Part shown: in pieces, positions 1 through 64,000 of the stretch
Layout: every line of letters starts with the position of its first letter
Numbering within the stretch: position 1 is the stretch's first letter
DNA from: Clostridiaceae bacterium
GTDB taxonomy: Bacteria; Bacillota; Clostridia; Clostridiales; Clostridiaceae
Assembly (NCBI GenBank): GCA_902363375.1
Contig: CABIZX010000003.1
Span: 312,097 to 376,096, forward strand
Direction of reading: 5' to 3'
Length of the DNA: 64,000 bases
Program-made: the position numbers and the translations under genes
Notes under the pieces: model-generated
Databases searched by the model: none
Seen by the model: the letters and a program-made list of their open reading frames with translations, nothing else
Told to the model about the DNA's origin: nothing

Positions 1-189
1 AGACTGAGCTATTGCTGCCATGTTTAGTAACTCTTCTTCACTAAAGTATTGTTTTTTCTCAACAAAGTATTTACGAATCATAGGAATTACTACATAACCT
101 CCTCCAAAGGTGAAGGCACTAATGAAGAAGTTAACTCCAAAAAGCCAAAGACAAGTTTTATATTTTGAATTTTTATTTAAATAATTCAT
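1..189 (-). CDS. ChrA-type chromate transporter, N-terminal part (cut by window start)
   Basis: The minus strand from an ATG at 189 encodes 63 residues and runs off the window edge without a stop. The segment has a first membrane helix (residues about 12-30) containing FTFGGGYVVIPMI, the glycine-rich signature near the start of chromate-ion transporter (CHR) proteins, and an RKYFVEKK stretch after it. A GGGGGA ribosome binding site sits just upstream. CHR proteins are inner-membrane anion transporters, often made as two half-size subunits in Firmicutes, so a second subunit may lie outside the window. The gene is divergent from a LysR regulator, a usual arrangement for this family. The real substrate in an anaerobe is uncertain. 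Confidence 0.8.
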   Translation of the reverse strand, partial: MNYLNKNSKYKTCLWLFGVNFFISAFTFGGGYVVIPMIRKYFVEKKQYFSEEELLNMAAIAQS

Positions 190-264
190 GGAATCCCCCT
201 TTCTGCGACTTACACAATTATATTACTTGTACATAGATAAAGAAAATGATAAAATTTTATGAAA

Positions 265-286
265 TACATTACTAAAAAGTAATGTA
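265..286. promoter_or_regulatory. Perfect inverted repeat between chrA-like gene and LysR gene
   Basis: TACATTACT (265-273) and AGTAATGTA (278-286) form a perfect 9-bp dyad with a 4-base centre, ending directly at the LysR ribosome binding site. Its place in the divergent intergenic region fits a LysR operator or an RNA hairpin covering the start of the LysR mRNA. This is inferred from position and symmetry only. Confidence 0.4.
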
Positions 287-303
287 AAGGGGTGAGATTT
301 ATA

Positions 304-1185
304 ATGAACTTGAGGCAGATGCATATTTTTAAAGAGGTATGTGAAGAGTTAAGCTTTACTAAGACAGCAAAAAAGTTATATATGACACAGCCAGCAGTTT
401 CTCATGTTATAAGTGATTTAGAAGAGGAGATAGGTGGAAAACTTTTTGAGCGAATCGGGAGAAAAATCTATCTTACGGGAACTGGGGAAATACTACTGCA
501 TAAGGTAGTTAGGATAATTGAACTTCATGAGGATTTAGAAAATGGCTTTAAAGACCAGGAGGAATTAGTAACTATTCGAATTGGCTCTAGCATTACTATT
601 GCTAACTTTTGGCTTCAAAGGTGGATTAAGGAGTGGAGAAAAAAATATGAAAGAACTCCATTAAAGATTCAAGTAGATAGTGCTGCTAATATTGAAGAAA
701 AATTGTTAAATAATGAAATAGATATTGCACTAATGGAGGGAGCTATTCATAATAAACAACTTATCAGTCATGAGGTTTCTTCTTATGAAATGTCAGTGAT
801 ATGTTCCTCTGATCACGATTTTGCTAAAAGTGGAAGGTCAGAAATCACCGTAGAAGAGTTTGTAACGCAGCCACTACTACTTAGAGAGAAGGGGTCTGCC
901 ATAAGGGATACCCTTGATAGTGCTTTATTACTTAAGCATATTTATGTGGACCCTGTGATGACAAGTGTAAATTCACAAGCTCTTATTCAGGCTGTAAAGT
1001 GTAATTTTGGAGTAAGTGTTCTTCCAGATTTACTTGTTACGCAACAAGTTAAAGAAGGAGATATAGTAAAATTATCTATTAAGGATATGAGGCTTTTCAA
1101 TTATAACTCTATTTGTTATCATCAAGATAAGTATTTATCCAAACCGTTGCAGTGGTTCATTGATTGTTGTATAAGAATTAAGTAA
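304..1185 (+). CDS. LysR-family transcriptional regulator
   Basis: This 293-residue protein has an N-terminal winged helix-turn-helix (MNLRQMHIFKEVCEEL, then FTKTAKKLYMTQPAVSHVI) followed by a periplasmic-binding-protein-like effector domain from about residue 88. Length and layout are normal for the LysR family. I chose the ATG at 304 because AAAGGGGTG lies 9 bases upstream; an in-frame GTG at 292 overlaps that ribosome binding site. It is divergent from the ChrA-type transporter and is its likely regulator. The effector cannot be told from the sequence. Confidence 0.9.
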   Translation: MNLRQMHIFKEVCEELSFTKTAKKLYMTQPAVSHVISDLEEEIGGKLFERIGRKIYLTGTGEILLHKVVRIIELHEDLENGFKDQEELVTIRIGSSITIANFWLQRWIKEWRKKYERTPLKIQVDSAANIEEKLLNNEIDIALMEGAIHNKQLISHEVSSYEMSVICSSDHDFAKSGRSEITVEEFVTQPLLLREKGSAIRDTLDSALLLKHIYVDPVMTSVNSQALIQAVKCNFGVSVLPDLLVTQQVKEGDIVKLSIKDMRLFNYNSICYHQDKYLSKPLQWFIDCCIRIK

Positions 1186-1260
1186 AAGATGTGTAATAAA
1201 ACTTTAAAAAGTGATAAAATGTATGAAGTAATCACATTTGTTGATATAATTGTTCAAATA

Positions 1261-1290
1261 TGTGGACATATTATTTTAATATGTGGATAA
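1261..1290. other. Pair of DnaA-box-like 9-mers
   Basis: TGTGGATAA at 1282-1290 is the exact complement of the consensus DnaA box TTATCCACA, and TGTGGACAT at 1261-1269 resembles it. The two share orientation and are 21 bp (two helical turns) apart, in the gap upstream of tsaD. No dnaA, dnaN or box cluster is nearby, so this is not an origin. It may be a DnaA-regulated promoter or chance. Confidence 0.3.
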
Positions 1291-1369
1291 GTTTAAGTTA
1301 TTATAATAAAGTACAAACTTTAAATATAACTTTCATAATAGATAAATTATTTAAAAGTAGGTGAAAAAT

Positions 1370-2410
1370 ATGAAAGAAGCAAAGGAAATGAAAGAAAATT
1401 TTAAGATACTTGCTATAGAGTCAAGTTGTGATGAAACAGCAGCATCAGTAGTTGTTAATGGTAGAGAAGTTTTATCTAATGTTATAGCTTCTCAAATTGA
1501 TATACATAAAAAGTTTGGTGGAGTTGTACCAGAGGTAGCTTCAAGAATGCATATAGAGGCAATCAGTGCTGTAGTTGAAGAAGCACTTACAGAAGCAAAT
1601 CTGACTTTTGAAGATATAGATGCAGTAGGGGTTACCTATGGACCAGGTCTTGTTGGAGCTTTACTTGTAGGACTTCAATATGCTAAGGCTTTAGCTTATG
1701 GACTTAATATTCCGTTAATTGGAGTAAACCATATTGAAGGCCATATAAGTGCTAACTTCATTGAACATAAGGATCTAAAACCTCCTTTTGTTACTTTAGT
1801 TGTTTCAGGAGGACATACTTTTATTGTTCATATGAAAGACTATGGTGTTTTTGAAGTTTTAGGAGAAACTAGAGATGATGCAGCAGGAGAAGCCTATGAT
1901 AAAGTGGCTAGAGCTATAGGTCTTGGATATCCTGGTGGGCCTAAAATTGATAAGATTGCAAAAGAAGGAAATGAGAATGCTATTAAATTCCCAAGGGCAA
2001 ATTTCCATGATAAAACATTAGATTTCTCTTTTAGTGGTGTTAAATCAGCGGTTCTTAACTACTTAAACTCTCTTCAAATGAAGGGTGAAAGCTATAATCA
2101 AGCTGATGTAGCTGCTTCTTTTCAAAAGGCTGTAGTAGATGTATTAGTAGATAACGCTATGAAGGCTTGTAAAGAAAAGCAGGTAGATAAGATAGCTATA
2201 TCTGGAGGAGTTGCCTCTAACTCTTATTTAAGAGCAAAACTAACTGAGAGAGGCGAAAAAGAGGGCGTAACAGTGTTATTCCCATCACCAATTCTATGCA
2301 CAGATAATGCTGCTATGATTGGAAGTGCTGCTTATTATGAATATAAAGCTGGTAGAGTTGCAGATTTGACTTTAAATGCAGTACCAAATTTGAAGTTAGG
2401 ACAGAGATAA
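1370..2410 (+). CDS. tsaD: tRNA threonylcarbamoyladenosine transferase TsaD
   Basis: TsaD transfers the threonylcarbamoyl group to A37 of ANN-decoding tRNAs (t6A) together with TsaB and TsaE in the cytoplasm. The 346-residue product shows the ASKHA-fold start ([13 protein letters not shown]), the metal-binding NHIEGH motif around residues 120-125, GGHT and the C-terminal CTDNAAMI motif. The ATG at 1370 is preferred because AGTAGGTG lies just upstream; an in-frame GTG at 1361 falls within that site. It is followed by a terminator, so it is probably monocistronic. Length and motifs are normal for the family. Confidence 0.97.
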
Positions 2411-2435
2411 TTTTAAGAAATGTTAGAAATAGATG

Positions 2436-2490
2436 GACTGAATAGCTAACTGTCAAGTAGACAGATAGCTGTTCAGTTCTTTTTATTTTT
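2436..2490 (+). terminator. Rho-independent terminator after tsaD
   Basis: GACTGAATAGCTAACTGTC pairs imperfectly with the segment ending in GTTCAGTTC around a short loop, followed by TTTTTATTTTT. Confidence 0.8.
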
Positions 2491-2540
2491 GAAAGTTATT
2501 TTACAAATAAGAAAAAACTATGAAGTTTTCCCAAATAGTG

Positions 2541-2569
2541 TTGACAAATTATTAGATAATAACTATTAT
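2541..2569 (+). promoter_or_regulatory. ahpC promoter with AT-rich dyad (PerR/Fur-like)
   Basis: TTGACA (2541-2546), a 17-bp spacer and TATTAT (2564-2569) form a good vegetative promoter. The -10 region overlaps an ATAAT-N4-ATTAT dyad at 2556-2569, where peroxide-responsive PerR often binds ahpC promoters in Firmicutes. The promoter call is solid; assignment to PerR is inference. Confidence 0.65.
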
Positions 2570-2646
2570 TAAATATATAAAGAAGATGATAATAAATATC
2601 AAATAAAAATAAATATCAAATAAAAAATATCAAGGAGGAATTTAAA

Positions 2647-3210
2647 ATGTCATTAATAAATAAAAAAGTTTCAGATTTTAAAGTTCAAGCTTATCAAAAT
2701 GGAGAGTTCAAGGAAGTAACACTAGATTCAGTTAAAGGACACTGGTCAGTATTTGTATTCTATCCAGCAGATTTTAGTTTTGTATGCCCAACAGAATTAG
2801 GAGAATTAGCTGATAATTATGCTAAGTTCCAAGAAATTGGTTGTGAAGTTTACTCAGTATCTGAAGATACTCACTTTGTTCATAAGGCATGGGCAGATGC
2901 TTCAGAAACAATTGCTAAGATTAAATATCCAATGTTAGGAGATCCAACAGGTAAATTAGCTAGAGATTTTGAAGTTTTAATTGAAGAAGAAGGTTTAGCT
3001 TTAAGAGGTTCTTTCGTAGTTAATCCAGAAGGAGAAATTAAAGCTTATGAGATTCATGATTTAGGAATTGGAAGAAATTCTGAAGAGCTATTAAGAAAAG
3101 TTCAAGCAGCTCAATTTGTTGCAGAGCATGGAGATCAAGTTTGCCCAGCAAAATGGAAACCAGGTGAGGAAACTATAGCACCAAGCCTAGACTTAGTTGG
3201 TAAGCTATAA
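2647..3210 (+). CDS. ahpC: Alkyl hydroperoxide reductase subunit C (typical 2-Cys peroxiredoxin)
   Basis: AhpC reduces H2O2 and organic peroxides in the cytoplasm and is re-reduced by AhpF. The 187-residue product has the peroxidatic cysteine C47 in FVCPTELGELADNY and the resolving cysteine C166 in QVCPAKW, both at the standard positions of the E. coli-type AhpC. AAGGAGG precedes the ATG. The gene is followed about 210 bases later by its likely reductase, with two hairpins in between, and has its own strong promoter with a possible PerR site. Confidence 0.97.
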   Translation: MSLINKKVSDFKVQAYQNGEFKEVTLDSVKGHWSVFVFYPADFSFVCPTELGELADNYAKFQEIGCEVYSVSEDTHFVHKAWADASETIAKIKYPMLGDPTGKLARDFEVLIEEEGLALRGSFVVNPEGEIKAYEIHDLGIGRNSEELLRKVQAAQFVAEHGDQVCPAKWKPGEETIAPSLDLVGKL

Positions 3211-3226
3211 TATTAATATTTAAATG

Positions 3227-3262
3227 TGATGGTGAATTAATGAGATTATTAATTCACCATTA
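3227..3262 (+). terminator. Hairpin after ahpC, probable attenuator
   Basis: TGATGGTGAATTAAT (3227-3241) pairs with ATTAATTCACCATTA (3248-3262). The stem is strong but the following T-tract is weak, so partial readthrough into the reductase gene is plausible, giving more AhpC than AhpF. Confidence 0.5.
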
Positions 3263-3264
3263 CC

Positions 3265-3327
3265 TTTAAAGTATTATTAAAGTTTTATTTATATAAAACT
3301 CAGATAAGATTTTAATAATACTTTAAA
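3265..3327. repeat. 17-bp perfect inverted repeat between ahpC and its reductase gene
   Basis: TTTAAAGTATTATTAAA (3265-3281) is exactly complementary to TTTAATAATACTTTAAA (3311-3327), with a 29-base loop. It follows directly on the first hairpin. It has no T-tract of its own and could stabilise an mRNA end or be a binding site. Confidence 0.6.
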
Positions 3328-3427
3328 AATATAAGGCTTCAAATAATGTCTAAAAAGTAATGATGCTAAGAAGTAGCGTTTTAGAAATAATAGAAGAAGC
3401 AAAATAAGAAGTAATAGGAGGATGAAT

Positions 3428-5089
3428 ATGGATAAAATATATGATTTATTAATAATAGGTGCAGGCCCAGCAGGACTTTCAACTGGCATATATGCAGGAA
3501 GAGCTAAGTTAAATATATTAATTATAGAAAAAGATGAATTGGGTGGACAGGTGAATAAAACCTATGATATTTCTAACTATCCAGGAGCTAGAAATAGTAA
3601 TGGGCCAAAGCTTATGGAAGAAATGAGACATCAAGCTGAAGATTTTGGTGTAAACTTCATGTCCGCTGAAGTATTAAGTGTTAATTTAGATGGAGATACA
3701 AAGATTATTAAAACTGATAGAGGAGAAATAAAGGGAAGAGCTGTAGTAATAGCAACAGGAGCTTCTCCAAGAAAGTTAGGTTTTAAAGGGGAAGAAGAGT
3801 TTACAGGTAGAGGTGTAACCTACTGTTCAACTTGTGATGGACAATTCTTTGAAGGTTTAGAGGTTTTTGTAATTGGAGCCGGATTTTCAGCAGCAGAGGA
3901 AGCAATATTTTTAACTAAGTTTGCAACTAAAGTTACAGTAATAGCTAGAAAGCCTGAATTCACTTGTGCAAAATCTATAGCAGATAGGGTTTTAGCACAT
4001 CCTAAGATAGAAGTTAAATTTAATACAGAAATATTAGAAGTTAAGGGTGACAAGATGGTAAACTATGCTAAGTTTATCAATAATAAAACTAATGAAACCT
4101 TTGAATATCATGCTAATAAGGAAGATGGCTCTTTTGGTATATTTGTTTTTGTAGGTTATTCACCACAAAGTGATTTATTTAAAGGAGTTTTAGATCTAGA
4201 TAAGTCTGGCTATATAAATGCTGATGAAAATATGGAAACTAATATAAAGGGTGTTTATGTGGCAGGAGATCTTAGACCAAAACAATTAAGACAAATAGTA
4301 ACTGCTGTAGCTGATGGAGCTATTGCCGCAACTTCAGCAGAGAGATATATCATTGAATTAAAGGATAGACTAGGAATAAAAGAGGAGTATATACCTAAAA
4401 AGATAGAGAAGAAAGTAAGTAATAATGCTAGCTTAGATGAAGTTTCAAGAAAGAGTAAGCTTTTAAATGATGACTTAAGACTTCAATTAAAGGGTGTATT
4501 GGATAGATTAGAGAAAGAAGTTACCCTTGTATCTATAGTTGATGAAGATAACAGTAAATCCTTAGAATTAAGAGATTTAGTATTAGATATTTCAGCCTTA
4601 GGAGAAAAGGTTTTAGCTGAAATTTATATTAAAGGTGAAAACCCAGATATGGAAAGTAAAATTAATTCTGATAAATATCCTGTGGTTGCACTACTAGATA
4701 AAGACAAAAATTATAGTGGAGTTAAGTTTCATGGGGTGCCAGGTGGTCATGAGTTAAATTCATTTTTATTAGCTATATATAACCTTGGTGGACCGGGACA
4801 ACAAATTTCAGAGGACACATTAAAAAGTATTAAGGCTATAGATAAGGAAATTAACATTAAAGTATGCGTATCGTTATCTTGTCATCTATGCCCAGATGTG
4901 GTTGTATCATCTCAGAGAATTGCCATAGAAAATTCAAAGGTAGAAGCTGAAATGATAGATATTGCTAGCTTTAAAGATATAAAAGATAAGTTTAATGTTA
5001 TGAGTGTTCCAGCTATAATTGTAAATGATGATGATATTTACTTTGGAGCTAAAAAAATTGACGAGATAATAAAGCTTATAAATAAGTAA
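3428..5089 (+). CDS. AhpF-like NAD(P)H:peroxiredoxin reductase with thioredoxin-fold module at the C-terminus
   Basis: Residues 1-310 form a thioredoxin-reductase domain: FAD site GAGPAGLSTGIYAGRA, redox CSTCDGQFF, NAD site IGAGFSAAEEA and GVYVAGDLRP. Residues about 345-553 form a two-thioredoxin-fold module with LSCHLCPDVV, the CxxC type of the AhpF N-terminal domain. In E. coli AhpF this module comes first; here it comes last, so the domains are permuted. It should pass electrons from NAD(P)H through FAD and two CxxC centres to AhpC. ATG 3428 is chosen because AGGAGG ends 6 bases upstream; ATG 3422 touches the site. At 553 residues it is slightly longer than standard AhpF. Confidence 0.9.
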   Translation: MDKIYDLLIIGAGPAGLSTGIYAGRAKLNILIIEKDELGGQVNKTYDISNYPGARNSNGPKLMEEMRHQAEDFGVNFMSAEVLSVNLDGDTKIIKTDRGEIKGRAVVIATGASPRKLGFKGEEEFTGRGVTYCSTCDGQFFEGLEVFVIGAGFSAAEEAIFLTKFATKVTVIARKPEFTCAKSIADRVLAHPKIEVKFNTEILEVKGDKMVNYAKFINNKTNETFEYHANKEDGSFGIFVFVGYSPQSDLFKGVLDLDKSGYINADENMETNIKGVYVAGDLRPKQLRQIVTAVADGAIAATSAERYIIELKDRLGIKEEYIPKKIEKKVSNNASLDEVSRKSKLLNDDLRLQLKGVLDRLEKEVTLVSIVDEDNSKSLELRDLVLDISALGEKVLAEIYIKGENPDMESKINSDKYPVVALLDKDKNYSGVKFHGVPGGHELNSFLLAIYNLGGPGQQISEDTLKSIKAIDKEINIKVCVSLSCHLCPDVVVSSQRIAIENSKVEAEMIDIASFKDIKDKFNVMSVPAIIVNDDDIYFGAKKIDEIIKLINK

Positions 5090-5107
5090 GTAAAAAATAG
5101 TTAATAA

Positions 5108-5142
5108 GAAAAAGTGCTAATCTAAAAAGATGGCACTTTTTC
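5108..5142. terminator. Bidirectional terminator
   Basis: GAAAAAGTGC (5108-5117) and GCACTTTTTC (5133-5142) form a stem with A- and T-rich flanks, ending the reductase transcript and possibly the converging FMN-protein transcript. Confidence 0.75.
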
Positions 5143-5218
5143 TTGCTATGAAGATAAATAGAAGTTTTAAAGATTAAAGGACTTAATCTTAATAACCTAT
5201 GCAATAAATACAGGGTTA

Positions 5219-5590
5219 TTATAAGGTTTGTTTACAAGAGTCAACAGTGATTTCTAATACTCTTGTTAAGAATGGATATTTTTCCTTCATCATATCAAAA
5301 TGTTCTCCATCTTTTAAAAATTTAGCATTTCCCTCAAGTAAGAATCCTGTTCCCATATATCTATAGCCCATAACTTCTTTACTACCAATAGTTAACTTGA
5401 CCTTAGAATTGGCAGTAATATTTTTTTCAGTTTTAATCATACCTGCTGCAGGAATTAAAATTTTGTTTCCATCTACAATTACTAAATAACTGTTCCATGT
5501 ATTACAAACGTGAGCTTCATTATTTGCACAAGTCACAATAGAGACTACACCCTCGTGGTTTATTACTTCAAAGAATTTTTCTGTTAGCAT
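5219..5590 (-). CDS. FMN-binding protein, pyridoxamine 5'-phosphate oxidase-like split barrel
   Basis: The 123-residue protein is a single split-barrel flavin-binding domain. The stretches EGVVSIVT, CNTWNSYL, DGNKILIPAAGM, KTEKNI and the end ITVDSCKQTL closely resemble my memory of the 122-residue FMN-binding protein of Desulfovibrio, including the TL ending. Such proteins bind FMN and probably carry electrons; no substrate is known. A GGAGGAG site precedes the start at 5590. It is divergent from an Rrf2 regulator 209 bases away, which is its likely regulator. Confidence 0.8.
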   Translation of the reverse strand: MLTEKFFEVINHEGVVSIVTCANNEAHVCNTWNSYLVIVDGNKILIPAAGMIKTEKNITANSKVKLTIGSKEVMGYRYMGTGFLLEGNAKFLKDGEHFDMMKEKYPFLTRVLEITVDSCKQTL

Positions 5591-5798
5591 TATATACTCC
5601 TCCTTCTGAATTGAAGATAATTTAAATCGTGGATAAACATTGTCTATAATTAATATATAATTAATTTAGCTTTGAGTCAATAGAAATATTATTATGGCAA
5701 TGATAAATTTAGGGTATTAAGATAAGTAACTTGTATGGAGAGAAATAATAGGCTATTATAAGAACATATTAAAGATAGATTAAAGGAGAAGTAAGTAA

Positions 5799-6302
5799 AT
5801 GAAGTTTTCAGTTGGAGTAGAATATGCACTACATTGTTTATTATATATGGTAAATATAGAAGAAGGCAGATCAGTAGGAATTAAGGATTTAGCAACTTTT
5901 CAAGGAATTTCAGAGACTTATTTGTCTAAGGTATATGCAAAATTAAGTAAGGCAGAAATTATAAAATCCGTACCAGGGGTAAAGGGTGGATACATGCTAG
6001 CTCGAAAGGCAGAGGATATAACCTTTTGGGATGTTGTTGAAGCAGTAGAAGGAAAAGAACATTTTTTTCAATGTGCAGAAATTAGGCAGAATACAATACT
6101 CTTAGATAAAGAAAATTTGCCAGATTCTCATACGAAATGTCCCTGTTTAATTAAAGTAGTTATGCTAGAGGCAGAAAACGAGATGAAGAAATATTTAAAT
6201 GGCAAGACCTTAGCATGGCTCTATGATGAAGTATATAATCATAAGCTTCCAAAAGATGTAGAAAGAGCAACCATTGAATGGTTTAGTAATGCTAGAAAGT
6301 AA
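5799..6302 (+). CDS. Rrf2-family transcriptional regulator with three cysteines
   Basis: The 167-residue protein begins with the Rrf2 winged helix (MKFSVGVEYALHCLLYM, GIKDLA, ISETYLSKVYAKL, VKGGYMLAR). Its C-terminal region has C92 and the closely spaced C114 and C116 (TKCPCL). IscR and NsrR bind an Fe-S cluster through three cysteines about six residues apart, so the spacing here is different, but an Fe-S or redox sensor is plausible. The target is probably the divergent FMN-binding protein. AAAGGAGAAG precedes the ATG. Confidence 0.88.
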   Translation: MKFSVGVEYALHCLLYMVNIEEGRSVGIKDLATFQGISETYLSKVYAKLSKAEIIKSVPGVKGGYMLARKAEDITFWDVVEAVEGKEHFFQCAEIRQNTILLDKENLPDSHTKCPCLIKVVMLEAENEMKKYLNGKTLAWLYDEVYNHKLPKDVERATIEWFSNARK

Positions 6303-6426
6303 TAATAGATTATTTAAGCTTATTTATGATATGGTGAACCATACCCCAAGGAACACTTCAAATTTTTGTTTGGTTAGTGAAGGTTACTCATTCAAAGGCA
6401 AATTAGAAGAAGTTTCCTTGAAAAAT

Positions 6427-6469
6427 AAAATAGTCTTAGCCAAATAATATCAATGGCTAAGACTATTTT
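6427..6469. terminator. Strong bidirectional terminator
   Basis: AAAATAGTCTTAGCCA (6427-6442) and TGGCTAAGACTATTTT (6454-6469) form a perfect 16-bp stem with A/T tails, shared by the converging Rrf2 and thioesterase genes. Confidence 0.9.
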
Positions 6470-6569
6470 AATAAGCAAAAATGCTATCATAAGCAAGTGC
6501 ATTAAGTGAAATATAATCAAAATTTATATAAGATCAATATTGAAAATATAGTTCCTAGATAAAATAATC

Positions 6570-7319
6570 TTATTTTCTCCTCCATGTAAATTGTAGTTTT
6601 GTAAGAAGAGTTCCACTATTACTTGTAATATTATGAAGGGTGATAATATCATTATTCTCCTCATTAATTACTTCAGTTGAAATATGTAATGTATCTCCAT
6701 CGGTTGTTTCCTTTTTAAATAGCACTTTAATATTAAATAATCTATATTCATTTAAAATATATCTTGGCAGAGTATCTACTGCCATTTCCATATACTTTAC
6801 ATTGTTAACATGACCATTGGAGTCTATATCACTATATCTAACAGGATAATCTTTTATATAGTCCTCCTTTTGAATTTTAGGAATATCATCTAAAGGCGGC
6901 ACTTCATTTAATTCACCATTAAGTCCATAGATTTCGTTCTGGGTAGAAGATATTCTCATAGGACGTCTTTTTTCAAAATCTATTAATATGGCAGTTGAGA
7001 AAACTTCGCCTATAACTTTTCCGTCAGAGTTTTTTATAGTATTTTGTCTATAACCATAGAATTTTTTAGTACCTAACACCTTAGTGTCAACAGTTATTGT
7101 ATCTCTAAACTTAGGGTATTCATATATAGTTATATCATACTTTAAAAGTACCCAAATACATTGATTCTGAACAAAACCTTCTCTAGTTTCTCCTATATAA
7201 TCAGATTGAGATATAACCACATCCCATAGGAAGTCTACTAAAGATGAAAATTTGCATTTGTGATCAGAATCAACATCAAAAATATTTATTTTATATTCTT
7301 TTTTAAAAATATTGCTCAA
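6570..7319 (-). CDS. Acyl-ACP thioesterase (FatA/FatB-type, double hotdog)
   Basis: The 249-residue protein has two hotdog domains (about 1-130 and 150-249), the layout of bacterial acyl-ACP thioesterases. The second contains RYSDIDSNGHVNNVKYMEMA, where the conserved Asn and His of the family are visible, and the first contains QNQCIWVLLKYDITIYEYP. It would release free fatty acids from acyl carrier protein in the cytoplasm. AGGAGG lies just upstream of the ATG. It stands alone, with no fatty acid synthesis gene beside it. Family assignment is secure; chain length preference is unknown. Confidence 0.9.
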   Translation of the reverse strand: MSNIFKKEYKINIFDVDSDHKCKFSSLVDFLWDVVISQSDYIGETREGFVQNQCIWVLLKYDITIYEYPKFRDTITVDTKVLGTKKFYGYRQNTIKNSDGKVIGEVFSTAILIDFEKRRPMRISSTQNEIYGLNGELNEVPPLDDIPKIQKEDYIKDYPVRYSDIDSNGHVNNVKYMEMAVDTLPRYILNEYRLFNIKVLFKKETTDGDTLHISTEVINEENNDIITLHNITSNSGTLLTKLQFTWRRK

Positions 7320-7826
7320 TTACATTTCCTCCTTTTATTAGGAATGGTATATATTTCATATTTAATATTGTATCATAGTTTTAAAGTTTCTATAGGATGA
7401 TATTTAACTTTTTACTGGGGAAAATCACACTTTCTACCCATATTGATAGCTGCACAATAAGCAAATGATGTCCTTAGCTATACCATTGATTATGCTTGGC
7501 TAAGGCTATTTTTATAATTACAGATACTGTATAATGAGTAATATGGTTTAGTAATAGATATAAGTAGTTTTAAAGTTTATTATTAACTATGTAATATTTT
7601 GATCTATAGAGCTTTATTAGAGGGTTAGAAGAGAGTATAAAGTCTCCATAGATGAGGATGTTGCATTAGTTTTAGCAATATATAGTAAAGATGATAGATG
7701 AGTTTAAAAAATTCAGTGGTTGCTTTGCATAGACAATAAATATATTGAGAAAATAGCAAAACAATTAAGGTAAAAATTATAATATGAATTATTTAAAAAT
7801 ATTTTTATAATGAAAGGAAAGTAAAA
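7320..7826. other. 507-base gap with a possible decayed coding remnant
   Basis: I see no gene here. In the frame from about 7622 to 7701 there is a 26-codon open stretch (VRREYKVSIDEDVALVLAIY and a few more residues) preceded by a stop and lacking a start. It could be a leftover of an older gene. A GGAAAG site near 7815 belongs to the ATPase gene that follows. Confidence 0.3.
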
Positions 7827-8684
7827 ATGATATATTTAAATACATTTATATTTCCTAATGGTGATATGGAGTTTGATTTTATATTAGGGGAAAAAAGAAT
7901 GTGCTATGATTCATTTTATCCATTTAAGATATTATCTAACCATGAATTTGAAAGAATTGATTTTGAACCAATTACCATTTTATATGGCGGTAATGGTTCA
8001 GGAAAATCAACAGCATTAAATGTAATAGCTGAAAAGATAAAAGTAAATAGAGATTCCATATATAATAAATCTAACTTTTATTCTGACTATGTTGATTTAT
8101 GTGAAATGAATATTGAGTATGAGATTCCTAAAGTCAGTAGAATTATAACAAGTGATGATGTGTTTGATTATATGTTAAATGTACGCAATATCAATGAAGG
8201 AATTGATGAAAAGAGAGAGAAGATTTTTGAAGAATATTTGGATAACAAATATAATCAATTTCAAATGAAGTCACTGGAAGACTATGATAAATTGAGAAGA
8301 GTAAATGAAGCTAGAAGAAAAACTCAATCTAAATACGTTCGTAATAACTTAATGGATAATGTAAGAGAATACTCTAATGGAGAAAATGCATTTAGATATT
8401 TTATTTCAAAAATTGAGGAAAATGGGTTATACATATTAGATGAACCTGAAAATAGCCTTTCTACAAAGCGTCAGATGGAGCTAGTTAAATTTATTGAAGA
8501 TGCTGCACGTTATTTAGGATGCCAGTTTATTATAGCAACTCACTCTCCATTTATACTTTCTATAAAAGGTGCAAAGATATATGATTTAGATGAGGAGCCT
8601 GTTGATGTGAAGAGATGGACAGAACTAGAAAATGTGCGTTCATATTATAACTTTTTTAAGGAACATGAAAATGAGTTTAAATAA
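7827..8684 (+). CDS. AAA/ABC-type predicted ATPase (COG3910-like)
   Basis: The 285-residue cytoplasmic protein has Walker A YGGNGSGKSTALNVI (residues about 55-67), a short helical middle and Walker B ENGLYILDEPENSLS, followed by the H-loop IIATHSPFILS. There is no membrane segment, TOPRIM nuclease or fused domain, so it is a stand-alone ATPase of the SMC/ABC-like type. No partner gene is next to it and I cannot assign a function. OLD-type defence ATPases are longer and carry a nuclease domain, so I do not call it one. Confidence 0.85.
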   Translation: MIYLNTFIFPNGDMEFDFILGEKRMCYDSFYPFKILSNHEFERIDFEPITILYGGNGSGKSTALNVIAEKIKVNRDSIYNKSNFYSDYVDLCEMNIEYEIPKVSRIITSDDVFDYMLNVRNINEGIDEKREKIFEEYLDNKYNQFQMKSLEDYDKLRRVNEARRKTQSKYVRNNLMDNVREYSNGENAFRYFISKIEENGLYILDEPENSLSTKRQMELVKFIEDAARYLGCQFIIATHSPFILSIKGAKIYDLDEEPVDVKRWTELENVRSYYNFFKEHENEFK

Positions 8685-8842
8685 TATAGTTTACAAGCAT
8701 AAATGTGTTTAGCTTAGTGTTTATAGCACTTTATCATAGCAGGGAAATATAAATTTAATTTTATAAAAATTCAACAATCAAATTATAGTAAAGGTAATTA
8801 TAAAAAATTTAAAGTTACTACTATAATTAGCTTATATTCTAA

Positions 8843-8889
8843 TAAAATTCGGAGAAAGAATACTCTTTCTCTGAATTTTATTTTTTATA
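8843..8889 (+). terminator. Terminator before the GntR/ABC operon
   Basis: TAAAATTCGGAGAAAGA (8843-8859) pairs with TCTTTCTCTGAATTTTA (8864-8880), followed by TTTTTT. Confidence 0.9.
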
Positions 8890-8905
8890 TTTATAAGGAT
8901 AAATG

Positions 8906-8963
8906 TTGACAGGAATAAATTAGAATTGTATTATTGTATTAAGGGATTAGTACAATAATACAA
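8906..8963 (+). promoter_or_regulatory. Promoter and 13-bp inverted-repeat operator of the GntR/ABC operon
   Basis: TTGACA (8906-8911), 17 bp and TATTAT (8929-8934) form the promoter. TTGTATTATTGTA (8926-8938) and TACAATAATACAA (8951-8963) are perfect 13-bp inverted arms separated by 12 bp. The left arm covers the -10 box, so a bound dimer would block RNA polymerase. The first gene is a GntR/YtrA-type repressor, so autorepression is the natural reading. Confidence 0.8.
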
Positions 8964-8976
8964 AAGAGGTGATTAG

Positions 8977-9345
8977 ATGGCATGGGAGTTTAAAGACCAA
9001 AGACCTATATATATTCAATTAATCGAGCAGATAAAACTAAAGATAATATCAGGGGAATATAAGCCAGGACAGAAGTTTCCAACAGTAAGGGAATTAGCTG
9101 AGGAGGCGTCAGTAAACCCGAATACTATACAAAAAGCTTTATCAGAGTTAGAGCGAGCAGGGTTTGTTTATAGTCAAAGAACAAGTGGAAGGTTTATTAC
9201 GGAGGATGTAGAAATGATAAAAGAGATTAAGCTAGATATAGCTAAAGATCAAGCGATAAATTTTCTTAAGAGTATGAAGAGTTTAGGGCTTAGTAATGAG
9301 GAGATCATGGAGTTTCTAGGAAAAGTGACAAAGGAGATGGAGTAA
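8977..9345 (+). CDS. GntR-family repressor, YtrA subfamily
   Basis: The 122-residue protein has the GntR winged helix (PIYIQLIEQIKLKIISGEY, FPTVRELAEEASVNPNTIQKA, GFVYSQRTSGRFI) and only a short helical C-terminal dimerisation tail, as in the YtrA subfamily. These repressors usually head operons of ABC transporters and respond to cell-envelope stress. Its stop overlaps the start of the ATPase gene (TAATG), and a 13-bp inverted repeat covers its own promoter. Confidence 0.93.
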   Translation: MAWEFKDQRPIYIQLIEQIKLKIISGEYKPGQKFPTVRELAEEASVNPNTIQKALSELERAGFVYSQRTSGRFITEDVEMIKEIKLDIAKDQAINFLKSMKSLGLSNEEIMEFLGKVTKEME

Positions 9346-10046
9346 TGGGTGAACCTATTTTAGAATGTAAGGGCTTAGTAAAAAAGTATGACAGTAAAGA
9401 AGCACTTAAAGGTATTAATTTAACTTTAGAAAAAGGTAAAATTGTTGGTCTTTTGGGTCCCAATGGTAGTGGTAAAACAACTTTAATAAAGTTAGCTAAT
9501 GGACTACTAAAACCAACGGCTGGGGAAATAAAAATTGCAGGAGCTGTACAAAGTACAGAAACTCAAAAGATAGTTTCATATCTTCCCGAAAGAACTTATC
9601 TTAATGATTGGATGAAGGTATCGGATATTATAAACTTCTTTAAAGATTTCTATGAAGATTTTGATGAAAAAAGAGCCTATGATATGCTAAGTAAGTTAAA
9701 AATTGATGCAAATGTTAAGCTTAAAACCTTATCCAAAGGTACAAAGGAAAAGGTTCAACTTATTTTAGTTATGAGTAGGAGAGCTCAATTGTACTTCTTG
9801 GATGAACCTATCGCAGGAGTAGACCCAGCAGCTAGAGAGTATATTTTAAATACCATAATAAGCAATTATAATGAGAATGCAACTATAGTAATTTCTACTC
9901 ACTTGATAGCAGATATAGAGAAGGTTCTAGATGATGTAGTGTTTATATCTAATGGAGAAATAATGCTACAAAAAAGTGTGGATGAAATAAGAGAAGAGAG
10001 TGGAAAGACAGTAGATGAGTTATTTAGGGAGGTATTCAGATGCTAG
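9345..10046 (+). CDS. ABC transporter ATP-binding protein
   Basis: The 233-residue protein has Walker A GPNGSGKTT, a variant signature LSKGTKEKVQL in place of LSGGQ, Walker B QLYFLDEPIAGVDP and the H-loop STHLI. The variant signature is common in the BcrA/YtrB class of export or bacitracin-type ATPases. It is coupled to the GntR gene by a 1-base overlap and to the permease by a 7-base overlap. With the next gene it should form a transporter of unknown substrate. Confidence 0.93.
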   Translation: MGEPILECKGLVKKYDSKEALKGINLTLEKGKIVGLLGPNGSGKTTLIKLANGLLKPTAGEIKIAGAVQSTETQKIVSYLPERTYLNDWMKVSDIINFFKDFYEDFDEKRAYDMLSKLKIDANVKLKTLSKGTKEKVQLILVMSRRAQLYFLDEPIAGVDPAAREYILNTIISNYNENATIVISTHLIADIEKVLDDVVFISNGEIMLQKSVDEIREESGKTVDELFREVFRC

Positions 10047-10810
10047 GAAAATTAATGAAATATGAATTTAAAGCTACAGGCAGGATAATGTTACCTCTTT
10101 ATGCCGCGTTATTAGGTTTTTCAATTATTAATAAGATATTTATTGGAACCAATATGAATGAAGTGAATATGGATTTTTTAGGAGGAATTCCTGCTTTTAT
10201 AACAATGTTTGGATATATGATAACTATGGTAGCGGTTTTTGTAGGAACTCTTATTATAACAGTACAAAGATTTTATAAAAATCTTTTTGGGGATGAAGGA
10301 TATTTAATGAATACAATCCCTGTAAAACCTTCGCAAAATATAGTTAGTAAGTTAATAGTATCTATGATATGGATTATAATAAGTGTATTCATGGCTATAA
10401 TTTCTGTATTTATAATGGCTTTTGAGCCAGAGATATTTAAGGAAATAATTGAAGCATTAAAGATGATTTATCCTGAAATAGGAGTAAATATCCTTCTTAT
10501 TATAGAATTTATAATCCTTGTACTTGTATATATGGCTTATGAAATTATGGTACTTTATGCATCACTGTCTATAGGACAGCTATTTAAATCAAGAAAAATA
10601 TTAGGAGCATTTGCTGGATTTATGATAATAAATATCGTTCAACAAGCAATAGTAGGAATAGGTGTAACTACATTCGTTGCAATTAGGAATCCTATCAATA
10701 TAGCTCCAGAGCATATATTCCTATATGGAATAGTCATTTCACTATTATTCTTTACAGCATTATTCTGCATAACTAATTACATTTTAAAGAATAAACTTAA
10801 TCTAGAATAA
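10040..10810 (+). CDS. ABC transporter permease (ABC-2 type)
   Basis: The 256-residue membrane protein has about six hydrophobic segments (around residues 18-35, 53-80, 108-135, 150-175, 192-215 and 228-248). The loop RFYKNLFGDEGYLMNTIPVK is typical of clostridial ABC-2 type permeases encoded behind YtrA-like repressors. It overlaps the ATPase gene by 7 bases, so the two are translated together. Substrate unknown; antimicrobial or lipid export is a family-level guess. Confidence 0.85.
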   Translation: MLGKLMKYEFKATGRIMLPLYAALLGFSIINKIFIGTNMNEVNMDFLGGIPAFITMFGYMITMVAVFVGTLIITVQRFYKNLFGDEGYLMNTIPVKPSQNIVSKLIVSMIWIIISVFMAIISVFIMAFEPEIFKEIIEALKMIYPEIGVNILLIIEFIILVLVYMAYEIMVLYASLSIGQLFKSRKILGAFAGFMIINIVQQAIVGIGVTTFVAIRNPINIAPEHIFLYGIVISLLFFTALFCITNYILKNKLNLE

Positions 10811-10837
10811 TATGTAGATATTTAAATAGAAGATATA

Positions 10838-11193
10838 AAGGAGCTTTTGCAAAATAAACTAATATAAAGCAATATTTAAGATGTACTTATATTATTATCG
10901 CTTAGCCGTTTCGGAATATTGATTTACTAAAGCATTTATTCAAGGTAAAATCTACAACTCAACAACTCGTATACACTCAAACAAGTTGTGTTGCTTACGA
11001 TTTTACCATTCATAAATACTAAGTAATTAATGTTTAGGAGGTTCTTCTAATAAATTAGAAGAACTAAGTTCGAATAACTAAATCAAAGATTTAGTTATTC
11101 GAACTTATGCAAATGGCATTCGCTAACAATAATATTAAAGCACATCTTAAATATTTCAGAGAATATTAGTGATGTATTTTGCAAAAGCTCCTT
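10838..11193. repeat. Hairpin/MITE-like element, long copy with nested stems
   Basis: The ends are inverted repeats: GGAGCTTTTGCAAAATA at left, TATTTTGCAAAAGCTCC at right. Moving inward, the arms keep pairing (AATATTTAAGATG against CATCTTAAATATT; TTATATTATTATCGC against GCTAACAATAATA). Inside are a stem closed by GGTAAAATC/GATTTTACC, a perfect hairpin GTTCTTCTAAT/ATTAGAAGAAC near 11041-11064 and a perfect hairpin AAGTTCGAATAACTAAATC against its complement at 11069-11106. No reading frame encodes a plausible protein. The outer parts match the short copy at 12461-12570, so the middle is either an insertion or lost in the short copy. Confidence 0.75.
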
Positions 11194-11242
11194 TTAATTA
11201 TTATAAAAAACATATATTTTGTAATAATTAATATTAGATGAT

Positions 11243-11271
11243 TAGACATATAATTAAAATAATGGTATAAT
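11243..11271 (+). promoter_or_regulatory. Promoter of the PotD-like gene
   Basis: TAGACA (11243-11248), 17 bp and a perfect TATAAT (11266-11271), about 60 bases upstream of the start codon. Confidence 0.65.
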
Positions 11272-11329
11272 CCGAAAGAATGTTTAAGGTTTAAATAATA
11301 TATTAAAATAATGTGAAAGGGAGTGCAGT

Positions 11330-12385
11330 ATGAAGCGATTATTTAAATTATTAAGCTTATCAATTTGTATTTTAATTATAGGAATATTGCTTGTAGGGTG
11401 CGGTAAAGATTCTTCAAAGGAAATAAGCTTTTTAAATTATGGAGAAAATATAGATGAAGAAACTATAAAAGAGTTTGAGAAGAAGTATGGCATAAAAGTT
11501 ACGGTTGAAACCTTTGATGATATGGAAACAATGTATCAAAAGGTTAGTAAAGGTGGCGTAAGTTATGATGTTATATTAGTATCTGATGCTTTAATGCCAA
11601 GAATGATTAAAGATAATCTTGTTAAAGAATTAAATAAAGGTAACATACCTAATATATCTCAAATGGATGATGCTTACTTGAACCTAGAAATAGATCCAGG
11701 AAACAAGTATTCAGTTCCTTATATGTTTGGAACAGTAGGACTTATTTATAATAAAGATGTAGTAAAAGAAGAAGTAGATAGTTGGGATATACTATGGAAT
11801 GAAAAATATAAAGATAAAATCTTCATGTTTGATACTTATAGAGATACTATAGGGGCAGCCTTAAAGAAACTTGGATATTCTTTAAATTCTAAAGATCCAA
11901 AAGAAATTGAGAAAGCTAAAGAATTATTACTAGAGCAAAGAAAACTAGTAAACCCAATTTACGGTGTTGATAATGGAACAGTGATGATTCCAGCAGGGGA
12001 CTCTGATATAAATATGATTTGGTCTGGAGAAGGGCTAAACCTTCAAGATGAGTATCCTAACTTAGTTTATGTAGTACCTAAGGAGGGAGCAAACTTCTGG
12101 ATTGATAGCTTATGTATACCACATAACGCTGAAAATGTAGAAGGAGCTGAAAAGTTTATAAACTTTGTAAGTGATAAGGAAAGTGCGCTAAGAATAGCTG
12201 ATGAAATAGGATATACAACCCCTAATAAAGAAGCAAGATTAGAGCAACCAGAAGAAGTGAGAAATAATCATAATGCATATATGCCTAAAGAAATAATGGA
12301 TAGATGTGAAATCTATGAGGATTTCTCAAGTGATGTTAAAAGAATCTATGATGAAGCTTGGATAAAAATAAAATCAGGTGATTAG
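11330..12385 (+). CDS. Extracellular solute-binding lipoprotein, PotD-like (spermidine/putrescine)
   Basis: The 351-residue protein starts with a lipoprotein signal (hydrophobic segment, lipobox LVGC with Cys at 24) and continues as a type 2 periplasmic-binding fold. The stretches SFLNYGENIDEETIKEFEKK, VILVSDALMPRM, YMFGTVGLIYNKD and NMIWSGEGLNLQDE match the PotD/PotF polyamine-binding family. It would sit on the outer face of the membrane and deliver ligand to a PotABC permease. No potABC genes are next to it, so it is an orphan or works with a distant transporter. Polyamine is inferred from family only. Confidence 0.85.
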   Translation: MKRLFKLLSLSICILIIGILLVGCGKDSSKEISFLNYGENIDEETIKEFEKKYGIKVTVETFDDMETMYQKVSKGGVSYDVILVSDALMPRMIKDNLVKELNKGNIPNISQMDDAYLNLEIDPGNKYSVPYMFGTVGLIYNKDVVKEEVDSWDILWNEKYKDKIFMFDTYRDTIGAALKKLGYSLNSKDPKEIEKAKELLLEQRKLVNPIYGVDNGTVMIPAGDSDINMIWSGEGLNLQDEYPNLVYVVPKEGANFWIDSLCIPHNAENVEGAEKFINFVSDKESALRIADEIGYTTPNKEARLEQPEEVRNNHNAYMPKEIMDRCEIYEDFSSDVKRIYDEAWIKIKSGD

Positions 12386-12460
12386 AAGTCATCTATAGTA
12401 GTATAAAGAAATGGTAGATAAATTTCATTTACATAAATCTATCTACCATTATAATAAAAA

Positions 12461-12576
12461 TGGGCTTTTGTAAAATAAACTAATATAAAGAAATATTTAA
12501 GATGCACTTATATTATTAACGCATCTTAAATATTTTATATAAAATTAGTACTTTATTTTGCGATAGCCCAATTTTT
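12461..12576. repeat. Hairpin/MITE-like element, short copy, acting as terminator
   Basis: GGGCTTTTGTAAAATA at left and TATTTTGCGATAGCCC at right are imperfect inverted ends. The inner arms AAATATTTAAGATGC and GCATCTTAAATATTT pair fully around CTTATATTATTA. A T-tract follows at 12571-12576. The left half is nearly identical to the long copy at 10838. It lies between two converging genes and probably terminates both. Just upstream, ATGGTAGATA (12411-12420) and TATCTACCAT (12440-12449) form another hairpin. Confidence 0.8.
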
Positions 12577-12582
12577 TATATC

Positions 12583-13626
12583 TTAGTTTTTAAATACTTC
12601 TGGATAGAAGGTTTTAGCTAATTTTTCTAAGCAATCGAAGGTTCTATAGCCATATCCCATAAGTTCAGTATATTCAACAGAAGAGATATTTTTATTTTTT
12701 ATAGCGTCAACACTTTGAAGTGTAGGTTCTGCTAATATTCTATCTACGGCATCAGCATCTACTGAAGCATTTTTATTCGCTGTTACATAAACAATATGAT
12801 CAGGGTTAGAAGAAATTATATTTTCTAACGATATAGAGCCACCTTTTGCAATAACATTATCTGCATTTAATAGATTTAACATTTCCTTTTGTAATGAAGC
12901 ATTAGCACCATATGCAGTAAATGAGTCACCACTATAATTAACTATTAGCATAACTTTTTTTCTTTCACCAGTAGTTGGAACTTTTGATTTAATGTTATCA
13001 AATGAGGCTTGTAGTGAGTCAGCTAATTTATTAGCTTTATCTTGAACATCGAAGATAGTACCTACATTCCTAACATCTTGAATAATTGTATCTAAAGAAA
13101 TGTCGGCATTCATTTTACTTGCTAATTGAACATAAGTATTAATTCCAACTTCATTTAAGCTTGGTATTGAACCATATCTATCATCTTTAAATGAAGCAGA
13201 TCTTCCGATTACCAAATCTGCACCTGAACCAACAACAACTTCTTTAGCAACATCACCTTTATTAGCAATTGCAGGTATGGATTCGTAGTCAGCTTTTAAA
13301 TCTTCTGGCATAGGAGTATCTAAGTCACCTGTTCCAATTATAGAATCTTTTAATCCTAAAGTTAAAAGTAGTTCAGTTGAAGTCTGATTATTAGTTATAA
13401 CTTTCTTTGGAGCTTCATTAAAAGTTTGTTTATATACATTTCCTTCAGAATCAAAAGCATCAAAGGTTACAGGGTAAGTTGTTTTATTAGTTGATGCAGT
13501 TGTAGAAGCGATAGTTTGATCTTCCTTTGATGATGAGTCTACATTTTCAGTTTTATTACCGCACCCTACAAAGACTGTAGCAGATAGAGCTAATGATGTA
13601 AGTAAAAGTAAAGATTTTTTATTCAT
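12583..13626 (-). CDS. Ferric-siderophore ABC transporter substrate-binding lipoprotein
   Basis: From the ATG at 13626, preceded by GAGAGGGGA, the 347-residue product has a lipoprotein signal with lipobox FVGC (Cys22). A class III (FecB/BtuF-type) binding fold with PKKVITNNQTSTELLLTLGL and PDHIVYVTANK follows. An upstream in-frame start at 13695 would add 23 residues before the signal and is unlikely. It captures an iron chelate at the membrane surface and hands it to the permease encoded upstream in the same operon. The three genes lie in the order permease, ATPase, binding protein, under a Fur box at 15662. Confidence 0.9.
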   Translation of the reverse strand: MNKKSLLLLTSLALSATVFVGCGNKTENVDSSSKEDQTIASTTASTNKTTYPVTFDAFDSEGNVYKQTFNEAPKKVITNNQTSTELLLTLGLKDSIIGTGDLDTPMPEDLKADYESIPAIANKGDVAKEVVVGSGADLVIGRSASFKDDRYGSIPSLNEVGINTYVQLASKMNADISLDTIIQDVRNVGTIFDVQDKANKLADSLQASFDNIKSKVPTTGERKKVMLIVNYSGDSFTAYGANASLQKEMLNLLNADNVIAKGGSISLENIISSNPDHIVYVTANKNASVDADAVDRILAEPTLQSVDAIKNKNISSVEYTELMGYGYRTFDCLEKLAKTFYPEVFKN

Positions 13627-13723
13627 GATAATTCCCCTCTCGATTTTCATATAAAAAGTTTTGATATCTATATTATTTTTAAATTTTTTATACATTTAAG
13701 CATAAAATAATTATTTATAATTT

Positions 13724-14497
13724 TTAATGCAATGATGGCGGTAAGTATTCAATAGAAATCTTATTAGTGTCTGGATTTATGTGAACAATAGATTCAACAT
13801 CATATACATTTTTAATCATTTCTTCTGTTATAACTTCATTTGGAATTCCTTTATACACAATAACCCCATCCTTTAAAACATAAAGTTCGTCGCAGAATTG
13901 AGAAGCTAATGTTAAATCATGCAAAGCAGCTAAGACACATATATTTAGATTTTTAACTATTGACATAACCTCTAATTGATACTTTATATCTAAATGATTA
14001 GTAGGTTCATCTAAAATTAATATTTTAGGGTTTTGAGTTATTGCTCTAGCTAATATAACTCTTTGCTTTTCACCTCCAGATAATAGGTTGAAGCTCTTTT
14101 GAGCAAAATCTATCATTCCAACTTGAGATAAAGCTTTAAGTGCCATATCATAATCGCTTTTATTATCTTGCTCTAGCAAACCCTTATAAGGAGCTCTCCC
14201 CATTAATACTATATCTATAACCTTAAAATCAAAGTTAATATTATTAAATTGGCTAACCACTCCAAGAGTTTTAGCAAGAGACTTTTTATTGTAACCTTTT
14301 ATATCCTTATCAGATATAAAAACGTCTCCAAAGGTTGGCTTTATTACACCATAAACAGCTTTTAACAATGTTGATTTACCACTTCCATTTGGACCTATTA
14401 AGCCTATGAATTTGTTATCGGCAACTGACAAATTAATTCCTTTTACAATTTCTTTTTTTGATAAATTAACCTTTAATTCTTTAATTTTTAAATCCAT
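13724..14497 (-). CDS. Iron-siderophore ABC transporter ATP-binding protein (FecE/FhuC type)
   Basis: The 257-residue ATPase has Walker A GPNGSGKSTLLKAV, the signature LLSGGEKQRVILAR, Walker B ILILDEPTNHLD and the H-loop ALHDL, the standard FecE/FhuC/BtuD pattern. The ATG at 14497 is preferred because GTAGGTGA lies just ahead; a GTG at 14506 is part of that site. It energises iron-chelate uptake with the adjacent permease and binding protein. Confidence 0.94.
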   Translation of the reverse strand: MDLKIKELKVNLSKKEIVKGINLSVADNKFIGLIGPNGSGKSTLLKAVYGVIKPTFGDVFISDKDIKGYNKKSLAKTLGVVSQFNNINFDFKVIDIVLMGRAPYKGLLEQDNKSDYDMALKALSQVGMIDFAQKSFNLLSGGEKQRVILARAITQNPKILILDEPTNHLDIKYQLEVMSIVKNLNICVLAALHDLTLASQFCDELYVLKDGVIVYKGIPNEVITEEMIKNVYDVESIVHINPDTNKISIEYLPPSLH

Positions 14498-14506
14498 TAA
14501 AATCAC

Positions 14507-15601
14507 CTACTTATCTCCATATCCGAAGCCCTTTCTAAGCAAAATGTAAACAAAGAATGGAGCACCAACTAAACCAGTAATAATACCTATTGATAATTCA
14601 GCATTAGGTAAGATTATTCTAGCGAAAACATCAGCCCAAATTAGGAATATAGAACCTAAAAGTATTGAAGTTGGGACTAGCCTTTTATGATCAGATCCAA
14701 CTATAGACCTTGAAATATGGGGGATTATTAATCCTACAAAGCCTATAATTCCGCAATTAGCTACTAAAATACCTGTTAGTAATGATGTAATCATCATATA
14801 AATTTTTCTGTAAAAATTTAAGTTAAGGCCTAAAGTCATTGATGCTTCATCACCCATTAACATTAAGTTTAAAGTTCTTCCTTGAGTTAAGAAAAATAAA
14901 CAACATATAGTTACAGCTAAAATTACAAAACCTATATTTTGCCACTTAGCTGTTGCCAAAGAACCCATTGTCCAAAATTTTACCGTTTGCATTCCTTCAG
15001 CATCACTGGCAATAGAAATTATAAAATTAGATAAAGATGTACATAAGGCACTGACTACAGTTCCTGAAAGAACTAATTTAGAGGATGACATTTTACTTCC
15101 CATTGAAGATAATACCAACACCATGATAGAGGCACTTAAAGCACCTAAAAATGCCCAAAAGGAGATGCTACTAATAGAAAAAAGACTAAATGAGCCTAGT
15201 CCTAACATTATAGAGAAAGTTGCACCTAGTGATGCGCCGGAAGAAATTCCCAGAATATAGGGTTCAGCTAGAGGGTTTTGAACTGTTGCTTGCATTATTG
15301 TTCCACATATAGCAAGTCCAGCTCCAGCAGCAATTGCAAGTAAAACCCGAGGCATTCTAATTAACCAAATAACATTATAAGTAGAGATATTACTTACTTC
15401 AGCAGCATCACCTAAGGATAATCCAAATAATTCATTTAAGATTATGCTATAGGATACAGAAGGTTTTATTTTAAGTGAACCAAAGGATACTGATAAAATT
15501 ACAGAAATAAATAATAATATAATTAAACCTAAGATAAATAAATTGAAGGATTTTTTTATCTTTTGGTTTTTCTCGTAAGAAGCATTTAAAATATCTTTCA
15601 C
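14507..15601 (-). CDS. Iron-siderophore ABC transporter permease (FecCD family)
   Basis: The 364-residue permease has about ten membrane helices and the FecCD hallmarks IRMPRVLLAIAAGAGLAICG, QNPLAEPYILGISSGA and GIIGFVGLIIPHISR, the last being the ATPase-coupling loop. I prefer the GTG at 15601, with AGAAAGGATG 9 bases ahead; the ATG at 15610 touches that site. It is the first gene of the uptake operon, and a 7-1-7 Fur box lies about 60 bases upstream. Confidence 0.92.
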   Translation of the reverse strand: MKDILNASYEKNQKIKKSFNLFILGLIILLFISVILSVSFGSLKIKPSVSYSIILNELFGLSLGDAAEVSNISTYNVIWLIRMPRVLLAIAAGAGLAICGTIMQATVQNPLAEPYILGISSGASLGATFSIMLGLGSFSLFSISSISFWAFLGALSASIMVLVLSSMGSKMSSSKLVLSGTVVSALCTSLSNFIISIASDAEGMQTVKFWTMGSLATAKWQNIGFVILAVTICCLFFLTQGRTLNLMLMGDEASMTLGLNLNFYRKIYMMITSLLTGILVANCGIIGFVGLIIPHISRSIVGSDHKRLVPTSILLGSIFLIWADVFARIILPNAELSIGIITGLVGAPFFVYILLRKGFGYGDK

Positions 15602-15661
15602 ATTTAACATCCTTTCTTGAATTTCTACTAAAAATAAGATAAACTTATTATTAAGATTAAA

Positions 15662-15676
15662 TGATAATAATTATCA
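15662..15676. promoter_or_regulatory. Fur box (7-1-7)
   Basis: TGATAAT A ATTATCA is a perfect 7-1-7 inverted repeat matching the minimal Fur-box core. It lies in the gap between the siderophore-uptake operon and the divergent AraC-esterase operon, so ferric-uptake repression of one or both is expected. Confidence 0.9.
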
Positions 15677-15786
15677 ATTTCATCAACTATTATAATATAG
15701 AAAAATTCGTAATAGAATATACTAAAATAAAAACATGGACAATTATTTAAAGTTTTCTAGGTATATATTGAAAGGGGTCTATTTAT

Positions 15787-16590
15787 TTGAAAAATGTTAA
15801 GAAAGGTGATTTAGTAAAGGAATTCAGAAAAAATACGTTTGAAGTTTTTAGGATAGAAAGATTTATTAAGGATTCTATGTCAACAAAAAATGGCTATATG
15901 ACTAATCTCTCAGCGTTCATTTTCCCAATAAGGGGGAGAGCCCAAATAGAGTTTGATAATGAGATCTATATTGCTGAAAGAGGAAAGGTGATTCATGGGT
16001 GTAAGAATAAAAATATATCCTTTAAAGTGTTAGGTGATGAAGAATTTGAACATATAAACATCTATTATGTAGCAGATGAATGTATTAAACCTAATTCTTA
16101 TATGAATTCAACCTTCGAATTTGATGTAATAAATTATGAAGAGATATTGAAATCTTTGTATGAGCTTAAAGCAATAGCTTCAAAACAACAATTAGTATCA
16201 AAAGTGAATCTTCAAATACAAACTTCATTATTTTTAAGAGAACTTTTTACTGATTATAACTATAGAAAGGAATTAAGTGAAAAAGATTTCACGATAGAGG
16301 TAAGTAAATTTATTTCACAAAATTATATGGAAGAGATTACATTAAGTACACTTTCAGAAAAGTATGGAGAGAAAATTAATAGAATATCATATTTATTCAA
16401 TAAGCATTTAGATATTCGCCCAATAGATTATTTGATTCAATGCAGAATGACTGTTGCATACCAATTATTAAATGAAGGGATTGCAGTTAAGGAAGTTTCT
16501 AAAAAGATTGGTTATAATGATGAATTCTATTTTAGTAGGTTATTTAAAAAAAGTTTTGGAGTTACTCCAAGTAAGTTAAAGAAGGGATAG
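15787..16590 (+). CDS. AraC-family transcriptional regulator
   Basis: The 267-residue protein has an N-terminal cupin-like ligand domain (about 1-160) and a C-terminal double helix-turn-helix (DFTIEVSKFISQNYMEEI to the end, with VKEVSKKIGYNDEFYFSRLF and the final GVTPSKLKKG), the normal AraC layout. The start is a TTG at 15787 with AAAGGGG 9 bases upstream; no in-frame ATG fits as well. Facing the siderophore uptake operon across a Fur box, it may be a siderophore-sensing activator like YbtA/Btr-type regulators. That role is inference. Confidence 0.88.
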   Translation: MKNVKKGDLVKEFRKNTFEVFRIERFIKDSMSTKNGYMTNLSAFIFPIRGRAQIEFDNEIYIAERGKVIHGCKNKNISFKVLGDEEFEHINIYYVADECIKPNSYMNSTFEFDVINYEEILKSLYELKAIASKQQLVSKVNLQIQTSLFLRELFTDYNYRKELSEKDFTIEVSKFISQNYMEEITLSTLSEKYGEKINRISYLFNKHLDIRPIDYLIQCRMTVAYQLLNEGIAVKEVSKKIGYNDEFYFSRLFKKSFGVTPSKLKKG

Positions 16591-16595
16591 AAGAG

Positions 16596-17333
16596 ATGCG
16601 AGGAAGGATTTTAACAAGGACAGTTTTTAATAGAGAAGTTTTTATATATTTACCAGATGGATATGATATATCAGATAAAAAATATCCTGTAGTCTATGCT
16701 CATGATGGTGATAAATTTAGAAAGTTTTTAGGGGAAATGATTGATGAAATAGAAGATAAATTTGAAAATAAATCTTTAGAGGAACATATAATAATTGGGA
16801 TTACACCTTTTGACAGATTAAATAAATATACTCCTTGGGCTGCGAAATCTAATCATGAAAGATTTCATCCCTTTGAGGGCAAGGGAGATGAATACTTAGA
16901 ATTTTTAATAAATGATTTACAAGCTTATGTTGAAAAAGAGTTCAGAGTAAGTAGCCATAAGAAGGATAGAAAAATTATGGGACATTCTCTTGGTGCCTTG
17001 ATTTCTTTATATTCAGTTTTTAAAAATAATAATTATAGTAAGGTAGCAAGTATATGTGCATCTCAATGGTATGACGGATGGATTAAATTTATTCAAGAAG
17101 AAAGTTTAGTAAATGATGACTTTAGGCTTATTATTATTGCAGGAAGAAAAGAGGGACATAAGAAAGTTACAATTCAAAATGACATGCCTAAGTTTTCTAA
17201 CATGTCTTATGAAATATTCAAGAAACGTATAGGAGAAAAAAATGTAGAAATAGTTTGGGATGATTATGATCATCACGAAAATATATTAAATAGATATAAA
17301 ATTGCATTAGAATTTTTAATGAGAAAAAGTTAA
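16596..17333 (+). CDS. Siderophore-esterase-like alpha/beta hydrolase
   Basis: The 245-residue protein belongs to the esterase-D/Fes-like hydrolases: YPVVYAHDGDKF near the N-terminus, the nucleophile elbow GHSLGALISLYS around residue 130 and a C-terminal DDYDHHENI that can supply the histidine. It starts 5 bases after the AraC gene and is divergent from a siderophore uptake operon. Cytoplasmic hydrolysis of a ferric-siderophore ester to release iron, as for Fes/IroE/BesA, is therefore likely. There is no signal peptide. Substrate is inferred from context. Confidence 0.78.
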   Translation: MRGRILTRTVFNREVFIYLPDGYDISDKKYPVVYAHDGDKFRKFLGEMIDEIEDKFENKSLEEHIIIGITPFDRLNKYTPWAAKSNHERFHPFEGKGDEYLEFLINDLQAYVEKEFRVSSHKKDRKIMGHSLGALISLYSVFKNNNYSKVASICASQWYDGWIKFIQEESLVNDDFRLIIIAGRKEGHKKVTIQNDMPKFSNMSYEIFKKRIGEKNVEIVWDDYDHHENILNRYKIALEFLMRKS

Positions 17334-17365
17334 ATGAAATAAGTTTAAATAAAAAGACTACATGA

Positions 17366-17467
17366 CTTGGTTTATCTATTGTTAAGGAATTAATAAAAAA
17401 TGGTTGTGGCAGTCTTAAGGTTTATAAAGAGAAGGATTTTCTTTGTATATCTGTGCAACTTAAATAA
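17366..17467 (+). pseudogene. Remnant of a sensor histidine kinase (C-terminal end)
   Basis: The 33 codons before the TAA at 17465 read LGLSIVKELIKNGCGSLKVY and onward to LCISVQLK, the G2 box and last strand of a histidine-kinase ATPase domain. The bases just upstream (CATGACTTGG) look like the GHGLG box with one base missing, giving an in-frame stop. There is no start codon, no kinase body and no response regulator, so it is a decayed fragment. Confidence 0.7.
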
Positions 17468-17532
17468 ATATTGCCAACCTAACTTTATACTAAAGTAAGT
17501 TGACATAGTATATCTTTAATAGTAAACTCAAA

Positions 17533-17559
17533 TTAGTTAGCTTATGCTAACTGATTTTT
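17533..17559 (+). terminator. Terminator-like hairpin
   Basis: TTAGTTAGC (17533-17541) pairs with GCTAACTGA (17546-17554), followed by TTTTT. It may end transcription of the esterase operon. Confidence 0.6.
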
Positions 17560-17575
17560 CAGGAGGAGGTAAGCC

Positions 17576-17605
17576 TTGACTAACTCAATTTTTATAGATG
17601 ATTAA
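17576..17605 (+). other. Possible 9-codon mini-cistron
   Basis: A very strong AGGAGGAGG site (17561-17569) is followed after a normal gap by TTG and nine codons (M/L TNSIFIDD) ending in TAA, in the leader of the DUF2325 gene. It could be a leader peptide or the broken start of a lost gene. No coding gene otherwise uses this ribosome binding site. Confidence 0.3.
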
Positions 17606-17662
17606 GTTAAAGTTAACTTTATAAAGTTTTAAATAAATGATTAGATTTTAGGAGGAGAAGAA

Positions 17663-17986
17663 ATGAGTATAGTAATAATCGGTGGTCATGATAGGATGGT
17701 TTGTGAGTATAAGAAGATTTGTGATAAGTATAGTTGTAGGGCAAAGGTATTTACACAAATGCCAGGAAGATTTAAGTCTCAAATAGGATGTCCTGATTTA
17801 TTGATATTATTTACTAATACAGTTTCACATAAAATGATTACTGCTGCTATGCAAGAAGCATCAAAAAAGAATATTAACATAGCAAAATCTCATAGTAGTA
17901 GCTCTAGTTCTTTAAAGAGTATTTTAGATACTCATTGCTTAAACTGTTCAGATAATTGTGAAGGCTGTCCAAAACATAATAATTAG
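17663..17986 (+). CDS. DUF2325 family protein with cysteine-rich tail
   Basis: The 107-residue protein starts IVIIGGHDRM and contains CPDLLILFTNTVSHKM, both typical of DUF2325. The tail CLNCSDNCEGCPKHNN holds four cysteines in two CxxC-like pairs that could bind metal or a cluster. AGGAGGAG precedes the ATG. The family has no established function. Its position near iron-uptake genes may hint at a metal or redox role, but that is a guess. Confidence 0.85.
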   Translation: MSIVIIGGHDRMVCEYKKICDKYSCRAKVFTQMPGRFKSQIGCPDLLILFTNTVSHKMITAAMQEASKKNINIAKSHSSSSSSLKSILDTHCLNCSDNCEGCPKHNN

Positions 17987-18106
17987 AAGCGTGATTTAAC
18001 CTTTTAGCACTTTAACCCGATAACAAAAATCACTGAAAGTGTTGTATTAATTTTCTGAATATGGTACGTTTTTGTTATGGATATTTTTAGAAGGGCGGGG
18101 TGTAAA

Positions 18107-20095
18107 TTGAGTAACATAAGTAATCTTCAACAAGTAGAAGAAGTATCTTTAATAAATACGCATGGTAAAAGATACTTATCTTTCTTTAAGGAACTGGGAG
18201 AAAAAATATATCAGGTATGTAGCCTAGAAGAAAAATTAAATGATGAGTACTTTAAAGAAAAAGATTTTGAGGAACTTTTAAAAGAAAACCATGAAATTTA
18301 TAGTGATTTAGTAGATGAAAACTATAAGACAAGTTATGGAAATCCTGATTATGCAGTGAAGGAATTAGGAAAAGATATGGGCCATATAGCCACATATCTT
18401 TATAATAGATTGCAAGAGGTTATATCTTTAGTATTTTCTCATAAGGTAGAGAAGATAGAGAAGTTACTACAATTATTAATAGATTCCTATGCACATGTAG
18501 TTAAGTATGGTGATGATGCTGATAGCTTAATGGAGCTGATAAGAGATTTAGAAATTAGCATGTTAGATGATGAAGCAGAAGAAAGAGTTCATAATATAGC
18601 AGTAGATGTTAAGAGTCACCATAAGACTATAGTAGAAGAAGCAAATCCCGACGATTTAAGATATTTATTTAAATATGGAAAATATATAACTGATAATGAA
18701 ATAAAAACAGCTAAATTTTTATCTACTTATAAAGATGTAAATAAAATTGCATATACCATGGTTAAAGGATATATGGATAGCTTTATAAGAGAAAAAAAAG
18801 ATTACACTATTAAATCTACAGTGAGAGTAATATATCATATTGGTCAAGAAGCTATAATGAAGGAAGTCATAAAAGAGTTTGGAAAATATAACTTAACTCC
18901 TGTACTTGCAATGGTAGAATCTACTGATGTAAATAAACAGTTTACTTATGATCATAGATTTGATAATGCTTTATTCTTTAATAAGGATTTTGCTGAAACT
19001 AAAGAGAAAAAATATGAAGCTACCTTTGAAAAGTACAAGGAAGCTTTATCAAAATATTCTGGTATAGCAGTAATTGAAAGTTTCGGAGAGGTTCCGTTTG
19101 CACCTGAAAGTAAGAAGACAGTCTTAAAATTAAATGAGGAACAAAGTAAAGTTTATCAAAATGCAACGGTAAGACTTAGAAACATACAAAATAATTATAT
19201 GCCAGCCAGTGAAACTACTTTTACAATCATAGCTTTCCCTACTCCAGAAATAGGAGATAATTTTGAAGAAATTTTTGCTGACACTATGAAGATAAACACC
19301 TTGGATTCTGATAAGTGGGAAAGAATACAAAACGAAATTATAAAGGCCTTAGATAAAGGAGACTATATCCACGTTAAAGGCTGTAATGGAAATAGAACAG
19401 ACATAAAGGTTAAAATGCATGAAATTAGTAATCCAGAGAAGGAAACAAACTTTGAAAACTGCATTGCGACTGTAAATATACCAGTTGGTGAGGTGTTTAC
19501 ATCTCCAGTGTTAAATGGAACTAATGGTATTTTACATCTAGAGGAAATATTCTTAGCAGGGCTTAAATATATAAATTTAGAACTTGTATTTAAAGATGGA
19601 TATATAGAGAAATATGACTGCTCTAACTTTAAAGAAGAGTCTAAGAATAAAAAATATATAGAAGAAAATTTACTATTCCCAAATAAAACTTTACCTCTTG
19701 GTGAGTTTGCAATAGGTACAAACACCTTGGCCTATGTTATAGCACAAAAGCATAATATAGTACCTATACTTCCTATTCTTATAGGAGAAAAAATGGGACC
19801 ACACTTTGCAGTGGGTGATACTTGTTATTCTTATAGTGAAGATGAAAGAGTATATAATCTTTTTGATGGAAAAGAAATAATTGCTAAAGATAATGAAAAA
19901 TCTATCTTAAGAAAAACAGATATGGAAAATGCATATACTCAATGTCACACTGACATAACTATTCCTTATGATAGCTTAGAATTTATAAATGCTGTAACAA
20001 AGGATGGACAGGTTATTGAAGTAATTAATAATGGAAGATTTACATTAAAGGGTACTGAAGAGTTAAATGAACCTTTTAGTGCTTTATATAAATAG
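18107..20095 (+). CDS. M29-type (AmpS-like) metallo-aminopeptidase with N-terminal extension
   Basis: The C-terminal half carries the M29 aminopeptidase motifs: PVGEVFTSP (about residue 460), LPLGEFAIGTN (about 530), GEKMGPHFAVGD (about 560) and HTDITIP (about 613). These supply the Glu/His/Asp metal ligands. The first 330 or so residues are helical and unlike the compact 400-residue M29 enzymes, making 662 residues in total. The TTG at 18107 follows GGCGGGGTG; the ATG at 18077 has no ribosome binding site. The gene ends 11 bases before hutU, so both are probably cotranscribed. It would cleave N-terminal residues from peptides in the cytoplasm. Confidence 0.82.
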   Translation: MSNISNLQQVEEVSLINTHGKRYLSFFKELGEKIYQVCSLEEKLNDEYFKEKDFEELLKENHEIYSDLVDENYKTSYGNPDYAVKELGKDMGHIATYLYNRLQEVISLVFSHKVEKIEKLLQLLIDSYAHVVKYGDDADSLMELIRDLEISMLDDEAEERVHNIAVDVKSHHKTIVEEANPDDLRYLFKYGKYITDNEIKTAKFLSTYKDVNKIAYTMVKGYMDSFIREKKDYTIKSTVRVIYHIGQEAIMKEVIKEFGKYNLTPVLAMVESTDVNKQFTYDHRFDNALFFNKDFAETKEKKYEATFEKYKEALSKYSGIAVIESFGEVPFAPESKKTVLKLNEEQSKVYQNATVRLRNIQNNYMPASETTFTIIAFPTPEIGDNFEEIFADTMKINTLDSDKWERIQNEIIKALDKGDYIHVKGCNGNRTDIKVKMHEISNPEKETNFENCIATVNIPVGEVFTSPVLNGTNGILHLEEIFLAGLKYINLELVFKDGYIEKYDCSNFKEESKNKKYIEENLLFPNKTLPLGEFAIGTNTLAYVIAQKHNIVPILPILIGEKMGPHFAVGDTCYSYSEDERVYNLFDGKEIIAKDNEKSILRKTDMENAYTQCHTDITIPYDSLEFINAVTKDGQVIEVINNGRFTLKGTEELNEPFSALYK

Positions 20096-20106
20096 GGGGG
20101 ACAATC

Positions 20107-22134
20107 ATGATTAATAACATTGATATTAAAAATAAAATGGTGATAAAGTTAGATGATGAGTTACCAGAAATGCCTAAGTTTCAAGAGGGGATAAGAAGAG
20201 CTCCAGATAGAGGTTATAGCTTAACACCTGCGCAAACTGAAGTTGCGCTTAAGAATGCTTTAAGATATATTCCAGAGAATCTTCATGAAAAGCTAGCTCC
20301 AGAATTCATGGAAGAACTTTTGACTAGAGGAAGAATATATGGATATAGATTTAGACCAGAAGGAAAGTTAAGTGGAAAATCTATAGATGAATATAAAGGA
20401 AATTGTATAGAGGGTAAAGCCTTCCAAGTTATGATAGATAATAACTTAGATTTTGATGTGGCACTATACCCATATGAGCTTGTTACTTATGGAGAGACAG
20501 GACAAGTATGTCAAAACTGGATGCAGTATAGACTTATAAAAAAATACTTAGAGAATATGACTGATGAGCAAACTCTAGTAGTCGAAAGTGGTCATCCATT
20601 AGGACTATTTAGAAGTTCTAAAACAGCTCCAAGAGTAATAACTACTAACGGATTAATGGTTGGTATGTTTGATAATCCAGAAGACTTCCACCTAGCAACT
20701 CAACTTGGAGTAGCTAACTATGGACAGATGACAGCAGGTGGTTGGATGTATATAGGACCTCAAGGTATAGTTCATGGTACTTTCAACACTATAATTAATG
20801 CTGGAAGATTAAAGCTTGGAGTGGCTGAAGACGGAGATTTAAGAGGTAAGATATTTGTAACTTCTGGACTTGGAGGAATGAGTGGTGCTCAACCTAAGGC
20901 TATAGAGATAGCTAATGGGGTAGGTATTATAGCTGAGGTTGATTATTCAAGAATTAAAACAAGACTTGACCAAGGCTGGGTTTCAATGGCATCCAGTGAT
21001 TTGGAAGAAGTTATAAGAGTAGCTAAGGAAAAAGCTAAAAATAAAGAGTCTATTTCTATAGCATACCATGGAAATATTGTAGATTTACTTGAGTATATAT
21101 TAGAAAATGATATTCATATAGACTTATTATCAGACCAAACTTCTTGTCATGCAGCTTATGAAGGTGGATATGCACCAGTAGGAATTTCTTTTGAAGAAAG
21201 AACTAGATTACTAAAAGAAGATAGAGAAAAATTCAAAGAGCTTGTAGACATGACTTTATTAAAACACTATGAAATAATTAAAAAGCTAGTAGCTAAGGGA
21301 GTTTATTTCTTTGATTATGGTAACTCCTTCATGAAAGCAATCTATGATGCTGGTGGAAAAGACATAGCTAAAAATGGTGTAGATGAAAAAGATGGATTTA
21401 TTTATCCTTCTTATGTTGAAGATATTATGGGACCAATGCTATTTGACTATGGTTACGGACCATTTAGATGGGTATGCTTAAGCCACAAACATGAGGACTT
21501 AATAAAAACAGACCATGCTGCTATGGAATGTATTGATCCAAATAGAAGAGGACAAGATAGAGATAACTATATTTGGATTAGAGACGCAGAAAAGAATAAG
21601 TTAGTTGTTGGTACTGAAGCAAGAATTCTATATCAAGATGCACAAGGTCGTATGGATATAGCTCTTAAGTTCAATGAATTAGTAAGAAAAGGTGAAGTTG
21701 GACCAATTATGCTTGGTAGAGACCACCATGATGTAAGTGGTACAGATTCTCCGTTTAGAGAAACTTCTAATATAAAAGATGGAAGTAATATGATGGCTGA
21801 AATGGCAATCCAATGCTTTGCTGGAAATGCAGCAAGAGGAATGAGTTTAATTGCACTTCACAATGGTGGAGGAGTTGGAACAAGTAAGTCCATCAATGGA
21901 GGCTTTGGTCTAGTTCTTGATGGAAGTGAAAGAGTTGATAATATTATAAAATCATCTATGGCATGGGATGTTATGGGTGGAGTTGCTAGAAGAGCTTGGG
22001 CAAGAAACCCACACTCTATAGGGACTAGTATGGAGTATAATGAGAAGAATAAAGGCACAGACCACATAACTCTTCCATATATACCAAAGGATGAATTAAT
22101 CAAAGAGGTTATAAATAAAGCTTTAAACAAATAA
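20107..22134 (+). CDS. hutU: Urocanate hydratase
   Basis: Urocanate hydratase adds water to urocanate, giving imidazolone propionate, with tightly bound NAD+. The 675-residue protein is the long form of the family. It has the conserved TNGLMVGMFDNPEDFH, YGQMTAGGWMYIGPQGIVHG, GLGGMSGAQPKA (NAD site), FRWVCLS and MLGRDHHDVSGTDSPFRET stretches. AGGGGGGAC precedes the ATG. No hutH, hutI or formiminotransferase gene is beside it; the only partner is the upstream aminopeptidase. A terminator follows at 22237. Confidence 0.97.
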   Translation: MINNIDIKNKMVIKLDDELPEMPKFQEGIRRAPDRGYSLTPAQTEVALKNALRYIPENLHEKLAPEFMEELLTRGRIYGYRFRPEGKLSGKSIDEYKGNCIEGKAFQVMIDNNLDFDVALYPYELVTYGETGQVCQNWMQYRLIKKYLENMTDEQTLVVESGHPLGLFRSSKTAPRVITTNGLMVGMFDNPEDFHLATQLGVANYGQMTAGGWMYIGPQGIVHGTFNTIINAGRLKLGVAEDGDLRGKIFVTSGLGGMSGAQPKAIEIANGVGIIAEVDYSRIKTRLDQGWVSMASSDLEEVIRVAKEKAKNKESISIAYHGNIVDLLEYILENDIHIDLLSDQTSCHAAYEGGYAPVGISFEERTRLLKEDREKFKELVDMTLLKHYEIIKKLVAKGVYFFDYGNSFMKAIYDAGGKDIAKNGVDEKDGFIYPSYVEDIMGPMLFDYGYGPFRWVCLSHKHEDLIKTDHAAMECIDPNRRGQDRDNYIWIRDAEKNKLVVGTEARILYQDAQGRMDIALKFNELVRKGEVGPIMLGRDHHDVSGTDSPFRETSNIKDGSNMMAEMAIQCFAGNAARGMSLIALHNGGGVGTSKSINGGFGLVLDGSERVDNIIKSSMAWDVMGGVARRAWARNPHSIGTSMEYNEKNKGTDHITLPYIPKDELIKEVINKALNK

Positions 22135-22236
22135 GACTTTAAATAAATAAAACTAGGTATAAGTTTTATAAATAAAGTTAAAGATAAGAATGTAGTTAAC
22201 ATAATTAAAAATAAGAGAAAAATAGAATAATTCTAT

Positions 22237-22282
22237 TCGAGTGTATAGGTATTAATTAATTAAACTATGCACTCGATTTTTT
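22237..22282 (+). terminator. Terminator after hutU
   Basis: TCGAGTGTATAG (22237-22248) pairs with CTATGCACTCGA (22265-22276), followed by TTTTTT. Confidence 0.9.
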
Positions 22283-22426
22283 ATTATTTAGGGAATTATC
22301 ATTTTTTAGAATAAAATAGTTCTAAGTTAGAATTTATTTCGTATATTTTTATGGGAATAGTATTTTAGATACAAATTTAAAAGTAAAAGTTAAAAGTTTA
22401 AAGAAAATAAAAATAATATTTAAATC

Positions 22427-22479
22427 ATGTATGTACATACATATATAATATTGAATAGGAAATTTACAAGTAGTATAAT
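22427..22479 (+). promoter_or_regulatory. Promoter with upstream 16-bp palindrome
   Basis: ATGTATGTACATACAT (22427-22442) is a perfect palindrome 8 bp upstream of TTGAAT (22451-22456), which with a 17-bp spacer and TATAAT (22474-22479) forms a promoter for the lipoprotein gene. The palindrome could be a regulator site. Confidence 0.6.
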
Positions 22480-22517
22480 AGTTAAAGCATTAGAATTAAA
22501 AATAAGGAGGGATAGTG

Positions 22518-23534
22518 TTGGTTTATAAAGAAAATCATAGAAAAATAAGTAGAAGAATATTATTTAGTACATTAATAACACTAGTTGTTGCCCTTTTTGT
22601 TTTTGTTGGATGTAATTCTAAGGAGAAAAACGAAGAAAAAGAAGAGAATGAAGCTGTTGTAACTAATTATACAAGCGCATTGTTAGAACGAAATAATAAT
22701 ATATATATCTTTGATGAAGATGAGGAATATTTAGAGGGGGTTGGAGATTTATCTAGACTAAAAGAACTTACAACCTTGAGTAATGATTGGAATAAAGTAG
22801 CCTTTAAATATTTAGATGAGAAGGATAAAGTAAATATATACAGCATGAAAGATGAAGAATATAAAGTATTAGCAGTAGAGAATTTAGGAGAAAATCAAAT
22901 ATCTAGTTTATCTTGGATAGATAACAAATTAGTAGTTCAATTATATGTAAATCCTACTACTAGTAAATGTTTAGTTTATGATTCTGATACTTTAGAGCTT
23001 TTAAATTCCTGTGAAGGAGTACTTATAGATATTCTTGATGAGGGTAATACTTTAGTTTATGGAAAAACCCTTAATGGAATTACTACAATATATTTTAATG
23101 ATGTAAAGGTACTGACCTTAGAGAATAAAGGTGAGGTTTTATTAAAGGGAAAAGTATCTCCAAAGAGAGATGAATTAGCTTTTATTACTTTTATTTTTGA
23201 TAGAGAAAATGGACATCAATATGAATATTTATATAGAGGTAAAGTTGAAGATGGTAAGGTAAAAGATGTATTAAAAACTATTAAGCCTTATGAAATAGAT
23301 GGGGAAATAATATATGAAAAGGATGAATTATTCATATGTAGTGAAAACAAGAGTTATTTGGTAGAAGAAGAAAAGTTTATTGAGAAAGAAAACGAAGAAG
23401 TAAACAAAAAACTAGATGAAAATTCTCGAAAGCTTAAAGCAATTCTTAGAAATACCTTTGAAAGTGAAAATATTGATGAAAGTCTATCATGGGCTGAAAT
23501 AGGAGTTTATAATATTACCTGGTTTGCCAGGTAA
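22518..23534 (+). CDS. Putative lipoprotein of unknown function (beta-propeller-like)
   Basis: The 338-residue protein has a lipoprotein signal (hydrophobic stretch ending FVFVGC), an acidic-basic linker, then repeated short beta-rich units with forms such as NNIYIFDEDEEYL, WNKVAFKYLDEKDKVNIYSM and SSLSWIDNKLVVQLY. This is the pattern of a TolB/WD40-like propeller. I do not recognise a named family. TTG 22518 and GTG 22515 both fit the AGGAGGG site; the TTG has the better spacing. Its last codons and stop lie inside the terminator hairpin. Confidence 0.75.
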   Translation: MVYKENHRKISRRILFSTLITLVVALFVFVGCNSKEKNEEKEENEAVVTNYTSALLERNNNIYIFDEDEEYLEGVGDLSRLKELTTLSNDWNKVAFKYLDEKDKVNIYSMKDEEYKVLAVENLGENQISSLSWIDNKLVVQLYVNPTTSKCLVYDSDTLELLNSCEGVLIDILDEGNTLVYGKTLNGITTIYFNDVKVLTLENKGEVLLKGKVSPKRDELAFITFIFDRENGHQYEYLYRGKVEDGKVKDVLKTIKPYEIDGEIIYEKDELFICSENKSYLVEEEKFIEKENEEVNKKLDENSRKLKAILRNTFESENIDESLSWAEIGVYNITWFAR

Positions 23535-23543
23535 TATTTTTTT
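23511..23543 (+). terminator. Terminator overlapping the end of the lipoprotein gene
   Basis: AATATTACCTGG (23511-23522) and CCAGGTAATATT (23527-23538) form a perfect stem followed by Ts. The stop codon (23532-23534) lies inside the 3' arm. Confidence 0.9.
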
Positions 23544-23699
23544 GCATCAATGTAAAGTTAAGTTAAAATAATTGTAGATAAATATAAAAAATCCGCAGCA
23601 ATAATTGTTGAAATTTATATAAAATCTATTGCAATATTTAAAATAGATAAGCAAATAAATTGTATCTTTTTTTTGAAGATTATATTAATGATAAATAGG

Positions 23700-23728
23700 T
23701 TGACACAAGCATAAGGCTCAAATATAAT
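23700..23728 (+). promoter_or_regulatory. Promoter of the formate/nitrite channel gene
   Basis: TTGACA (23700-23705), 17 bp and TATAAT (23723-23728): a consensus vegetative promoter. Confidence 0.85.
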
Positions 23729-23782
23729 TAGCGAGGGAAACAGATAATCGATATTAACAAAACAATATTGGGAGGAATTTTA

Positions 23783-24640
23783 ATGGACAAGAAAATGCTT
23801 TCACCTGAAGAAATTACTACCTATGTGGAAGAGGTTGGAGTTAAAAAAGCTAACAACAAATGTGTACAAACTCTTTTCTTAGGGATTCTAGCAGGGGTGT
23901 TTATAGCTTTAGGTGCGTATGCATCATCGGTTGCATCACATGGAATAAGTGATCCAGGACTACAAAAGGTTGTAGCAGGTGTAGTATTCCCTGTTGGACT
24001 AATATTAGTATTAATATGTGGATCAGAATTATTTACAGGAAATTCATTATTAAGTGTAGCTTGGGCTGAAAAGAGAATAACAACAGGTCAAATGTTTAAA
24101 AATTGGACTATTGTTTGGATAGGTAATTTTATAGGAGCTGCATTTATAGCGATATTAGTTTTTTCATCAGGCCTTTTATCAACAGGAACAGTTGGAGGAT
24201 ATGCTGTTAAAGTAGCTGCTACAAAAGCTAGTATAGGATTTGGACCTGCTATTGCAAGTGGAATATTATGTAATATAATAGTTTGTCTATGCGTATGGGG
24301 TACCTATGCAGCTAAAGATGTAGTAGGAAAAATATTTATGGGCTTTTTTCCAATATTTGCTTTTGTTATAGCTGGATTTGAGCACTGTGTAGCTAATATG
24401 TATTATTTTTCAATAGGATTACTTGCAAAAATGAATCCAGACTTTATTGAAGCATCTCATGTAGCCGCTGAAAAACTAGATAATTTAACTATAGGTGGAA
24501 TTTTCAAAAATCTAATACCTGTAACTATTGGTAACATGATAGGTGGAGCAGTTTGTGTTGGATTAGTTTATTGGTTTATATACAGAAGATGCAATAAAAA
24601 GAATGCTGAAGTAAAAAAAAACCAACAATTATCAGCATAA
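23783..24640 (+). CDS. Formate/nitrite transporter (FNT) family channel
   Basis: The 285-residue membrane protein has six helices and the FNT hallmarks FLGILAGVFIALGAY, CGSELFTGN and GFEHCVANMYY, the last with the central histidine of the pore. FNT pentamers conduct formate, nitrite, hydrosulfide or related small anions. In a fermenting clostridium, formate or HS- are the likely substrates; the sequence does not decide. ATG 23783 sits 7 bases after GGAGG; an in-frame TTG at 23768 lies ahead of that site and is not used. The gene has its own promoter and terminator. Confidence 0.92.
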   Translation: MDKKMLSPEEITTYVEEVGVKKANNKCVQTLFLGILAGVFIALGAYASSVASHGISDPGLQKVVAGVVFPVGLILVLICGSELFTGNSLLSVAWAEKRITTGQMFKNWTIVWIGNFIGAAFIAILVFSSGLLSTGTVGGYAVKVAATKASIGFGPAIASGILCNIIVCLCVWGTYAAKDVVGKIFMGFFPIFAFVIAGFEHCVANMYYFSIGLLAKMNPDFIEASHVAAEKLDNLTIGGIFKNLIPVTIGNMIGGAVCVGLVYWFIYRRCNKKNAEVKKNQQLSA

Positions 24641-24646
24641 TATATA

Positions 24647-24684
24647 AAAATCATGCTAAAATGTAGATTTTAGCATGATTTTTT
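24647..24684 (+). terminator. Terminator after the FNT channel gene
   Basis: AAAATCATGCTAAAA pairs with TTTTAGCATGATTTT around a 6-base loop, ending in a T-tract. Confidence 0.9.
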
Positions 24685-24925
24685 ATATTACAATCGTATA
24701 ATGAATATACTATATTAATTTCTATAATATGTTTACAGAAATATCATGAAGGTGAAATATTTGGCTACAAAAATATTAGGGATATGAAGAAATTTCTATA
24801 ATAGTGTGAAAATATATATTAATTTGTAAAAATCTATTTAATATTTGAAATGCATAATATAGAATAGATATGTGAGTATAAATATGTAGAGGAATAAATA
24901 TAGATGTTATAATATGGAGGTTTAT

Positions 24926-25945
24926 ATGATAAATAAAAAAAGAGTTGTAAGTGCCATTGTAGCGTTAGGTTTAATAGGTACAGTAGTTTTTGGATTTTAT
25001 AATAAGGTTGAAGCAGATGCAGTGAAGATAAGGTTAGGTGGAAGTAAAAGATATGATACAGCAGTTGAAGTATCTAAAAATGGATGGGCTGGTGGAAGTA
25101 AGACAATCGTATTAGTTTGTGGGACAGACTATCCTGATGCTTTAAGTGCAGCACCGCTGGCAAAGAAATATAATGCACCGATATTACTTACAGAAAACAA
25201 TTCTCTACCTAGTGTAGTATCAAAAGAGATAGATAGATTAAAGCCAACAAATGCTTACATAGTTGGTGGCGATGGTGTCGTTTCTAAAAATATAGAATCA
25301 CAACTTAAAGGTAAAGGAATATCAGTTCAGAGATTAGGTGGAAGCACTAGATTTGAAACAGCGGTTAATGTAGCTAAACAGGTAGGAACAGCTAATGGAG
25401 TAGTTTTAGCATCAGGTAGAAGCTTTGCAGATGCATTATCTGTAGCTCCAGTAGCAGCTAAATTAGGAATGCCAATACTATTAACGGAAATAGATGAGTT
25501 TAATAGCTTAAACAAAAGTTTCATACAAAGTAATAATATACCTAAAACCTATGTAGTTGGTGGAGAGGGAGTAATATCTAATGCCAATATGAAGAATTAC
25601 AAAAATCCTACTAGAATTGGTGGCAGTGATAGGTATGATACAAATATAGCAGTTTTAAATACTTTTAAAAATCAAATAGATTTAAATAAGATATATATAG
25701 CATCAGGAGATGATTTTCCAGATGGCTTAGTTGGTGCACCTATAGCATCATTAACTTCTTCACCTATAATTCTTATGAATGAATCAGCGAAGTATTATCC
25801 TAAAGTTCTAGAAAGAATTAAAGGAATAAAGTCTAATCAAGTAGTAGTTTTAGGGGAAACTGGAGTAGTTAGTGATAATATTGTTAAAAAGGTTTTAGAT
25901 TCAGTTAATTATGAGGAAAAATTTAAGGTTTTAAGTATAGAATAG
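24926..25945 (+). CDS. Secreted protein of three cell-wall-binding 2 (CWB2) repeats
   Basis: A signal peptide (residues about 1-30, ending VEADA) is followed by three tandem CWB2 repeats. They start RLGGSKRYDTAV (about 36), RLGGSTRFETAV (about 136) and RIGGSDRYDTNI (about 230), each with a YIVGGDG/YVVGGEG/VVLGETG turn. In C. difficile, three CWB2 units trimerise and anchor proteins to the wall through PSII. The 339-residue protein has no second, functional domain: it is an anchor module alone with a short tail. ATG 24926 follows GGAGG; ATG 24914 overlaps that site. Confidence 0.9.
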   Translation: MINKKRVVSAIVALGLIGTVVFGFYNKVEADAVKIRLGGSKRYDTAVEVSKNGWAGGSKTIVLVCGTDYPDALSAAPLAKKYNAPILLTENNSLPSVVSKEIDRLKPTNAYIVGGDGVVSKNIESQLKGKGISVQRLGGSTRFETAVNVAKQVGTANGVVLASGRSFADALSVAPVAAKLGMPILLTEIDEFNSLNKSFIQSNNIPKTYVVGGEGVISNANMKNYKNPTRIGGSDRYDTNIAVLNTFKNQIDLNKIYIASGDDFPDGLVGAPIASLTSSPIILMNESAKYYPKVLERIKGIKSNQVVVLGETGVVSDNIVKKVLDSVNYEEKFKVLSIE

Positions 25946-25967
25946 TTCGAAAGTGGAGGATATTAAA

Positions 25968-26507
25968 GTGAGAGCTATAGAAGATGTGCTTAAGGACCTA
26001 CCTTTAGGGGTATCTGCTTTAGCAGAACAGCTTATTGATAGTAAACAAGTAACTTGTATAATAATTAAAGATGACTTTAAACATTTTTTATACTTAACAA
26101 ATGCAATGGAATTTTACTTTAAGGGTGCATGCATAAAAAGTAATAAAGTAATTTCAGGCCATTTAATCGTAAAGTTGAAAGATGCTTTACGTGAGAGGCA
26201 CTATCCTTTCCACTTTAATTATTATGATGAAAAAGTATTGAGTTTAATTGTAAAGTTAAGCTATCAGAAAAAGTTATACTTGGTAATTAGTAATAAGTAT
26301 AATGAGTATAAAATAGTTTGCTTTAAAAACAATTTAAGAAAGTTCTTTAAGAAATATATGATAAATTGCATAAGCTGTGGGTATAAGTGGGACGATGAAG
26401 ATTATAAAAAATCCATCGATAAGTTAATATGCTCCTTTCCTGACATAAATCATATATGGGACAAGCTTGGCGGGGAAATAACCATGAATGTTATAAAAAA
26501 ACAGTAA
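25968..26507 (+). CDS. Hypothetical protein, 179 residues
   Basis: I do not recognise this protein. From the GTG at 25968 (GGAGG 8 bases upstream) it encodes a soluble, lysine-rich protein. It has a hydrophobic-strand pattern in the first half (VTCIIIKDDF, LYLVISNKY) and one Cys pair (CISCGYKW) near residue 135. There is no signal peptide or membrane helix. It starts 22 bases after the CWB2 gene and is probably cotranscribed with it, but a cytoplasmic protein would not contact the wall protein directly. Confidence 0.7.
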   Translation: MRAIEDVLKDLPLGVSALAEQLIDSKQVTCIIIKDDFKHFLYLTNAMEFYFKGACIKSNKVISGHLIVKLKDALRERHYPFHFNYYDEKVLSLIVKLSYQKKLYLVISNKYNEYKIVCFKNNLRKFFKKYMINCISCGYKWDDEDYKKSIDKLICSFPDINHIWDKLGGEITMNVIKKQ

Positions 26508-26585
26508 ATTAGAGATGCAATATATAAGAAAACTCGAAACTTGCAAAAAAAGTTCTATTGATTTTAAAAAATTTTCAAAAAAGCA

Positions 26586-26614
26586 TTGCATTTATAAAAT
26601 ATTAGATTTATAAT
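26586..26614 (+). promoter_or_regulatory. Promoter of the lysine fermentation operon
   Basis: TTGCAT (26586-26591), 17 bp and TATAAT (26609-26614). Transcription should start near 26621, about 45 bases before the riboswitch. Confidence 0.8.
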
Positions 26615-26664
26615 AATGACATAATAAATAATTTAATGAATTATTTAAAAACTTAAAATTGAAT

Positions 26665-26830
26665 CATAAGTAGAGGCGCTTATAAATTGGTAGCTGATAA
26701 ATGGTAAGGAGAATACCCTCTGATGTTACAGTGAATTATTTATAAGCCGAAAGGGTACAATGGTATTGTGTGCTGCTTGGGGATAAAGTACAAGTCTTTA
26801 TCACTGCCATTTTATGGAGAGCTATTTATG
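26665..26830 (+). promoter_or_regulatory. Lysine riboswitch (L box) aptamer
   Basis: The conserved blocks of the lysine riboswitch appear in order: TAGAGGCGC at 26671, AAGGAGAATACC, CAGTGAA, AAGCCGAAAGGGT, TGCTGCTTGGGG, CACTGCC and TGGAGAGCTAT near 26814. Helix P1 is CATAAGTAG (26665-26673) with CTATTTATG (26822-26830). It lies between the promoter and the first gene of lysine fermentation, with a terminator after it. Most lysine riboswitches repress biosynthesis or import; upstream of catabolic genes it must turn expression on. Lysine elements ahead of kam genes have been predicted before in Thermoanaerobacter and Fusobacterium. Confidence 0.95.
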
Positions 26831-26877
26831 GAATGAAAAATATTCATTGCATGGGTAGTTCGGTAACTTAGTTATCT

Positions 26878-26909
26878 AATGGTGTTGAATATTTTCAACG
26901 CCATTTTTT
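26878..26909 (+). terminator. Riboswitch-controlled terminator
   Basis: AATGGTGTTGAA (26878-26889) and TTCAACGCCATT (26894-26905) with a T-tract. The 5' arm region TTGAATATTTTC can instead pair with GAAAAATATTCA just after P1 (about 26834-26845), a possible antiterminator, so lysine binding could switch the outcome. Confidence 0.88.
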
Positions 26910-26985
26910 ATTTTATATACTTTTATACTATAGAGTTATACATAAATAAATTTAAGTAAACGATTTTTATAGGGGGACGAGAAAA

Positions 26986-27366
26986 ATGAAATCAATTATC
27001 AGATTAAGAATGAGCTCTCATGATGCACACTACGGTGGAAATCTTGTTGATGGAGCAAGAATGTTACAATTATTTGGAGATGTAGCTACAGAATTATTAA
27101 TTCAAAACGATGGAGACGAAGGATTATTCAAAGCTTATGATAGCGTAGAATTTTTAGCACCTGTATATGCTGGAGATTATATTGAAGCAGTTGGTGAAAT
27201 CGTAAACGTTGGAAACTCATCTAGAAAAATGGTTTTCGAAGCTAGAAAAGTAATAGTACCAAGACCTGATATAAATGATTCAGCTTGTGACGTTTTAGAA
27301 GAACCAATAGTTGTTTGTAAAGCAAGCGGAACATGCGTAGTACCAAAAGATAAGAAGAGAAAATAG
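26986..27366 (+). CDS. kal: 3-aminobutyryl-CoA ammonia-lyase
   Basis: Kal removes ammonia from L-3-aminobutyryl-CoA to give crotonyl-CoA, the last specific step of lysine fermentation. The 126-residue protein is a single hotdog domain ([47 protein letters not shown]), the expected size for Kal. It is the first gene after the riboswitch, and its crotonyl-CoA product feeds the bcd/etf system encoded 14 kb downstream. AGGGGGACG precedes the ATG. Confidence 0.95.
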
Positions 27367-27427
27367 TTAAGTGCAAGATTTCTTGCAAGAACATTGTTAA
27401 ATAATTAACTAAAAAGGGGGATCTTAA

Positions 27428-28252
27428 ATGGAAAAGTTAATAATTGCTGCAGCTATTTGTGGTGCAGAAGTTACTAAAGAACAAAATCCAAACGTTCCTT
27501 ACACAGTAGAAGAAATTGGACAAGAGGCTGAAAAATGTTATAAAGCTGGAGCTAGCATAATACATCTTCACGTTAGAGAAGACGATGGTACTCCAACTCA
27601 AGACAGAGATAGATTTGCAGCTTGCATAGCTGAAATTAAGAGAAGATGTCCAGATGTTATCATTCAACCATCTACTGGTGGTGCTGTAGGAATGAGCAAT
27701 GCAGAAAGACTTCAACCGGTTGATTTAAAACCAGAAATGGCAACATTAGACTGTGGAACTTGTAACTTTGGTGGAGATGAGATCTTTGTTAATACAGAGA
27801 ATACAATCAAAGAATTTGGAAGCAAAATGATCGAGTTAAACGTTAAGCCTGAGATTGAAGTGTTCGATAAGGGCATGATTGACATGGCTATAAGACTTCA
27901 TAAAAAAGGATTTATAAAAGCACCAATGCATTTCAACTTCGTTATGGGAGTTAATGGTGGTATAAGTGCTGGAATGAGAGACTTTGTATTTATGAAGGAA
28001 AGTATCCCAGCAGGAAGCACATTCACAGTATCAGGAATAGGCAGAAATGAATTCCCATTAGCTGCAATGTCAATGATAGAAGGCGGACACGTAAGAGTGG
28101 GATTCGAAGATAACGTATACTTATCAAAAGGCGTTATGGCTGAAAGTAATGCTGATCTAGTTGAAAAAGCTGTAAGAATAGCTAAAGAATTAGGTAGAGA
28201 AATTGCTACACCAGCAGAAGCTAGAGAAATTTTAGGACTTAAAGCTTTATAA
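27428..28252 (+). CDS. kce: 3-keto-5-aminohexanoate cleavage enzyme
   Basis: Kce (BKACE family) condenses 3-keto-5-aminohexanoate with acetyl-CoA to give 3-aminobutyryl-CoA and acetoacetate, using a bound zinc ion. The 274-residue TIM-barrel shows IAAAICGAEVTK, the metal-site HLHVRED, QPSTGGAVGM, and HVRVGFEDNVYLSKG near the end. It follows kal by about 60 bases with AGGGGG ahead of its ATG. Codon choice (AAC, TTC, CAC rich) suggests strong expression. Confidence 0.96.
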   Translation: MEKLIIAAAICGAEVTKEQNPNVPYTVEEIGQEAEKCYKAGASIIHLHVREDDGTPTQDRDRFAACIAEIKRRCPDVIIQPSTGGAVGMSNAERLQPVDLKPEMATLDCGTCNFGGDEIFVNTENTIKEFGSKMIELNVKPEIEVFDKGMIDMAIRLHKKGFIKAPMHFNFVMGVNGGISAGMRDFVFMKESIPAGSTFTVSGIGRNEFPLAAMSMIEGGHVRVGFEDNVYLSKGVMAESNADLVEKAVRIAKELGREIATPAEAREILGLKAL

Positions 28253-28331
28253 TTTTTAACTAAAGTGTAAATAAAGAATAACAAATAAGTAGGAAAATTT
28301 TATTAAGATTAAAGGAAGAGGAGTGTTTTTA

Positions 28332-29369
28332 ATGAAAAAAGGATGTAAATACGGAACACATAGAGTAATAGCACCACAAGGAGTATTACCACAACCAGCA
28401 GTGAAAATAGACAACAACATGGACATTTATGATAACGAAATATTAATAGACGTTCAAGCTTTAAACATTGACTCTGCAAGCTTTACTCAAATCGAAGAAG
28501 AAGCTGGACACGATGTAGAAAAAGTAAAAGCTAAAATTCTTGAAATCGTTTCAGAAAGAGGAAAAATGCAAAACCCTGTAACTGGTTCAGGCGGAATGCT
28601 TATCGGAAGAATCGAGAAAATAGGAGCAGCTTTAGAAGGAAAAGTTGATGTTAAAGTTGGAGACAAAATCTCTACATTAGTATCTCTTTCATTAACTCCA
28701 TTAAGAATAGATGAAATCATAGATGTTAAACCAGAAATCGACAGAGTAGAAATAAAAGGTAAAGCTATATTATTCGAAAGCGGAATATATGCTAAACTTC
28801 CAGAAGATATGGAAGAAACTTTAGCACTAGCAGCTCTAGACGTTGCAGGAGCTCCAGCTCAAGTTGCTAAATTAGTTCAACCAGGTCAATCAGTTCTTTT
28901 ATTAGGAGCAGCAGGAAAATCAGGAATGTTATGTTGCTACGAAGCTGTTAAAAGAGTTGGACCAACAGGAAACGTTATTGGTCTAGTTAGAAATGAAGAA
29001 GAAGCAGCTAGATTAAGAAGATTAAACCTAAGAATGAAAATAGTTATCGGAGATGCTACAAAAGCTATCGAAGTAATGAATAAAGCATTAGAAAACAACA
29101 ATGGAAAAGAAGTTGACGTAGCTATCAACATAGTTAACGTTCAAAACACTGAAATGTCAACTATATTACCAGTTAAAGACGATGGAATAGTTTACTTCTT
29201 CTCAATGGCTACAGCATTCACTAAAGCAGCATTAGGAGCTGAAGGTGTAGGTAAAGACGTAACTATGATAGTAGGAAACGGATACACTAAAGGACATGCT
29301 GAAATAACTTTAGAAGAGTTAAGAGAAAACGCAACTCTAAGAGCTATATTCCAAGAATTATACGTTTAA
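28332..29369 (+). CDS. kdd: L-erythro-3,5-diaminohexanoate dehydrogenase
   Basis: Kdd oxidatively deaminates 3,5-diaminohexanoate to 3-keto-5-aminohexanoate with NAD(P)+. The 345-residue protein begins MKKGCKYGTHRVIAPQG, and has a Rossmann domain with LLLGAAGKSGMLCCYEAV and IGLVRNEEEAARLRRLN. ATG 28332 lies after GAGGAG; the GTG at 28323 overlaps that site. It is the third gene of the operon. Length and motifs match the family. Confidence 0.95.
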   Translation: MKKGCKYGTHRVIAPQGVLPQPAVKIDNNMDIYDNEILIDVQALNIDSASFTQIEEEAGHDVEKVKAKILEIVSERGKMQNPVTGSGGMLIGRIEKIGAALEGKVDVKVGDKISTLVSLSLTPLRIDEIIDVKPEIDRVEIKGKAILFESGIYAKLPEDMEETLALAALDVAGAPAQVAKLVQPGQSVLLLGAAGKSGMLCCYEAVKRVGPTGNVIGLVRNEEEAARLRRLNLRMKIVIGDATKAIEVMNKALENNNGKEVDVAINIVNVQNTEMSTILPVKDDGIVYFFSMATAFTKAALGAEGVGKDVTMIVGNGYTKGHAEITLEELRENATLRAIFQELYV

Positions 29370-29427
29370 TACCATATCTTATTAATTCATAAATTTATAT
29401 AAATGTGAAATTACAGGGGGTAAAATA

Positions 29428-30678
29428 ATGAATACAACACGTAGAAAAGAATTATTTCCAAATGTTACAGATGAGCAGTGGAATGACTGGAAATGGCAAA
29501 CTAAAAACAGAATCGAAACTTTAGACGAGTTAAAGAAGTATATTCCATTAACAGCTGAAGAAGAAGAAGGAGCTAAAAAATGTCTAGAAACTTTAAGAAT
29601 GGCTATAACTCCTTACTATCTATCATTAATCGATCCAAGCAATCCTAACGATCCAGTAAGATTACAAGCTATTCCAACAGGACTTGAAGCTCACAAATCT
29701 GCTGCTGACTTAGAGGATCCATTACACGAAGATACAGATTCTCCAGTACCAGGACTAACTCATAGATACCCAGATAGAGTATTACTTCTTATAACTGACC
29801 AATGCTCTATGTACTGCAGACACTGCACAAGAAGAAGATTTGCAGGTCAAAGTGATGACTGCATGCCAATGGAAAGAATAGATAAAGCTATAGATTACAT
29901 TAGCAAAACACCAGTAATCAGAGACGTTCTATTATCAGGTGGAGATGCTTTACTAGTTGACGATTCAGTACTTGAGTACATCATCAGCAAATTAAGAGCT
30001 ATACCACACGTAGAAATAATCAGAATTGGTTCAAGAACACCAGTAGTTATGCCACAAAGAATAACTGATGATCTTGTAAATATGTTAAAGAAATACCACC
30101 CAATCTGGTTAAACACTCACTTTAACCATCCAAATGAAATCACAGAAGAGTCTAAGGCTGCATGTGAGAGAATGGCTAATGCTGGTATACCACTAGGAAA
30201 CCAATCAGTACTTCTAAGAGGAGTAAATGACTGTGTTCACGTAATGAAACAATTAGTTAACGATTTAGTTAAAATAAGAGTTAGACCATACTACATCTAT
30301 CAATGTGACTTATCATTAGGACTAGAGCACTTCAGAACTCCAGTTTCTAAAGGTATCGAAATAATCGAAGGATTAAGAGGTCATACTTCAGGATACTGCG
30401 TACCAACATTCGTTGTTGACGCTCCAGGCGGCGGTGGAAAAACTCCAGTTATGCCAAACTACGTAATTTCTCAAAGCCATGATAAAGTAATACTTAGAAA
30501 CTTTGAAGGAGTTATAACTACTTACTCTGAGCCAACTAACTACACTCCAGGATGTAACTGCGATGTATGTACAGGTAAGAAATCAGTTCATAAAGTTGGA
30601 GTTGCTGGATTATTAAACGGAGAAAAACTTGCTCTAGAGCCAACTGGATTAGAAAGAAACGAAAGACACGCTCACTAG
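29428..30678 (+). CDS. kamA: Lysine 2,3-aminomutase (radical SAM, PLP)
   Basis: KamA converts L-lysine to L-beta-lysine, the first step of the pathway. The 416-residue length equals the C. subterminale enzyme. It has the radical-SAM cluster cysteines C126, C130 and C133 (QCSMYCRHCTRRRF), LLSGGDALLVDD, the PLP-lysine segment APGGGGKTPVMPNY near residue 338 and a C-terminal metal-binding GCNCDVC. It needs PLP, SAM and a 4Fe-4S cluster. AGGGGG precedes the ATG. Codon use is strongly biased as in abundant enzymes. Confidence 0.98.
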   Translation: MNTTRRKELFPNVTDEQWNDWKWQTKNRIETLDELKKYIPLTAEEEEGAKKCLETLRMAITPYYLSLIDPSNPNDPVRLQAIPTGLEAHKSAADLEDPLHEDTDSPVPGLTHRYPDRVLLLITDQCSMYCRHCTRRRFAGQSDDCMPMERIDKAIDYISKTPVIRDVLLSGGDALLVDDSVLEYIISKLRAIPHVEIIRIGSRTPVVMPQRITDDLVNMLKKYHPIWLNTHFNHPNEITEESKAACERMANAGIPLGNQSVLLRGVNDCVHVMKQLVNDLVKIRVRPYYIYQCDLSLGLEHFRTPVSKGIEIIEGLRGHTSGYCVPTFVVDAPGGGGKTPVMPNYVISQSHDKVILRNFEGVITTYSEPTNYTPGCNCDVCTGKKSVHKVGVAGLLNGEKLALEPTGLERNERHAH

Positions 30679-30704
30679 AATTAAATCTAGTTAGAAGTAA
30701 TCTT

Positions 30705-31730
30705 ATGAATGAAATTTTAAAGTTATTAAAACCATACAAAAGTGTATCTATAATAGGTATGAATAAGAATGTGGGAAAAACTACGACTTTAAACCATATA
30801 TTGAAGGAGGCTAGGGGACATATGTCCCTAGGCCTAACTTCTATAGGAAGAGATGGTGAGGAGTTAGACAGAGTTACGGCTACAGAAAAACCTAAGATAT
30901 ATATCGAAAAGGGAACTGCAATAGCTACAGCCAAACAATGTCTTTTAAATAGTGATTTCACAAGAGAGATTGTAAGAACTACAGGAATAAATACTCCTAT
31001 GGGAGAAGTTGTTATTTGTAAAGCCTTAAGTGATGGTTATGTAGATTTAGGCGGACCTTCCGTGAATGCCTATATGACCAATATAAAAGATCAATTATTA
31101 AGTCTTCAGTGTGATCTTGTAATAGTAGATGGAGCTTTAAGTAGAAAAACCTTTGCTTCACCCGCCATAACAGAAGCGACAGTATTATCTACAGGGGCCG
31201 CTCTATCAAGAAGTATGAAGACCGTCATAAGTGAGACAAAGCATACTATGGATCTATTAAGTTTACCCCATGAGCAAGATAGGTCTATTTTAAGTGTCGC
31301 AACAAAAATATGTGATTCAGGAACTATAGGGATCATTTATAAAGATGGTACCTATAAAGTACTAGAGGTTTTAACTGCCTTAGAAGCTTCAAAAGAAATT
31401 GTGGAAGCTTTAAATGAACAAGTATCCCATGTAGTTATTAAAGGTGCAGTATCTGACAAGCTTATTACAAAGATAATGACTTCTACTAACCTATATAAAA
31501 ATATAACTTTTCTTGTGGAAGATGGTACGAAGCTATTTATAAGTAGTGAGAGTCTTTATAGATTTCATAGGCAAGGTGGAGTCATAAAGGTCCTAAATAA
31601 GATAACTGTGGTTTGCATAACTTCAAATCCAAAATCGCCATATGGATATGAGTTTCCAAAGGATGAATTCTTAAAAGGTCTTAGAGAAGCTGTTAATATT
31701 CCGGTATTTGATGTAGTAGGGGGGAAATAA
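30705..31730 (+). CDS. kamB: Lysine 5,6-aminomutase reactivase subunit KamB
   Basis: The 341-residue protein starts with a P-loop region (SIIGMNKNVGKTTTLNHIL) and continues with PKIYIEKGTAIATAKQCL and DLVIVDGALSRKTF. It lies between kamA and kamC as in other lysine fermenters, where KamB and KamC are thought to reactivate the B12-dependent 5,6-aminomutase. It has ordinary AT-rich codon use, unlike the pathway enzymes around it. There is only a weak ribosome binding site. Biochemical proof of the function is limited as far as I know. Confidence 0.85.
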   Translation: MNEILKLLKPYKSVSIIGMNKNVGKTTTLNHILKEARGHMSLGLTSIGRDGEELDRVTATEKPKIYIEKGTAIATAKQCLLNSDFTREIVRTTGINTPMGEVVICKALSDGYVDLGGPSVNAYMTNIKDQLLSLQCDLVIVDGALSRKTFASPAITEATVLSTGAALSRSMKTVISETKHTMDLLSLPHEQDRSILSVATKICDSGTIGIIYKDGTYKVLEVLTALEASKEIVEALNEQVSHVVIKGAVSDKLITKIMTSTNLYKNITFLVEDGTKLFISSESLYRFHRQGGVIKVLNKITVVCITSNPKSPYGYEFPKDEFLKGLREAVNIPVFDVVGGK

Positions 31731-31731
31731 T

Positions 31732-33210
31732 ATGAAGTTTTTAGATAATGAACAAAGAGCACAAATAGGGTTTTCCTTTATTATGGATGAACTGGGTATA
31801 ATAACTCCTTATGGTACTGAGGAAAAGAAGCTGATAAAGCCTTTTAAAATTGATGAATATGATAAATTAGTAGAAGAACTTACTAATGTAGAGCTTATGA
31901 TGGATTCTATTAAGGAACATGACGATGAGTTTAACGATATAGTAAGGCTTCTGCACAAGATTAAAGATATTCGAAATACATTAAGAAGAGCTGAGAAGGT
32001 AGAAGTATTAGATGAAGTTGAGCTTTATGAAGTAAAGTATGTATCCATGCTTTTAGAGGAGCTTAAAATAGTCTTAGAAAAGCTTAATCTATCAATAAGT
32101 AAAATTAAGCTATATTCCTTAGAAGAAGTAATAGATATACTAGATCCAAGCAAGAAACGTTTATCTACATTTCATATATATGAAGAATATAGCGAAAAAC
32201 TTTCTCACATAAGAAAATTAAAAGGTGAAAAGGAAAAGGCAATTTTTTCTTGTAACGATGAAGCTCTTATTGAAAAGCTGAAACAAGAGAGGCTAGATAT
32301 TGTTATTCAAGAAGAAGAAGAAGAGTTACATATAAGAAAAGAACTTACTTCTAAATTGTCCTCCTTTAGTAAGTATATATCTGAGAACTTAAAAGTGGTA
32401 GGAATACTAGATTTGTTGATGGCAAAGGCAAGCATTGCCATTAAGTATAATTGTGTTAAGCCTACTATAGTTAAGGATATGAATATTAATATAGAGGATG
32501 GAATAAATCCTGAAATTGCAGCAATCCTTAAGAAAAAGGGAAAAGTATTCTCACCAGTGAACATAGAGCTTCAGGGAGGAACTACAGTTATAACTGGAGC
32601 AAATATGGGAGGAAAGAGTGTAGCATTAAAGACTATAGTTTTAAACCTATTCCTTGGACAATTAGGCTTCTTTGTATTCGCTAAGAAAGCAACTTATCCA
32701 ATATTAGATTTTATTCACTTTGTATCAGATGATATGCAGTCTATATCTAAGGGATTGAGTACCTTTGGAGCTGAAATAATTAAGCTAAAAGAAGTAGTAG
32801 AATGTGTAAAACGTGGAGATGGGTTTGTAGCACTTGATGAGTTTGCTAGGGGAACTAACCCTAAAGAAGGATTTTACCTTGTAAAATCTCTTGCAAATTA
32901 TCTACAAAAATTTAACACAGCTAGTATAATATCTACTCACTATGATGGTGTAGTAGAAGAACCTATGGTTCATTATCAAGTTGTAGGATTAAAAAACATA
33001 GACTTTGAAAAACTAAAATACAAGATTGATCTTAATAAAACTCATTCAGTTGAAATTATTCAAGAGCATATGGAATATAAACTTGAAAGAGTGTCTAAGA
33101 TAAGTCAAGTACCTAAGGATGCGTTAAATATAGCAATGCTATTAGGATTAGAAAAAGACATAGTAAATATAGCAAAAACATATTATGAGGAGGAGTACAA
33201 TGGAAAGTAA
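31732..33210 (+). CDS. kamC: Lysine 5,6-aminomutase reactivase ATPase KamC (MutS-like)
   Basis: The 492-residue protein has a helical front half and a C-terminal MutS-type ATPase domain. Walker A is GANMGGKSVALKTIVL (around 290-305), then LGQLGFFVFAKKA, Walker B GFVALDEFARGTNPKEG and ISTHYDG. In MutS homologues this domain drives conformational work; here the setting indicates B12-enzyme reactivation with KamB. It starts 2 bases after kamB behind GGGGGG and its end overlaps the kamD start by 11 bases. Confidence 0.88.
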   Translation: MKFLDNEQRAQIGFSFIMDELGIITPYGTEEKKLIKPFKIDEYDKLVEELTNVELMMDSIKEHDDEFNDIVRLLHKIKDIRNTLRRAEKVEVLDEVELYEVKYVSMLLEELKIVLEKLNLSISKIKLYSLEEVIDILDPSKKRLSTFHIYEEYSEKLSHIRKLKGEKEKAIFSCNDEALIEKLKQERLDIVIQEEEEELHIRKELTSKLSSFSKYISENLKVVGILDLLMAKASIAIKYNCVKPTIVKDMNINIEDGINPEIAAILKKKGKVFSPVNIELQGGTTVITGANMGGKSVALKTIVLNLFLGQLGFFVFAKKATYPILDFIHFVSDDMQSISKGLSTFGAEIIKLKEVVECVKRGDGFVALDEFARGTNPKEGFYLVKSLANYLQKFNTASIISTHYDGVVEEPMVHYQVVGLKNIDFEKLKYKIDLNKTHSVEIIQEHMEYKLERVSKISQVPKDALNIAMLLGLEKDIVNIAKTYYEEEYNGK

Positions 33211-34756
33211 ATTAAATTTAGATTTAAATCTAGTTTCTAAAGCTAGAGAATCAGCAAAAAATATAGCTCAAGATACTCAACAGTTTATAGACAGACATAC
33301 TACAGTAGCTGTAGAAAGAACAGTATGTAGATTATTAGGTATAGATGGTGTAGATGAGTTTGGAGTACCACTACCTAACGTAGTTGTAGAAAATATTAAA
33401 GCTGGAAATGGATTATCTCTTGGAGTATCTGTTCTAGTAGGTAATGCTATGGTTAACACTGGATTAACTCCACAAGAAATAGCAGAGAAAGTAGCTAAAA
33501 AAGAATTAGATTTAACAAAACTACCTATGAAAGATATGTTTGAAATAAAAATGGCAGTTGAAAAAGTTGCTAAAGATATGGTAGCAAGAGTTAAAGCTAA
33601 CAGAGGTCAAAGAGAAGCTTACCTTGAAAAATTCGGCGATAAAACAGGTCCATACCTTTATGTTATCGTTGCTACAGGAAATATCTATGAAGATATAATC
33701 CAAGCTAAAGCTGCTGCTAAACAAGGTGCAGACGTTATAGCTGTTATCAGAACAACAGGACAAAGCTTACTTGACTATGTTCCATACGGAATAACAACTG
33801 AAGGATTTGGAGGAACTTTTGCAACTCAAGAAAACTTCAGACTTATGAGAGCTGCTTTAGACGAAGTTGGAGAAGAATTAGGAAGATACATCAGATTATG
33901 TAACTACTGTTCTGGATTATGTATGCCAGAAATAGCTGCTATGGGAGCTATGGAAAGACTTGACGTAATGCTTAATGACGCATTATACGGAATACTTTTC
34001 AGAGATATCAACATGCAAAGAACTATAGTTGACCAATACTTCTCAAGAGTAATCAATGGTTACGCTGGAGTAATAATCAACACTGGTGAAGATAACTACT
34101 TAACAACTGCAGATGCTGTTGAAGAAGCTCACACAGTTCTTGCTTCTCAATTCATCAATGAGCAATTTGCTTTAGTTGCAGGACTTCCAGAAGAGCAAAT
34201 GGGTCTAGGACACGCATTTGAAATCAATCCAAATGTTGAGAATGGATTCCTTTATGAACTTGCTCAAGCACAAATGGCTAGAGAAATATTCCCTAAAGCA
34301 CCACTTAAATACATGCCTCCAACTAAGTTCATGACAGGAGATATATTCAAAGGTCAAGTACAAGATGCATTATTTAACATGGTTACAATAATGACTGGTC
34401 AAAAATTACACTTATTAGGAATGTTAACAGAAGCTATACACACTCCATTTATGAGTGATAGAGCACTATCTATAGATAATGCACAATATATATTCAACAC
34501 AATGAAAGACCTTGGTTCTGAGATTACATTCAAAAAAGGCGGAATAATGGAGAAGAGAGTTGACGAAGTTCTAGGAAAAGCTGCTGATCTATTATCTGAA
34601 ATTGAAAAAGAAGGCTTATTCTCTACTTTAGAGCAAGGTAAATTTGCAGGAATTAAGAGACCTCTAAACGGAGGAAAGGGATTAGATGGAGTTGTTGAGA
34701 AAGAAGCTAACTACTTCAACCCATTCATAGATTTAATGTTAGGAGGAGACAGATAA
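33200..34756 (+). CDS. kamD: Lysine 5,6-aminomutase, alpha subunit
   Basis: KamD is the large TIM-barrel subunit that, with KamE, moves the 6-amino group of beta-lysine (or D-lysine) using adenosylcobalamin and PLP. The 518-residue product starts MESKLNLDLNLVSKARESAK and contains RLCNYCSGLCMPE and YVPYGITTEGFGGTF. ATG 33200 follows AGGAGG; ATG 33185 precedes it and would add five residues. It overlaps kamC upstream and joins kamE downstream by a 1-base TAATG overlap, fitting fixed stoichiometry. Confidence 0.97.
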   Translation: MESKLNLDLNLVSKARESAKNIAQDTQQFIDRHTTVAVERTVCRLLGIDGVDEFGVPLPNVVVENIKAGNGLSLGVSVLVGNAMVNTGLTPQEIAEKVAKKELDLTKLPMKDMFEIKMAVEKVAKDMVARVKANRGQREAYLEKFGDKTGPYLYVIVATGNIYEDIIQAKAAAKQGADVIAVIRTTGQSLLDYVPYGITTEGFGGTFATQENFRLMRAALDEVGEELGRYIRLCNYCSGLCMPEIAAMGAMERLDVMLNDALYGILFRDINMQRTIVDQYFSRVINGYAGVIINTGEDNYLTTADAVEEAHTVLASQFINEQFALVAGLPEEQMGLGHAFEINPNVENGFLYELAQAQMAREIFPKAPLKYMPPTKFMTGDIFKGQVQDALFNMVTIMTGQKLHLLGMLTEAIHTPFMSDRALSIDNAQYIFNTMKDLGSEITFKKGGIMEKRVDEVLGKAADLLSEIEKEGLFSTLEQGKFAGIKRPLNGGKGLDGVVEKEANYFNPFIDLMLGGDR

Positions 34757-35544
34757 TGAGCGGTGGATTATATTCAACAGAAGTTAAAGATTTTGATACT
34801 AATTTGGATCTAACTAAACTTAAACCTTACGGAGATACTATGAACGATGGAAAGGTTCAAGTAAGCTTTACTCTACCAGTTAAAGATGACGAAAGAGGAG
34901 TAGAAGCTGCGGTTCAACTAGCTAAGTCAATGGGACTTAAAGATCCAAACGTTGCTCACCATGGACCATTAGATAAAGAGTTCACATTCTACGTAGTATA
35001 TGGCTCATTAACTCACACAGTTAACTATGAAGAAATTCATGTTCAAACTGTAGAAGTAGACACTATGTCTATGTCAGAAGTTGGAGAATACATTCAAGAG
35101 CATATCGGAAGAGATGTAGTTATTATAGGGGCTTCAACTGGAACAGACGCTCATACAGTTGGTATAGACGCCATCATGAACATGAAAGGTTTTGCAGGAC
35201 ACTATGGTCTTGAAAGATACAAAGGTATCGAAGCTTACAACTTAGGAAGCCAAGTAGAAAACGAAGAATTCGTTAAGAAAGCTATCGAGCTTAAAGCTGA
35301 CGTTCTTCTAGTATCTCAAACAGTTACTCAAAAGGATGTACACATTCAAAACCTTACTAACCTTGTAGAGCTTTTAGAAGCTGAAGGAATAAGAGATAAA
35401 GTAATATTAGTTTGTGGTGGTCCAAGAATAACTCACGAACTTGCAAAAGAATTAGGATATGATGCAGGATTCGGACCTGGAAAATATGCAGATGACGTTG
35501 CTAGTTTTGCAGTAACTGAAATGGTTGCAAGAAACTTAGTTTAA
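34756..35544 (+). CDS. kamE: Lysine 5,6-aminomutase, beta subunit (B12 and PLP binding)
   Basis: The 262-residue subunit has the base-off cobalamin motif D131-A-H133-T-V-G136 in a Rossmann-like domain. Lysine 144 (MNMKGF) is at the position reported as the PLP-binding lysine in the C. sticklandii enzyme. It is the last gene of the operon, with a strong terminator about 100 bases on. It works in the cytoplasm as a complex with KamD. Confidence 0.97.
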   Translation: MSGGLYSTEVKDFDTNLDLTKLKPYGDTMNDGKVQVSFTLPVKDDERGVEAAVQLAKSMGLKDPNVAHHGPLDKEFTFYVVYGSLTHTVNYEEIHVQTVEVDTMSMSEVGEYIQEHIGRDVVIIGASTGTDAHTVGIDAIMNMKGFAGHYGLERYKGIEAYNLGSQVENEEFVKKAIELKADVLLVSQTVTQKDVHIQNLTNLVELLEAEGIRDKVILVCGGPRITHELAKELGYDAGFGPGKYADDVASFAVTEMVARNLV

Positions 35545-35645
35545 TATAAAAAAATTAATGTCTGAAAGTCAAGTTTAATGTTTATATGTTTATAGTTTAG
35601 GGATAAAGAAACTAATAGGGTACGTGAAACAAATTATAGGGTTAT

Positions 35646-35681
35646 AAGTAGAATGAAGAAATTCATTCTACTTTATTTTTT
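35646..35681 (+). terminator. Terminator of the lysine fermentation operon
   Basis: AAGTAGAATGAA (35646-35657) and TTCATTCTACTT (35662-35673) form a perfect stem with a GAAA loop and a TATTTTTT tail. Confidence 0.95.
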
Positions 35682-35905
35682 ACTCCAAATCTACGATTTG
35701 GCTAAGTAAAAAACACTCATTGGAACGTATGTGACAATGAGTTTCCTCGAGAGCAAAGCGACAAAGTCACCTATACAGGTGACAATTACTCCAATCTACG
35801 ATTTGGCTAAGTAAAAATAAGTGACAACCTAAACCTTTGATTTAGTAGTTGGAACTTACTCCTTAAAAGGCATGTGAAAAGGAGTTTATTTAGAACTAAA
35901 AGAAC
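35680..35905. repeat. Hairpin-rich region with a direct repeat
   Basis: A 32-33 base unit runs TTACTCCAAATCTACGATTT then GGCTAAGTAAAAA, at 35680-35712 and again, with one base less, at 35786-35817. Between and after them lie hairpins CACTCATT/AATGAGTT, GTCACC/GGTGAC, CTAAA/TTTAG and ACTCCTT/AAGGAGT. No reading frame is plausible. Two copies 106 bases apart with dissimilar spacers do not make a CRISPR array. It resembles a small intergenic mobile or structured-RNA element. Confidence 0.65.
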
Positions 35906-36035
35906 AAATCTATATATGCTATATTTCAACGGGGATAAATTATATCCTTAAGATAATTAGCACATCTTCAATTTCATCTATAACAGCATTTTGAAAAGTT
36001 TCCTATATAACAATTTATAATCTCATTCAATCATA

Positions 36036-36119
36036 TTGTATGCATACAAAAATACTAAATTATATTATTTTTATAAATTGTATTGATAAATAATGAATAA
36101 CATGGAATAATTGTATTGT
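36036..36119. promoter_or_regulatory. TTGTAT motif array upstream of pdxST
   Basis: TTGTATGCATACAA (36036-36049) is a perfect palindrome, and ATTGTATTG occurs at about 36077 and again at 36110, exactly 33 bp apart (three helical turns) in direct orientation. MocR-type PdxR regulators bind spaced direct repeats ahead of pdxST in several Firmicutes, so these are candidate operators. No pdxR gene is in the window. Confidence 0.45.
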
Positions 36120-36133
36120 AATAATAAGAAGTA

Positions 36134-36278
36134 CCAATACAAAATATACATACAATTTTATCTGATGACTATCATCTCTAATACTCTCATTTTTGAAATG
36201 TGAGTTAGGAGCTAATATGTCCTGGATAACGATTTCTAGGCTTCAAAGGAGCTGAGAACTCTGTTTATTTTGTATTGG
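36134..36278 (+). promoter_or_regulatory. Structured leader of pdxST, possible regulatory RNA
   Basis: CCAATACAAAATA (36134-36146) and TATTTTGTATTGG (36266-36278) are perfect 13-bp complements closing a 145-base segment that ends two bases before the GATGGGGG ribosome binding site. Inside are the hairpin CTAATACTC..CATTT/AAATG..GAGTTAG (36178-36208) and CCTGGA/TCTAGG with loop TAACGATT (36221-36240), plus a single-stranded CTTCAAAGGAGCTGAGAA stretch. It matches no riboswitch class I can name. The arms also contain the TTGTATTG motif, so paired protein-binding sites are the alternative. Confidence 0.45.
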
Positions 36279-36295
36279 AAGATGGGGGAATATAA

Positions 36296-37174
36296 ATGAG
36301 TAAAAGATTAGAATTAAACAAAAACCTTGCAGAGATGCTAAAAGGTGGAGTAATAATGGATGTAGTTAATGCTGAGGAAGCTAAAATTGCAGAAAAGGCA
36401 GGAGCTGTTGCTGTAATGGCTTTAGAGCGTGTTCCATCTGATATAAGAAAGCAGGGTGGGGTTGCCAGAATGTCAGATCCTAAGATGATAAAAGAAATTC
36501 AAGAGGCGGTATCTATACCAGTAATGGCAAAGGTTAGAATAGGACATTTTGTAGAGGCTCAAATACTAGAAGCTATAAAAATTGATTACATAGATGAGAG
36601 CGAGGTATTAACTCCAGCTGATGATTTATTCCATATAGATAAAGATAACTTTAAAGTGCCTTTTGTGTGTGGAGCTAGAAATTTAGGAGAAGCTTTAAGA
36701 AGAATAGGTGAAGGAGCTTCTATGATAAGAACTAAAGGTGAAGCTGGAACTGGAGATGTAGTAGAGGCTGTAAGACATATGAGAACTATGATGAGTGAAA
36801 TAAGAAAGGTGCAAAACACTCCAAAGGAAGAGCTTATGACTATAGCTAAAGAAATGGGAGCACCTTATGATTTAATAGTTTACGTTCACGAGAATGGCAA
36901 GCTTCCAGTGGTTAATTTTGCAGCTGGAGGAGTAGCTACACCAGCTGACGCAGCACTAATGATGCAACTTGGAAGTGATGGAGTATTTGTTGGTTCTGGT
37001 ATATTTAAATCAGCAGACCCAGAAAAGAGAGCTAGAGCAATAGTGCATGCTGTAGCAAATTACAATAATCCAGAAGTTTTAGCTCAAGTTTCTGAGGACT
37101 TAGGAGAGGCTATGGATAGCATAAATACTAAGGATATACCAGATGGAAAACTATATGCATCAAGAGGATGGTAG
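36296..37174 (+). CDS. pdxS: Pyridoxal 5'-phosphate synthase lyase subunit
   Basis: PdxS forms a 12-mer TIM barrel that builds PLP from ribose 5-phosphate, glyceraldehyde 3-phosphate and ammonia. The 292-residue protein has [56 protein letters not shown] and [10 protein letters not shown], all highly conserved. It is followed directly by pdxT. PLP is used by both aminomutases of the lysine operon upstream, which gives the position a functional sense. Confidence 0.98.
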
Positions 37175-37178
37175 AAGT

Positions 37179-37772
37179 ATGGTAACTATAGGGGTATTAG
37201 ACTTACAGGGAGCTGTAAAGGAACATGTAGATAAAATTAATGAATTACAGGGAGCTACAGCTTTAAAGGTAAAGAATGTAGCAGATTTAGAGGCTATAGA
37301 TGGTCTTATAATTCCAGGAGGAGAGAGCACTACTATAGGAAAGCTGCTAAGAGATTTTAATATGCTAAAACTATTGAAAAAGAAGATTGAAGATGGGCTG
37401 CCAGTGTGGGGAACATGTGCAGGTATGATAATTCTCGCTAAATCCATTGTAGGAAGCGATTATACTCATTTAGGGGTCATGGGTATAGAAGTGAGAAGAA
37501 ACGGTTATGGATCGCAATTAGATAGTTTTATAGCAAACGCTGTTATCAAAGATGTAAGTGATGAAGAAATTCCTTTAGTATTTATAAGAGCTCCTTATGT
37601 TGAGAGGGTAGATGAAGGTGTACAAGTGATATGTAGCTTAGAGGATAAAATTGTGGCATGTAGACAAGATAATATGCTAGCAACTTCATTCCATCCAGAA
37701 TTAACTAAGAATCTAACCATGCATAAGTACTTTTATAATATGTGCATAGAAAATTTAAATAAAATTGGCTAG
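37179..37772 (+). CDS. pdxT: Pyridoxal 5'-phosphate synthase glutaminase subunit
   Basis: PdxT hydrolyses glutamine and channels ammonia to PdxS. The 197-residue product starts MVTIGVLDLQGAVKEH and has the nucleophile cysteine in GTCAGMI and the His-Glu pair in SFHPEL. The ATG at 37179 lies 5 bases after the pdxS stop with AGAGGATGG upstream; an in-frame ATG at 37143 lies inside pdxS and would add a non-conserved tail. Confidence 0.97.
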   Translation: MVTIGVLDLQGAVKEHVDKINELQGATALKVKNVADLEAIDGLIIPGGESTTIGKLLRDFNMLKLLKKKIEDGLPVWGTCAGMIILAKSIVGSDYTHLGVMGIEVRRNGYGSQLDSFIANAVIKDVSDEEIPLVFIRAPYVERVDEGVQVICSLEDKIVACRQDNMLATSFHPELTKNLTMHKYFYNMCIENLNKIG

Positions 37773-37821
37773 CTCCTTAAATGTTGAATTTTCATAGAAT
37801 ATAATACTATAAATCTATATA

Positions 37822-37881
37822 AAATGCTCTGTGTACACTTTACTACTTAGATATAGCAGTGTAAGTGAATACAGAGCATTT
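37822..37881. terminator. Terminator between pdxT and the converging ABC-F gene
   Basis: AAATGCTCTGT (37822-37832) pairs with ACAGAGCATTT (37871-37881), with further inner pairing (CACTTTAC with GTGTAAGTG). Confidence 0.8.
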
Positions 37882-37923
37882 ATTAGATTATATTATAAGA
37901 GTCAGCTGAGTATTAAAAAGCAA

Positions 37924-39837
37924 TTATGCTAACTCTTCCCATTGATCATAAAGACTTTGAAGTTCATCTTCTATTCTTTGAATTTCTTGATTTATTTCCT
38001 TACTTTTTTCAGGCTTAGAATATACCTCTTCAAGACATAGCTGTCCTTGAAGGTCTTCCAGAGATTCTTCTGTAGCTGCAATTTTATTTTCAATGGTTTT
38101 AACCATATTAGCTTTTTCTTTTTCAGCTTTTTCAGCTTCTCGTTTTTTCTTTTTATCCAGCTTTATTTGAGTTTTTGTTACACCGGAGCCTTCTTCTAAG
38201 GCTTCAAATCTTAAAGGGTTTTTCTTTTTCTCTACGTAATAGGAATAATTACCTAAGTACTCTTTAACTCCATCTTCATTAAGTTCAAATATTTTATTTA
38301 TAATTTTATTTAAGAAATATCTATCGTGGGATATGAGGATTATAGTGCCATCATAGTTTAAGATAGCATCCTCTAAAGCTTCACGAGAAATAATATCTAG
38401 ATGGTTTGTAGGCTCATCTAGAAGAAGAAAATTTGATTTTGAAAGCATTAACTTTAATAAATTAATTCTACATTTTTCTCCGCCACTTAACTTGGATATT
38501 TGCTTAAATACATCATCACCTGTAAAAAGGAAGGCTGCAAGGGCAGAACGTATCTCTGTAGTAGTCATGTGTGGAAAGTCATCCCAAACTTCATCTAAGA
38601 TAGTTTTATTAGGAGTTAAATTTGATTGTTCTTGATCGTAGTATCCAACAAACACATTTTTACCAAGTACCTTAACGCCTTTATCAGCAGGTATTTTATC
38701 CATGATTATTCTAAATAAAGTTGTTTTACCACGGCCATTTTCACCTATTAGAGCAATTTTTTCTTCACGTTTAATGTCCATGTTCAAGCCTTCAAACAGA
38801 AGCTTTTCACCAAAACTTTTACTTAGATTTTCTATGTAAAGTACGTCATTACCGCTTTTAATTTGAGTTTCAAACTTTATTTTTGAAGCTTTAGGATCTT
38901 TGATAGGTGCCTCTATTCGCTCAATCTTATCTAAGGCTTTTTGACGACTTTCAGCAGCTCTTACACTTTTTTCCCGATTGAAGGATTTATATTTAGCTAT
39001 AATTTCTTCTTGCCTTTTAATCTCTGCCTGCTGAAGTTCATAGGCCTTTTGCATAACTTCTTTATTCTTTTCTTTAAGATCTATAAAAGCTGTGTAATTT
39101 CCGTTATAACATTGGGCAGTTCCACCAATGAGCTCTATAGTTTTGTTAGTTATTGCATCTAAGAAGAATCTATCGTGGGAGATTACTATAATAGTACCCT
39201 TAACCTCTTTAAGGTAGTTCTCTAACCATTCTATAGCATCTAGATCAAGATGGTTTGTAGGCTCATCGAGAAGTAGAATTTCTGGTTTTCTAAGAAGAAG
39301 CTTACAAAGGGCAACCCTAGTTTTTTGTCCACCACTTAATATGGATATGGACTTATCAAAATCAGCTTCAGTAAATCCAAGGCCTTTAAGAACACGACTA
39401 ATCTCACCTTTATAAGTGTATCCTCCACGATTTTCATAAACCTCTGTTAATGTGGTATAATCTCTTATAATTTTATTATGATACTCTTCTTTAGAAGCAT
39501 CATAGGGTTCCTTCATTTTCTCTTCTAGGTTATGTAGTCTATCTTCCATGTCTATCAGTGATTTAAATACAGAAAGTAACTCTGTATATATAGTATTATC
39601 TGAATCAAGAGAAAGATTTTGAGAAAGGTAGCCAAGTTCCTTTGATTTATCTATAAACAGTTCACCACTGTCGTACTCCATTTGATTAGTTAAAATCTTA
39701 AATAGGGTTGATTTACCAGCACCATTAGCACCTATTAATCCTATTTTTTCACCTTCATTTACATTAAAGGTAATATCCTTTAAAATCATATCTATTCCAA
39801 AGTATTTACTTATATTTTTACAACTTAAAACTATCAT
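37924..39837 (-). CDS. ABC-F family ATPase
   Basis: The 637-residue cytoplasmic protein has two ABC domains and no membrane segment: Walker A GANGAGKST and GENGRGKTT, signatures LSGGQKTR and LSGGEKCR, and Walker B LLLDEPTNHLD in both. A linker between them (about residues 240-320, charged, helical) and a C-terminal coiled-coil (EKAEKEKANMVKTIENKI, rich in Lys/Glu) are typical of the Uup/YdiF group. ABC-F proteins act on ribosomes as translation factors or antibiotic protection proteins. The C-terminal coil favours a housekeeping role, but resistance cannot be excluded. Confidence 0.93.
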   Translation of the reverse strand: MIVLSCKNISKYFGIDMILKDITFNVNEGEKIGLIGANGAGKSTLFKILTNQMEYDSGELFIDKSKELGYLSQNLSLDSDNTIYTELLSVFKSLIDMEDRLHNLEEKMKEPYDASKEEYHNKIIRDYTTLTEVYENRGGYTYKGEISRVLKGLGFTEADFDKSISILSGGQKTRVALCKLLLRKPEILLLDEPTNHLDLDAIEWLENYLKEVKGTIIVISHDRFFLDAITNKTIELIGGTAQCYNGNYTAFIDLKEKNKEVMQKAYELQQAEIKRQEEIIAKYKSFNREKSVRAAESRQKALDKIERIEAPIKDPKASKIKFETQIKSGNDVLYIENLSKSFGEKLLFEGLNMDIKREEKIALIGENGRGKTTLFRIIMDKIPADKGVKVLGKNVFVGYYDQEQSNLTPNKTILDEVWDDFPHMTTTEIRSALAAFLFTGDDVFKQISKLSGGEKCRINLLKLMLSKSNFLLLDEPTNHLDIISREALEDAILNYDGTIILISHDRYFLNKIINKIFELNEDGVKEYLGNYSYYVEKKKNPLRFEALEEGSGVTKTQIKLDKKKKREAEKAEKEKANMVKTIENKIAATEESLEDLQGQLCLEEVYSKPEKSKEINQEIQRIEDELQSLYDQWEELA

Positions 39838-40239
39838 TTAATTCACCGTCCTATTAGCATTCTATCATGAAAGTTAGAAAAATTAAATTAATTTGTATAG
39901 TTAAGGGGAAGAATGGATATTGTTATTAATGGAATATATTGTTATGTATAATATAATGTAATTCAACGAAGTAAAATAAATAAAAATAGAATATTTTAAA
40001 TAATGTACTATAAAAACTTATAAAATACTCTTAATTTACGGTAAAAAGATTGAAAATATACCGAAATAATTCATATATTTGATAAAAAATATATAACAAA
40101 TGGGCACTAGTATAGTATAATAACTATATAAATCGAAAGCTAGTTAAATGTCAGATTATATTACTTATTTTAGAGAGACATCATTAAAGGAAGATTATAA
40201 TAATATAAATATAAATAACTTACATAAGGAGTTGATAAG
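39838..40239. other. 402-base AT-rich gap between divergent ABC-F and rex genes
   Basis: I see no gene. The gap carries the start region of the minus-strand ABC-F gene and a TATAAT at 40116-40121 that may serve rex. TTGTTAT occurs twice near 39918 and 39941 and resembles half of a Rex operator. AAGGAG at 40228 is the rex ribosome binding site. Confidence 0.5.
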
Positions 40240-40896
40240 ATGGAGAAGAAAAGAAGCATATCTATGGCTGTAATTAAAAGACTTCCCAAATATTATAGAT
40301 ATTTACGTGAATTAGATAAAAATGAAGTAGATAGAATATCGTCTAAAGAATTAAGCGAAAGAATTGGATTTACAGCTTCTCAAATAAGACAGGATTTAAA
40401 TTGCTTTGGAGATTTTGGACAGCAGGGATATGGATATAACGTTAAGGAATTATTGTATCAAATATCTGTCATACTAGGATTAAATAAGGAGTATAACACT
40501 GTAATTATTGGCGCAGGAAACATAGGTCAAGCAATTGCAAACTATACAACCTTTGATAAGATGGCATTTAATCTAACGGGAATTTTTGATGTTAATGTGA
40601 AGCTTATAGGTCTTAAAATAAGGGATATAGAAATTCAAGACATGGATGAACTAGAAGGTTTCTTACAAAAAGAAAAGATTAACATAGCTATTATTTGTGT
40701 TCCTAAGAATAGAGCACAAGGTGTAGCAGATATAGTAACAAGGAATGGTGTAAAGGGAATATGGAATTTTGCACCTATAGATTTAAAGGTTAATGAAGAT
40801 GTTATTGTAGAAAATGTACACCTTAATGAAAGCCTAATGACTTTAAGCTATTTATTAAATGAACGTGAAAAAGAAGAAGAAGGTTTTATAAATTAA
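40240..40896 (+). CDS. rex: Redox-sensing transcriptional repressor Rex
   Basis: Rex senses the NADH/NAD+ ratio and represses fermentation genes when NADH is low. The 218-residue protein has the N-terminal winged helix (LPKYYRYLRELDKN, ASQIRQDLNCFGDFGQQGYG) and a Rossmann domain with IIGAGNIGQAIANY and IFDVN. It lies just upstream of the crt-bcd-etf operon, whose promoter region has a Rex-like site at 41072, the usual clostridial pairing. Confidence 0.97.
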   Translation: MEKKRSISMAVIKRLPKYYRYLRELDKNEVDRISSKELSERIGFTASQIRQDLNCFGDFGQQGYGYNVKELLYQISVILGLNKEYNTVIIGAGNIGQAIANYTTFDKMAFNLTGIFDVNVKLIGLKIRDIEIQDMDELEGFLQKEKINIAIICVPKNRAQGVADIVTRNGVKGIWNFAPIDLKVNEDVIVENVHLNESLMTLSYLLNEREKEEEGFIN

Positions 40897-40902
40897 CAAA
40901 AA

Positions 40903-40935
40903 GACAATACAAATTAAAAAAAGATTTGTATTGTC
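40903..40935 (+). terminator. Hairpin after rex
   Basis: GACAATACAAAT (40903-40914) and ATTTGTATTGTC (40924-40935) form a perfect 12-bp stem. The T-tract is interrupted (AATAAAATTTT), so termination may be partial. Confidence 0.65.
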
Positions 40936-41010
40936 AATAAAATTTTAAAAAATTTTAAAATTAATTTATATCAGCTAAATAAAAAGATTTAGTAAAAAAC
41001 ATAAATGATG

Positions 41011-41089
41011 TTGAAAAAAAAATATAATAAGATATAATAGTGATTGAGGTATTAGAACTTTAATCACTATTTTGTTAAATTAATAACGA
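41011..41089 (+). promoter_or_regulatory. crt promoter and Rex-like operator
   Basis: TTGAAA (41011-41016), 16 bp and TATAAT (41033-41038) form a promoter. TTGTTAA-N4-ATAACGA at 41072-41089 matches the Rex consensus TTGTTAA-N4-TTAACAA at 12 of 14 positions and lies downstream of the start site, where bound Rex would block elongation. Confidence 0.65.
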
Positions 41090-41133
41090 TTTATGGCGGC
41101 TAACACCTGAAAAATTGCATGGGGGATTTAAAA

Positions 41134-41913
41134 ATGGATTATAAGAACATAGTCTTAGAAAAAGAAGGAAATGTGGCTTTAGTTAAATTAAATAGGCCGA
41201 AAGCATTAAATGCTTTAAACACAGAGACTTTAAAGGAAATTGATTGTGTTATCCAAGAAATTTCCGAAGATAAGGAAATTTATGCAGTTATTCTTACAGG
41301 GGAAGGTAAAGCTTTCGTTGCTGGAGCAGATATTTCAGAAATGAAAGACATGAATGCTATAGAGGGTAAAGAATTCGGTATACTTGGTAATGGGGTTTTC
41401 AGAAAAATCGAAAAGCTTGAAAAACCTGTTATAGCTGCGGTTAATGGTTTTGCATTAGGTGGTGGATGTGAACTTGCAATGGCTTGTGATATTAGAATTG
41501 CATCAGTTAAAGCTAAGTTTGCACAACCAGAAGCAGGTCTTGGAATAACTCCTGGGTTTGGCGGAACCCAAAGATTAGCAAGACTTATAGGTGAAGGAAT
41601 TGCAAAAGAATTAATTTATACTTGTGATATGATCAATGCTGAAGAAGCTTTAAGAATTGGATTAGTAAATAAAGTAGTAGAGCCAGAAGTACTTTTAGAT
41701 GAAGCAAAAGCTATGGCTAATAAGATAGCTAAAAATGCTCCTATAGCTGTAAGACAATGTAAAGCTGCTATCAATAGAGGCTTGCAAATGGATATTGATA
41801 ATGCAGTATTATATGAAGCAGAAGCATTTGGAATATGTTTTGCTACTGAAGACCAAAAAGAAGGCATGACAGCTTTTGTTGAAAAGAGAGATAAGAATTT
41901 TAAGAATAGATAA
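41134..41913 (+). CDS. crt: 3-hydroxybutyryl-CoA dehydratase (crotonase)
   Basis: Crt interconverts 3-hydroxybutyryl-CoA and crotonyl-CoA. The 259-residue crotonase-fold protein has LNRPKALNALN, the oxyanion-hole AFVAGADISEM and GFALGGGCELAMACD, and the catalytic-Glu region AQPEAGLGITPGFGG. ATG 41134 follows GGGGGA; ATG 41119 lies ahead of that site. First gene of the crt-bcd-etfB-etfA group, with hbd 250 bases after etfA. Confidence 0.97.
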   Translation: MDYKNIVLEKEGNVALVKLNRPKALNALNTETLKEIDCVIQEISEDKEIYAVILTGEGKAFVAGADISEMKDMNAIEGKEFGILGNGVFRKIEKLEKPVIAAVNGFALGGGCELAMACDIRIASVKAKFAQPEAGLGITPGFGGTQRLARLIGEGIAKELIYTCDMINAEEALRIGLVNKVVEPEVLLDEAKAMANKIAKNAPIAVRQCKAAINRGLQMDIDNAVLYEAEAFGICFATEDQKEGMTAFVEKRDKNFKNR

Positions 41914-41952
41914 TCGAAATAGATAATCGTATAAGTAGGAGGTATTATAATA

Positions 41953-43092
41953 ATGAATTTTTCATTAACTAAGGAACAAGAACTTGTAAAGCAAATGGTA
42001 AGGGAGTTTGCTATTAATGAAGTAAAACCTATAGCAGCTGAAATAGATGTTACAGAAAGATTTCCAATGGAAAACGTTGAAAAAATGGCTAGATACAATA
42101 TGTTAGGAATTCCATTCCCAACTGAGTTCGGTGGAGCAGGTGGAGATAACGTATCTTATGCTATGACTGTAGAAGAACTTTCTAAAGTTTGCGGAACTAC
42201 AGGAGTTATAGTTTCTGCACATACTTCTTTATGTGCAGCTCCAATATATCAATTTGGTACTCAAGAGCAAAAAGAAAAATACTTAACACCACTTGCTAAA
42301 GGTGAAAAGTTAGGTGCTTTTGGTCTTACTGAGCCAAATGCAGGTACTGATGCTGCAGGACAACAAACTACAGCTGTACTTGAAGGAGATCACTATGTAT
42401 TAAACGGTTCAAAAATATTCATCACAAATGGTGGAGTTGCTGATATCTTCGTAGTATTCGCAATGACTGATAAATCAAAAGGAACTAGAGGAATATCTGC
42501 TTTCATAGTTGAAAAAGGATTCCCAGGATTCTCAATAGGAAAAGTTGAAGAAAAATTAGGAATAAGAGCATCTTCTACTACTGAGTTAGTATTTGAAAAC
42601 TGCATAGTTCCAAAAGAAAACTTACTTGGAAAAGAAGGTAAAGGTTTTGCTGTTGCAATGCAAACTCTTGATGGAGGAAGAATTGGTATAGCAGCTCAAG
42701 CTTTAGGACTTGCTCAAGGTGCTTTAGATGAAGCTGTTGCTTACATGAAAGAAAGAAAACAATTCGGAAAATCTTTATCAGCATTCCAAGGATTACAATG
42801 GATGGTTGCAGATATGGATGTTCAAATAGAAGCTGCTAGACTTCTTGTATATAAAGCTGCATATAAGAAAGATAAAGGACAACCTTATTCAGTAGATGCT
42901 GCTAGAGCTAAATTATATGCTTCAGAAGTAGCTATGGATGTTACAACTAAGGCAGTTCAATTATTTGGTGGATATGGATACACTAAAGAATATCCAGTTG
43001 AAAGAATGATGAGAGATGCTAAGATAACTGAAATCTACGAAGGAACTTCTCAAGTTCAAAGAATGGTTATCGCAGGAAGCATATTGAAATAG
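41953..43092 (+). CDS. bcd: Butyryl-CoA dehydrogenase (bifurcating partner of Etf)
   Basis: Bcd reduces crotonyl-CoA to butyryl-CoA and, with EtfAB, couples this to ferredoxin reduction by NADH. The 379-residue acyl-CoA dehydrogenase has [21 protein letters not shown] and the catalytic glutamate in [25 protein letters not shown] precedes the ATG. It is flanked by crt and etfBA in the standard order. It takes crotonyl-CoA from both the acetyl-CoA route and lysine (Kal). Confidence 0.97.
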
Positions 43093-43105
43093 GAGGTAGT
43101 GAAAG

Positions 43106-43891
43106 ATGAAAATAGTTGTTTGTGTAAAACAAGTACCAGATACAAATGAAGTTAAAATAGATCCAAAAACAGGAACTCTTATAAGAGATGGTGTTCCTTC
43201 AATAATAAATCCAGATGATAAAAACGCTTTAGAAGGAGCTTTACAATTAAAAGATACTTATGGTGGACATGTAACTGTTATAACAATGGGACCTCCACAA
43301 GCAAGAGTAGCTTTAGAAGAAGCTTTAGCAATGGGAGCAGACGAAGCTATATTAGTTACAGATAGAGCTTTTGCTGGAGCTGATACATTAGCTACATCTC
43401 ACGCTTTAGCTGCAGCTATTAAAAACTTAGATTATGATGTAATATTTGCTGGAAGACAAGCAATCGATGGAGATACTGCTCAAGTTGGACCAGAAATTGC
43501 TGAGCACTTAGGTATGCCTCAAATAACTTATGTTGAAGCAGTTAGCCAAGAAAAAGAAGGCGTATTAAATGTAAGAAGAGCTTGGGAAGACGGATATGAA
43601 AATATCAGAGTTAACACTCCAGTTCTATTAACTGCAATCGAGACTTTAAACGTGCCAAGATATATGAACGTTAGAAACATATTCTCTATGGCTAAAGAAA
43701 AAGAAGTTAAAGTATGGACTGTAGCAGACATTAACGTTGATGTTAACCTACTTGGTCTTAAAGGATCACCTACAAAGGTTAAAAAATCAATGACTAAAGA
43801 AGCTAAAGGACAAGGTGAAATATTCGAAGTATCACCAAAAGAAGCAGCTTCAATTGCGCTTTCAAAATTAAAAGAGAAACACTTCATCTAA
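43106..43891 (+). CDS. etfB: Electron transfer flavoprotein, beta subunit
   Basis: The 261-residue subunit starts MKIVVCVKQVPDTNEVKID and contains the conserved NPDDKNALEGAL, GADEAILVTDRAFAGADT and AGRQAIDGDTAQVGPEIAE segments. In the Bcd-Etf complex it carries the bifurcating FAD with EtfA. It follows bcd by 13 bases behind AGGAGG and precedes etfA. Confidence 0.97.
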   Translation: MKIVVCVKQVPDTNEVKIDPKTGTLIRDGVPSIINPDDKNALEGALQLKDTYGGHVTVITMGPPQARVALEEALAMGADEAILVTDRAFAGADTLATSHALAAAIKNLDYDVIFAGRQAIDGDTAQVGPEIAEHLGMPQITYVEAVSQEKEGVLNVRRAWEDGYENIRVNTPVLLTAIETLNVPRYMNVRNIFSMAKEKEVKVWTVADINVDVNLLGLKGSPTKVKKSMTKEAKGQGEIFEVSPKEAASIALSKLKEKHFI

Positions 43892-43916
43892 GATATAAGT
43901 TAAGGAGGAAATTACC

Positions 43917-44924
43917 ATGAATATAGCAGATTATAAAGGTGTATGGGTCTTTGCAGAGCAAAGAGACGGAGAATTACAAAAGGTTGCTTTAGAATTATTA
44001 GGAAAAGGAAGAGAAATAGCTGACAAGCTAGGAGTAGAGCTTACAGCATTATTACTTGGACATAAAAATATAGATGAAATTACTAAAGAATTAGGTGCTT
44101 ATGGTGCAGATAAAGTATTAGTATGCGATCACGAATTATTAACTCACTATTCAACTGATGGATATGCAAAAGTTATAACTGAAGTTGTAAATGCTAAAAA
44201 ACCAGAAATTCTATTCATTGGAGCTAGCTTCATTGGAAGAGACTTAGGACCAAGAGTTGCAGGAAGACTTTCAACAGGTCTTACAGCTGACTGTACATCA
44301 CTTGATGTAGATGCAGAAAACAACAACTTATTAATGACAAGACCAGCTTTCGGTGGAAACTTAATGGCTACAATCGTTTGTGGAGATCATAGACCACAAA
44401 TGTCTACAGTAAGACCAGGAGTTTTTGAAAAATTATCTAAAGATGAAAACAGAGCTTTCCAAGTTGAAAAATTCGATGTTCAATTATCAGCTTCTGATAT
44501 TAGAACAGAAACTATGGAAGTTGTTAAATCAGTAAAAGAAATGGTAGACATAACTGAAGCTGATATCGTAGTTTCAGGAGGAAGAGGAATTGGATGCAAA
44601 GAAAACTTCGCTTTACTTCAAGAACTTGCAGATGTTATGGGCGGAACTTTAGCTGGATCAAGAGCAGCTGTTGATAATGGCTGGGTAGAAAAAGCAGTTC
44701 AAGTAGGACAAACAGGAAAAACTGTAAGACCTACTATATATATAGCATGCGGAATTTCTGGAGCAATCCAACACTTAGCTGGAATGCAAGATTCTAACTA
44801 TATCATAGCTATCAACAAAGATGCTGATGCTCCAATCATGAAGGCTGCAGACGTAGCTCTAGTAGGAGACTATGCAAAAGTTATTCCAGAAATGATAGCT
44901 CAATACAAAGAAATGAGCAAATAA
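43917..44924 (+). CDS. etfA: Electron transfer flavoprotein, alpha subunit
   Basis: The 335-residue subunit has the C-terminal FAD domain with VSGGRGIG, LAGSRAAVDNGWV, VGQTGKTVRPTIYIACGISG and AINKDADAPIM. No extra ferredoxin-type cysteine cluster is fused to it. With EtfB it passes one electron to Bcd and one to ferredoxin. AGGAGG precedes the ATG. A perfect hairpin follows the gene. Confidence 0.97.
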   Translation: MNIADYKGVWVFAEQRDGELQKVALELLGKGREIADKLGVELTALLLGHKNIDEITKELGAYGADKVLVCDHELLTHYSTDGYAKVITEVVNAKKPEILFIGASFIGRDLGPRVAGRLSTGLTADCTSLDVDAENNNLLMTRPAFGGNLMATIVCGDHRPQMSTVRPGVFEKLSKDENRAFQVEKFDVQLSASDIRTETMEVVKSVKEMVDITEADIVVSGGRGIGCKENFALLQELADVMGGTLAGSRAAVDNGWVEKAVQVGQTGKTVRPTIYIACGISGAIQHLAGMQDSNYIIAINKDADAPIMKAADVALVGDYAKVIPEMIAQYKEMSK

Positions 44925-44976
44925 TAAACTAAAAAGATTTTAGTAATAATGAATTCTATAGTGTACATTTAACATA

Positions 44977-45014
44977 AGAAGAGGGTATATACAAAGAAGT
45001 ATATGCCCTCTTCT
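44977..45014. terminator. Strong hairpin after etfA
   Basis: AGAAGAGGGTATATAC (44977-44992) pairs with GTATATGCCCTCTTCT (44999-45014) around a 6-base loop. There is no T-tract, so it may stabilise the 3' end or reduce readthrough into hbd rather than terminate fully. Confidence 0.6.
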
Positions 45015-45139
45015 GCTAAAATGAAAGAATTTAGTCACATTAAGTTGAAATTTGTAAATTCATACATTTATATTTATTTAGATATTTTAAATAAATATGA
45101 ATATATAAATTTATAAATTTATGATATTATAAAATGTGT

Positions 45140-45156
45140 AATAGTTTATAACTATT
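45140..45156. promoter_or_regulatory. Palindrome upstream of hbd
   Basis: AATAGTT-TAT-AACTATT is a perfect 7-3-7 dyad 29 bases before the hbd start codon. It differs from the Rex consensus. It could be another regulator site; this is based on symmetry alone. Confidence 0.35.
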
Positions 45157-45184
45157 AAATAAAATTATGTGAGGAGTGTTTCTT

Positions 45185-46033
45185 ATGAAAAAAATTTGTG
45201 TTTTAGGCGCAGGTACAATGGGAGCAGGTATAGCTCAAGCTTTTGCAGCTAAAGGATACGAGGTAATTGTTAGAGATATAAAGGATGAATTTGTACAAAA
45301 AGGTCTTGGAATGATAGAAAAAAACATTAAAAAGCTTGCTACAAAAGGTAAAATAACAGAAGAGCAAGCAGAAGAAATTTTATCAAGAGTTAGTGGAACT
45401 ACAGAACTAAGTTTAGTAGATGATGTAGATTTAGTAATAGAAGCTGCAGTAGAAAATATGGAAATAAAGAAGCAAATATTTAAAGAGTTAGATGAAATAT
45501 GTAAGCCAGAAACAATTCTTGCTACAAATACATCTTCACTTTCTATAACTGAAATTGCGACTGCTACAAAAAGAGTTGATAAGGTTATAGGACTTCACTT
45601 CTTTAATCCAGCTCCTGTTATGAAACTTGTAGAAATCATAAAAGGAATGGCAACATCACAAGAAACTTATGATGCTATGCATGAATTAGTTATTAACATA
45701 GGCAAAGAGCCAGTTCAAGTAGAAGAGGCTCCAGGATTTGTAGTAAACAGAATATTAATACCTATGATAAATGAAGCCGTTTGCATTTATGCAGAAGGAA
45801 TTGCAAGTGCAGCTGACATAGACAAGGCTATGATGCTTGGAGCAAATCATCCAATGGGACCTCTTGCCCTAGGAGATTTAATTGGACTAGATGTTTGTTT
45901 AGCAATCATGGATGTACTATACAAAGAAACAGGAGATACAAAATATAGAGCTCATAGTTTAATGAGAAAATATGTTAGAGCTGGACATTTAGGAAGAAAA
46001 ACAGGAAAAGGTTTCTTCGATTACAGCAAATAA
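45185..46033 (+). CDS. hbd: 3-hydroxybutyryl-CoA dehydrogenase
   Basis: Hbd reduces acetoacetyl-CoA to 3-hydroxybutyryl-CoA with NAD(P)H. The 282-residue enzyme has the nucleotide-binding [32 protein letters not shown], the catalytic His in [15 protein letters not shown] and a C-terminal [16 protein letters not shown] 45185 follows GAGGAG; the in-frame GTG at 45176 is too close. No thiolase gene is present in the window. Confidence 0.97.
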
Positions 46034-46040
46034 TATTATA

Positions 46041-46190
46041 AAAAGGCTATCTTGAGTTAGCTGAATTAATGTGGAGTTTGTGCTTATATTATTACAAATT
46101 ACGGAGAGTTAGGACTGTAACTAGTAAGATTATTAAAGTGCAAGCTCTACATTTTTGTAAAGTTCAGCAAATAATCTTAAGCAGCCTTTT
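46041..46190. repeat. Long imperfect hairpin after hbd, third member of the MITE-like family
   Basis: The left arm AAAAGGCTATCTTGAG... pairs imperfectly with the right arm ending AATCTTAAGCAGCCTTTT, and inner parts (TTAGCTGAA, GTGGAG..TGTGC) pair with GCAAGCTCTAC and TTCAGCAAA. At the end of the left arm lies CTTATATTATTA (46083-46094), the same core at the same relative place as in the elements at 10838 and 12461. It ends in a T-rich tail and probably terminates hbd. Confidence 0.6.
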
Positions 46191-46495
46191 ATTTTATTTA
46201 TATATTTTAATTAAGCAAGAAATTAAAGAGAAATTAAACAAGAATTAAACTAGTAAATATACAGCAATAGATGTAAGAAATGATTCATACATAGATAAAA
46301 AAATAACAATAACTTAAATATTAAATTAATACTTTTATATATTTTAATTTAATATTTTTATATTTTTTAATTTAAAGTATATAAAATTTAGAATGTATAA
46401 GTGAAAATTAGGTAGAATAACTAAGATATACAAGGCTATTTAGAAAAATTGGGTTTATTTGCATGAAAATTTATAATATTAAATTTAGTATATGG

Positions 46496-46862
46496 TTGAC
46501 TAGGGGTAAATAAAATTATAAAATAGGGGTGTAGCAAAGTAGCTATTCATCTTTATGTAAAGGATTTTAGCCTAGTTGTGTAAAGAAATGTAGGTACTGT
46601 AACTATTTTAATGATATACAAAATATTTATGAACTGGGTCTGAAAAATTGAACTAATTTATTGGACAAGTGTAATGTGGTAAAAATCCGATCATTATTGC
46701 GCTGTTTATTTTTGCGTTTGTTAATCACTATGTTAAATAAATATCTAATGCTAGGGATAAGTTTTATAGCTAATCCCATGTTTAGCAACGGGTACGAATT
46801 AAAAGTGGTGAAAATATTATTCATATAAAACAAAATTTGTTTAAAATACGGAGGAAAATACT
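46496..46862 (+). promoter_or_regulatory. nfnAB promoter and long 5' leader
   Basis: TTGACT (46496-46501), 17 bp and TAAAAT (46519-46524) form a promoter about 340 bases before the nfnA ATG. The leader holds no plausible gene. It contains short possible stems such as GGGAT (46754-46758) with ATCCC (46775-46779). I recognise no known riboswitch in it. The rest of the 46191-46495 gap is very AT-rich and shows nothing I can name. Confidence 0.5.
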
Positions 46863-47729
46863 ATGTATAAAATTGTTGAAAAAAAGATTTTAGCACCTTC
46901 AATATTTATGATGAGGATTTTAGCACCAAGAGTTGCTAAATCAGCTCGCCCAGGACAATTTATTATAATAAGAATGGATGAAAAGGGTGAGAGAGTACCT
47001 TTAACAGTATGTGACACAGATGTAGAGAATGGGACAGTAACAATAGTTGTACAAACACTAGGATGTACTACAAAGGCTATGGAGCAATATGAAGAGGGAG
47101 ATTCTTTCTTTGACTTTGTTGGACCATTAGGAGTGCCTTCCGAACTATTAGAAGAAGACATGGAAAGTTTAAAAAACGAAAAAATAATGTTCATTTCAGG
47201 TGGAGTTGGAGCTGCTCCAGTATATCCACAAGTTAAATGGTTACATAATCAAGGAATCAAAGCAGATGTAATCATGGGATTTAAAAATAAAGAAATGGTT
47301 ATTTTAGAAGAAGAAATGAAAGAAGTTGCTGATAATGTTTATGTAGCAACAGATGATGGTAGCTATGGCTTTAAAGGAATGGTTACTAATAGATTAAAAT
47401 CTTTAGTTGAAGAAGAAGGCAAAAAATACGATACAGTAATTGCTATAGGACCAATGATAATGATGAAATTCGTATGTAAGTTAACTGAAGAATTAGGTAT
47501 AAAAACAGTAGTTAGCATGAACCCAATCATGGTTGATGGAACAGGTATGTGTGGTGCTTGTAGAATAACTGTTGATGGAGAAACTAAATTTGCTTGCGTT
47601 GATGGACCAGAATTTGATGGACATAAAGTAAACTTTGATGAAGCATTAAAGAGAACAACTATGTACAAAACTGAAGAAGTACAAAAGGATTCTATGCAAC
47701 CAGGATGCAGAATAGGAGGAAACAAATAA
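46863..47729 (+). CDS. nfnA: NADH-dependent reduced ferredoxin:NADP+ oxidoreductase, subunit A
   Basis: NfnA is the FAD and 2Fe-2S subunit of the bifurcating transhydrogenase NfnAB. The 288-residue protein has a ferredoxin-reductase fold (PGQFIIIRMDEKGERVPLTV, ISGGVGAAPVYPQ, IAIGPMIMMKFV) and a C-terminal cysteine cluster GMCGACRITVDGETKFACVDGP for 2Fe-2S. CGGAGG precedes the ATG. It overlaps nfnB by one base. NfnAB interconverts NADPH with NADH plus reduced ferredoxin, complementing Bcd-Etf. A DHOD electron-transfer subunit is excluded by the nfnB partner. Confidence 0.94.
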   Translation: MYKIVEKKILAPSIFMMRILAPRVAKSARPGQFIIIRMDEKGERVPLTVCDTDVENGTVTIVVQTLGCTTKAMEQYEEGDSFFDFVGPLGVPSELLEEDMESLKNEKIMFISGGVGAAPVYPQVKWLHNQGIKADVIMGFKNKEMVILEEEMKEVADNVYVATDDGSYGFKGMVTNRLKSLVEEEGKKYDTVIAIGPMIMMKFVCKLTEELGIKTVVSMNPIMVDGTGMCGACRITVDGETKFACVDGPEFDGHKVNFDEALKRTTMYKTEEVQKDSMQPGCRIGGNK

Positions 47730-49111
47730 TGGATAGAATGAAAAGAACTCCAATACAAGAACAAGATCCAAAAGTAAGAGCAACTAATTTTCAAGAAGTT
47801 TGCCTTGGTTATACTGAAGAAGAAGCAGTTCAAGAAGCTTCAAGATGCTTAAACTGTAAAAATAAGCCTTGTGTATCTAAATGTCCGGTTTCAATAGACA
47901 TACCAGAGTTTATCCATCACGTAAAAGAAAGAGAATTCGAAGAAGCTGCAAAGGCTTTAGATAAATATACAGCACTTCCAGCAGTATGTGGAAGAGTTTG
48001 TCCTCAAGAATTACAATGTGAAAGCAAATGTGTTCTTGGAATAAAAGGTGAAGCAGTAGCTATAGGAAAACTTGAAAGATTTGTAGCTGACTGGTCAAGA
48101 AACAATAACGTAGATTTAACTCAAGAAGTTGAAAAGAAAGACAAAAGAGTTGCTGTAATTGGTTCTGGTCCAGCTGGAATAACTTGTGCTGGGGAACTTG
48201 CTAAGATGGGTTATGATGTAACTGTATTCGAAGCTTTACATGAACCAGGTGGAGTTTTACTTTATGGAATCCCTGAGTTCAGATTACCTAAAGACACTGT
48301 TGTTAAACATGAAGTAAACAACCTAAGAAAATTAGGTGTTAAAATAGAAACAAATGTAGTTGTTGGTAGAACAGTTACTATAGATGAATTAATGAATGAT
48401 GAAAAGTTTGATGCTGTATTTATAGGTTCAGGTGCAGGACTTCCTAAGTTCATGGGAATTCCAGGAGAAAACTTAAATGGAGTATTCTCAGCAAATGAAT
48501 TCTTAACTAGAAATAACTTAATGAAGGCGTTTAAAGATGATTATGCTACTCCTATAAAATCAGGAAAATGTGTTGCAGTAGTTGGTGGTGGAAACGTTGC
48601 AATGGACGCTGCTAGAACAGCTTTAAGATTAGGTTCAGAAACACATATCGTTTATAGAAGAAGTGAAGCAGAACTTCCAGCTAGAGTAGAGGAAGTACAT
48701 CACGCTAAGGAAGAAGGAGTTATCCTCGATCTATTAGTTAACCCTACAGAAATCCTTGGGGATGAAAATGGATGGGTTAAAGGAATGAAATGTGTAAGAA
48801 TGGAACTTGGAGAGCCAGATGCATCTGGAAGAAGAAGACCTCAAGTAATAGAAGGTTCAGAATTTATCTTAGATTGTGATACTGTTATTATGTCTTTAGG
48901 AACTTCACCAAACCCATTAATTCCAGCTACAACTAAAGGATTAGAGACTAATAAATATAAATGTATAGTTGCAGAAGAAGAAACTGGACTTACATCTAAA
49001 GAGAATGTATATGCTGGTGGCGATGCTGTAACAGGTGCTGCTACAGTTATCCTTGCAATGGAAGCTGGTAAAAAAGCTGCAAAAGCTATTGATGAAAAAT
49101 TAAGTAAATAG
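47729..49111 (+). CDS. nfnB: NADH-dependent reduced ferredoxin:NADP+ oxidoreductase, subunit B
   Basis: The 460-residue subunit resembles the small subunit of glutamate synthase. N-terminal 4Fe-4S cysteine motifs are CLNCKNKPCVSKCP and CGRVCPQELQCESKC; FAD site is VIGSGPAGITCAGELAKMGY and NADP site VVGGGNVAMDAARTALRLG. The ATG at 47729 overlaps the nfnA stop (TAATG) and follows TAGGAGG. It carries the bifurcating FAD. No glutamate synthase large subunit gene is nearby, supporting NfnB. Confidence 0.94.
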   Translation: MDRMKRTPIQEQDPKVRATNFQEVCLGYTEEEAVQEASRCLNCKNKPCVSKCPVSIDIPEFIHHVKEREFEEAAKALDKYTALPAVCGRVCPQELQCESKCVLGIKGEAVAIGKLERFVADWSRNNNVDLTQEVEKKDKRVAVIGSGPAGITCAGELAKMGYDVTVFEALHEPGGVLLYGIPEFRLPKDTVVKHEVNNLRKLGVKIETNVVVGRTVTIDELMNDEKFDAVFIGSGAGLPKFMGIPGENLNGVFSANEFLTRNNLMKAFKDDYATPIKSGKCVAVVGGGNVAMDAARTALRLGSETHIVYRRSEAELPARVEEVHHAKEEGVILDLLVNPTEILGDENGWVKGMKCVRMELGEPDASGRRRPQVIEGSEFILDCDTVIMSLGTSPNPLIPATTKGLETNKYKCIVAEEETGLTSKENVYAGGDAVTGAATVILAMEAGKKAAKAIDEKLSK

Positions 49112-49140
49112 TTTTGTAAATATAAAAATATGAATATATA

Positions 49141-49187
49141 AAGCCATGTTTTAAAGTTATGTAAAGTTCTTTAAAATATGGCTTTTT
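49141..49187 (+). terminator. Terminator after nfnAB
   Basis: AAGCCATGTTTTAAAG (49141-49156) pairs with CTTTAAAATATGGCTT, followed by Ts. Confidence 0.9.
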
Positions 49188-49317
49188 TATAATATAAATT
49201 ATAGTATAATAAAACTAGAAAATTACAGACTTAAGCAAGTATTTAAATGTATTATGTTTTAAAAATATAAGTATAGTGAAATAGTATAAACATTTAAGAA
49301 AGTAAAGGGGTATAAAT

Positions 49318-49728
49318 ATGTTATTAAATTTAGTTAGAAAATATTATGGTGAGGAATATGATCTAAATTGTGCGGAAACAATTTTATATGCTGCAAATGA
49401 AGAATATGGTTTAGACTTAAGTAAGGATACTTTTAAAACTATGGCTGCTTTTGGAGGAGGAATGGCTATAGAATCTACCTGTGGAGTTATCACAGGAGCA
49501 ATAAGTGTACTTGGAATTTTGTTTACAAAGGAAAGAGCTCATGAGAGTGATTATGTAAAAACTCTTACCCAAGAATTCATAGAAGAGTTCAGAAAACAAT
49601 GTGATGAAATAAATTGTAACGCATTAAAAGAACTACATAGAAATGATGAAATTGGATGTCTTAATATAGTTGAAAGAGGAGCTATAGTATTAGATAAAAT
49701 AATAATAAGAGAGAAAAATAAACAGTAA
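49318..49728 (+). CDS. C_GCAxxG_C_C family redox protein
   Basis: The 136-residue protein shows the family pattern. It has an early Cys in LNCAETI, FGGGMAIESTCGVITGAISVLG (the GCAxxG-like motif, here CGVITG), and two late cysteines in CDEINC and IGCLN. These cysteines are thought to bind a metal or act in redox chemistry; function is not established. AAAGGGG precedes the ATG. It has its own terminator at 49749 and no clear operon partner. Confidence 0.85.
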   Translation: MLLNLVRKYYGEEYDLNCAETILYAANEEYGLDLSKDTFKTMAAFGGGMAIESTCGVITGAISVLGILFTKERAHESDYVKTLTQEFIEEFRKQCDEINCNALKELHRNDEIGCLNIVERGAIVLDKIIIREKNKQ

Positions 49729-49748
49729 TTGAGAATAATTTTAAAACT

Positions 49749-49781
49749 TAGTGCTGAGAATATTCCTAGCACTATTTTTTT
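49749..49781 (+). terminator. Terminator after the C_GCAxxG gene
   Basis: TAGTGCT (49749-49755) pairs with AGCACTA (49768-49774), followed by a run of Ts. Confidence 0.8.
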
Positions 49782-49828
49782 AAAATGGACACTTGGAATT
49801 AATATTATTTGAAGGAGAGTGAGAGTTT

Positions 49829-50713
49829 GTGGACTTTAAAGAAGCTATTGAAGAAAAGGGAAAGGTTATATTAAAAGATGTAAAAAACTTTGAACTTCCA
49901 CATATATTTGATTGTGGACAATGTTTTAGATGGAATAGACAGGACAATAATAACTACATAGGAGTAGCCTTCGGAAGGGTTATAGAAGTTGAAAAAAATG
50001 GTGATGATGTAGTTATATATAATACAAATTTAAAGGACTTTAATGAAATATGGATAAACTATTTTGATTTAGAAAGAGATTATTCAGCAATAAAAGGCGA
50101 ACTAGAAAAGGATGAACTACTAAAAAAAGCAGTGGAGTTTGGTACAGGAATAAGAATATTACAGCAGGATCCTTTTGAAATGCTAATATCTTTCATAACA
50201 TCTGCAAATAATAGAATTCCTATGATTAAAAGAGCTATAGAGAATATAAGTAAAACTTATGGCAAGTCTATAGAATATAAAGGGAAGACGTATTATGCAT
50301 TTCCAACTTTAGAGGAATTTAGTGTAGCTACAGCAGAAGAAGTAGAAGCCTTAGGGGTTGGATTTAGGGCTAAGTACATAGTTAAGGCCCTAGAAGATTT
50401 ATCTAATGGAACCTATGACTTGAATGCTATAAAATCAAGTGACGATGATGAGTGTCACGAAGGACTTAAGAACTTTAGTGGAGTAGGACCTAAGGTTGCA
50501 GATTGCATAATGCTATTTTCCATGGGAAAATACTCAGCATTTCCAGTAGATGTATGGGTTAAAAGAGCAATGCAATTTTTCTATGTAGCACCAGATGTAT
50601 CACTGCCTAAGATTAGACAGTTTGCAAGAGATAAATTTGGTAATTTATCAGGATTTGCACAACAATATTTATTTTACTATGCAAGAGAAAATAATATAAA
50701 AATAGATATATAG
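49829..50713 (+). CDS. ogg: 8-oxoguanine DNA glycosylase/AP lyase (OGG1 type)
   Basis: The 294-residue protein removes 8-oxoguanine paired with C and can nick the site. It matches the OGG1 family: N-terminal FDCGQCFRW, the NNRI segment, the helix-hairpin-helix FSGVGPKVADCIML with catalytic Lys222, and FPVDVWVKR with catalytic Asp241, equivalent to K249 and D268 in human OGG1. It starts at a GTG with GAAGGAGAG upstream. Clostridial OGG1 homologues are known. It stands next to redox genes but is likely independent. Confidence 0.93.
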   Translation: MDFKEAIEEKGKVILKDVKNFELPHIFDCGQCFRWNRQDNNNYIGVAFGRVIEVEKNGDDVVIYNTNLKDFNEIWINYFDLERDYSAIKGELEKDELLKKAVEFGTGIRILQQDPFEMLISFITSANNRIPMIKRAIENISKTYGKSIEYKGKTYYAFPTLEEFSVATAEEVEALGVGFRAKYIVKALEDLSNGTYDLNAIKSSDDDECHEGLKNFSGVGPKVADCIMLFSMGKYSAFPVDVWVKRAMQFFYVAPDVSLPKIRQFARDKFGNLSGFAQQYLFYYARENNIKIDI

Positions 50714-50765
50714 TATAAGCAAACCTAAAAAGCTATGTACAAATGTAATACAAGGTGGGAAAGGT

Positions 50766-51482
50766 ATGGAGAATAAAGATAAAATCAAGAAATATGTAAC
50801 AAATGGAGTAATATGGACTATAGTTATAGTAGTGGCAATAATAGGATATTGGGAGTTTTCTGAGAAATTCACAGTGTTTAGAAATCCGGATGAACTAAAA
50901 AAATTAATACTTTCCTTTGGAAGCTATAGTATAATTGCATTTATAGTGCTTCAGATGATACAGGTAATAATATTCTTCATCCCAGGTGAAGTAGTTCAGA
51001 TAGCTGGAGGATATATATTTGGGCCTATAGTAGGGGGAATTGTTTCAGCAGTAGGTATAATTCTTGGGAGTATAGTAGCTTATTTTATAGCTAAATTGTT
51101 TGGTAAAAAGTATATAAATAGGCTCATTGAAAAGCATAATTTAACTAAGATGCAAAAAATATTGGATGCTGGAAGTAATAATATAGTTATCTTTATAATA
51201 TACTTCATACCTGGAATACCTAAAGATATATTAGTTTATGTGGCTGGTATATCTAATATTACTCTAAAGGATTTTATAATATACTCCTCTGCAGGTAGAT
51301 TACCATGGATTATTACATCAGCTATGTTTGGTCATGGAATACATAGTGAAAATTACATATCCATGATAATTATAGGGCTCATATCTGGAATTTTATTTTT
51401 AGTAGGAATACTGAGAGGTCACAAGATTATAGACTTTTTACATGGAACATTAAGACGTAAGAATAAAAAATGGAGGAAATAA
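50766..51482 (+). CDS. TVP38/TMEM64 (VTT domain) family membrane protein
   Basis: The 238-residue integral membrane protein has about six helices and the VTT-domain signature FIPGEVVQIAGGYIFGPIVG followed by a second half FIPGIPKDILVYVAGIS. DedA/VTT proteins are implicated in lipid scrambling and envelope homeostasis. GGTGGGAAAGG precedes the ATG, 52 bases after ogg, so the two may be cotranscribed. Exact role unknown. Confidence 0.9.
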   Translation: MENKDKIKKYVTNGVIWTIVIVVAIIGYWEFSEKFTVFRNPDELKKLILSFGSYSIIAFIVLQMIQVIIFFIPGEVVQIAGGYIFGPIVGGIVSAVGIILGSIVAYFIAKLFGKKYINRLIEKHNLTKMQKILDAGSNNIVIFIIYFIPGIPKDILVYVAGISNITLKDFIIYSSAGRLPWIITSAMFGHGIHSENYISMIIIGLISGILFLVGILRGHKIIDFLHGTLRRKNKKWRK

Positions 51483-51555
51483 GAGAAATCGTGATTATTT
51501 AAGAGGTAACCTTAAGTAAATGCCTATTTTGATAAGTTCTATTAAAATTAAAGAT

Positions 51556-51622
51556 TTGCTTATAAAATAAGAATTATATATTATTAATATTGTAGTTAGC
51601 ACTCAAGAGTGATGAGTGCTAA
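51556..51622 (+). promoter_or_regulatory. groESL promoter with CIRCE element
   Basis: TTGCTT (51556-51561), 17 bp and TATTAT (51579-51584) are followed by TTAGCACTC-N9-GAGTGCTAA (51596-51622), a perfect CIRCE operator for the HrcA heat-shock repressor. hrcA is not in the window. Confidence 0.97.
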
Positions 51623-51667
51623 TAAATAGAGGAGAATAAAAAATAAAATATAAATAATTAACAATAG

Positions 51668-51964
<297 letters not shown>

Positions 51965-52032
51965 AAATTAGTTTATAGTGAAAAGAAATAATATAAATTA
52001 AAGCTAAAAAATTCACATATCATAGGAGGTAA

Positions 52033-53667
<1,635 letters not shown>

Positions 53668-53695
53668 AATTGAATAAATAATAAAATATATAAAT

Positions 53696-53737
53696 AAAAA
53701 AGATTCTCGTGAATTTCATGAGAATCTTTTTTTATTT
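53696..53737 (+). terminator. Terminator after groEL
   Basis: AAAAAGATTCTCGTGAA pairs with TTCATGAGAATCTTTTT around a short loop, with a long T-tract. Confidence 0.93.
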
Positions 53738-54048
53738 ATAACATTAAGAATAAGAGATAATGTAAAGCTATATAATGGATAAATTAATATGGTTTTTAAT
53801 AATACCATATAGCAAAAGTAATAATTAGAATAAAAAATTTATTTTTATCTTTCCTGCATAATTATTAAATAAGCCTAATATAATGATTTAAGATAAATAA
53901 GTATGTGTATCATATTTCTAAAATTTGGTTTAAATGAATATATATAATATTTTTATTTTAAAATATTTCTATAAAAAAAATAATATATTTAGAAACTATG
54001 ATGCAATTTTTTTATTTGGGTACCTGAAAGTTGTTGAGTTAATGGTAC
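53738..54048. other. AT-rich gap upstream of the pel operon
   Basis: I see no gene. There is a hairpin ATATGGT/ACCATAT near 53788-53809 and a more GC-rich block from about 54018 (GGGTACCTGAAAGTTGTTG and on) that runs into the terminator-like hairpin. GTTGT (about 54030) can pair with ACAAC (54047-54051), which overlaps the foot of that hairpin. Confidence 0.4.
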
Positions 54049-54087
54049 AACCGGCTAATTTTTAAATATAATATTAGTCGGTTTTTA
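54049..54087 (+). terminator. Terminator-like hairpin in the pel leader
   Basis: AACCGGCTAAT (54049-54059) pairs with ATTAGTCGGTT (54073-54083), followed by TTTTATT, 40 bases upstream of the pelD-like start. No gene lies between groEL's terminator and this hairpin, so it is probably an attenuator of the pel operon. Confidence 0.65.
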
Positions 54088-54126
54088 TTATGTAAAAATT
54101 GATTTTGAGGAAGGGGGATTTTATGG

Positions 54127-56253
54127 ATGAAGGTTATGTATATTGGAGGTTACGATGAATTAGCGCAATCATTTATTGAAAGAATGGACAAAGAAGGACA
54201 TGAGGTTTATTTACTATCTGACAACAAGTTTTCAGGGAAGTTTTCTAAGGTTCTAAAATATAAGTACTATAAGTTGTCAGGAAGAACTAATATGACAGAA
54301 ATAGTTTTTTCTTCTGTTTTACCTGAAATTGTTGTATTTGCAGGTATTGATTATATGAATGTTTCTCATATTGGGAGTAAAGAGAAATATCTTAGTACAT
54401 TAGATGATATCTTAGAGCAATGTTCAAAATATAATGTTAGAAAGTTTATTTATCTTTCTTCACATGAAGTATATGGAACTCAATATGGGATCATATCTGA
54501 AGATAATAAAGTTATGCCTGATACTAGTAAAGGTATTATGTGTGCAGAGGGAGAGTACATGGTTTCCCTGTATAAGCAAAAATATAGGTTTCAGAGCATA
54601 ACCATTAGAGGAACAGAGGTTTATAGTGAGAGATGTAGCGATAAAAGTAAGGATTTCTTAAGTAGTTTAATTAGAGACTTAAAATTACAATCAAAAATTA
54701 ATATTGAAAGAGATAAAATTTTACAACCAGTACATGTTTCTGATTATGTGGATGCTATAAAACGAGTAGTGGAATCATGTGATAATGGAATTTATAATGT
54801 TTCAGGAGATTTCGAAATTTCTAAAGAAGAGTTGCTACATTTACTATCTGAAAGCTTTAACATAGAAGTAGATATAAAGTCAGAAGCTGATGTTGAAGTG
54901 AGAAATATCAGTAATGAGAAAATCCATAAAGAATTGGAATGGACAGATTTTAGGGATTTGGCAAAGCTACTTAAGGAAAAGAAAGTTGTCTACGAAGAAG
55001 ATGAAATTAAAGTTTCTAATAAAGAAAATAAAAAAATGCCTTCAGCAATTCGAAGGACCATAGAGAATATTATAGTATTTATGATATTTTTCTTACTATA
55101 TTATATATGTGATTCCCATACATTATTTTCAAAGATTCATTGGCTTTTGATATATGTGGTTCTTATATCTTTATTTATGGGCATCCGTCAAAGTGCAATA
55201 TCTGTTATTTTAGCTAGCTGTGGTTATTTGTTTATGCAAGATATTAGTATATTTGAAATGACTAACTTTTACTCTTATGCAGAATCGATTCTTATGATTA
55301 TTGAATTTGTATTTTTCGGTATTTGTACTAGTTATACTTCAGATATGCTAAAAGAAAATCTTCAAGAAAGTGAGAGAAACTTAAAAACATTTAAGTCTGA
55401 ATATACAGAATTAAAGGAAATTAATAAGGAAAATGTGGCTATAAAAATGGAATATGAAAAGAGAATCTTAGATTCAAAATCAGGATTACCTAAATTATAT
55501 TCAGTTGTAAATAAGTTAATGGTTCTTCAACCAGAGCGCATATTTATGGAAATTCTTAATGTTATATCAGAGACTGTTAATACTAGAACAGTGGCAGTTT
55601 ATATGGTAAACGGAAATAGCTCCTATTTGAGACTTGTAAATGCTTTAAATGTAGAATCAATAATAAGTGGTAAGTCATGGAATTTAGACGATTATCCTAA
55701 AATTAAAGAGGCTATAAAAAATGGAGAATTATATCAAGGAAATACATGGGATAAGGAACCTGCGGTAGTAGTTCCAATTTCTTATGGAGAAAGGTGTATA
55801 GCAGTTATTTTAATTAAATCTTTAGAGTTTGAAAGTCAAACTTTATACCACATTAATCTTCTTAGGACTTTGTCTCTATTGATTACTGAATCAGTTGTAC
55901 GTGCAATTGAATATGAAAATTATACACATGGACAAAGATATATTGAAAACACAGATGTATTAAATAGTAAGGAATTTAAAAGAATCGTTTTATTAGCACA
56001 GGAGAAAAAAGATAAACAATTAGCAGAGTATTGTATTCTTAAGTTAGATAATTTAGGAACATTACAGGAGGTATATGAAAGAGTATCATCTTGCATTAGA
56101 ATGACAGATTATTTTGGAATAGATGATGATGGAAAAGTATATGTATTACTTAACAACACCTCAGAAGAAGATTGTGAGATTGTTCTAAAGAGGCTAGAAG
56201 AAAAAGGTGTTAGGGCTGAACTTATTAGAAATTATGAAGGTATAGGTGATTAA
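54127..56253 (+). CDS. pelD: PelD-like c-di-GMP receptor fused to an N-terminal degenerate SDR domain
   Basis: Residues 1-290 look like an NAD-dependent sugar epimerase (MKVMYIGGYDELAQSF, FIYLSSHEVYG, ITIRGTEVYSE, PVHVSDYVDAI). But the glycine motif is incomplete and the expected YxxxK reads MCAEG, so it is probably inactive. Residues 310-405 hold about four membrane helices, then a coiled stretch, a GAF domain (about 450-590) and a GGDEF-like domain whose active-site stretch reads DDGKV. Five residues before it is R658-M-T-D661, an RxxD I-site. This is the PelD layout, a c-di-GMP receptor rather than a synthase. AAGGGGG lies 9 bases before the ATG. First gene of the operon. Confidence 0.87.
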   Translation: MKVMYIGGYDELAQSFIERMDKEGHEVYLLSDNKFSGKFSKVLKYKYYKLSGRTNMTEIVFSSVLPEIVVFAGIDYMNVSHIGSKEKYLSTLDDILEQCSKYNVRKFIYLSSHEVYGTQYGIISEDNKVMPDTSKGIMCAEGEYMVSLYKQKYRFQSITIRGTEVYSERCSDKSKDFLSSLIRDLKLQSKINIERDKILQPVHVSDYVDAIKRVVESCDNGIYNVSGDFEISKEELLHLLSESFNIEVDIKSEADVEVRNISNEKIHKELEWTDFRDLAKLLKEKKVVYEEDEIKVSNKENKKMPSAIRRTIENIIVFMIFFLLYYICDSHTLFSKIHWLLIYVVLISLFMGIRQSAISVILASCGYLFMQDISIFEMTNFYSYAESILMIIEFVFFGICTSYTSDMLKENLQESERNLKTFKSEYTELKEINKENVAIKMEYEKRILDSKSGLPKLYSVVNKLMVLQPERIFMEILNVISETVNTRTVAVYMVNGNSSYLRLVNALNVESIISGKSWNLDDYPKIKEAIKNGELYQGNTWDKEPAVVVPISYGERCIAVILIKSLEFESQTLYHINLLRTLSLLITESVVRAIEYENYTHGQRYIENTDVLNSKEFKRIVLLAQEKKDKQLAEYCILKLDNLGTLQEVYERVSSCIRMTDYFGIDDDGKVYVLLNNTSEEDCEIVLKRLEEKGVRAELIRNYEGIGD

Positions 56254-56254
56254 T

Positions 56255-57163
56255 ATGGATAAGCTAATATTGATATTACTTATTATAAATATAATCATTT
56301 CTCTAATTTGGTTTATATTGAAGCTAGAAAAGAAACAAGTTGCATGGATGGCATTATTCTTTATTTGTCTTCCGGGGTTAGGATACTTAATTTATTATGT
56401 ACCAAGAATTTTAGAAAAAATTATTTATGAAAATAAATACGATAGGGAATCCCTTGTAAAAAGATTTGACATTGAAAAGTCGCAGGAAAGACCATATTTA
56501 GAGGAAGAGTTAAATGTAGTACCTATAGAAGATGCCATGGTAATAAGTAATAATACAGAAAAAAGAACTCTTTTATTAAATCAGCTTAAAAAAGATATGC
56601 TTAACAGTTATAGATCTTTACTTGTAGCAGAAAATGATGAAGATTCTGAATCAGCTCACTATGTAGCAGCTGCGAAAATGGAAGTATATCGTATGCATCA
56701 ACAAAGATGGAATGAAGTGCTTATAAGATATGAAAGTGATTACAAATCTGTAGAAGTTTTTCATGAGATTATGGAAATACTTGAAGATCTTATTGAAAGT
56801 GAAGTACTTTCACTTAAAGAGAAAAAGTTATATAAGAAAAAATATTGCGAGATTTTGGAAGATCAAATGGAAAATTGTGAGGAAATTATAAAAGCCAAAG
56901 AATATAAAGCTTACCTTACTTATTTAATAGAAGGCGAATCCTACGAAAAAGCTGAGAAGTTTTGGAGTGATAATCATGAATCATCTAAGTGTGAAGAAGG
57001 TTATATGATGATGCTTAGGATGTATTTTGAATGTAATGATAAAGAAAAATTTTATAGATGTATTCATGAACTAGAAGAAAATCAAGCAGTGAGACTTTCA
57101 GCAGATGGACTTGAAAAGCTAAGATACTGGATTTCAAAGGAGGATAGGGATGCTATCAGTTAA
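56255..57163 (+). CDS. pelE: PelE-like membrane/helical-repeat protein
   Basis: The 302-residue protein has two N-terminal membrane helices (about 3-20 and 29-48) and then an all-helical cytoplasmic part with TPR-like pairs (YLTYLIEGESYEKAEKFW, MMLRMYFECNDKEKFYRCIHELEE). PelE in known pel loci has the same layout and assembles with PelD, PelF and PelG. ATG 56255 lies just after the pelD stop; the in-frame GTG at 56246 lies inside the AGGTGAT ribosome binding site. Sequence identity to named PelE proteins cannot be judged here; order and topology carry the call. Confidence 0.75.
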   Translation: MDKLILILLIINIIISLIWFILKLEKKQVAWMALFFICLPGLGYLIYYVPRILEKIIYENKYDRESLVKRFDIEKSQERPYLEEELNVVPIEDAMVISNNTEKRTLLLNQLKKDMLNSYRSLLVAENDEDSESAHYVAAAKMEVYRMHQQRWNEVLIRYESDYKSVEVFHEIMEILEDLIESEVLSLKEKKLYKKKYCEILEDQMENCEEIIKAKEYKAYLTYLIEGESYEKAEKFWSDNHESSKCEEGYMMMLRMYFECNDKEKFYRCIHELEENQAVRLSADGLEKLRYWISKEDRDAIS

Positions 57164-58856
57164 AAGACTGTTATATGTAATTCTTCTTGTTATAACTGTA
57201 AGTGGTGTGTTTATGACTTATAACATCAATGAGGAAAAAACAAAGAAAATTGAAATCTATAATAAAGTTGTAGAAGAAGAGCCCTTAAGTAAAGAAATAA
57301 GTATATCTAAAGAAAAAGAGCCAAAGTTTCTTATTATAGGAAGTAGAAGTAAAGAAATTTATAAAGATATATATATAAATACATGTTTAATAATGTCTGA
57401 TTTAAAACTTTCATATGAAGAAAAAAATAAGATAGAAATTAAAGACTTAAATAATAATACTATTCTCATATTTTGTGATGACGTAGTTAGTAAGTATATA
57501 GATTTAAAGACATTAGGACAATTTATTATTGATGGTGGAAAGGTAATTTTCGCTGGTGGATTAGCAGAAGGAAATGAAGAATCATATTTATATCCTTTTT
57601 TAGGGATTAAAGAAAAAACTATTAAAGAAAACTATAACAATCTTAGATTTGTAAAAGAATTATTTCCAATTCAGTATGAAGAGATGAGATATGGTGGATA
57701 TAATGCTTCAACATGGCTATCAATAAAAAGTGATGCAGAGGTTTATGTGGAGGACGCAAATAAGAAGGTGCCAATTCTATATAGTTACAACTATGAGAAT
57801 GGAGAATCTTTCATAATTAATGGAACTTTCATGGCAGATATAAATTGCGCTGGTATTTTAACAGGAGCTATTGGATCTATAATGGATGATTTTATATATC
57901 CAATAGTTGGAAGTATAAGTGTGTTTTTAGATAACTTTCCCATGGTGACTTATATTAATGATAAAGCATGCATGAAGTTATATGGAAGAAATACTGAATC
58001 TTTCGTTAGAGATACTGTATGGCCAGTTTTTCTTGGAATTTCATTAAGACAAAATATTCCGTATACATCATCGATATTAATTGAATCTTCTAAAGATAAA
58101 AGTTTTCCAGTTATTAATGATAGTTTGTTTAGTACAATAGGAAAATCAGCACTTCAGTATGAAGGGGAGCTTGTATATGGGGCTAACTGTGAAGATGAAA
58201 ATAAAGTTTTCTTAAATAAAGATTTCTTAGAAAAATTTAATCAAATCTTTCCGAGGTATGGTGTTAATGGGCTAGTAATGATGTCTGATGAATTAAATGA
58301 GAATATCATAAATATACCTGATGTAAAAATAAAAAACATACGAGGATATTTAAGTGCTAGAGAAGGTAATGAAAGATTTTATAGCAACTCATCTTACAGT
58401 GTATTTCCAGCAGCCACCTTTGGAAACACATTAGAAGAAGGAAATCTCTTTGAGATTATGTCGGTTATGTCTTCCTATGGAATGATATCTCATGTATTTG
58501 ATATTAATACATTAATAGCAGAAGATGAAGACACCCCATCTTGGGATAGGTATAAAAAACAAATTGGATTATTTGAAGAAAAGGTATTAAGTCCAGCTTC
58601 TTATTTAGAGGGAAAAACTCTTTCACAGATGTCTAATAAAGTTAAGAGTTATGTAAATATGGAATTTGGGTGGAAAAAGGAAGGAAATCGCATTGAAATA
58701 GACTGTAGTAAATTTATAAAGGGACAGACTTTCTTCTATAAGACAAATCATGAAATTGAAAGTGCAGATGGGCTTTCTTTTGAAAAAATCGACAATGGGC
58801 ATTATTTGTTAAAGCTTATAAATGAGCATGCAGTTATAGAGTTGAAAGAGAGGTAA
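57150..58856 (+). CDS. PelA deacetylase-like (DUF2194-like) membrane-anchored protein
   Basis: The 568-residue protein has an N-terminal anchor (residues 6-23), a glutamine-amidotransferase-like alpha/beta part (about 58-245), a polysaccharide-deacetylase-like barrel (about 250-470) and a C-terminal beta domain. It takes the place of the PelA deacetylase of Gram-positive pel loci. The expected metal ligands appear changed: the DD pair reads D261-N262 (FLDNFP), and where a HxxNH-type motif is expected the sequence reads Y343-GAN-C347. H448 (ISHVF) remains. It may be non-catalytic or use other residues. It overlaps pelE by 14 bases. Confidence 0.72.
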   Translation: MLSVKRLLYVILLVITVSGVFMTYNINEEKTKKIEIYNKVVEEEPLSKEISISKEKEPKFLIIGSRSKEIYKDIYINTCLIMSDLKLSYEEKNKIEIKDLNNNTILIFCDDVVSKYIDLKTLGQFIIDGGKVIFAGGLAEGNEESYLYPFLGIKEKTIKENYNNLRFVKELFPIQYEEMRYGGYNASTWLSIKSDAEVYVEDANKKVPILYSYNYENGESFIINGTFMADINCAGILTGAIGSIMDDFIYPIVGSISVFLDNFPMVTYINDKACMKLYGRNTESFVRDTVWPVFLGISLRQNIPYTSSILIESSKDKSFPVINDSLFSTIGKSALQYEGELVYGANCEDENKVFLNKDFLEKFNQIFPRYGVNGLVMMSDELNENIINIPDVKIKNIRGYLSAREGNERFYSNSSYSVFPAATFGNTLEEGNLFEIMSVMSSYGMISHVFDINTLIAEDEDTPSWDRYKKQIGLFEEKVLSPASYLEGKTLSQMSNKVKSYVNMEFGWKKEGNRIEIDCSKFIKGQTFFYKTNHEIESADGLSFEKIDNGHYLLKLINEHAVIELKER

Positions 58857-58860
58857 TGCT

Positions 58861-60297
58861 ATGCGTATATGCATTATATGTGAAGGCTGTTATCCATATG
58901 TACCAGGAGGAGTTTCTAGCTGGATACAGATGATTTGTAATCATTTTTCAGATGTAGAATTTGTTATCTGGGCTATAGCAACTAATAGAAAAGAAATGTC
59001 AGAGTATAAATATAAAGTTCCAGATAATGTGAAAGATATTTCTACAATTTATCTTGGTGAGGAACAGTTTTCTCATAAGTATAAAAAGATTTATTTATCA
59101 ATAGATGAAAAGGAAACTTTAAAGAATCTTGTTGTTGGAGTAGTAAATGAAATTGATTGGGAAAAAACTTTAAAATTTATGAAAAAACATAAGAGGTATC
59201 TAACAGATATTCTTATGAGTGAAGATTTTTATGAAATTTGTCTTGAAGAGTATGAAAGGCAACAATCTAAAAAAGTATTTCAACATTTTCTATGGAATAT
59301 TCGTGGTATGTATTTTCCTCTTATGCATATTTTATCTGATGATATACCTAAGGCGGATATTTATCACTGTGTATCTACGGGTTATGCAGGAATACTTGGA
59401 AGTTGTGCTTCTTATATAAGAAAGAAGCCATTACTTATATCCGAGCATGGAATTTATACCCGTGAACGTGAAGAAGATATCATTCGATCTAATTGGGTAG
59501 AGGGAGATTTCAAAGAGCTATGGATTGAATTTTTTAAAAAGCTTTCTTATATTGCATATAACCAAGCAACGAATGTAACTAGTTTATTTGAAATAAATAA
59601 AATGCTACAAATAGAACTTGGATGTCCAGAAAAAAAGATTTGTATTATTCCTAATGGAATAAACCCTGAGGAGTTCTTAAATCTAAAATCTTATAATAAG
59701 CTAAATTTAAATAAGTTTAATATAGCAGCTGTACTTCGTGTAGTACCTATTAAAGATGTAAAAACTATGATTTTAGCTTTTGATATTGTGAGGGAAAAGA
59801 TGCCAGAAGTTAAATTGAGTATTATGGGAAATCAGGAAGAAAATCCTGAATATTATGAGGAGTGCAGAAAGATGATTGAAGACTTAAAAATTGATGATGT
59901 TGAGTTTTTAGGTCAAGTGAATGTTAAAGAGTATTTTCCAGAAATTGATCTTCTACTTTTATCTAGTATAAGTGAAGGACAGCCTCTAGCTATTTTGGAA
60001 GGTATGGCTGCAGGGATACCAATTGTATCTACTAATGTGGGAGATTGCAAAGGGCTTTTAGAAGGTGAGGATGGAGATAATCTTGGCAGGGCTGGAATAA
60101 TCACCCCTGTAATGAATAGTGAAGCTATGGCAGAAGCAATTATATATTGTATAAAACATCCAAATGAAAGAAAAAGAATGGGTCTTGTTGGACAAAGAAG
60201 AGTAGATACTTACTATAGAAAGGATGTATTTCTTAAAGAATATAGTAAGATATATGAAAAGTTAGGGGGTGACATAAGTGGCAGGTATAGGATTTGA
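58861..60297 (+). CDS. pelF: PelF glycosyltransferase (GT4)
   Basis: PelF is the cytosolic GT-B glycosyltransferase that makes the Pel polymer, in P. aeruginosa from UDP-GalNAc. The 478-residue protein starts with the PelF signature CIICEGCYPYVPGGVSSWI, has HCVSTGYAGILG and LISEHGIYTREREEDI, and the GT4 E-x7-E motif SEGQPLAILEGMAAG. It follows the PelA-like gene by 4 bases and overlaps pelG by 20. Confidence 0.95.
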   Translation: MRICIICEGCYPYVPGGVSSWIQMICNHFSDVEFVIWAIATNRKEMSEYKYKVPDNVKDISTIYLGEEQFSHKYKKIYLSIDEKETLKNLVVGVVNEIDWEKTLKFMKKHKRYLTDILMSEDFYEICLEEYERQQSKKVFQHFLWNIRGMYFPLMHILSDDIPKADIYHCVSTGYAGILGSCASYIRKKPLLISEHGIYTREREEDIIRSNWVEGDFKELWIEFFKKLSYIAYNQATNVTSLFEINKMLQIELGCPEKKICIIPNGINPEEFLNLKSYNKLNLNKFNIAAVLRVVPIKDVKTMILAFDIVREKMPEVKLSIMGNQEENPEYYEECRKMIEDLKIDDVEFLGQVNVKEYFPEIDLLLLSSISEGQPLAILEGMAAGIPIVSTNVGDCKGLLEGEDGDNLGRAGIITPVMNSEAMAEAIIYCIKHPNERKRMGLVGQRRVDTYYRKDVFLKEYSKIYEKLGGDISGRYRI

Positions 60298-61657
60298 ACT
60301 TAGAAAAATATATGAAAGAAAAACTCTAGCATCTAGTGTGTGGGGAAGTATTTATGCGACTATGGCAATTATTGGACCTTCAGTATTATTTGCAATGCTT
60401 TTATTAACATTAAAGTTTTTGATGGATCTTTTTGGGATTGAAGAGTTAAAAAGTATATTTTTTACTTCTTCTTTTACTTATATTTTTTTAATTTCTATAT
60501 TAGTATCTTCTCTGTTTAATACTATATTATCTAGATATATTTCTGACTGTATTTTTGTAAAAAAGGAAGATGATATTTGTGCATCTATGTTTGGGGTCCT
60601 TGCTATGGGAAGCGTTGTATCAGGGATAGTTGTTTTTGTCCTTTGTTTAGGGATGTATTTTAATGATGGAATTCCAATTAAATTTTTAATTGTATATTAC
60701 TGGCTGGGGGTTCTTGCCACAAACACCTATAATTTAATTACTTATGTATCAGCATTAAAGGAATATAAGGAAGTAACAATAAGTTATTTTATAAGTTTGG
60801 TTGTAGCAATTCCAATGTTTTTATTATTATATAAGATATTTAATGTAGAAATTGTATTTGCTGCCTATGTAGCACTATCAATTGGATTTTTCCTTGCCAA
60901 CATACTGCTTGTATATTGTTGTATAAAAGCTTTTGGAAAACCTAGCAATAAATATTTCTCCTTTCTATCATATTTTAAAAGATTTCCTAAGCTTTTACTA
61001 AGTGGCTTTTCATATATGTTGGGATTTTATATTTCAACTATAATTTACTGGATTTTTTCTGATATGAGCACCAAGGTAAGCATTTTTAGGACAGCTCCCG
61101 AGTATGATATGGCTATGTTTATGGCAATTGTTGTGAATATGCCTGCTTTAGTTATATTTGTAGTAAAAGTTGAAACAGAGTTCTTCGATAAATATGTAGC
61201 TTATCTTTCGGCGCTAAACAACGGAGCTTATTCACTTATTGAAAAAGAAAGAAATAACATGATTAATATTATAAGGTTACAATTATTTTATGTTTATGAA
61301 GTCCAATTGATTGTAACAGTTGTACTCATATGTCTTGCAAATGTGTTTTTCCCATATTTAGGTATAAGTGCTCAATCCCTTAATATGTTTATGATTTTAA
61401 GTATGGGATTGTATTGTACATTCTGTATGTATTTTACAGTTATTTTCCTTTATTACTTTGAAGATCATACTTTTGCAGCCATAGGTCCTACTATATTCTT
61501 AGTTTTAACAACAGTACTATCATTGATTTGTTCTGTGATTGGAAAGCCATTTTATACACTTCCTATATTAATTGGAGGAATTATTGGATGGATTATTACT
61601 TATATTTTATTAAAGAAAAGATTAAAAAGTTTAAATATGTTTCTTTTATGCAAATAA
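60278..61657 (+). CDS. pelG: PelG polysaccharide transporter
   Basis: PelG is a MOP-superfamily membrane protein that, with PelD and PelE, moves the Pel chain across the membrane. The 459-residue protein starts with the PelG hallmark MAGIGFELRKIYERKTL and has about 12 membrane helices, with loop FLSYFKRFPKLLLSGFSYML. The start is a GTG at 60278 behind TTAGGGGGTG, inside the end of pelF. With pelF it makes the pel assignment of the cluster secure. Confidence 0.95.
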   Translation: MAGIGFELRKIYERKTLASSVWGSIYATMAIIGPSVLFAMLLLTLKFLMDLFGIEELKSIFFTSSFTYIFLISILVSSLFNTILSRYISDCIFVKKEDDICASMFGVLAMGSVVSGIVVFVLCLGMYFNDGIPIKFLIVYYWLGVLATNTYNLITYVSALKEYKEVTISYFISLVVAIPMFLLLYKIFNVEIVFAAYVALSIGFFLANILLVYCCIKAFGKPSNKYFSFLSYFKRFPKLLLSGFSYMLGFYISTIIYWIFSDMSTKVSIFRTAPEYDMAMFMAIVVNMPALVIFVVKVETEFFDKYVAYLSALNNGAYSLIEKERNNMINIIRLQLFYVYEVQLIVTVVLICLANVFFPYLGISAQSLNMFMILSMGLYCTFCMYFTVIFLYYFEDHTFAAIGPTIFLVLTTVLSLICSVIGKPFYTLPILIGGIIGWIITYILLKKRLKSLNMFLLCK

Positions 61658-61684
61658 AGGTGAAATCAATGGAGGGGAAAAAGT

Positions 61685-63439
61685 GTGAATAAGTGGGAAG
61701 AAAATAATAATAAAATACTATGGATAATTGTATTAGTTGCAGTAATTTTATTTGGAGCTTTATACTTTAAGAATATAACCCCTAAGGAAGAAGCAATTAA
61801 AATACAAAAAACAAACCTTGATGAATGGAATATCAATAGTAGTGATATGAATGGTATTCCAATTAAAGAAGATAAGAGTACTTATTCTGATGAACCAAAT
61901 ACAAATATACATGATGTTTATATTAGTGTTTTTCCAACGAAAACATCAGAAGGAGAGATGAATGACTTTTCTGCTTTTGGAAAGCATACATCAAGGGATC
62001 ATACCTATAATCCAGAATTAAATTGCAATGTTCAGATTTTGAATGAAGGAGAAAGTTTAGATCCATTGACAAGTTTAGATAGTAAAAATGCAACAATTCG
62101 TGTCCGTGGTAATTCATCAAGGGGAGATACTTATAAAAGTTACAAAGTTAAGTTAGATGATGAGGCTGAAAGTTTTTTTGGACAAAGAAATCTTAATATT
62201 AATAAGCACTCTGAGGATATTACAAAGATTGCTACGAAGCTACAGACAGATATATTAGCTTCTGTTGATAATATTACAAGCTATAGAACTTATTTTATGC
62301 GGGTATGGATTAGGGATACCTCTATGCCAAAGGATAAGCAAGAGTTTAAGTATTATGGATTATATACGGAAATTGAACAACCTAATAAAACCTATCTAGA
62401 GACTAGAGGATTAAGTAGTAATACATCTATGTATAAAGCTCGAGATTTTAGCTTTCAAAAGAGTGATGTGTTAAAAGATGTGGATGCTCCAGGTTACGAC
62501 AAAGAAGCCTTTGAGACTATACTTACTATTAGAGAAGCAGATAGTCATAAAAAGTTATTGGAGATGTTAGAGGCTGTCAATGATGAAAGTACAGATTTTG
62601 AAGAAGTATTTAATAAATATTTTAATGAAGATAACTATTTAACTTGGTTAGCCTTCAATCTGCTCATGGGAAATAATGATATTATCAATCATAACTTTAT
62701 TATTTATAATCCAGACAATTCTAATACATGGTATTTTGTCCCTTGGGATTTCGATGGTACCCTTCGCTTTGGTGAGCATGAAAGTAGTTTAATGAAACTA
62801 CCACCATCATTAAAGGGAATTCAAAAGTTAAATCAATCAGTATTGCATAGACGTTATTTTAGGTTAGAAGGAAGCATAGAAAAAATTAAAAATAAGATGG
62901 ATGAACTTCTAAAAGACCATATTACTAGAGACAAGGTTACTGAGCTAATAAACAGCTATAAACCAGTTTTAGAAAAAACTATTACTCAGCAGCCAGATAT
63001 AGGACTTCTAGATAAAATGAATCCTAAGGAGTATTCTCAGTATTTAGATAAGCTATATGAAGGTATTTTAAGTAATTATGAAGCTTTTAATGAAGCTATA
63101 AAATATCCATCACCAATGTATGTATCGCAGCCACAACAAAATGAAGATTCAGTTGTTTTAAGTTGGGAATCGTCTTATTCTTATCAAGGACTACCTGTAA
63201 CTTATAATGTACAAATATTTAATGATTACAATATGAAGAATAAAATTCTAGAAGAAAAAAATATTGCTGAAACAAAATATACCTTAAAGGAGAAATTAGC
63301 ACCAGGAACATATTATCTAAGAGTAACAGCAGTAGATAGCAAGGACCATGAACAACTTAGTATGGAAAGGTTTGAAACTATGATTACAGATGTTAAAGGA
63401 TACAATGTAAATGGTCTTTTAGAAATTAAGATTAAGTAG
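61685..63439 (+). CDS. CotH-type kinase family protein, membrane-anchored
   Basis: The 584-residue protein has an N-terminal membrane anchor (residues 12-30), then a CotH kinase-like domain (about 75-450) with [35 protein letters not shown] and the metal-binding FVPWDFDGTLRFG. The C-terminal 90 residues look like a fibronectin-III-type beta domain (YVSQPQQNEDSVVLSWESSY). CotH proteins are atypical secreted or cell-surface kinases. GTG 61685 follows GGAGGGG. It is encoded 27 bases after pelG, so it belongs to the operon. It may modify surface proteins or the polymer; the target is unknown. Confidence 0.85.
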   Translation: MNKWEENNNKILWIIVLVAVILFGALYFKNITPKEEAIKIQKTNLDEWNINSSDMNGIPIKEDKSTYSDEPNTNIHDVYISVFPTKTSEGEMNDFSAFGKHTSRDHTYNPELNCNVQILNEGESLDPLTSLDSKNATIRVRGNSSRGDTYKSYKVKLDDEAESFFGQRNLNINKHSEDITKIATKLQTDILASVDNITSYRTYFMRVWIRDTSMPKDKQEFKYYGLYTEIEQPNKTYLETRGLSSNTSMYKARDFSFQKSDVLKDVDAPGYDKEAFETILTIREADSHKKLLEMLEAVNDESTDFEEVFNKYFNEDNYLTWLAFNLLMGNNDIINHNFIIYNPDNSNTWYFVPWDFDGTLRFGEHESSLMKLPPSLKGIQKLNQSVLHRRYFRLEGSIEKIKNKMDELLKDHITRDKVTELINSYKPVLEKTITQQPDIGLLDKMNPKEYSQYLDKLYEGILSNYEAFNEAIKYPSPMYVSQPQQNEDSVVLSWESSYSYQGLPVTYNVQIFNDYNMKNKILEEKNIAETKYTLKEKLAPGTYYLRVTAVDSKDHEQLSMERFETMITDVKGYNVNGLLEIKIK

Positions 63440-63447
63440 GTGAGTTA

Positions 63448-64000
63448 ATGCAGTACAAAGGAAATATGCTTAGACATGAAATGAAATATTATATTAATAA
63501 AAGTGTTTATCATACCTTGAGAAATAGACTTAAAACTGTGATTTTTATAGATCCCAATATGAAGAGGGAAGAGGGTTATTTAGTTAGCAGTTTATACTTT
63601 GATGATATGTATCAATCAGCCCTTGAAGAGAAGCAATCAGGAATTCGCTTTAGAAAGAAGTTTAGAATTCGCTGTTATGATTTAGAGGATAAATATATAA
63701 AATTAGAATGCAAGAAAAAGTATCATGAATTCATATCAAAAATTAGTGCACCTCTTACAAGAGCTGAATATGATTGTATTTTATCTGGAAATTATGAATT
63801 CTTAGGACATAGAAAAGAGCAAGTATGTAAAGAACTTCTTGCATACAATAGAATTAGACTTATGAAGCCAAAGGTAGTAGTAGAATATATGCGTGAAGCT
63901 TATGTTCTACCTACTGGAAATGTAAGAATTACCTTTGATAAGGATATAGCTGCATCTATAGGTAATTACAATATGTTTTCTAAAGATTATATAACGAGAA
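63448..64000 (+). CDS. VTC-domain protein (polyphosphate polymerase-like), cut by window end
   Basis: From the ATG at 63448 (AGGTGAG upstream) 184 codons are open to the edge. The start MLRHEMKYYINKSVYHTLRN, then SSLYFDDMYQSALEEKQSG, IRFRKKFRIRCYD, IKLECKKKYHEFISK and KVVVEYMREAY match the VTC tunnel domain, with its basic residues for polyphosphate and nucleotide binding. In other bacteria VTC, CotH and DUF4956 genes often travel together, so a DUF4956 gene may follow outside the window. Polyphosphate synthesis is the family function; its link to Pel is inferred from the operon. Confidence 0.88.
   Translation, partial: MQYKGNMLRHEMKYYINKSVYHTLRNRLKTVIFIDPNMKREEGYLVSSLYFDDMYQSALEEKQSGIRFRKKFRIRCYDLEDKYIKLECKKKYHEFISKISAPLTRAEYDCILSGNYEFLGHRKEQVCKELLAYNRIRLMKPKVVVEYMREAYVLPTGNVRITFDKDIAASIGNYNMFSKDYITR

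Follow-up and report, generated by a model that had tools for sequence, protein, structure and literature searches.

Organisation of the pel operon and its accessory genes

At the end of the window (the whole stretch of 64,000 nucleotides of DNA that was analysed), genes for the synthesis and export of the exopolysaccharide Pel run directly into two others, coding for a CotH-family kinase and a VTC-domain protein, and the question thus raised is whether this addition belongs to Pel or has a wider role at the cell surface. The first-pass annotation had described seven closely spaced genes, with gaps of less than 30 bases or overlaps, forming a Gram-positive pel operon extended by genes for a CotH kinase and for a polyphosphate polymerase of the VTC type: the spacing was confirmed by ORF coordinates (-8, -14, 4, -20, 27 and 8 bases from pelD through to VTC), and the gene content by family matches. 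All seven genes are located on the forward strand, tightly packed between positions 54127 and 64000 in the order pelD-E-A(deacetylase)-F-G-cotH-VTC, and, as had also been noted, neither pelB nor pelC is among them.

PelF and PelG, which together mark a Gram-positive Pel operon, were both recognised by family searches. PelF, the GT4 glycosyltransferase serving as polymerase (58861-60297), matched NCBIfam NF038011 with 387 bits (cut-off 100) and DUF3492 at 1.5e-77, and PelG, the exopolysaccharide transporter (60278-61657), matched Pfam PF16933 at 4.7e-100. Preceding these in order are PelD (54127-56253), a PelE-like protein (56246-57163) and a PelA-like deacetylase-type protein of the DUF2194 family (57150-58856; Pfam PF09960, 1.7e-35). 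Searches of Pfam and NCBIfam gave no curated Pel family match for either PelD or PelE, which were consequently named from position and relatives, a profile of relatives being deployed for PelE, for which nothing exceeded any Pfam cut-off. The 708 aa ORF of PelD comprises an N-terminal SDR/epimerase-like domain, a membrane segment with a weak DUF4118 match, a weak GAF match and a C-terminal part in which the RxxD motif (RMTD) and an Arg at +31 are kept, the residues of the B. cereus counterpart used for this comparison being R363, D366 and R395 (PMC7112168).

A c-di-GMP riboswitch in the pelD leader

The leader of pelD contains a c-di-GMP-II riboswitch aptamer (53982-54065, forward strand; Rfam RF01786, 68.9 bits, E 2.3e-13) which spans the full covariance model from 1 to 84 and exceeds the gathering threshold of 53.5 bits. 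A terminator-like hairpin on the same strand (54049-54083; 11-pair stem, -12.6 kcal/mol, z -3.7 relative to 200 shuffles), followed by a T-rich stretch, is the probable expression platform; this hairpin was missed by a consensus terminator scan with a loop limit of 8. Its 5' arm overlaps the 3' strand of the aptamer, an arrangement which suggests an ON switch, and with both elements placed before pelD, c-di-GMP probably turns the operon on at the RNA level. On this sequence evidence, control of the window's pel operon by c-di-GMP is considered very likely, and a likely RNA-level input is thereby added to Gram-positive Pel. The riboswitch at 53982-54065 had not been mentioned in the first-pass annotation. 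A promoter scan returned fewer sites than were present in shuffled sequence, and the result was not used.

Adjacency to riboswitches was checked directly in the scanned loci. Aptamers of the c-di-GMP-I class precede pelD in two further loci (L160 and L168), while no c-di-GMP riboswitch scored over the Rfam threshold in 13 of the 16 pel stretches whose scanned sequence extends upstream of the first pel gene. Among modules lacking pel genes, c-di-GMP-I aptamers precede VTC in three of the 23 scanned (L083, L086 and L112), the remaining 20 having no c-di-GMP riboswitch over the same threshold; the rough chance expectation for aptamers before the 96 VTC genes of the census described below, calculated from the matches listed and taking genomes to average 2.7 Mb, was 0.008. 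The word 'riboswitch' is absent from the main texts of both PMC7112168 and PMC12345266.

Properties of the CotH, VTC and DUF4956 proteins

The CotH-family kinase (61685-63439, Pfam CotH 1.3e-49) has a C-terminal fn3 domain (1.4e-5) and, on reading of the sequence, a hydrophobic N-terminus that is a probable anchor. Comparison with B. cereus CotH (5jd9) gave an E value of 6e-12, and D332 and D355, which we take to be the two active-site Asp residues, were kept in 53 of 53 and 51 of 51 rows respectively with a letter at the position concerned.

The VTC gene (63448-64000; Pfam VTC 1.2e-28) has 184 aa visible, the ORF being open at the end of the window. When a profile of its relatives was compared with the PDB, catalytic Vtc4 ranked first (3g3q, 8.5e-18), with Vtc2 (2.7e-9) and Vtc3 (6.4e-6) weaker. 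Both basic and acidic active-site residues were kept: 14 of 15 columns from R9 to D164 were invariant across all 15 pel-linked rows, D52 being present in 14 of the 15, and E195, K197, S221 and K222, which lie beyond the point at which the window's row stops and were therefore assessed in relatives, were kept in 14 of 14. The yeast residues serving as reference were K200, R264, R266 and K281. By homology to the Vtc4 domain, the gene is thus predicted to code for a VTC-type polyphosphate polymerase. Among the titles listed in a literature search, which also covered passages of PMC7332688, none concerned the activity of a bacterial VTC enzyme.

In relatives, VTC is followed downstream by DUF4956 and often by DUF4832 (L001, L004, L005 and L006, and L003 without DUF4832). 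The window's counterparts of these two genes would fall past its end, and they had not featured in the first-pass annotation. For the DUF4956 protein, a part with five helices is predicted, together with an ACT-like domain at the C-terminus that is similar to the C-terminus of MgtC; G96, R102, R104 and G123 are invariant in 52 rows. Its profile retrieved no chain from the PDB with an E value of 5 or lower, and an uninformative fold comparison of the membrane part included no known channel or Vtc1 among the matches listed.

Distribution of the module in clostridia

A census of 148 Clostridia genomes, all drafts in which many loci are cut by contig ends, yielded 96 VTC matches, a gene being scored as near if it lay on the same strand no more than 3.5 kb away. 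DUF4956 was found within 3.5 kb of 86 of these matches and within 200 bases of 85, whereas CotH was near 40 and pelG near only four; of the 56 VTC matches without CotH, 25 had a carbohydrate-binding Cthe_2159 protein nearby. Pairwise distances for VTC and DUF4956 were correlated (r 0.90, n=102), as would also be expected for any two co-inherited genes. The possibility that VTC stands in for PPK1 was rejected, since PPK1 was present in 28 of 76 genomes with VTC versus 46 of 148 overall.

An equivalent census of 391 Clostridia draft genomes gave 15 PelG matches over cut-off. The conserved co-occurrence of CotH and VTC with pelFG, which the first-pass annotation had proposed looking for in clostridial genomes, was found: eight of the 15 loci carry the full CotH-VTC-DUF4956 set and one looks split at a contig end. 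Two could not be decided, the contig ending just after pelG. The remaining four have about 10 kb of downstream sequence and no module, from which it follows that Pel does not need it. One locus initially considered as a contig-split Pel module (G016) was dropped and tallied with the undecidable loci: after pelG, its pel contig finishes with a CotH that is matched weakly (E 1.1e-5), but the contig with VTC carries that gene and then a CotH front part of its own, so that the two need not be a single locus.

Conversely, the VTC-DUF4956-CotH triple was recorded in 34 cases lacking pel genes. In 21 of these, 8 kb of sequence was available to either side; some of the others may be cut Pel loci. The initial count of triples lacking pelG was 35, one of which (L115) was reassigned to Pel by inference. 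A single weak PelE-like match (19 bits) was present on the other strand in L108. The module is therefore not specific to Pel, and these cases correct a statement, published in 2025, that no such triple is found except with Pel. In seven loci (L023, L083, L086, L093, L096, L103 and L112) the same module lies beside a GT2 synthase, and in L131 the contig is cut before the position of that synthase; in most sampled CotH-VTC loci no synthase was identified. A quick VTC tree, with SH-aLRT support only and with rows of less than 170 residues and L020 dropped, distributed the pel-linked VTCs over several separate parts of the CotH group, not one lineage.

Relationship to characterised Pel systems

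The view in the first-pass annotation that no characterised Pel system has CotH and VTC proved mistaken. The gene order was published in 2020, with CotH, polyphosphate polymerase, DUF4956 and DUF4832 adjoining pelDEAFG in clostridia and streptococci (PMC7112168); the window shares with that operon its core genes, an SDR-bearing PelD and the placement of the CotH and polymerase genes, but differs in having a c-di-GMP-II riboswitch before pelD. Streptococcal PelD is without a GGDEF domain (PMC7112168), while PelD in the window keeps RxxD and has a c-di-GMP aptamer in its leader. In Streptococcus intermedius, the pel cluster with SIR_1591-1594 likewise places a CotH-fn3 protein, a polyphosphate polymerase domain and an MgtC-ACT membrane protein, read here as DUF4956, after pelDEAFG, and each gene was deleted in 2025 (PMC12345266). 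The CotH mutant made less Pel and the MgtC-ACT mutant more, both with reduced aggregation in sputum medium, whereas the polymerase mutant still aggregated and made Pel with no change described (PMC12345266). What is added by the present study is hence the leader riboswitch, the triples outside Pel and the c-di-GMP-I aptamers at some of these. The published correlation between SDR-bearing PelD and the accessory genes proved not to be strict: G206 and G188 have such a PelD in loci without CotH and VTC.

Possible function of the module

On balance we favour the interpretation that this is a c-di-GMP-controlled Pel operon of a Clostridium-like bacterium carrying a portable CotH-VTC-DUF4956 accessory module, DUF4956 having been observed in relatives. 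High c-di-GMP would allow transcription to read past the leader hairpin and would also activate PelD, whereupon PelF, PelG and PelE would synthesise and export a polymer deacetylated outside the cell by the DUF2194 protein. Less certainly, VTC may make polyphosphate at the cytosolic face beside the membrane protein DUF4956, which could either anchor it or pass the chain outward, and an external CotH kinase may phosphorylate the polymer itself or polymer-bound proteins, the module thereby tuning matrix charge and cohesion. Some phosphate-dependent action of the module on a surface polymer is judged probable; we infer that polyphosphate may be made, exported or used by CotH, its export and use outside the cell being doubtful. 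Against this mechanism are the opposite shifts in Pel level in the S. intermedius CotH and MgtC-ACT mutants and the lack of a described phenotype for the polymerase mutant.

These same mutants lend some weight to a rather unlikely alternative, in which CotH phosphorylates surface proteins or proteins of the Pel machinery to regulate synthesis, and VTC-DUF4956 is a cytosolic phosphate or energy sensor or buffer with no exported product: the CotH mutant with less Pel and the silent polymerase mutant would fit, as would the ACT-like domain of DUF4956, MgtC having been linked to phosphate control (PMC12345266), and control by protein phosphorylation was indeed proposed in 2020 by Whitfield (PMC7112168). 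However, the CotH domain comes after a hydrophobic N-terminus, which sets it apart from the synthase in the cytosol, and its streptococcal counterpart is described as secreted (PMC12345266); a cytosolic buffer also leaves unexplained the frequent proximity of VTC to partners expected outside, namely CotH and the Cthe_2159 protein. The occurrence of the module beside both Pel and GT2 synthases points to a polysaccharide as a possible shared target, in which case CotH, its Asp residues kept, would be a glycan kinase acting on polymer hydroxyls with a donor supplied by VTC-DUF4956. Certain secretory kinases, Fam20B and POMK, do phosphorylate sugars, but to our knowledge the known CotH substrates are proteins. 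Given also the loci with no identified synthase, and no mention of phosphate on Pel in the passages of the Pel literature covered, a glycan kinase is considered unlikely. Passenger genes, a common clostridial cluster that entered behind pelG and was retained through linkage with no role in Pel, would account for both the abundance of the module without Pel and the PelG loci without the module, but are improbable in view of the short gaps or overlaps with pelG in several loci, the full set at over half of the clostridial PelG loci, the scattered positions of pel-linked VTCs in the quick tree and the deletion phenotypes in S. intermedius (PMC12345266).

A more far-reaching version of the favoured module interpretation, unlikely as a whole, is that VTC and DUF4956 form a polyphosphate synthase and exporter whose product is taken by CotH as donor, the unit being plugged into Pel, GT2-synthase and other surface systems, some switched by two unrelated classes of c-di-GMP riboswitch. 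A polyphosphate donor would solve the lack of ATP available to CotH outside the cell, and exported polyphosphate could cross-link a matrix of positively charged Pel as DNA does. Were export true, bacteria would possess in this module an equivalent of the VTC complex of yeast (Vtc4 with Vtc1 to Vtc3), and the phosphate source of external kinases would be explained. The module and the yeast complex have a homologous polymerase domain, kept active-site residues and an adjacent membrane partner in common, but the 236 aa bacterial relatives are without an SPX domain and the partner is MgtC/DUF4956-like, with no kinship to Vtc1 seen.

The question accordingly shifts from a kinase and a polyphosphate gene of Pel to the surface role of a widespread VTC-DUF4956 module, for the study of which systems other than Pel are now available. 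C. perfringens NELoc-2, as tabulated in PMC2879425, and the Planococcus plasmid locus L023 resemble the window's module in clustering VTC, a 222-226 aa partner and CotH, but differ in having, instead of pel genes, a 685-690 aa protein, a HEAT protein and a GT2 synthase. The partner is DUF4956 in L023 and is annotated as tubulin/FtsZ in the NELoc-2 table, where it too is presumably DUF4956.

The operon and its leader

The claim of the first-pass annotation that seven tightly packed genes run from pelD through pelE, a pelA-like gene, pelF, pelG and cotH to a VTC gene was confirmed: all lie on the forward strand (54127-64000; window G+C 31%), with intergenic gaps of -8, -14, 4, -20, 27 and 8 bases, and the VTC gene is truncated by the window's end. 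As sequence-based assignments, those of PelF (NCBIfam PelF, 387 bits) and PelG (Pfam PelG, 4.7e-100) are firm, while domain searches identified the PelA-like product as a DUF2194 protein and located an fn3 domain at the C-terminal end of CotH, the closest named relative of which, from a Clostridium sp., is 86% identical. The G+C content points to a probable Clostridium-like host. PelD combines an N-terminal SDR-like domain with a weak GAF match, and carries an RxxD motif (RMTD) with an arginine 31 residues further on; according to excerpts of PMC7112168, c-di-GMP binding by Bacillus cereus PelD requires R363, D366 and R395. Both motif and downstream arginine are also present in PelD from the compared loci L001, L003, L005 and L006, lysine standing in place of the downstream arginine in L002.

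A terminator-like hairpin downstream of groEL (53696-53732) separates the operon from the preceding gene. Between this and pelD lies a c-di-GMP-II riboswitch (53982-54065; 68.9 bits, gathering threshold 53.5) that had been overlooked in the first-pass annotation, 61 bases separating its aptamer from the start of pelD. A second hairpin (54049-54083; -12.6 kcal/mol, z -3.7) is followed by a T-rich stretch, and since its 5' arm is shared with the aptamer's 3' strand, ligand binding should block termination, making the leader a putative ON switch. This riboswitch is new: in the open-access literature, as judged by titles and the starts of abstracts, no paper dealt with one of the c-di-GMP type ahead of a Gram-positive pel operon.

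Occurrence of the module within Pel loci

The supposition that the CotH and VTC addition to Pel was uncharacterised was not upheld, the architecture being already known from two papers. Whitfield and co-workers (2020, PMC7112168) reported that in streptococci and clostridia genes for CotH, polyphosphate polymerase, DUF4956 and DUF4832 directly adjoin pelDEAFG, and in 2025 each cluster gene was deleted in Streptococcus intermedius (PMC12345266), the aggregation of which depends on pelDEAFG. In sputum medium aggregation was reduced in both the CotH mutant, which had less Pel, and the MgtC-ACT mutant, which had more; the polymerase mutant reportedly aggregates and has Pel. We read the MgtC-ACT protein as DUF4956.

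The suggested search for co-occurrence of pelFG with CotH and VTC in other clostridia was borne out. Of 391 Clostridia genomes, 15 had a PelG match above the cut-off, and the full set of VTC, DUF4956 and CotH genes (the module) followed it in eight (G001, G060, G026, G141, G367, G280, G295 and G227). In G114 the contig stops inside CotH, and another begins with the remainder of a CotH, VTC and DUF4956; in G016 and G385 it stops shortly after pelG, in the former inside a weak CotH match. The module was absent from approximately 10 kb downstream of pelG in G206, G341, G188 and G226, and is thus common but optional in Pel. Two loci (L094 and L111) have a second CotH downstream of DUF4956. PelD of L094 (32-1691, genome G060) occupies two open frames, and may be broken or reflect a sequencing error. 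Genome G004 has two Pel-like systems: L006, and a divergent locus with CotH-VTC-DUF4956 (L019), plus two further VTC loci.

Occurrence of the module outside Pel

A survey of 148 Clostridia genomes returned 96 VTC matches in 76 genomes; neighbourhoods of up to 9 kb on each side, many shortened by contig ends, were taken for 94 of these, L005 and L015 making up the other two, and neighbouring genes were called with profiles built in this analysis. DUF4956 lay no more than 3.5 kb from VTC in 86 of the 96; 85 of these had it within 200 bases, the distance in L112 being 1.8 kb. Among the ten lacking it, four have a contig end next to VTC (L084, L127, L144, L145) and five are partial matches (L138, L143, L146, L147, L148), while the tenth, L092, is of full length. 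In the open-access literature, again judged by titles and abstract starts, VTC and DUF4956 were not treated as a pair.

CotH lay within 3.5 kb of VTC in 40 of the 96: four beside pelG, seven in clusters of the Clostridium perfringens NELoc-2 type (VTC, DUF4956-like partner, CotH, a 685-690 aa protein, a HEAT protein and a GT2 synthase, without pel), and 29 in other settings. The complete triple occurred 39 times, four beside pelG and 35 without it (21 with at least 8 kb on both flanks), or 34 outside Pel on discounting L115, which probably represents the second half of a pel locus divided between contigs. The Pel-like order CotH-VTC-DUF4956 recurred without pelG in L055, L059, L085, L088 and L102, and in L022, a Pseudobutyrivibrio plasmid locus with GT2, GT4, acyltransferase and pyruvyltransferase genes, where the PelF profile touched the GT4 gene and those for PelD, PelE, PelA and PelG found no match. 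The three genes are also adjacent in Nonomuraea (L025), and on a Planococcus plasmid (L023) VTC-DUF4956-CotH is accompanied by a 689 aa protein, a HEAT protein and a GT2 synthase, a set resembling the C. perfringens cluster tabulated in PMC2879425. These non-Pel triples contradict, at least in its wording, the statement excerpted from PMC12345266 that the CotH, polymerase and MgtC-ACT arrangement was not found outside the Pel locus; the wide range of the module is new, and that supposed absence is corrected.

A Cthe_2159 carbohydrate-binding protein (Pfam matches of 6.7e-62 and 1.6e-49 for two loci) was encoded beside VTC in 25 of the 56 loci without CotH and in none of the 40 with it. These 25 (L061, L015 and 23 others, the gene lying within 1 kb of VTC-DUF4956) make up another large group among the VTC loci, and no published role for it was found in the literature searched; seven of its members have genes for a histidine kinase and a response regulator no more than 6 kb away. 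L140-L142, which sit on a long branch in the VTC tree, have VTC-DUF4956 clustered with a DUF6382-FHA protein, and L020 (824-3139, reverse strand) encodes a 771 aa frame with a C-terminal VTC domain preceded by approximately 540 residues matching no Pfam family.

VTC phylogeny and conserved residues

A quick tree of 108 VTC rows, with L115 counted as pel, split with support 96 into sets of 47 (22 Cthe_2159-linked, 5 CotH-linked, 20 other) and 61 (all 15 pel-linked, all 8 NELoc-2-type, 25 of 30 other CotH-linked, 3 Cthe_2159-linked, 10 other). The pel-linked rows required four changes, at least two of them forced by starred branches, indicating repeated encounters of Pel with the CotH-type module, or intervening loss. 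Pairwise distances of VTC correlated with those of DUF4956 (r 0.90, 102 loci) and CotH (r 0.78, 52 loci), correlations that shared inheritance alone could explain.

The VTC profile matched yeast Vtc4 first (8.5e-18), ahead of Vtc2 and Vtc3. All 15 pel-linked rows retain R9, E11, K13, K71, R73, R75, E87, K89, K91, K98, Y147, R149, R160 and D164; D52 is conserved in 14 of 15, and E195, K197, S221 and K222 in 14 of 14. Some of these correspond by position to yeast K200, R264, R266 and K281. CotH matched B. cereus CotH (5jd9), with D332 conserved in 53 of 53 rows and D355 in 51 of 51. DUF4956 is predicted to comprise five helices and an ACT-like domain, as in MgtC (model mean pLDDT 76 overall, 79 for the helical part), G96, R102, R104 and G123 being invariant in 52 rows.

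c-di-GMP aptamers and a proposed mechanism

Class I c-di-GMP riboswitches were present in 66 of the 148 genomes and class II in 17, 14 above cut-off. Of 21 pel stretches scanned, the window included, 16 include sequence ahead of the first pel gene; in three an aptamer precedes pelD: class II in the window, class I in L160 and in L168, a pel locus without the module. A class I aptamer lay immediately upstream of VTC in three of 23 non-Pel module loci (L083, L086 and L112, the first two near copies of each other), all among the eight of NELoc-2 type; a rough estimate of chance expectation for such cases is ~0.008 over the 96 VTC genes. Most loci in both sets (16 pel, 23 non-Pel) showed no c-di-GMP aptamer. 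What hints most clearly at a role of the module in c-di-GMP-controlled polymers is that two unrelated aptamer classes precede two unrelated synthase systems sharing it.

Our view, drawing on the observed genes, residues, linkage and aptamers, is that the module alters such surface polymers through a phosphate-based step. The c-di-GMP leader would act as an ON switch, VTC would synthesise polyphosphate, DUF4956 might hand it outward, and CotH would sit outside the cell and act in modifying a surface polymer. Against a phosphate-based step stand the S. intermedius polymerase mutant, of which the excerpts of PMC12345266 tell no defect, and the four clostridial Pel loci without the module.

Elsewhere in the window, a lysine riboswitch (26663-26832, forward strand, 60.8 bits) lies upstream of a gene set that includes a thioesterase-like protein (26986-27366) and a lysine-2,3-aminomutase (29428-30678) and looks to serve lysine breakdown rather than synthesis.
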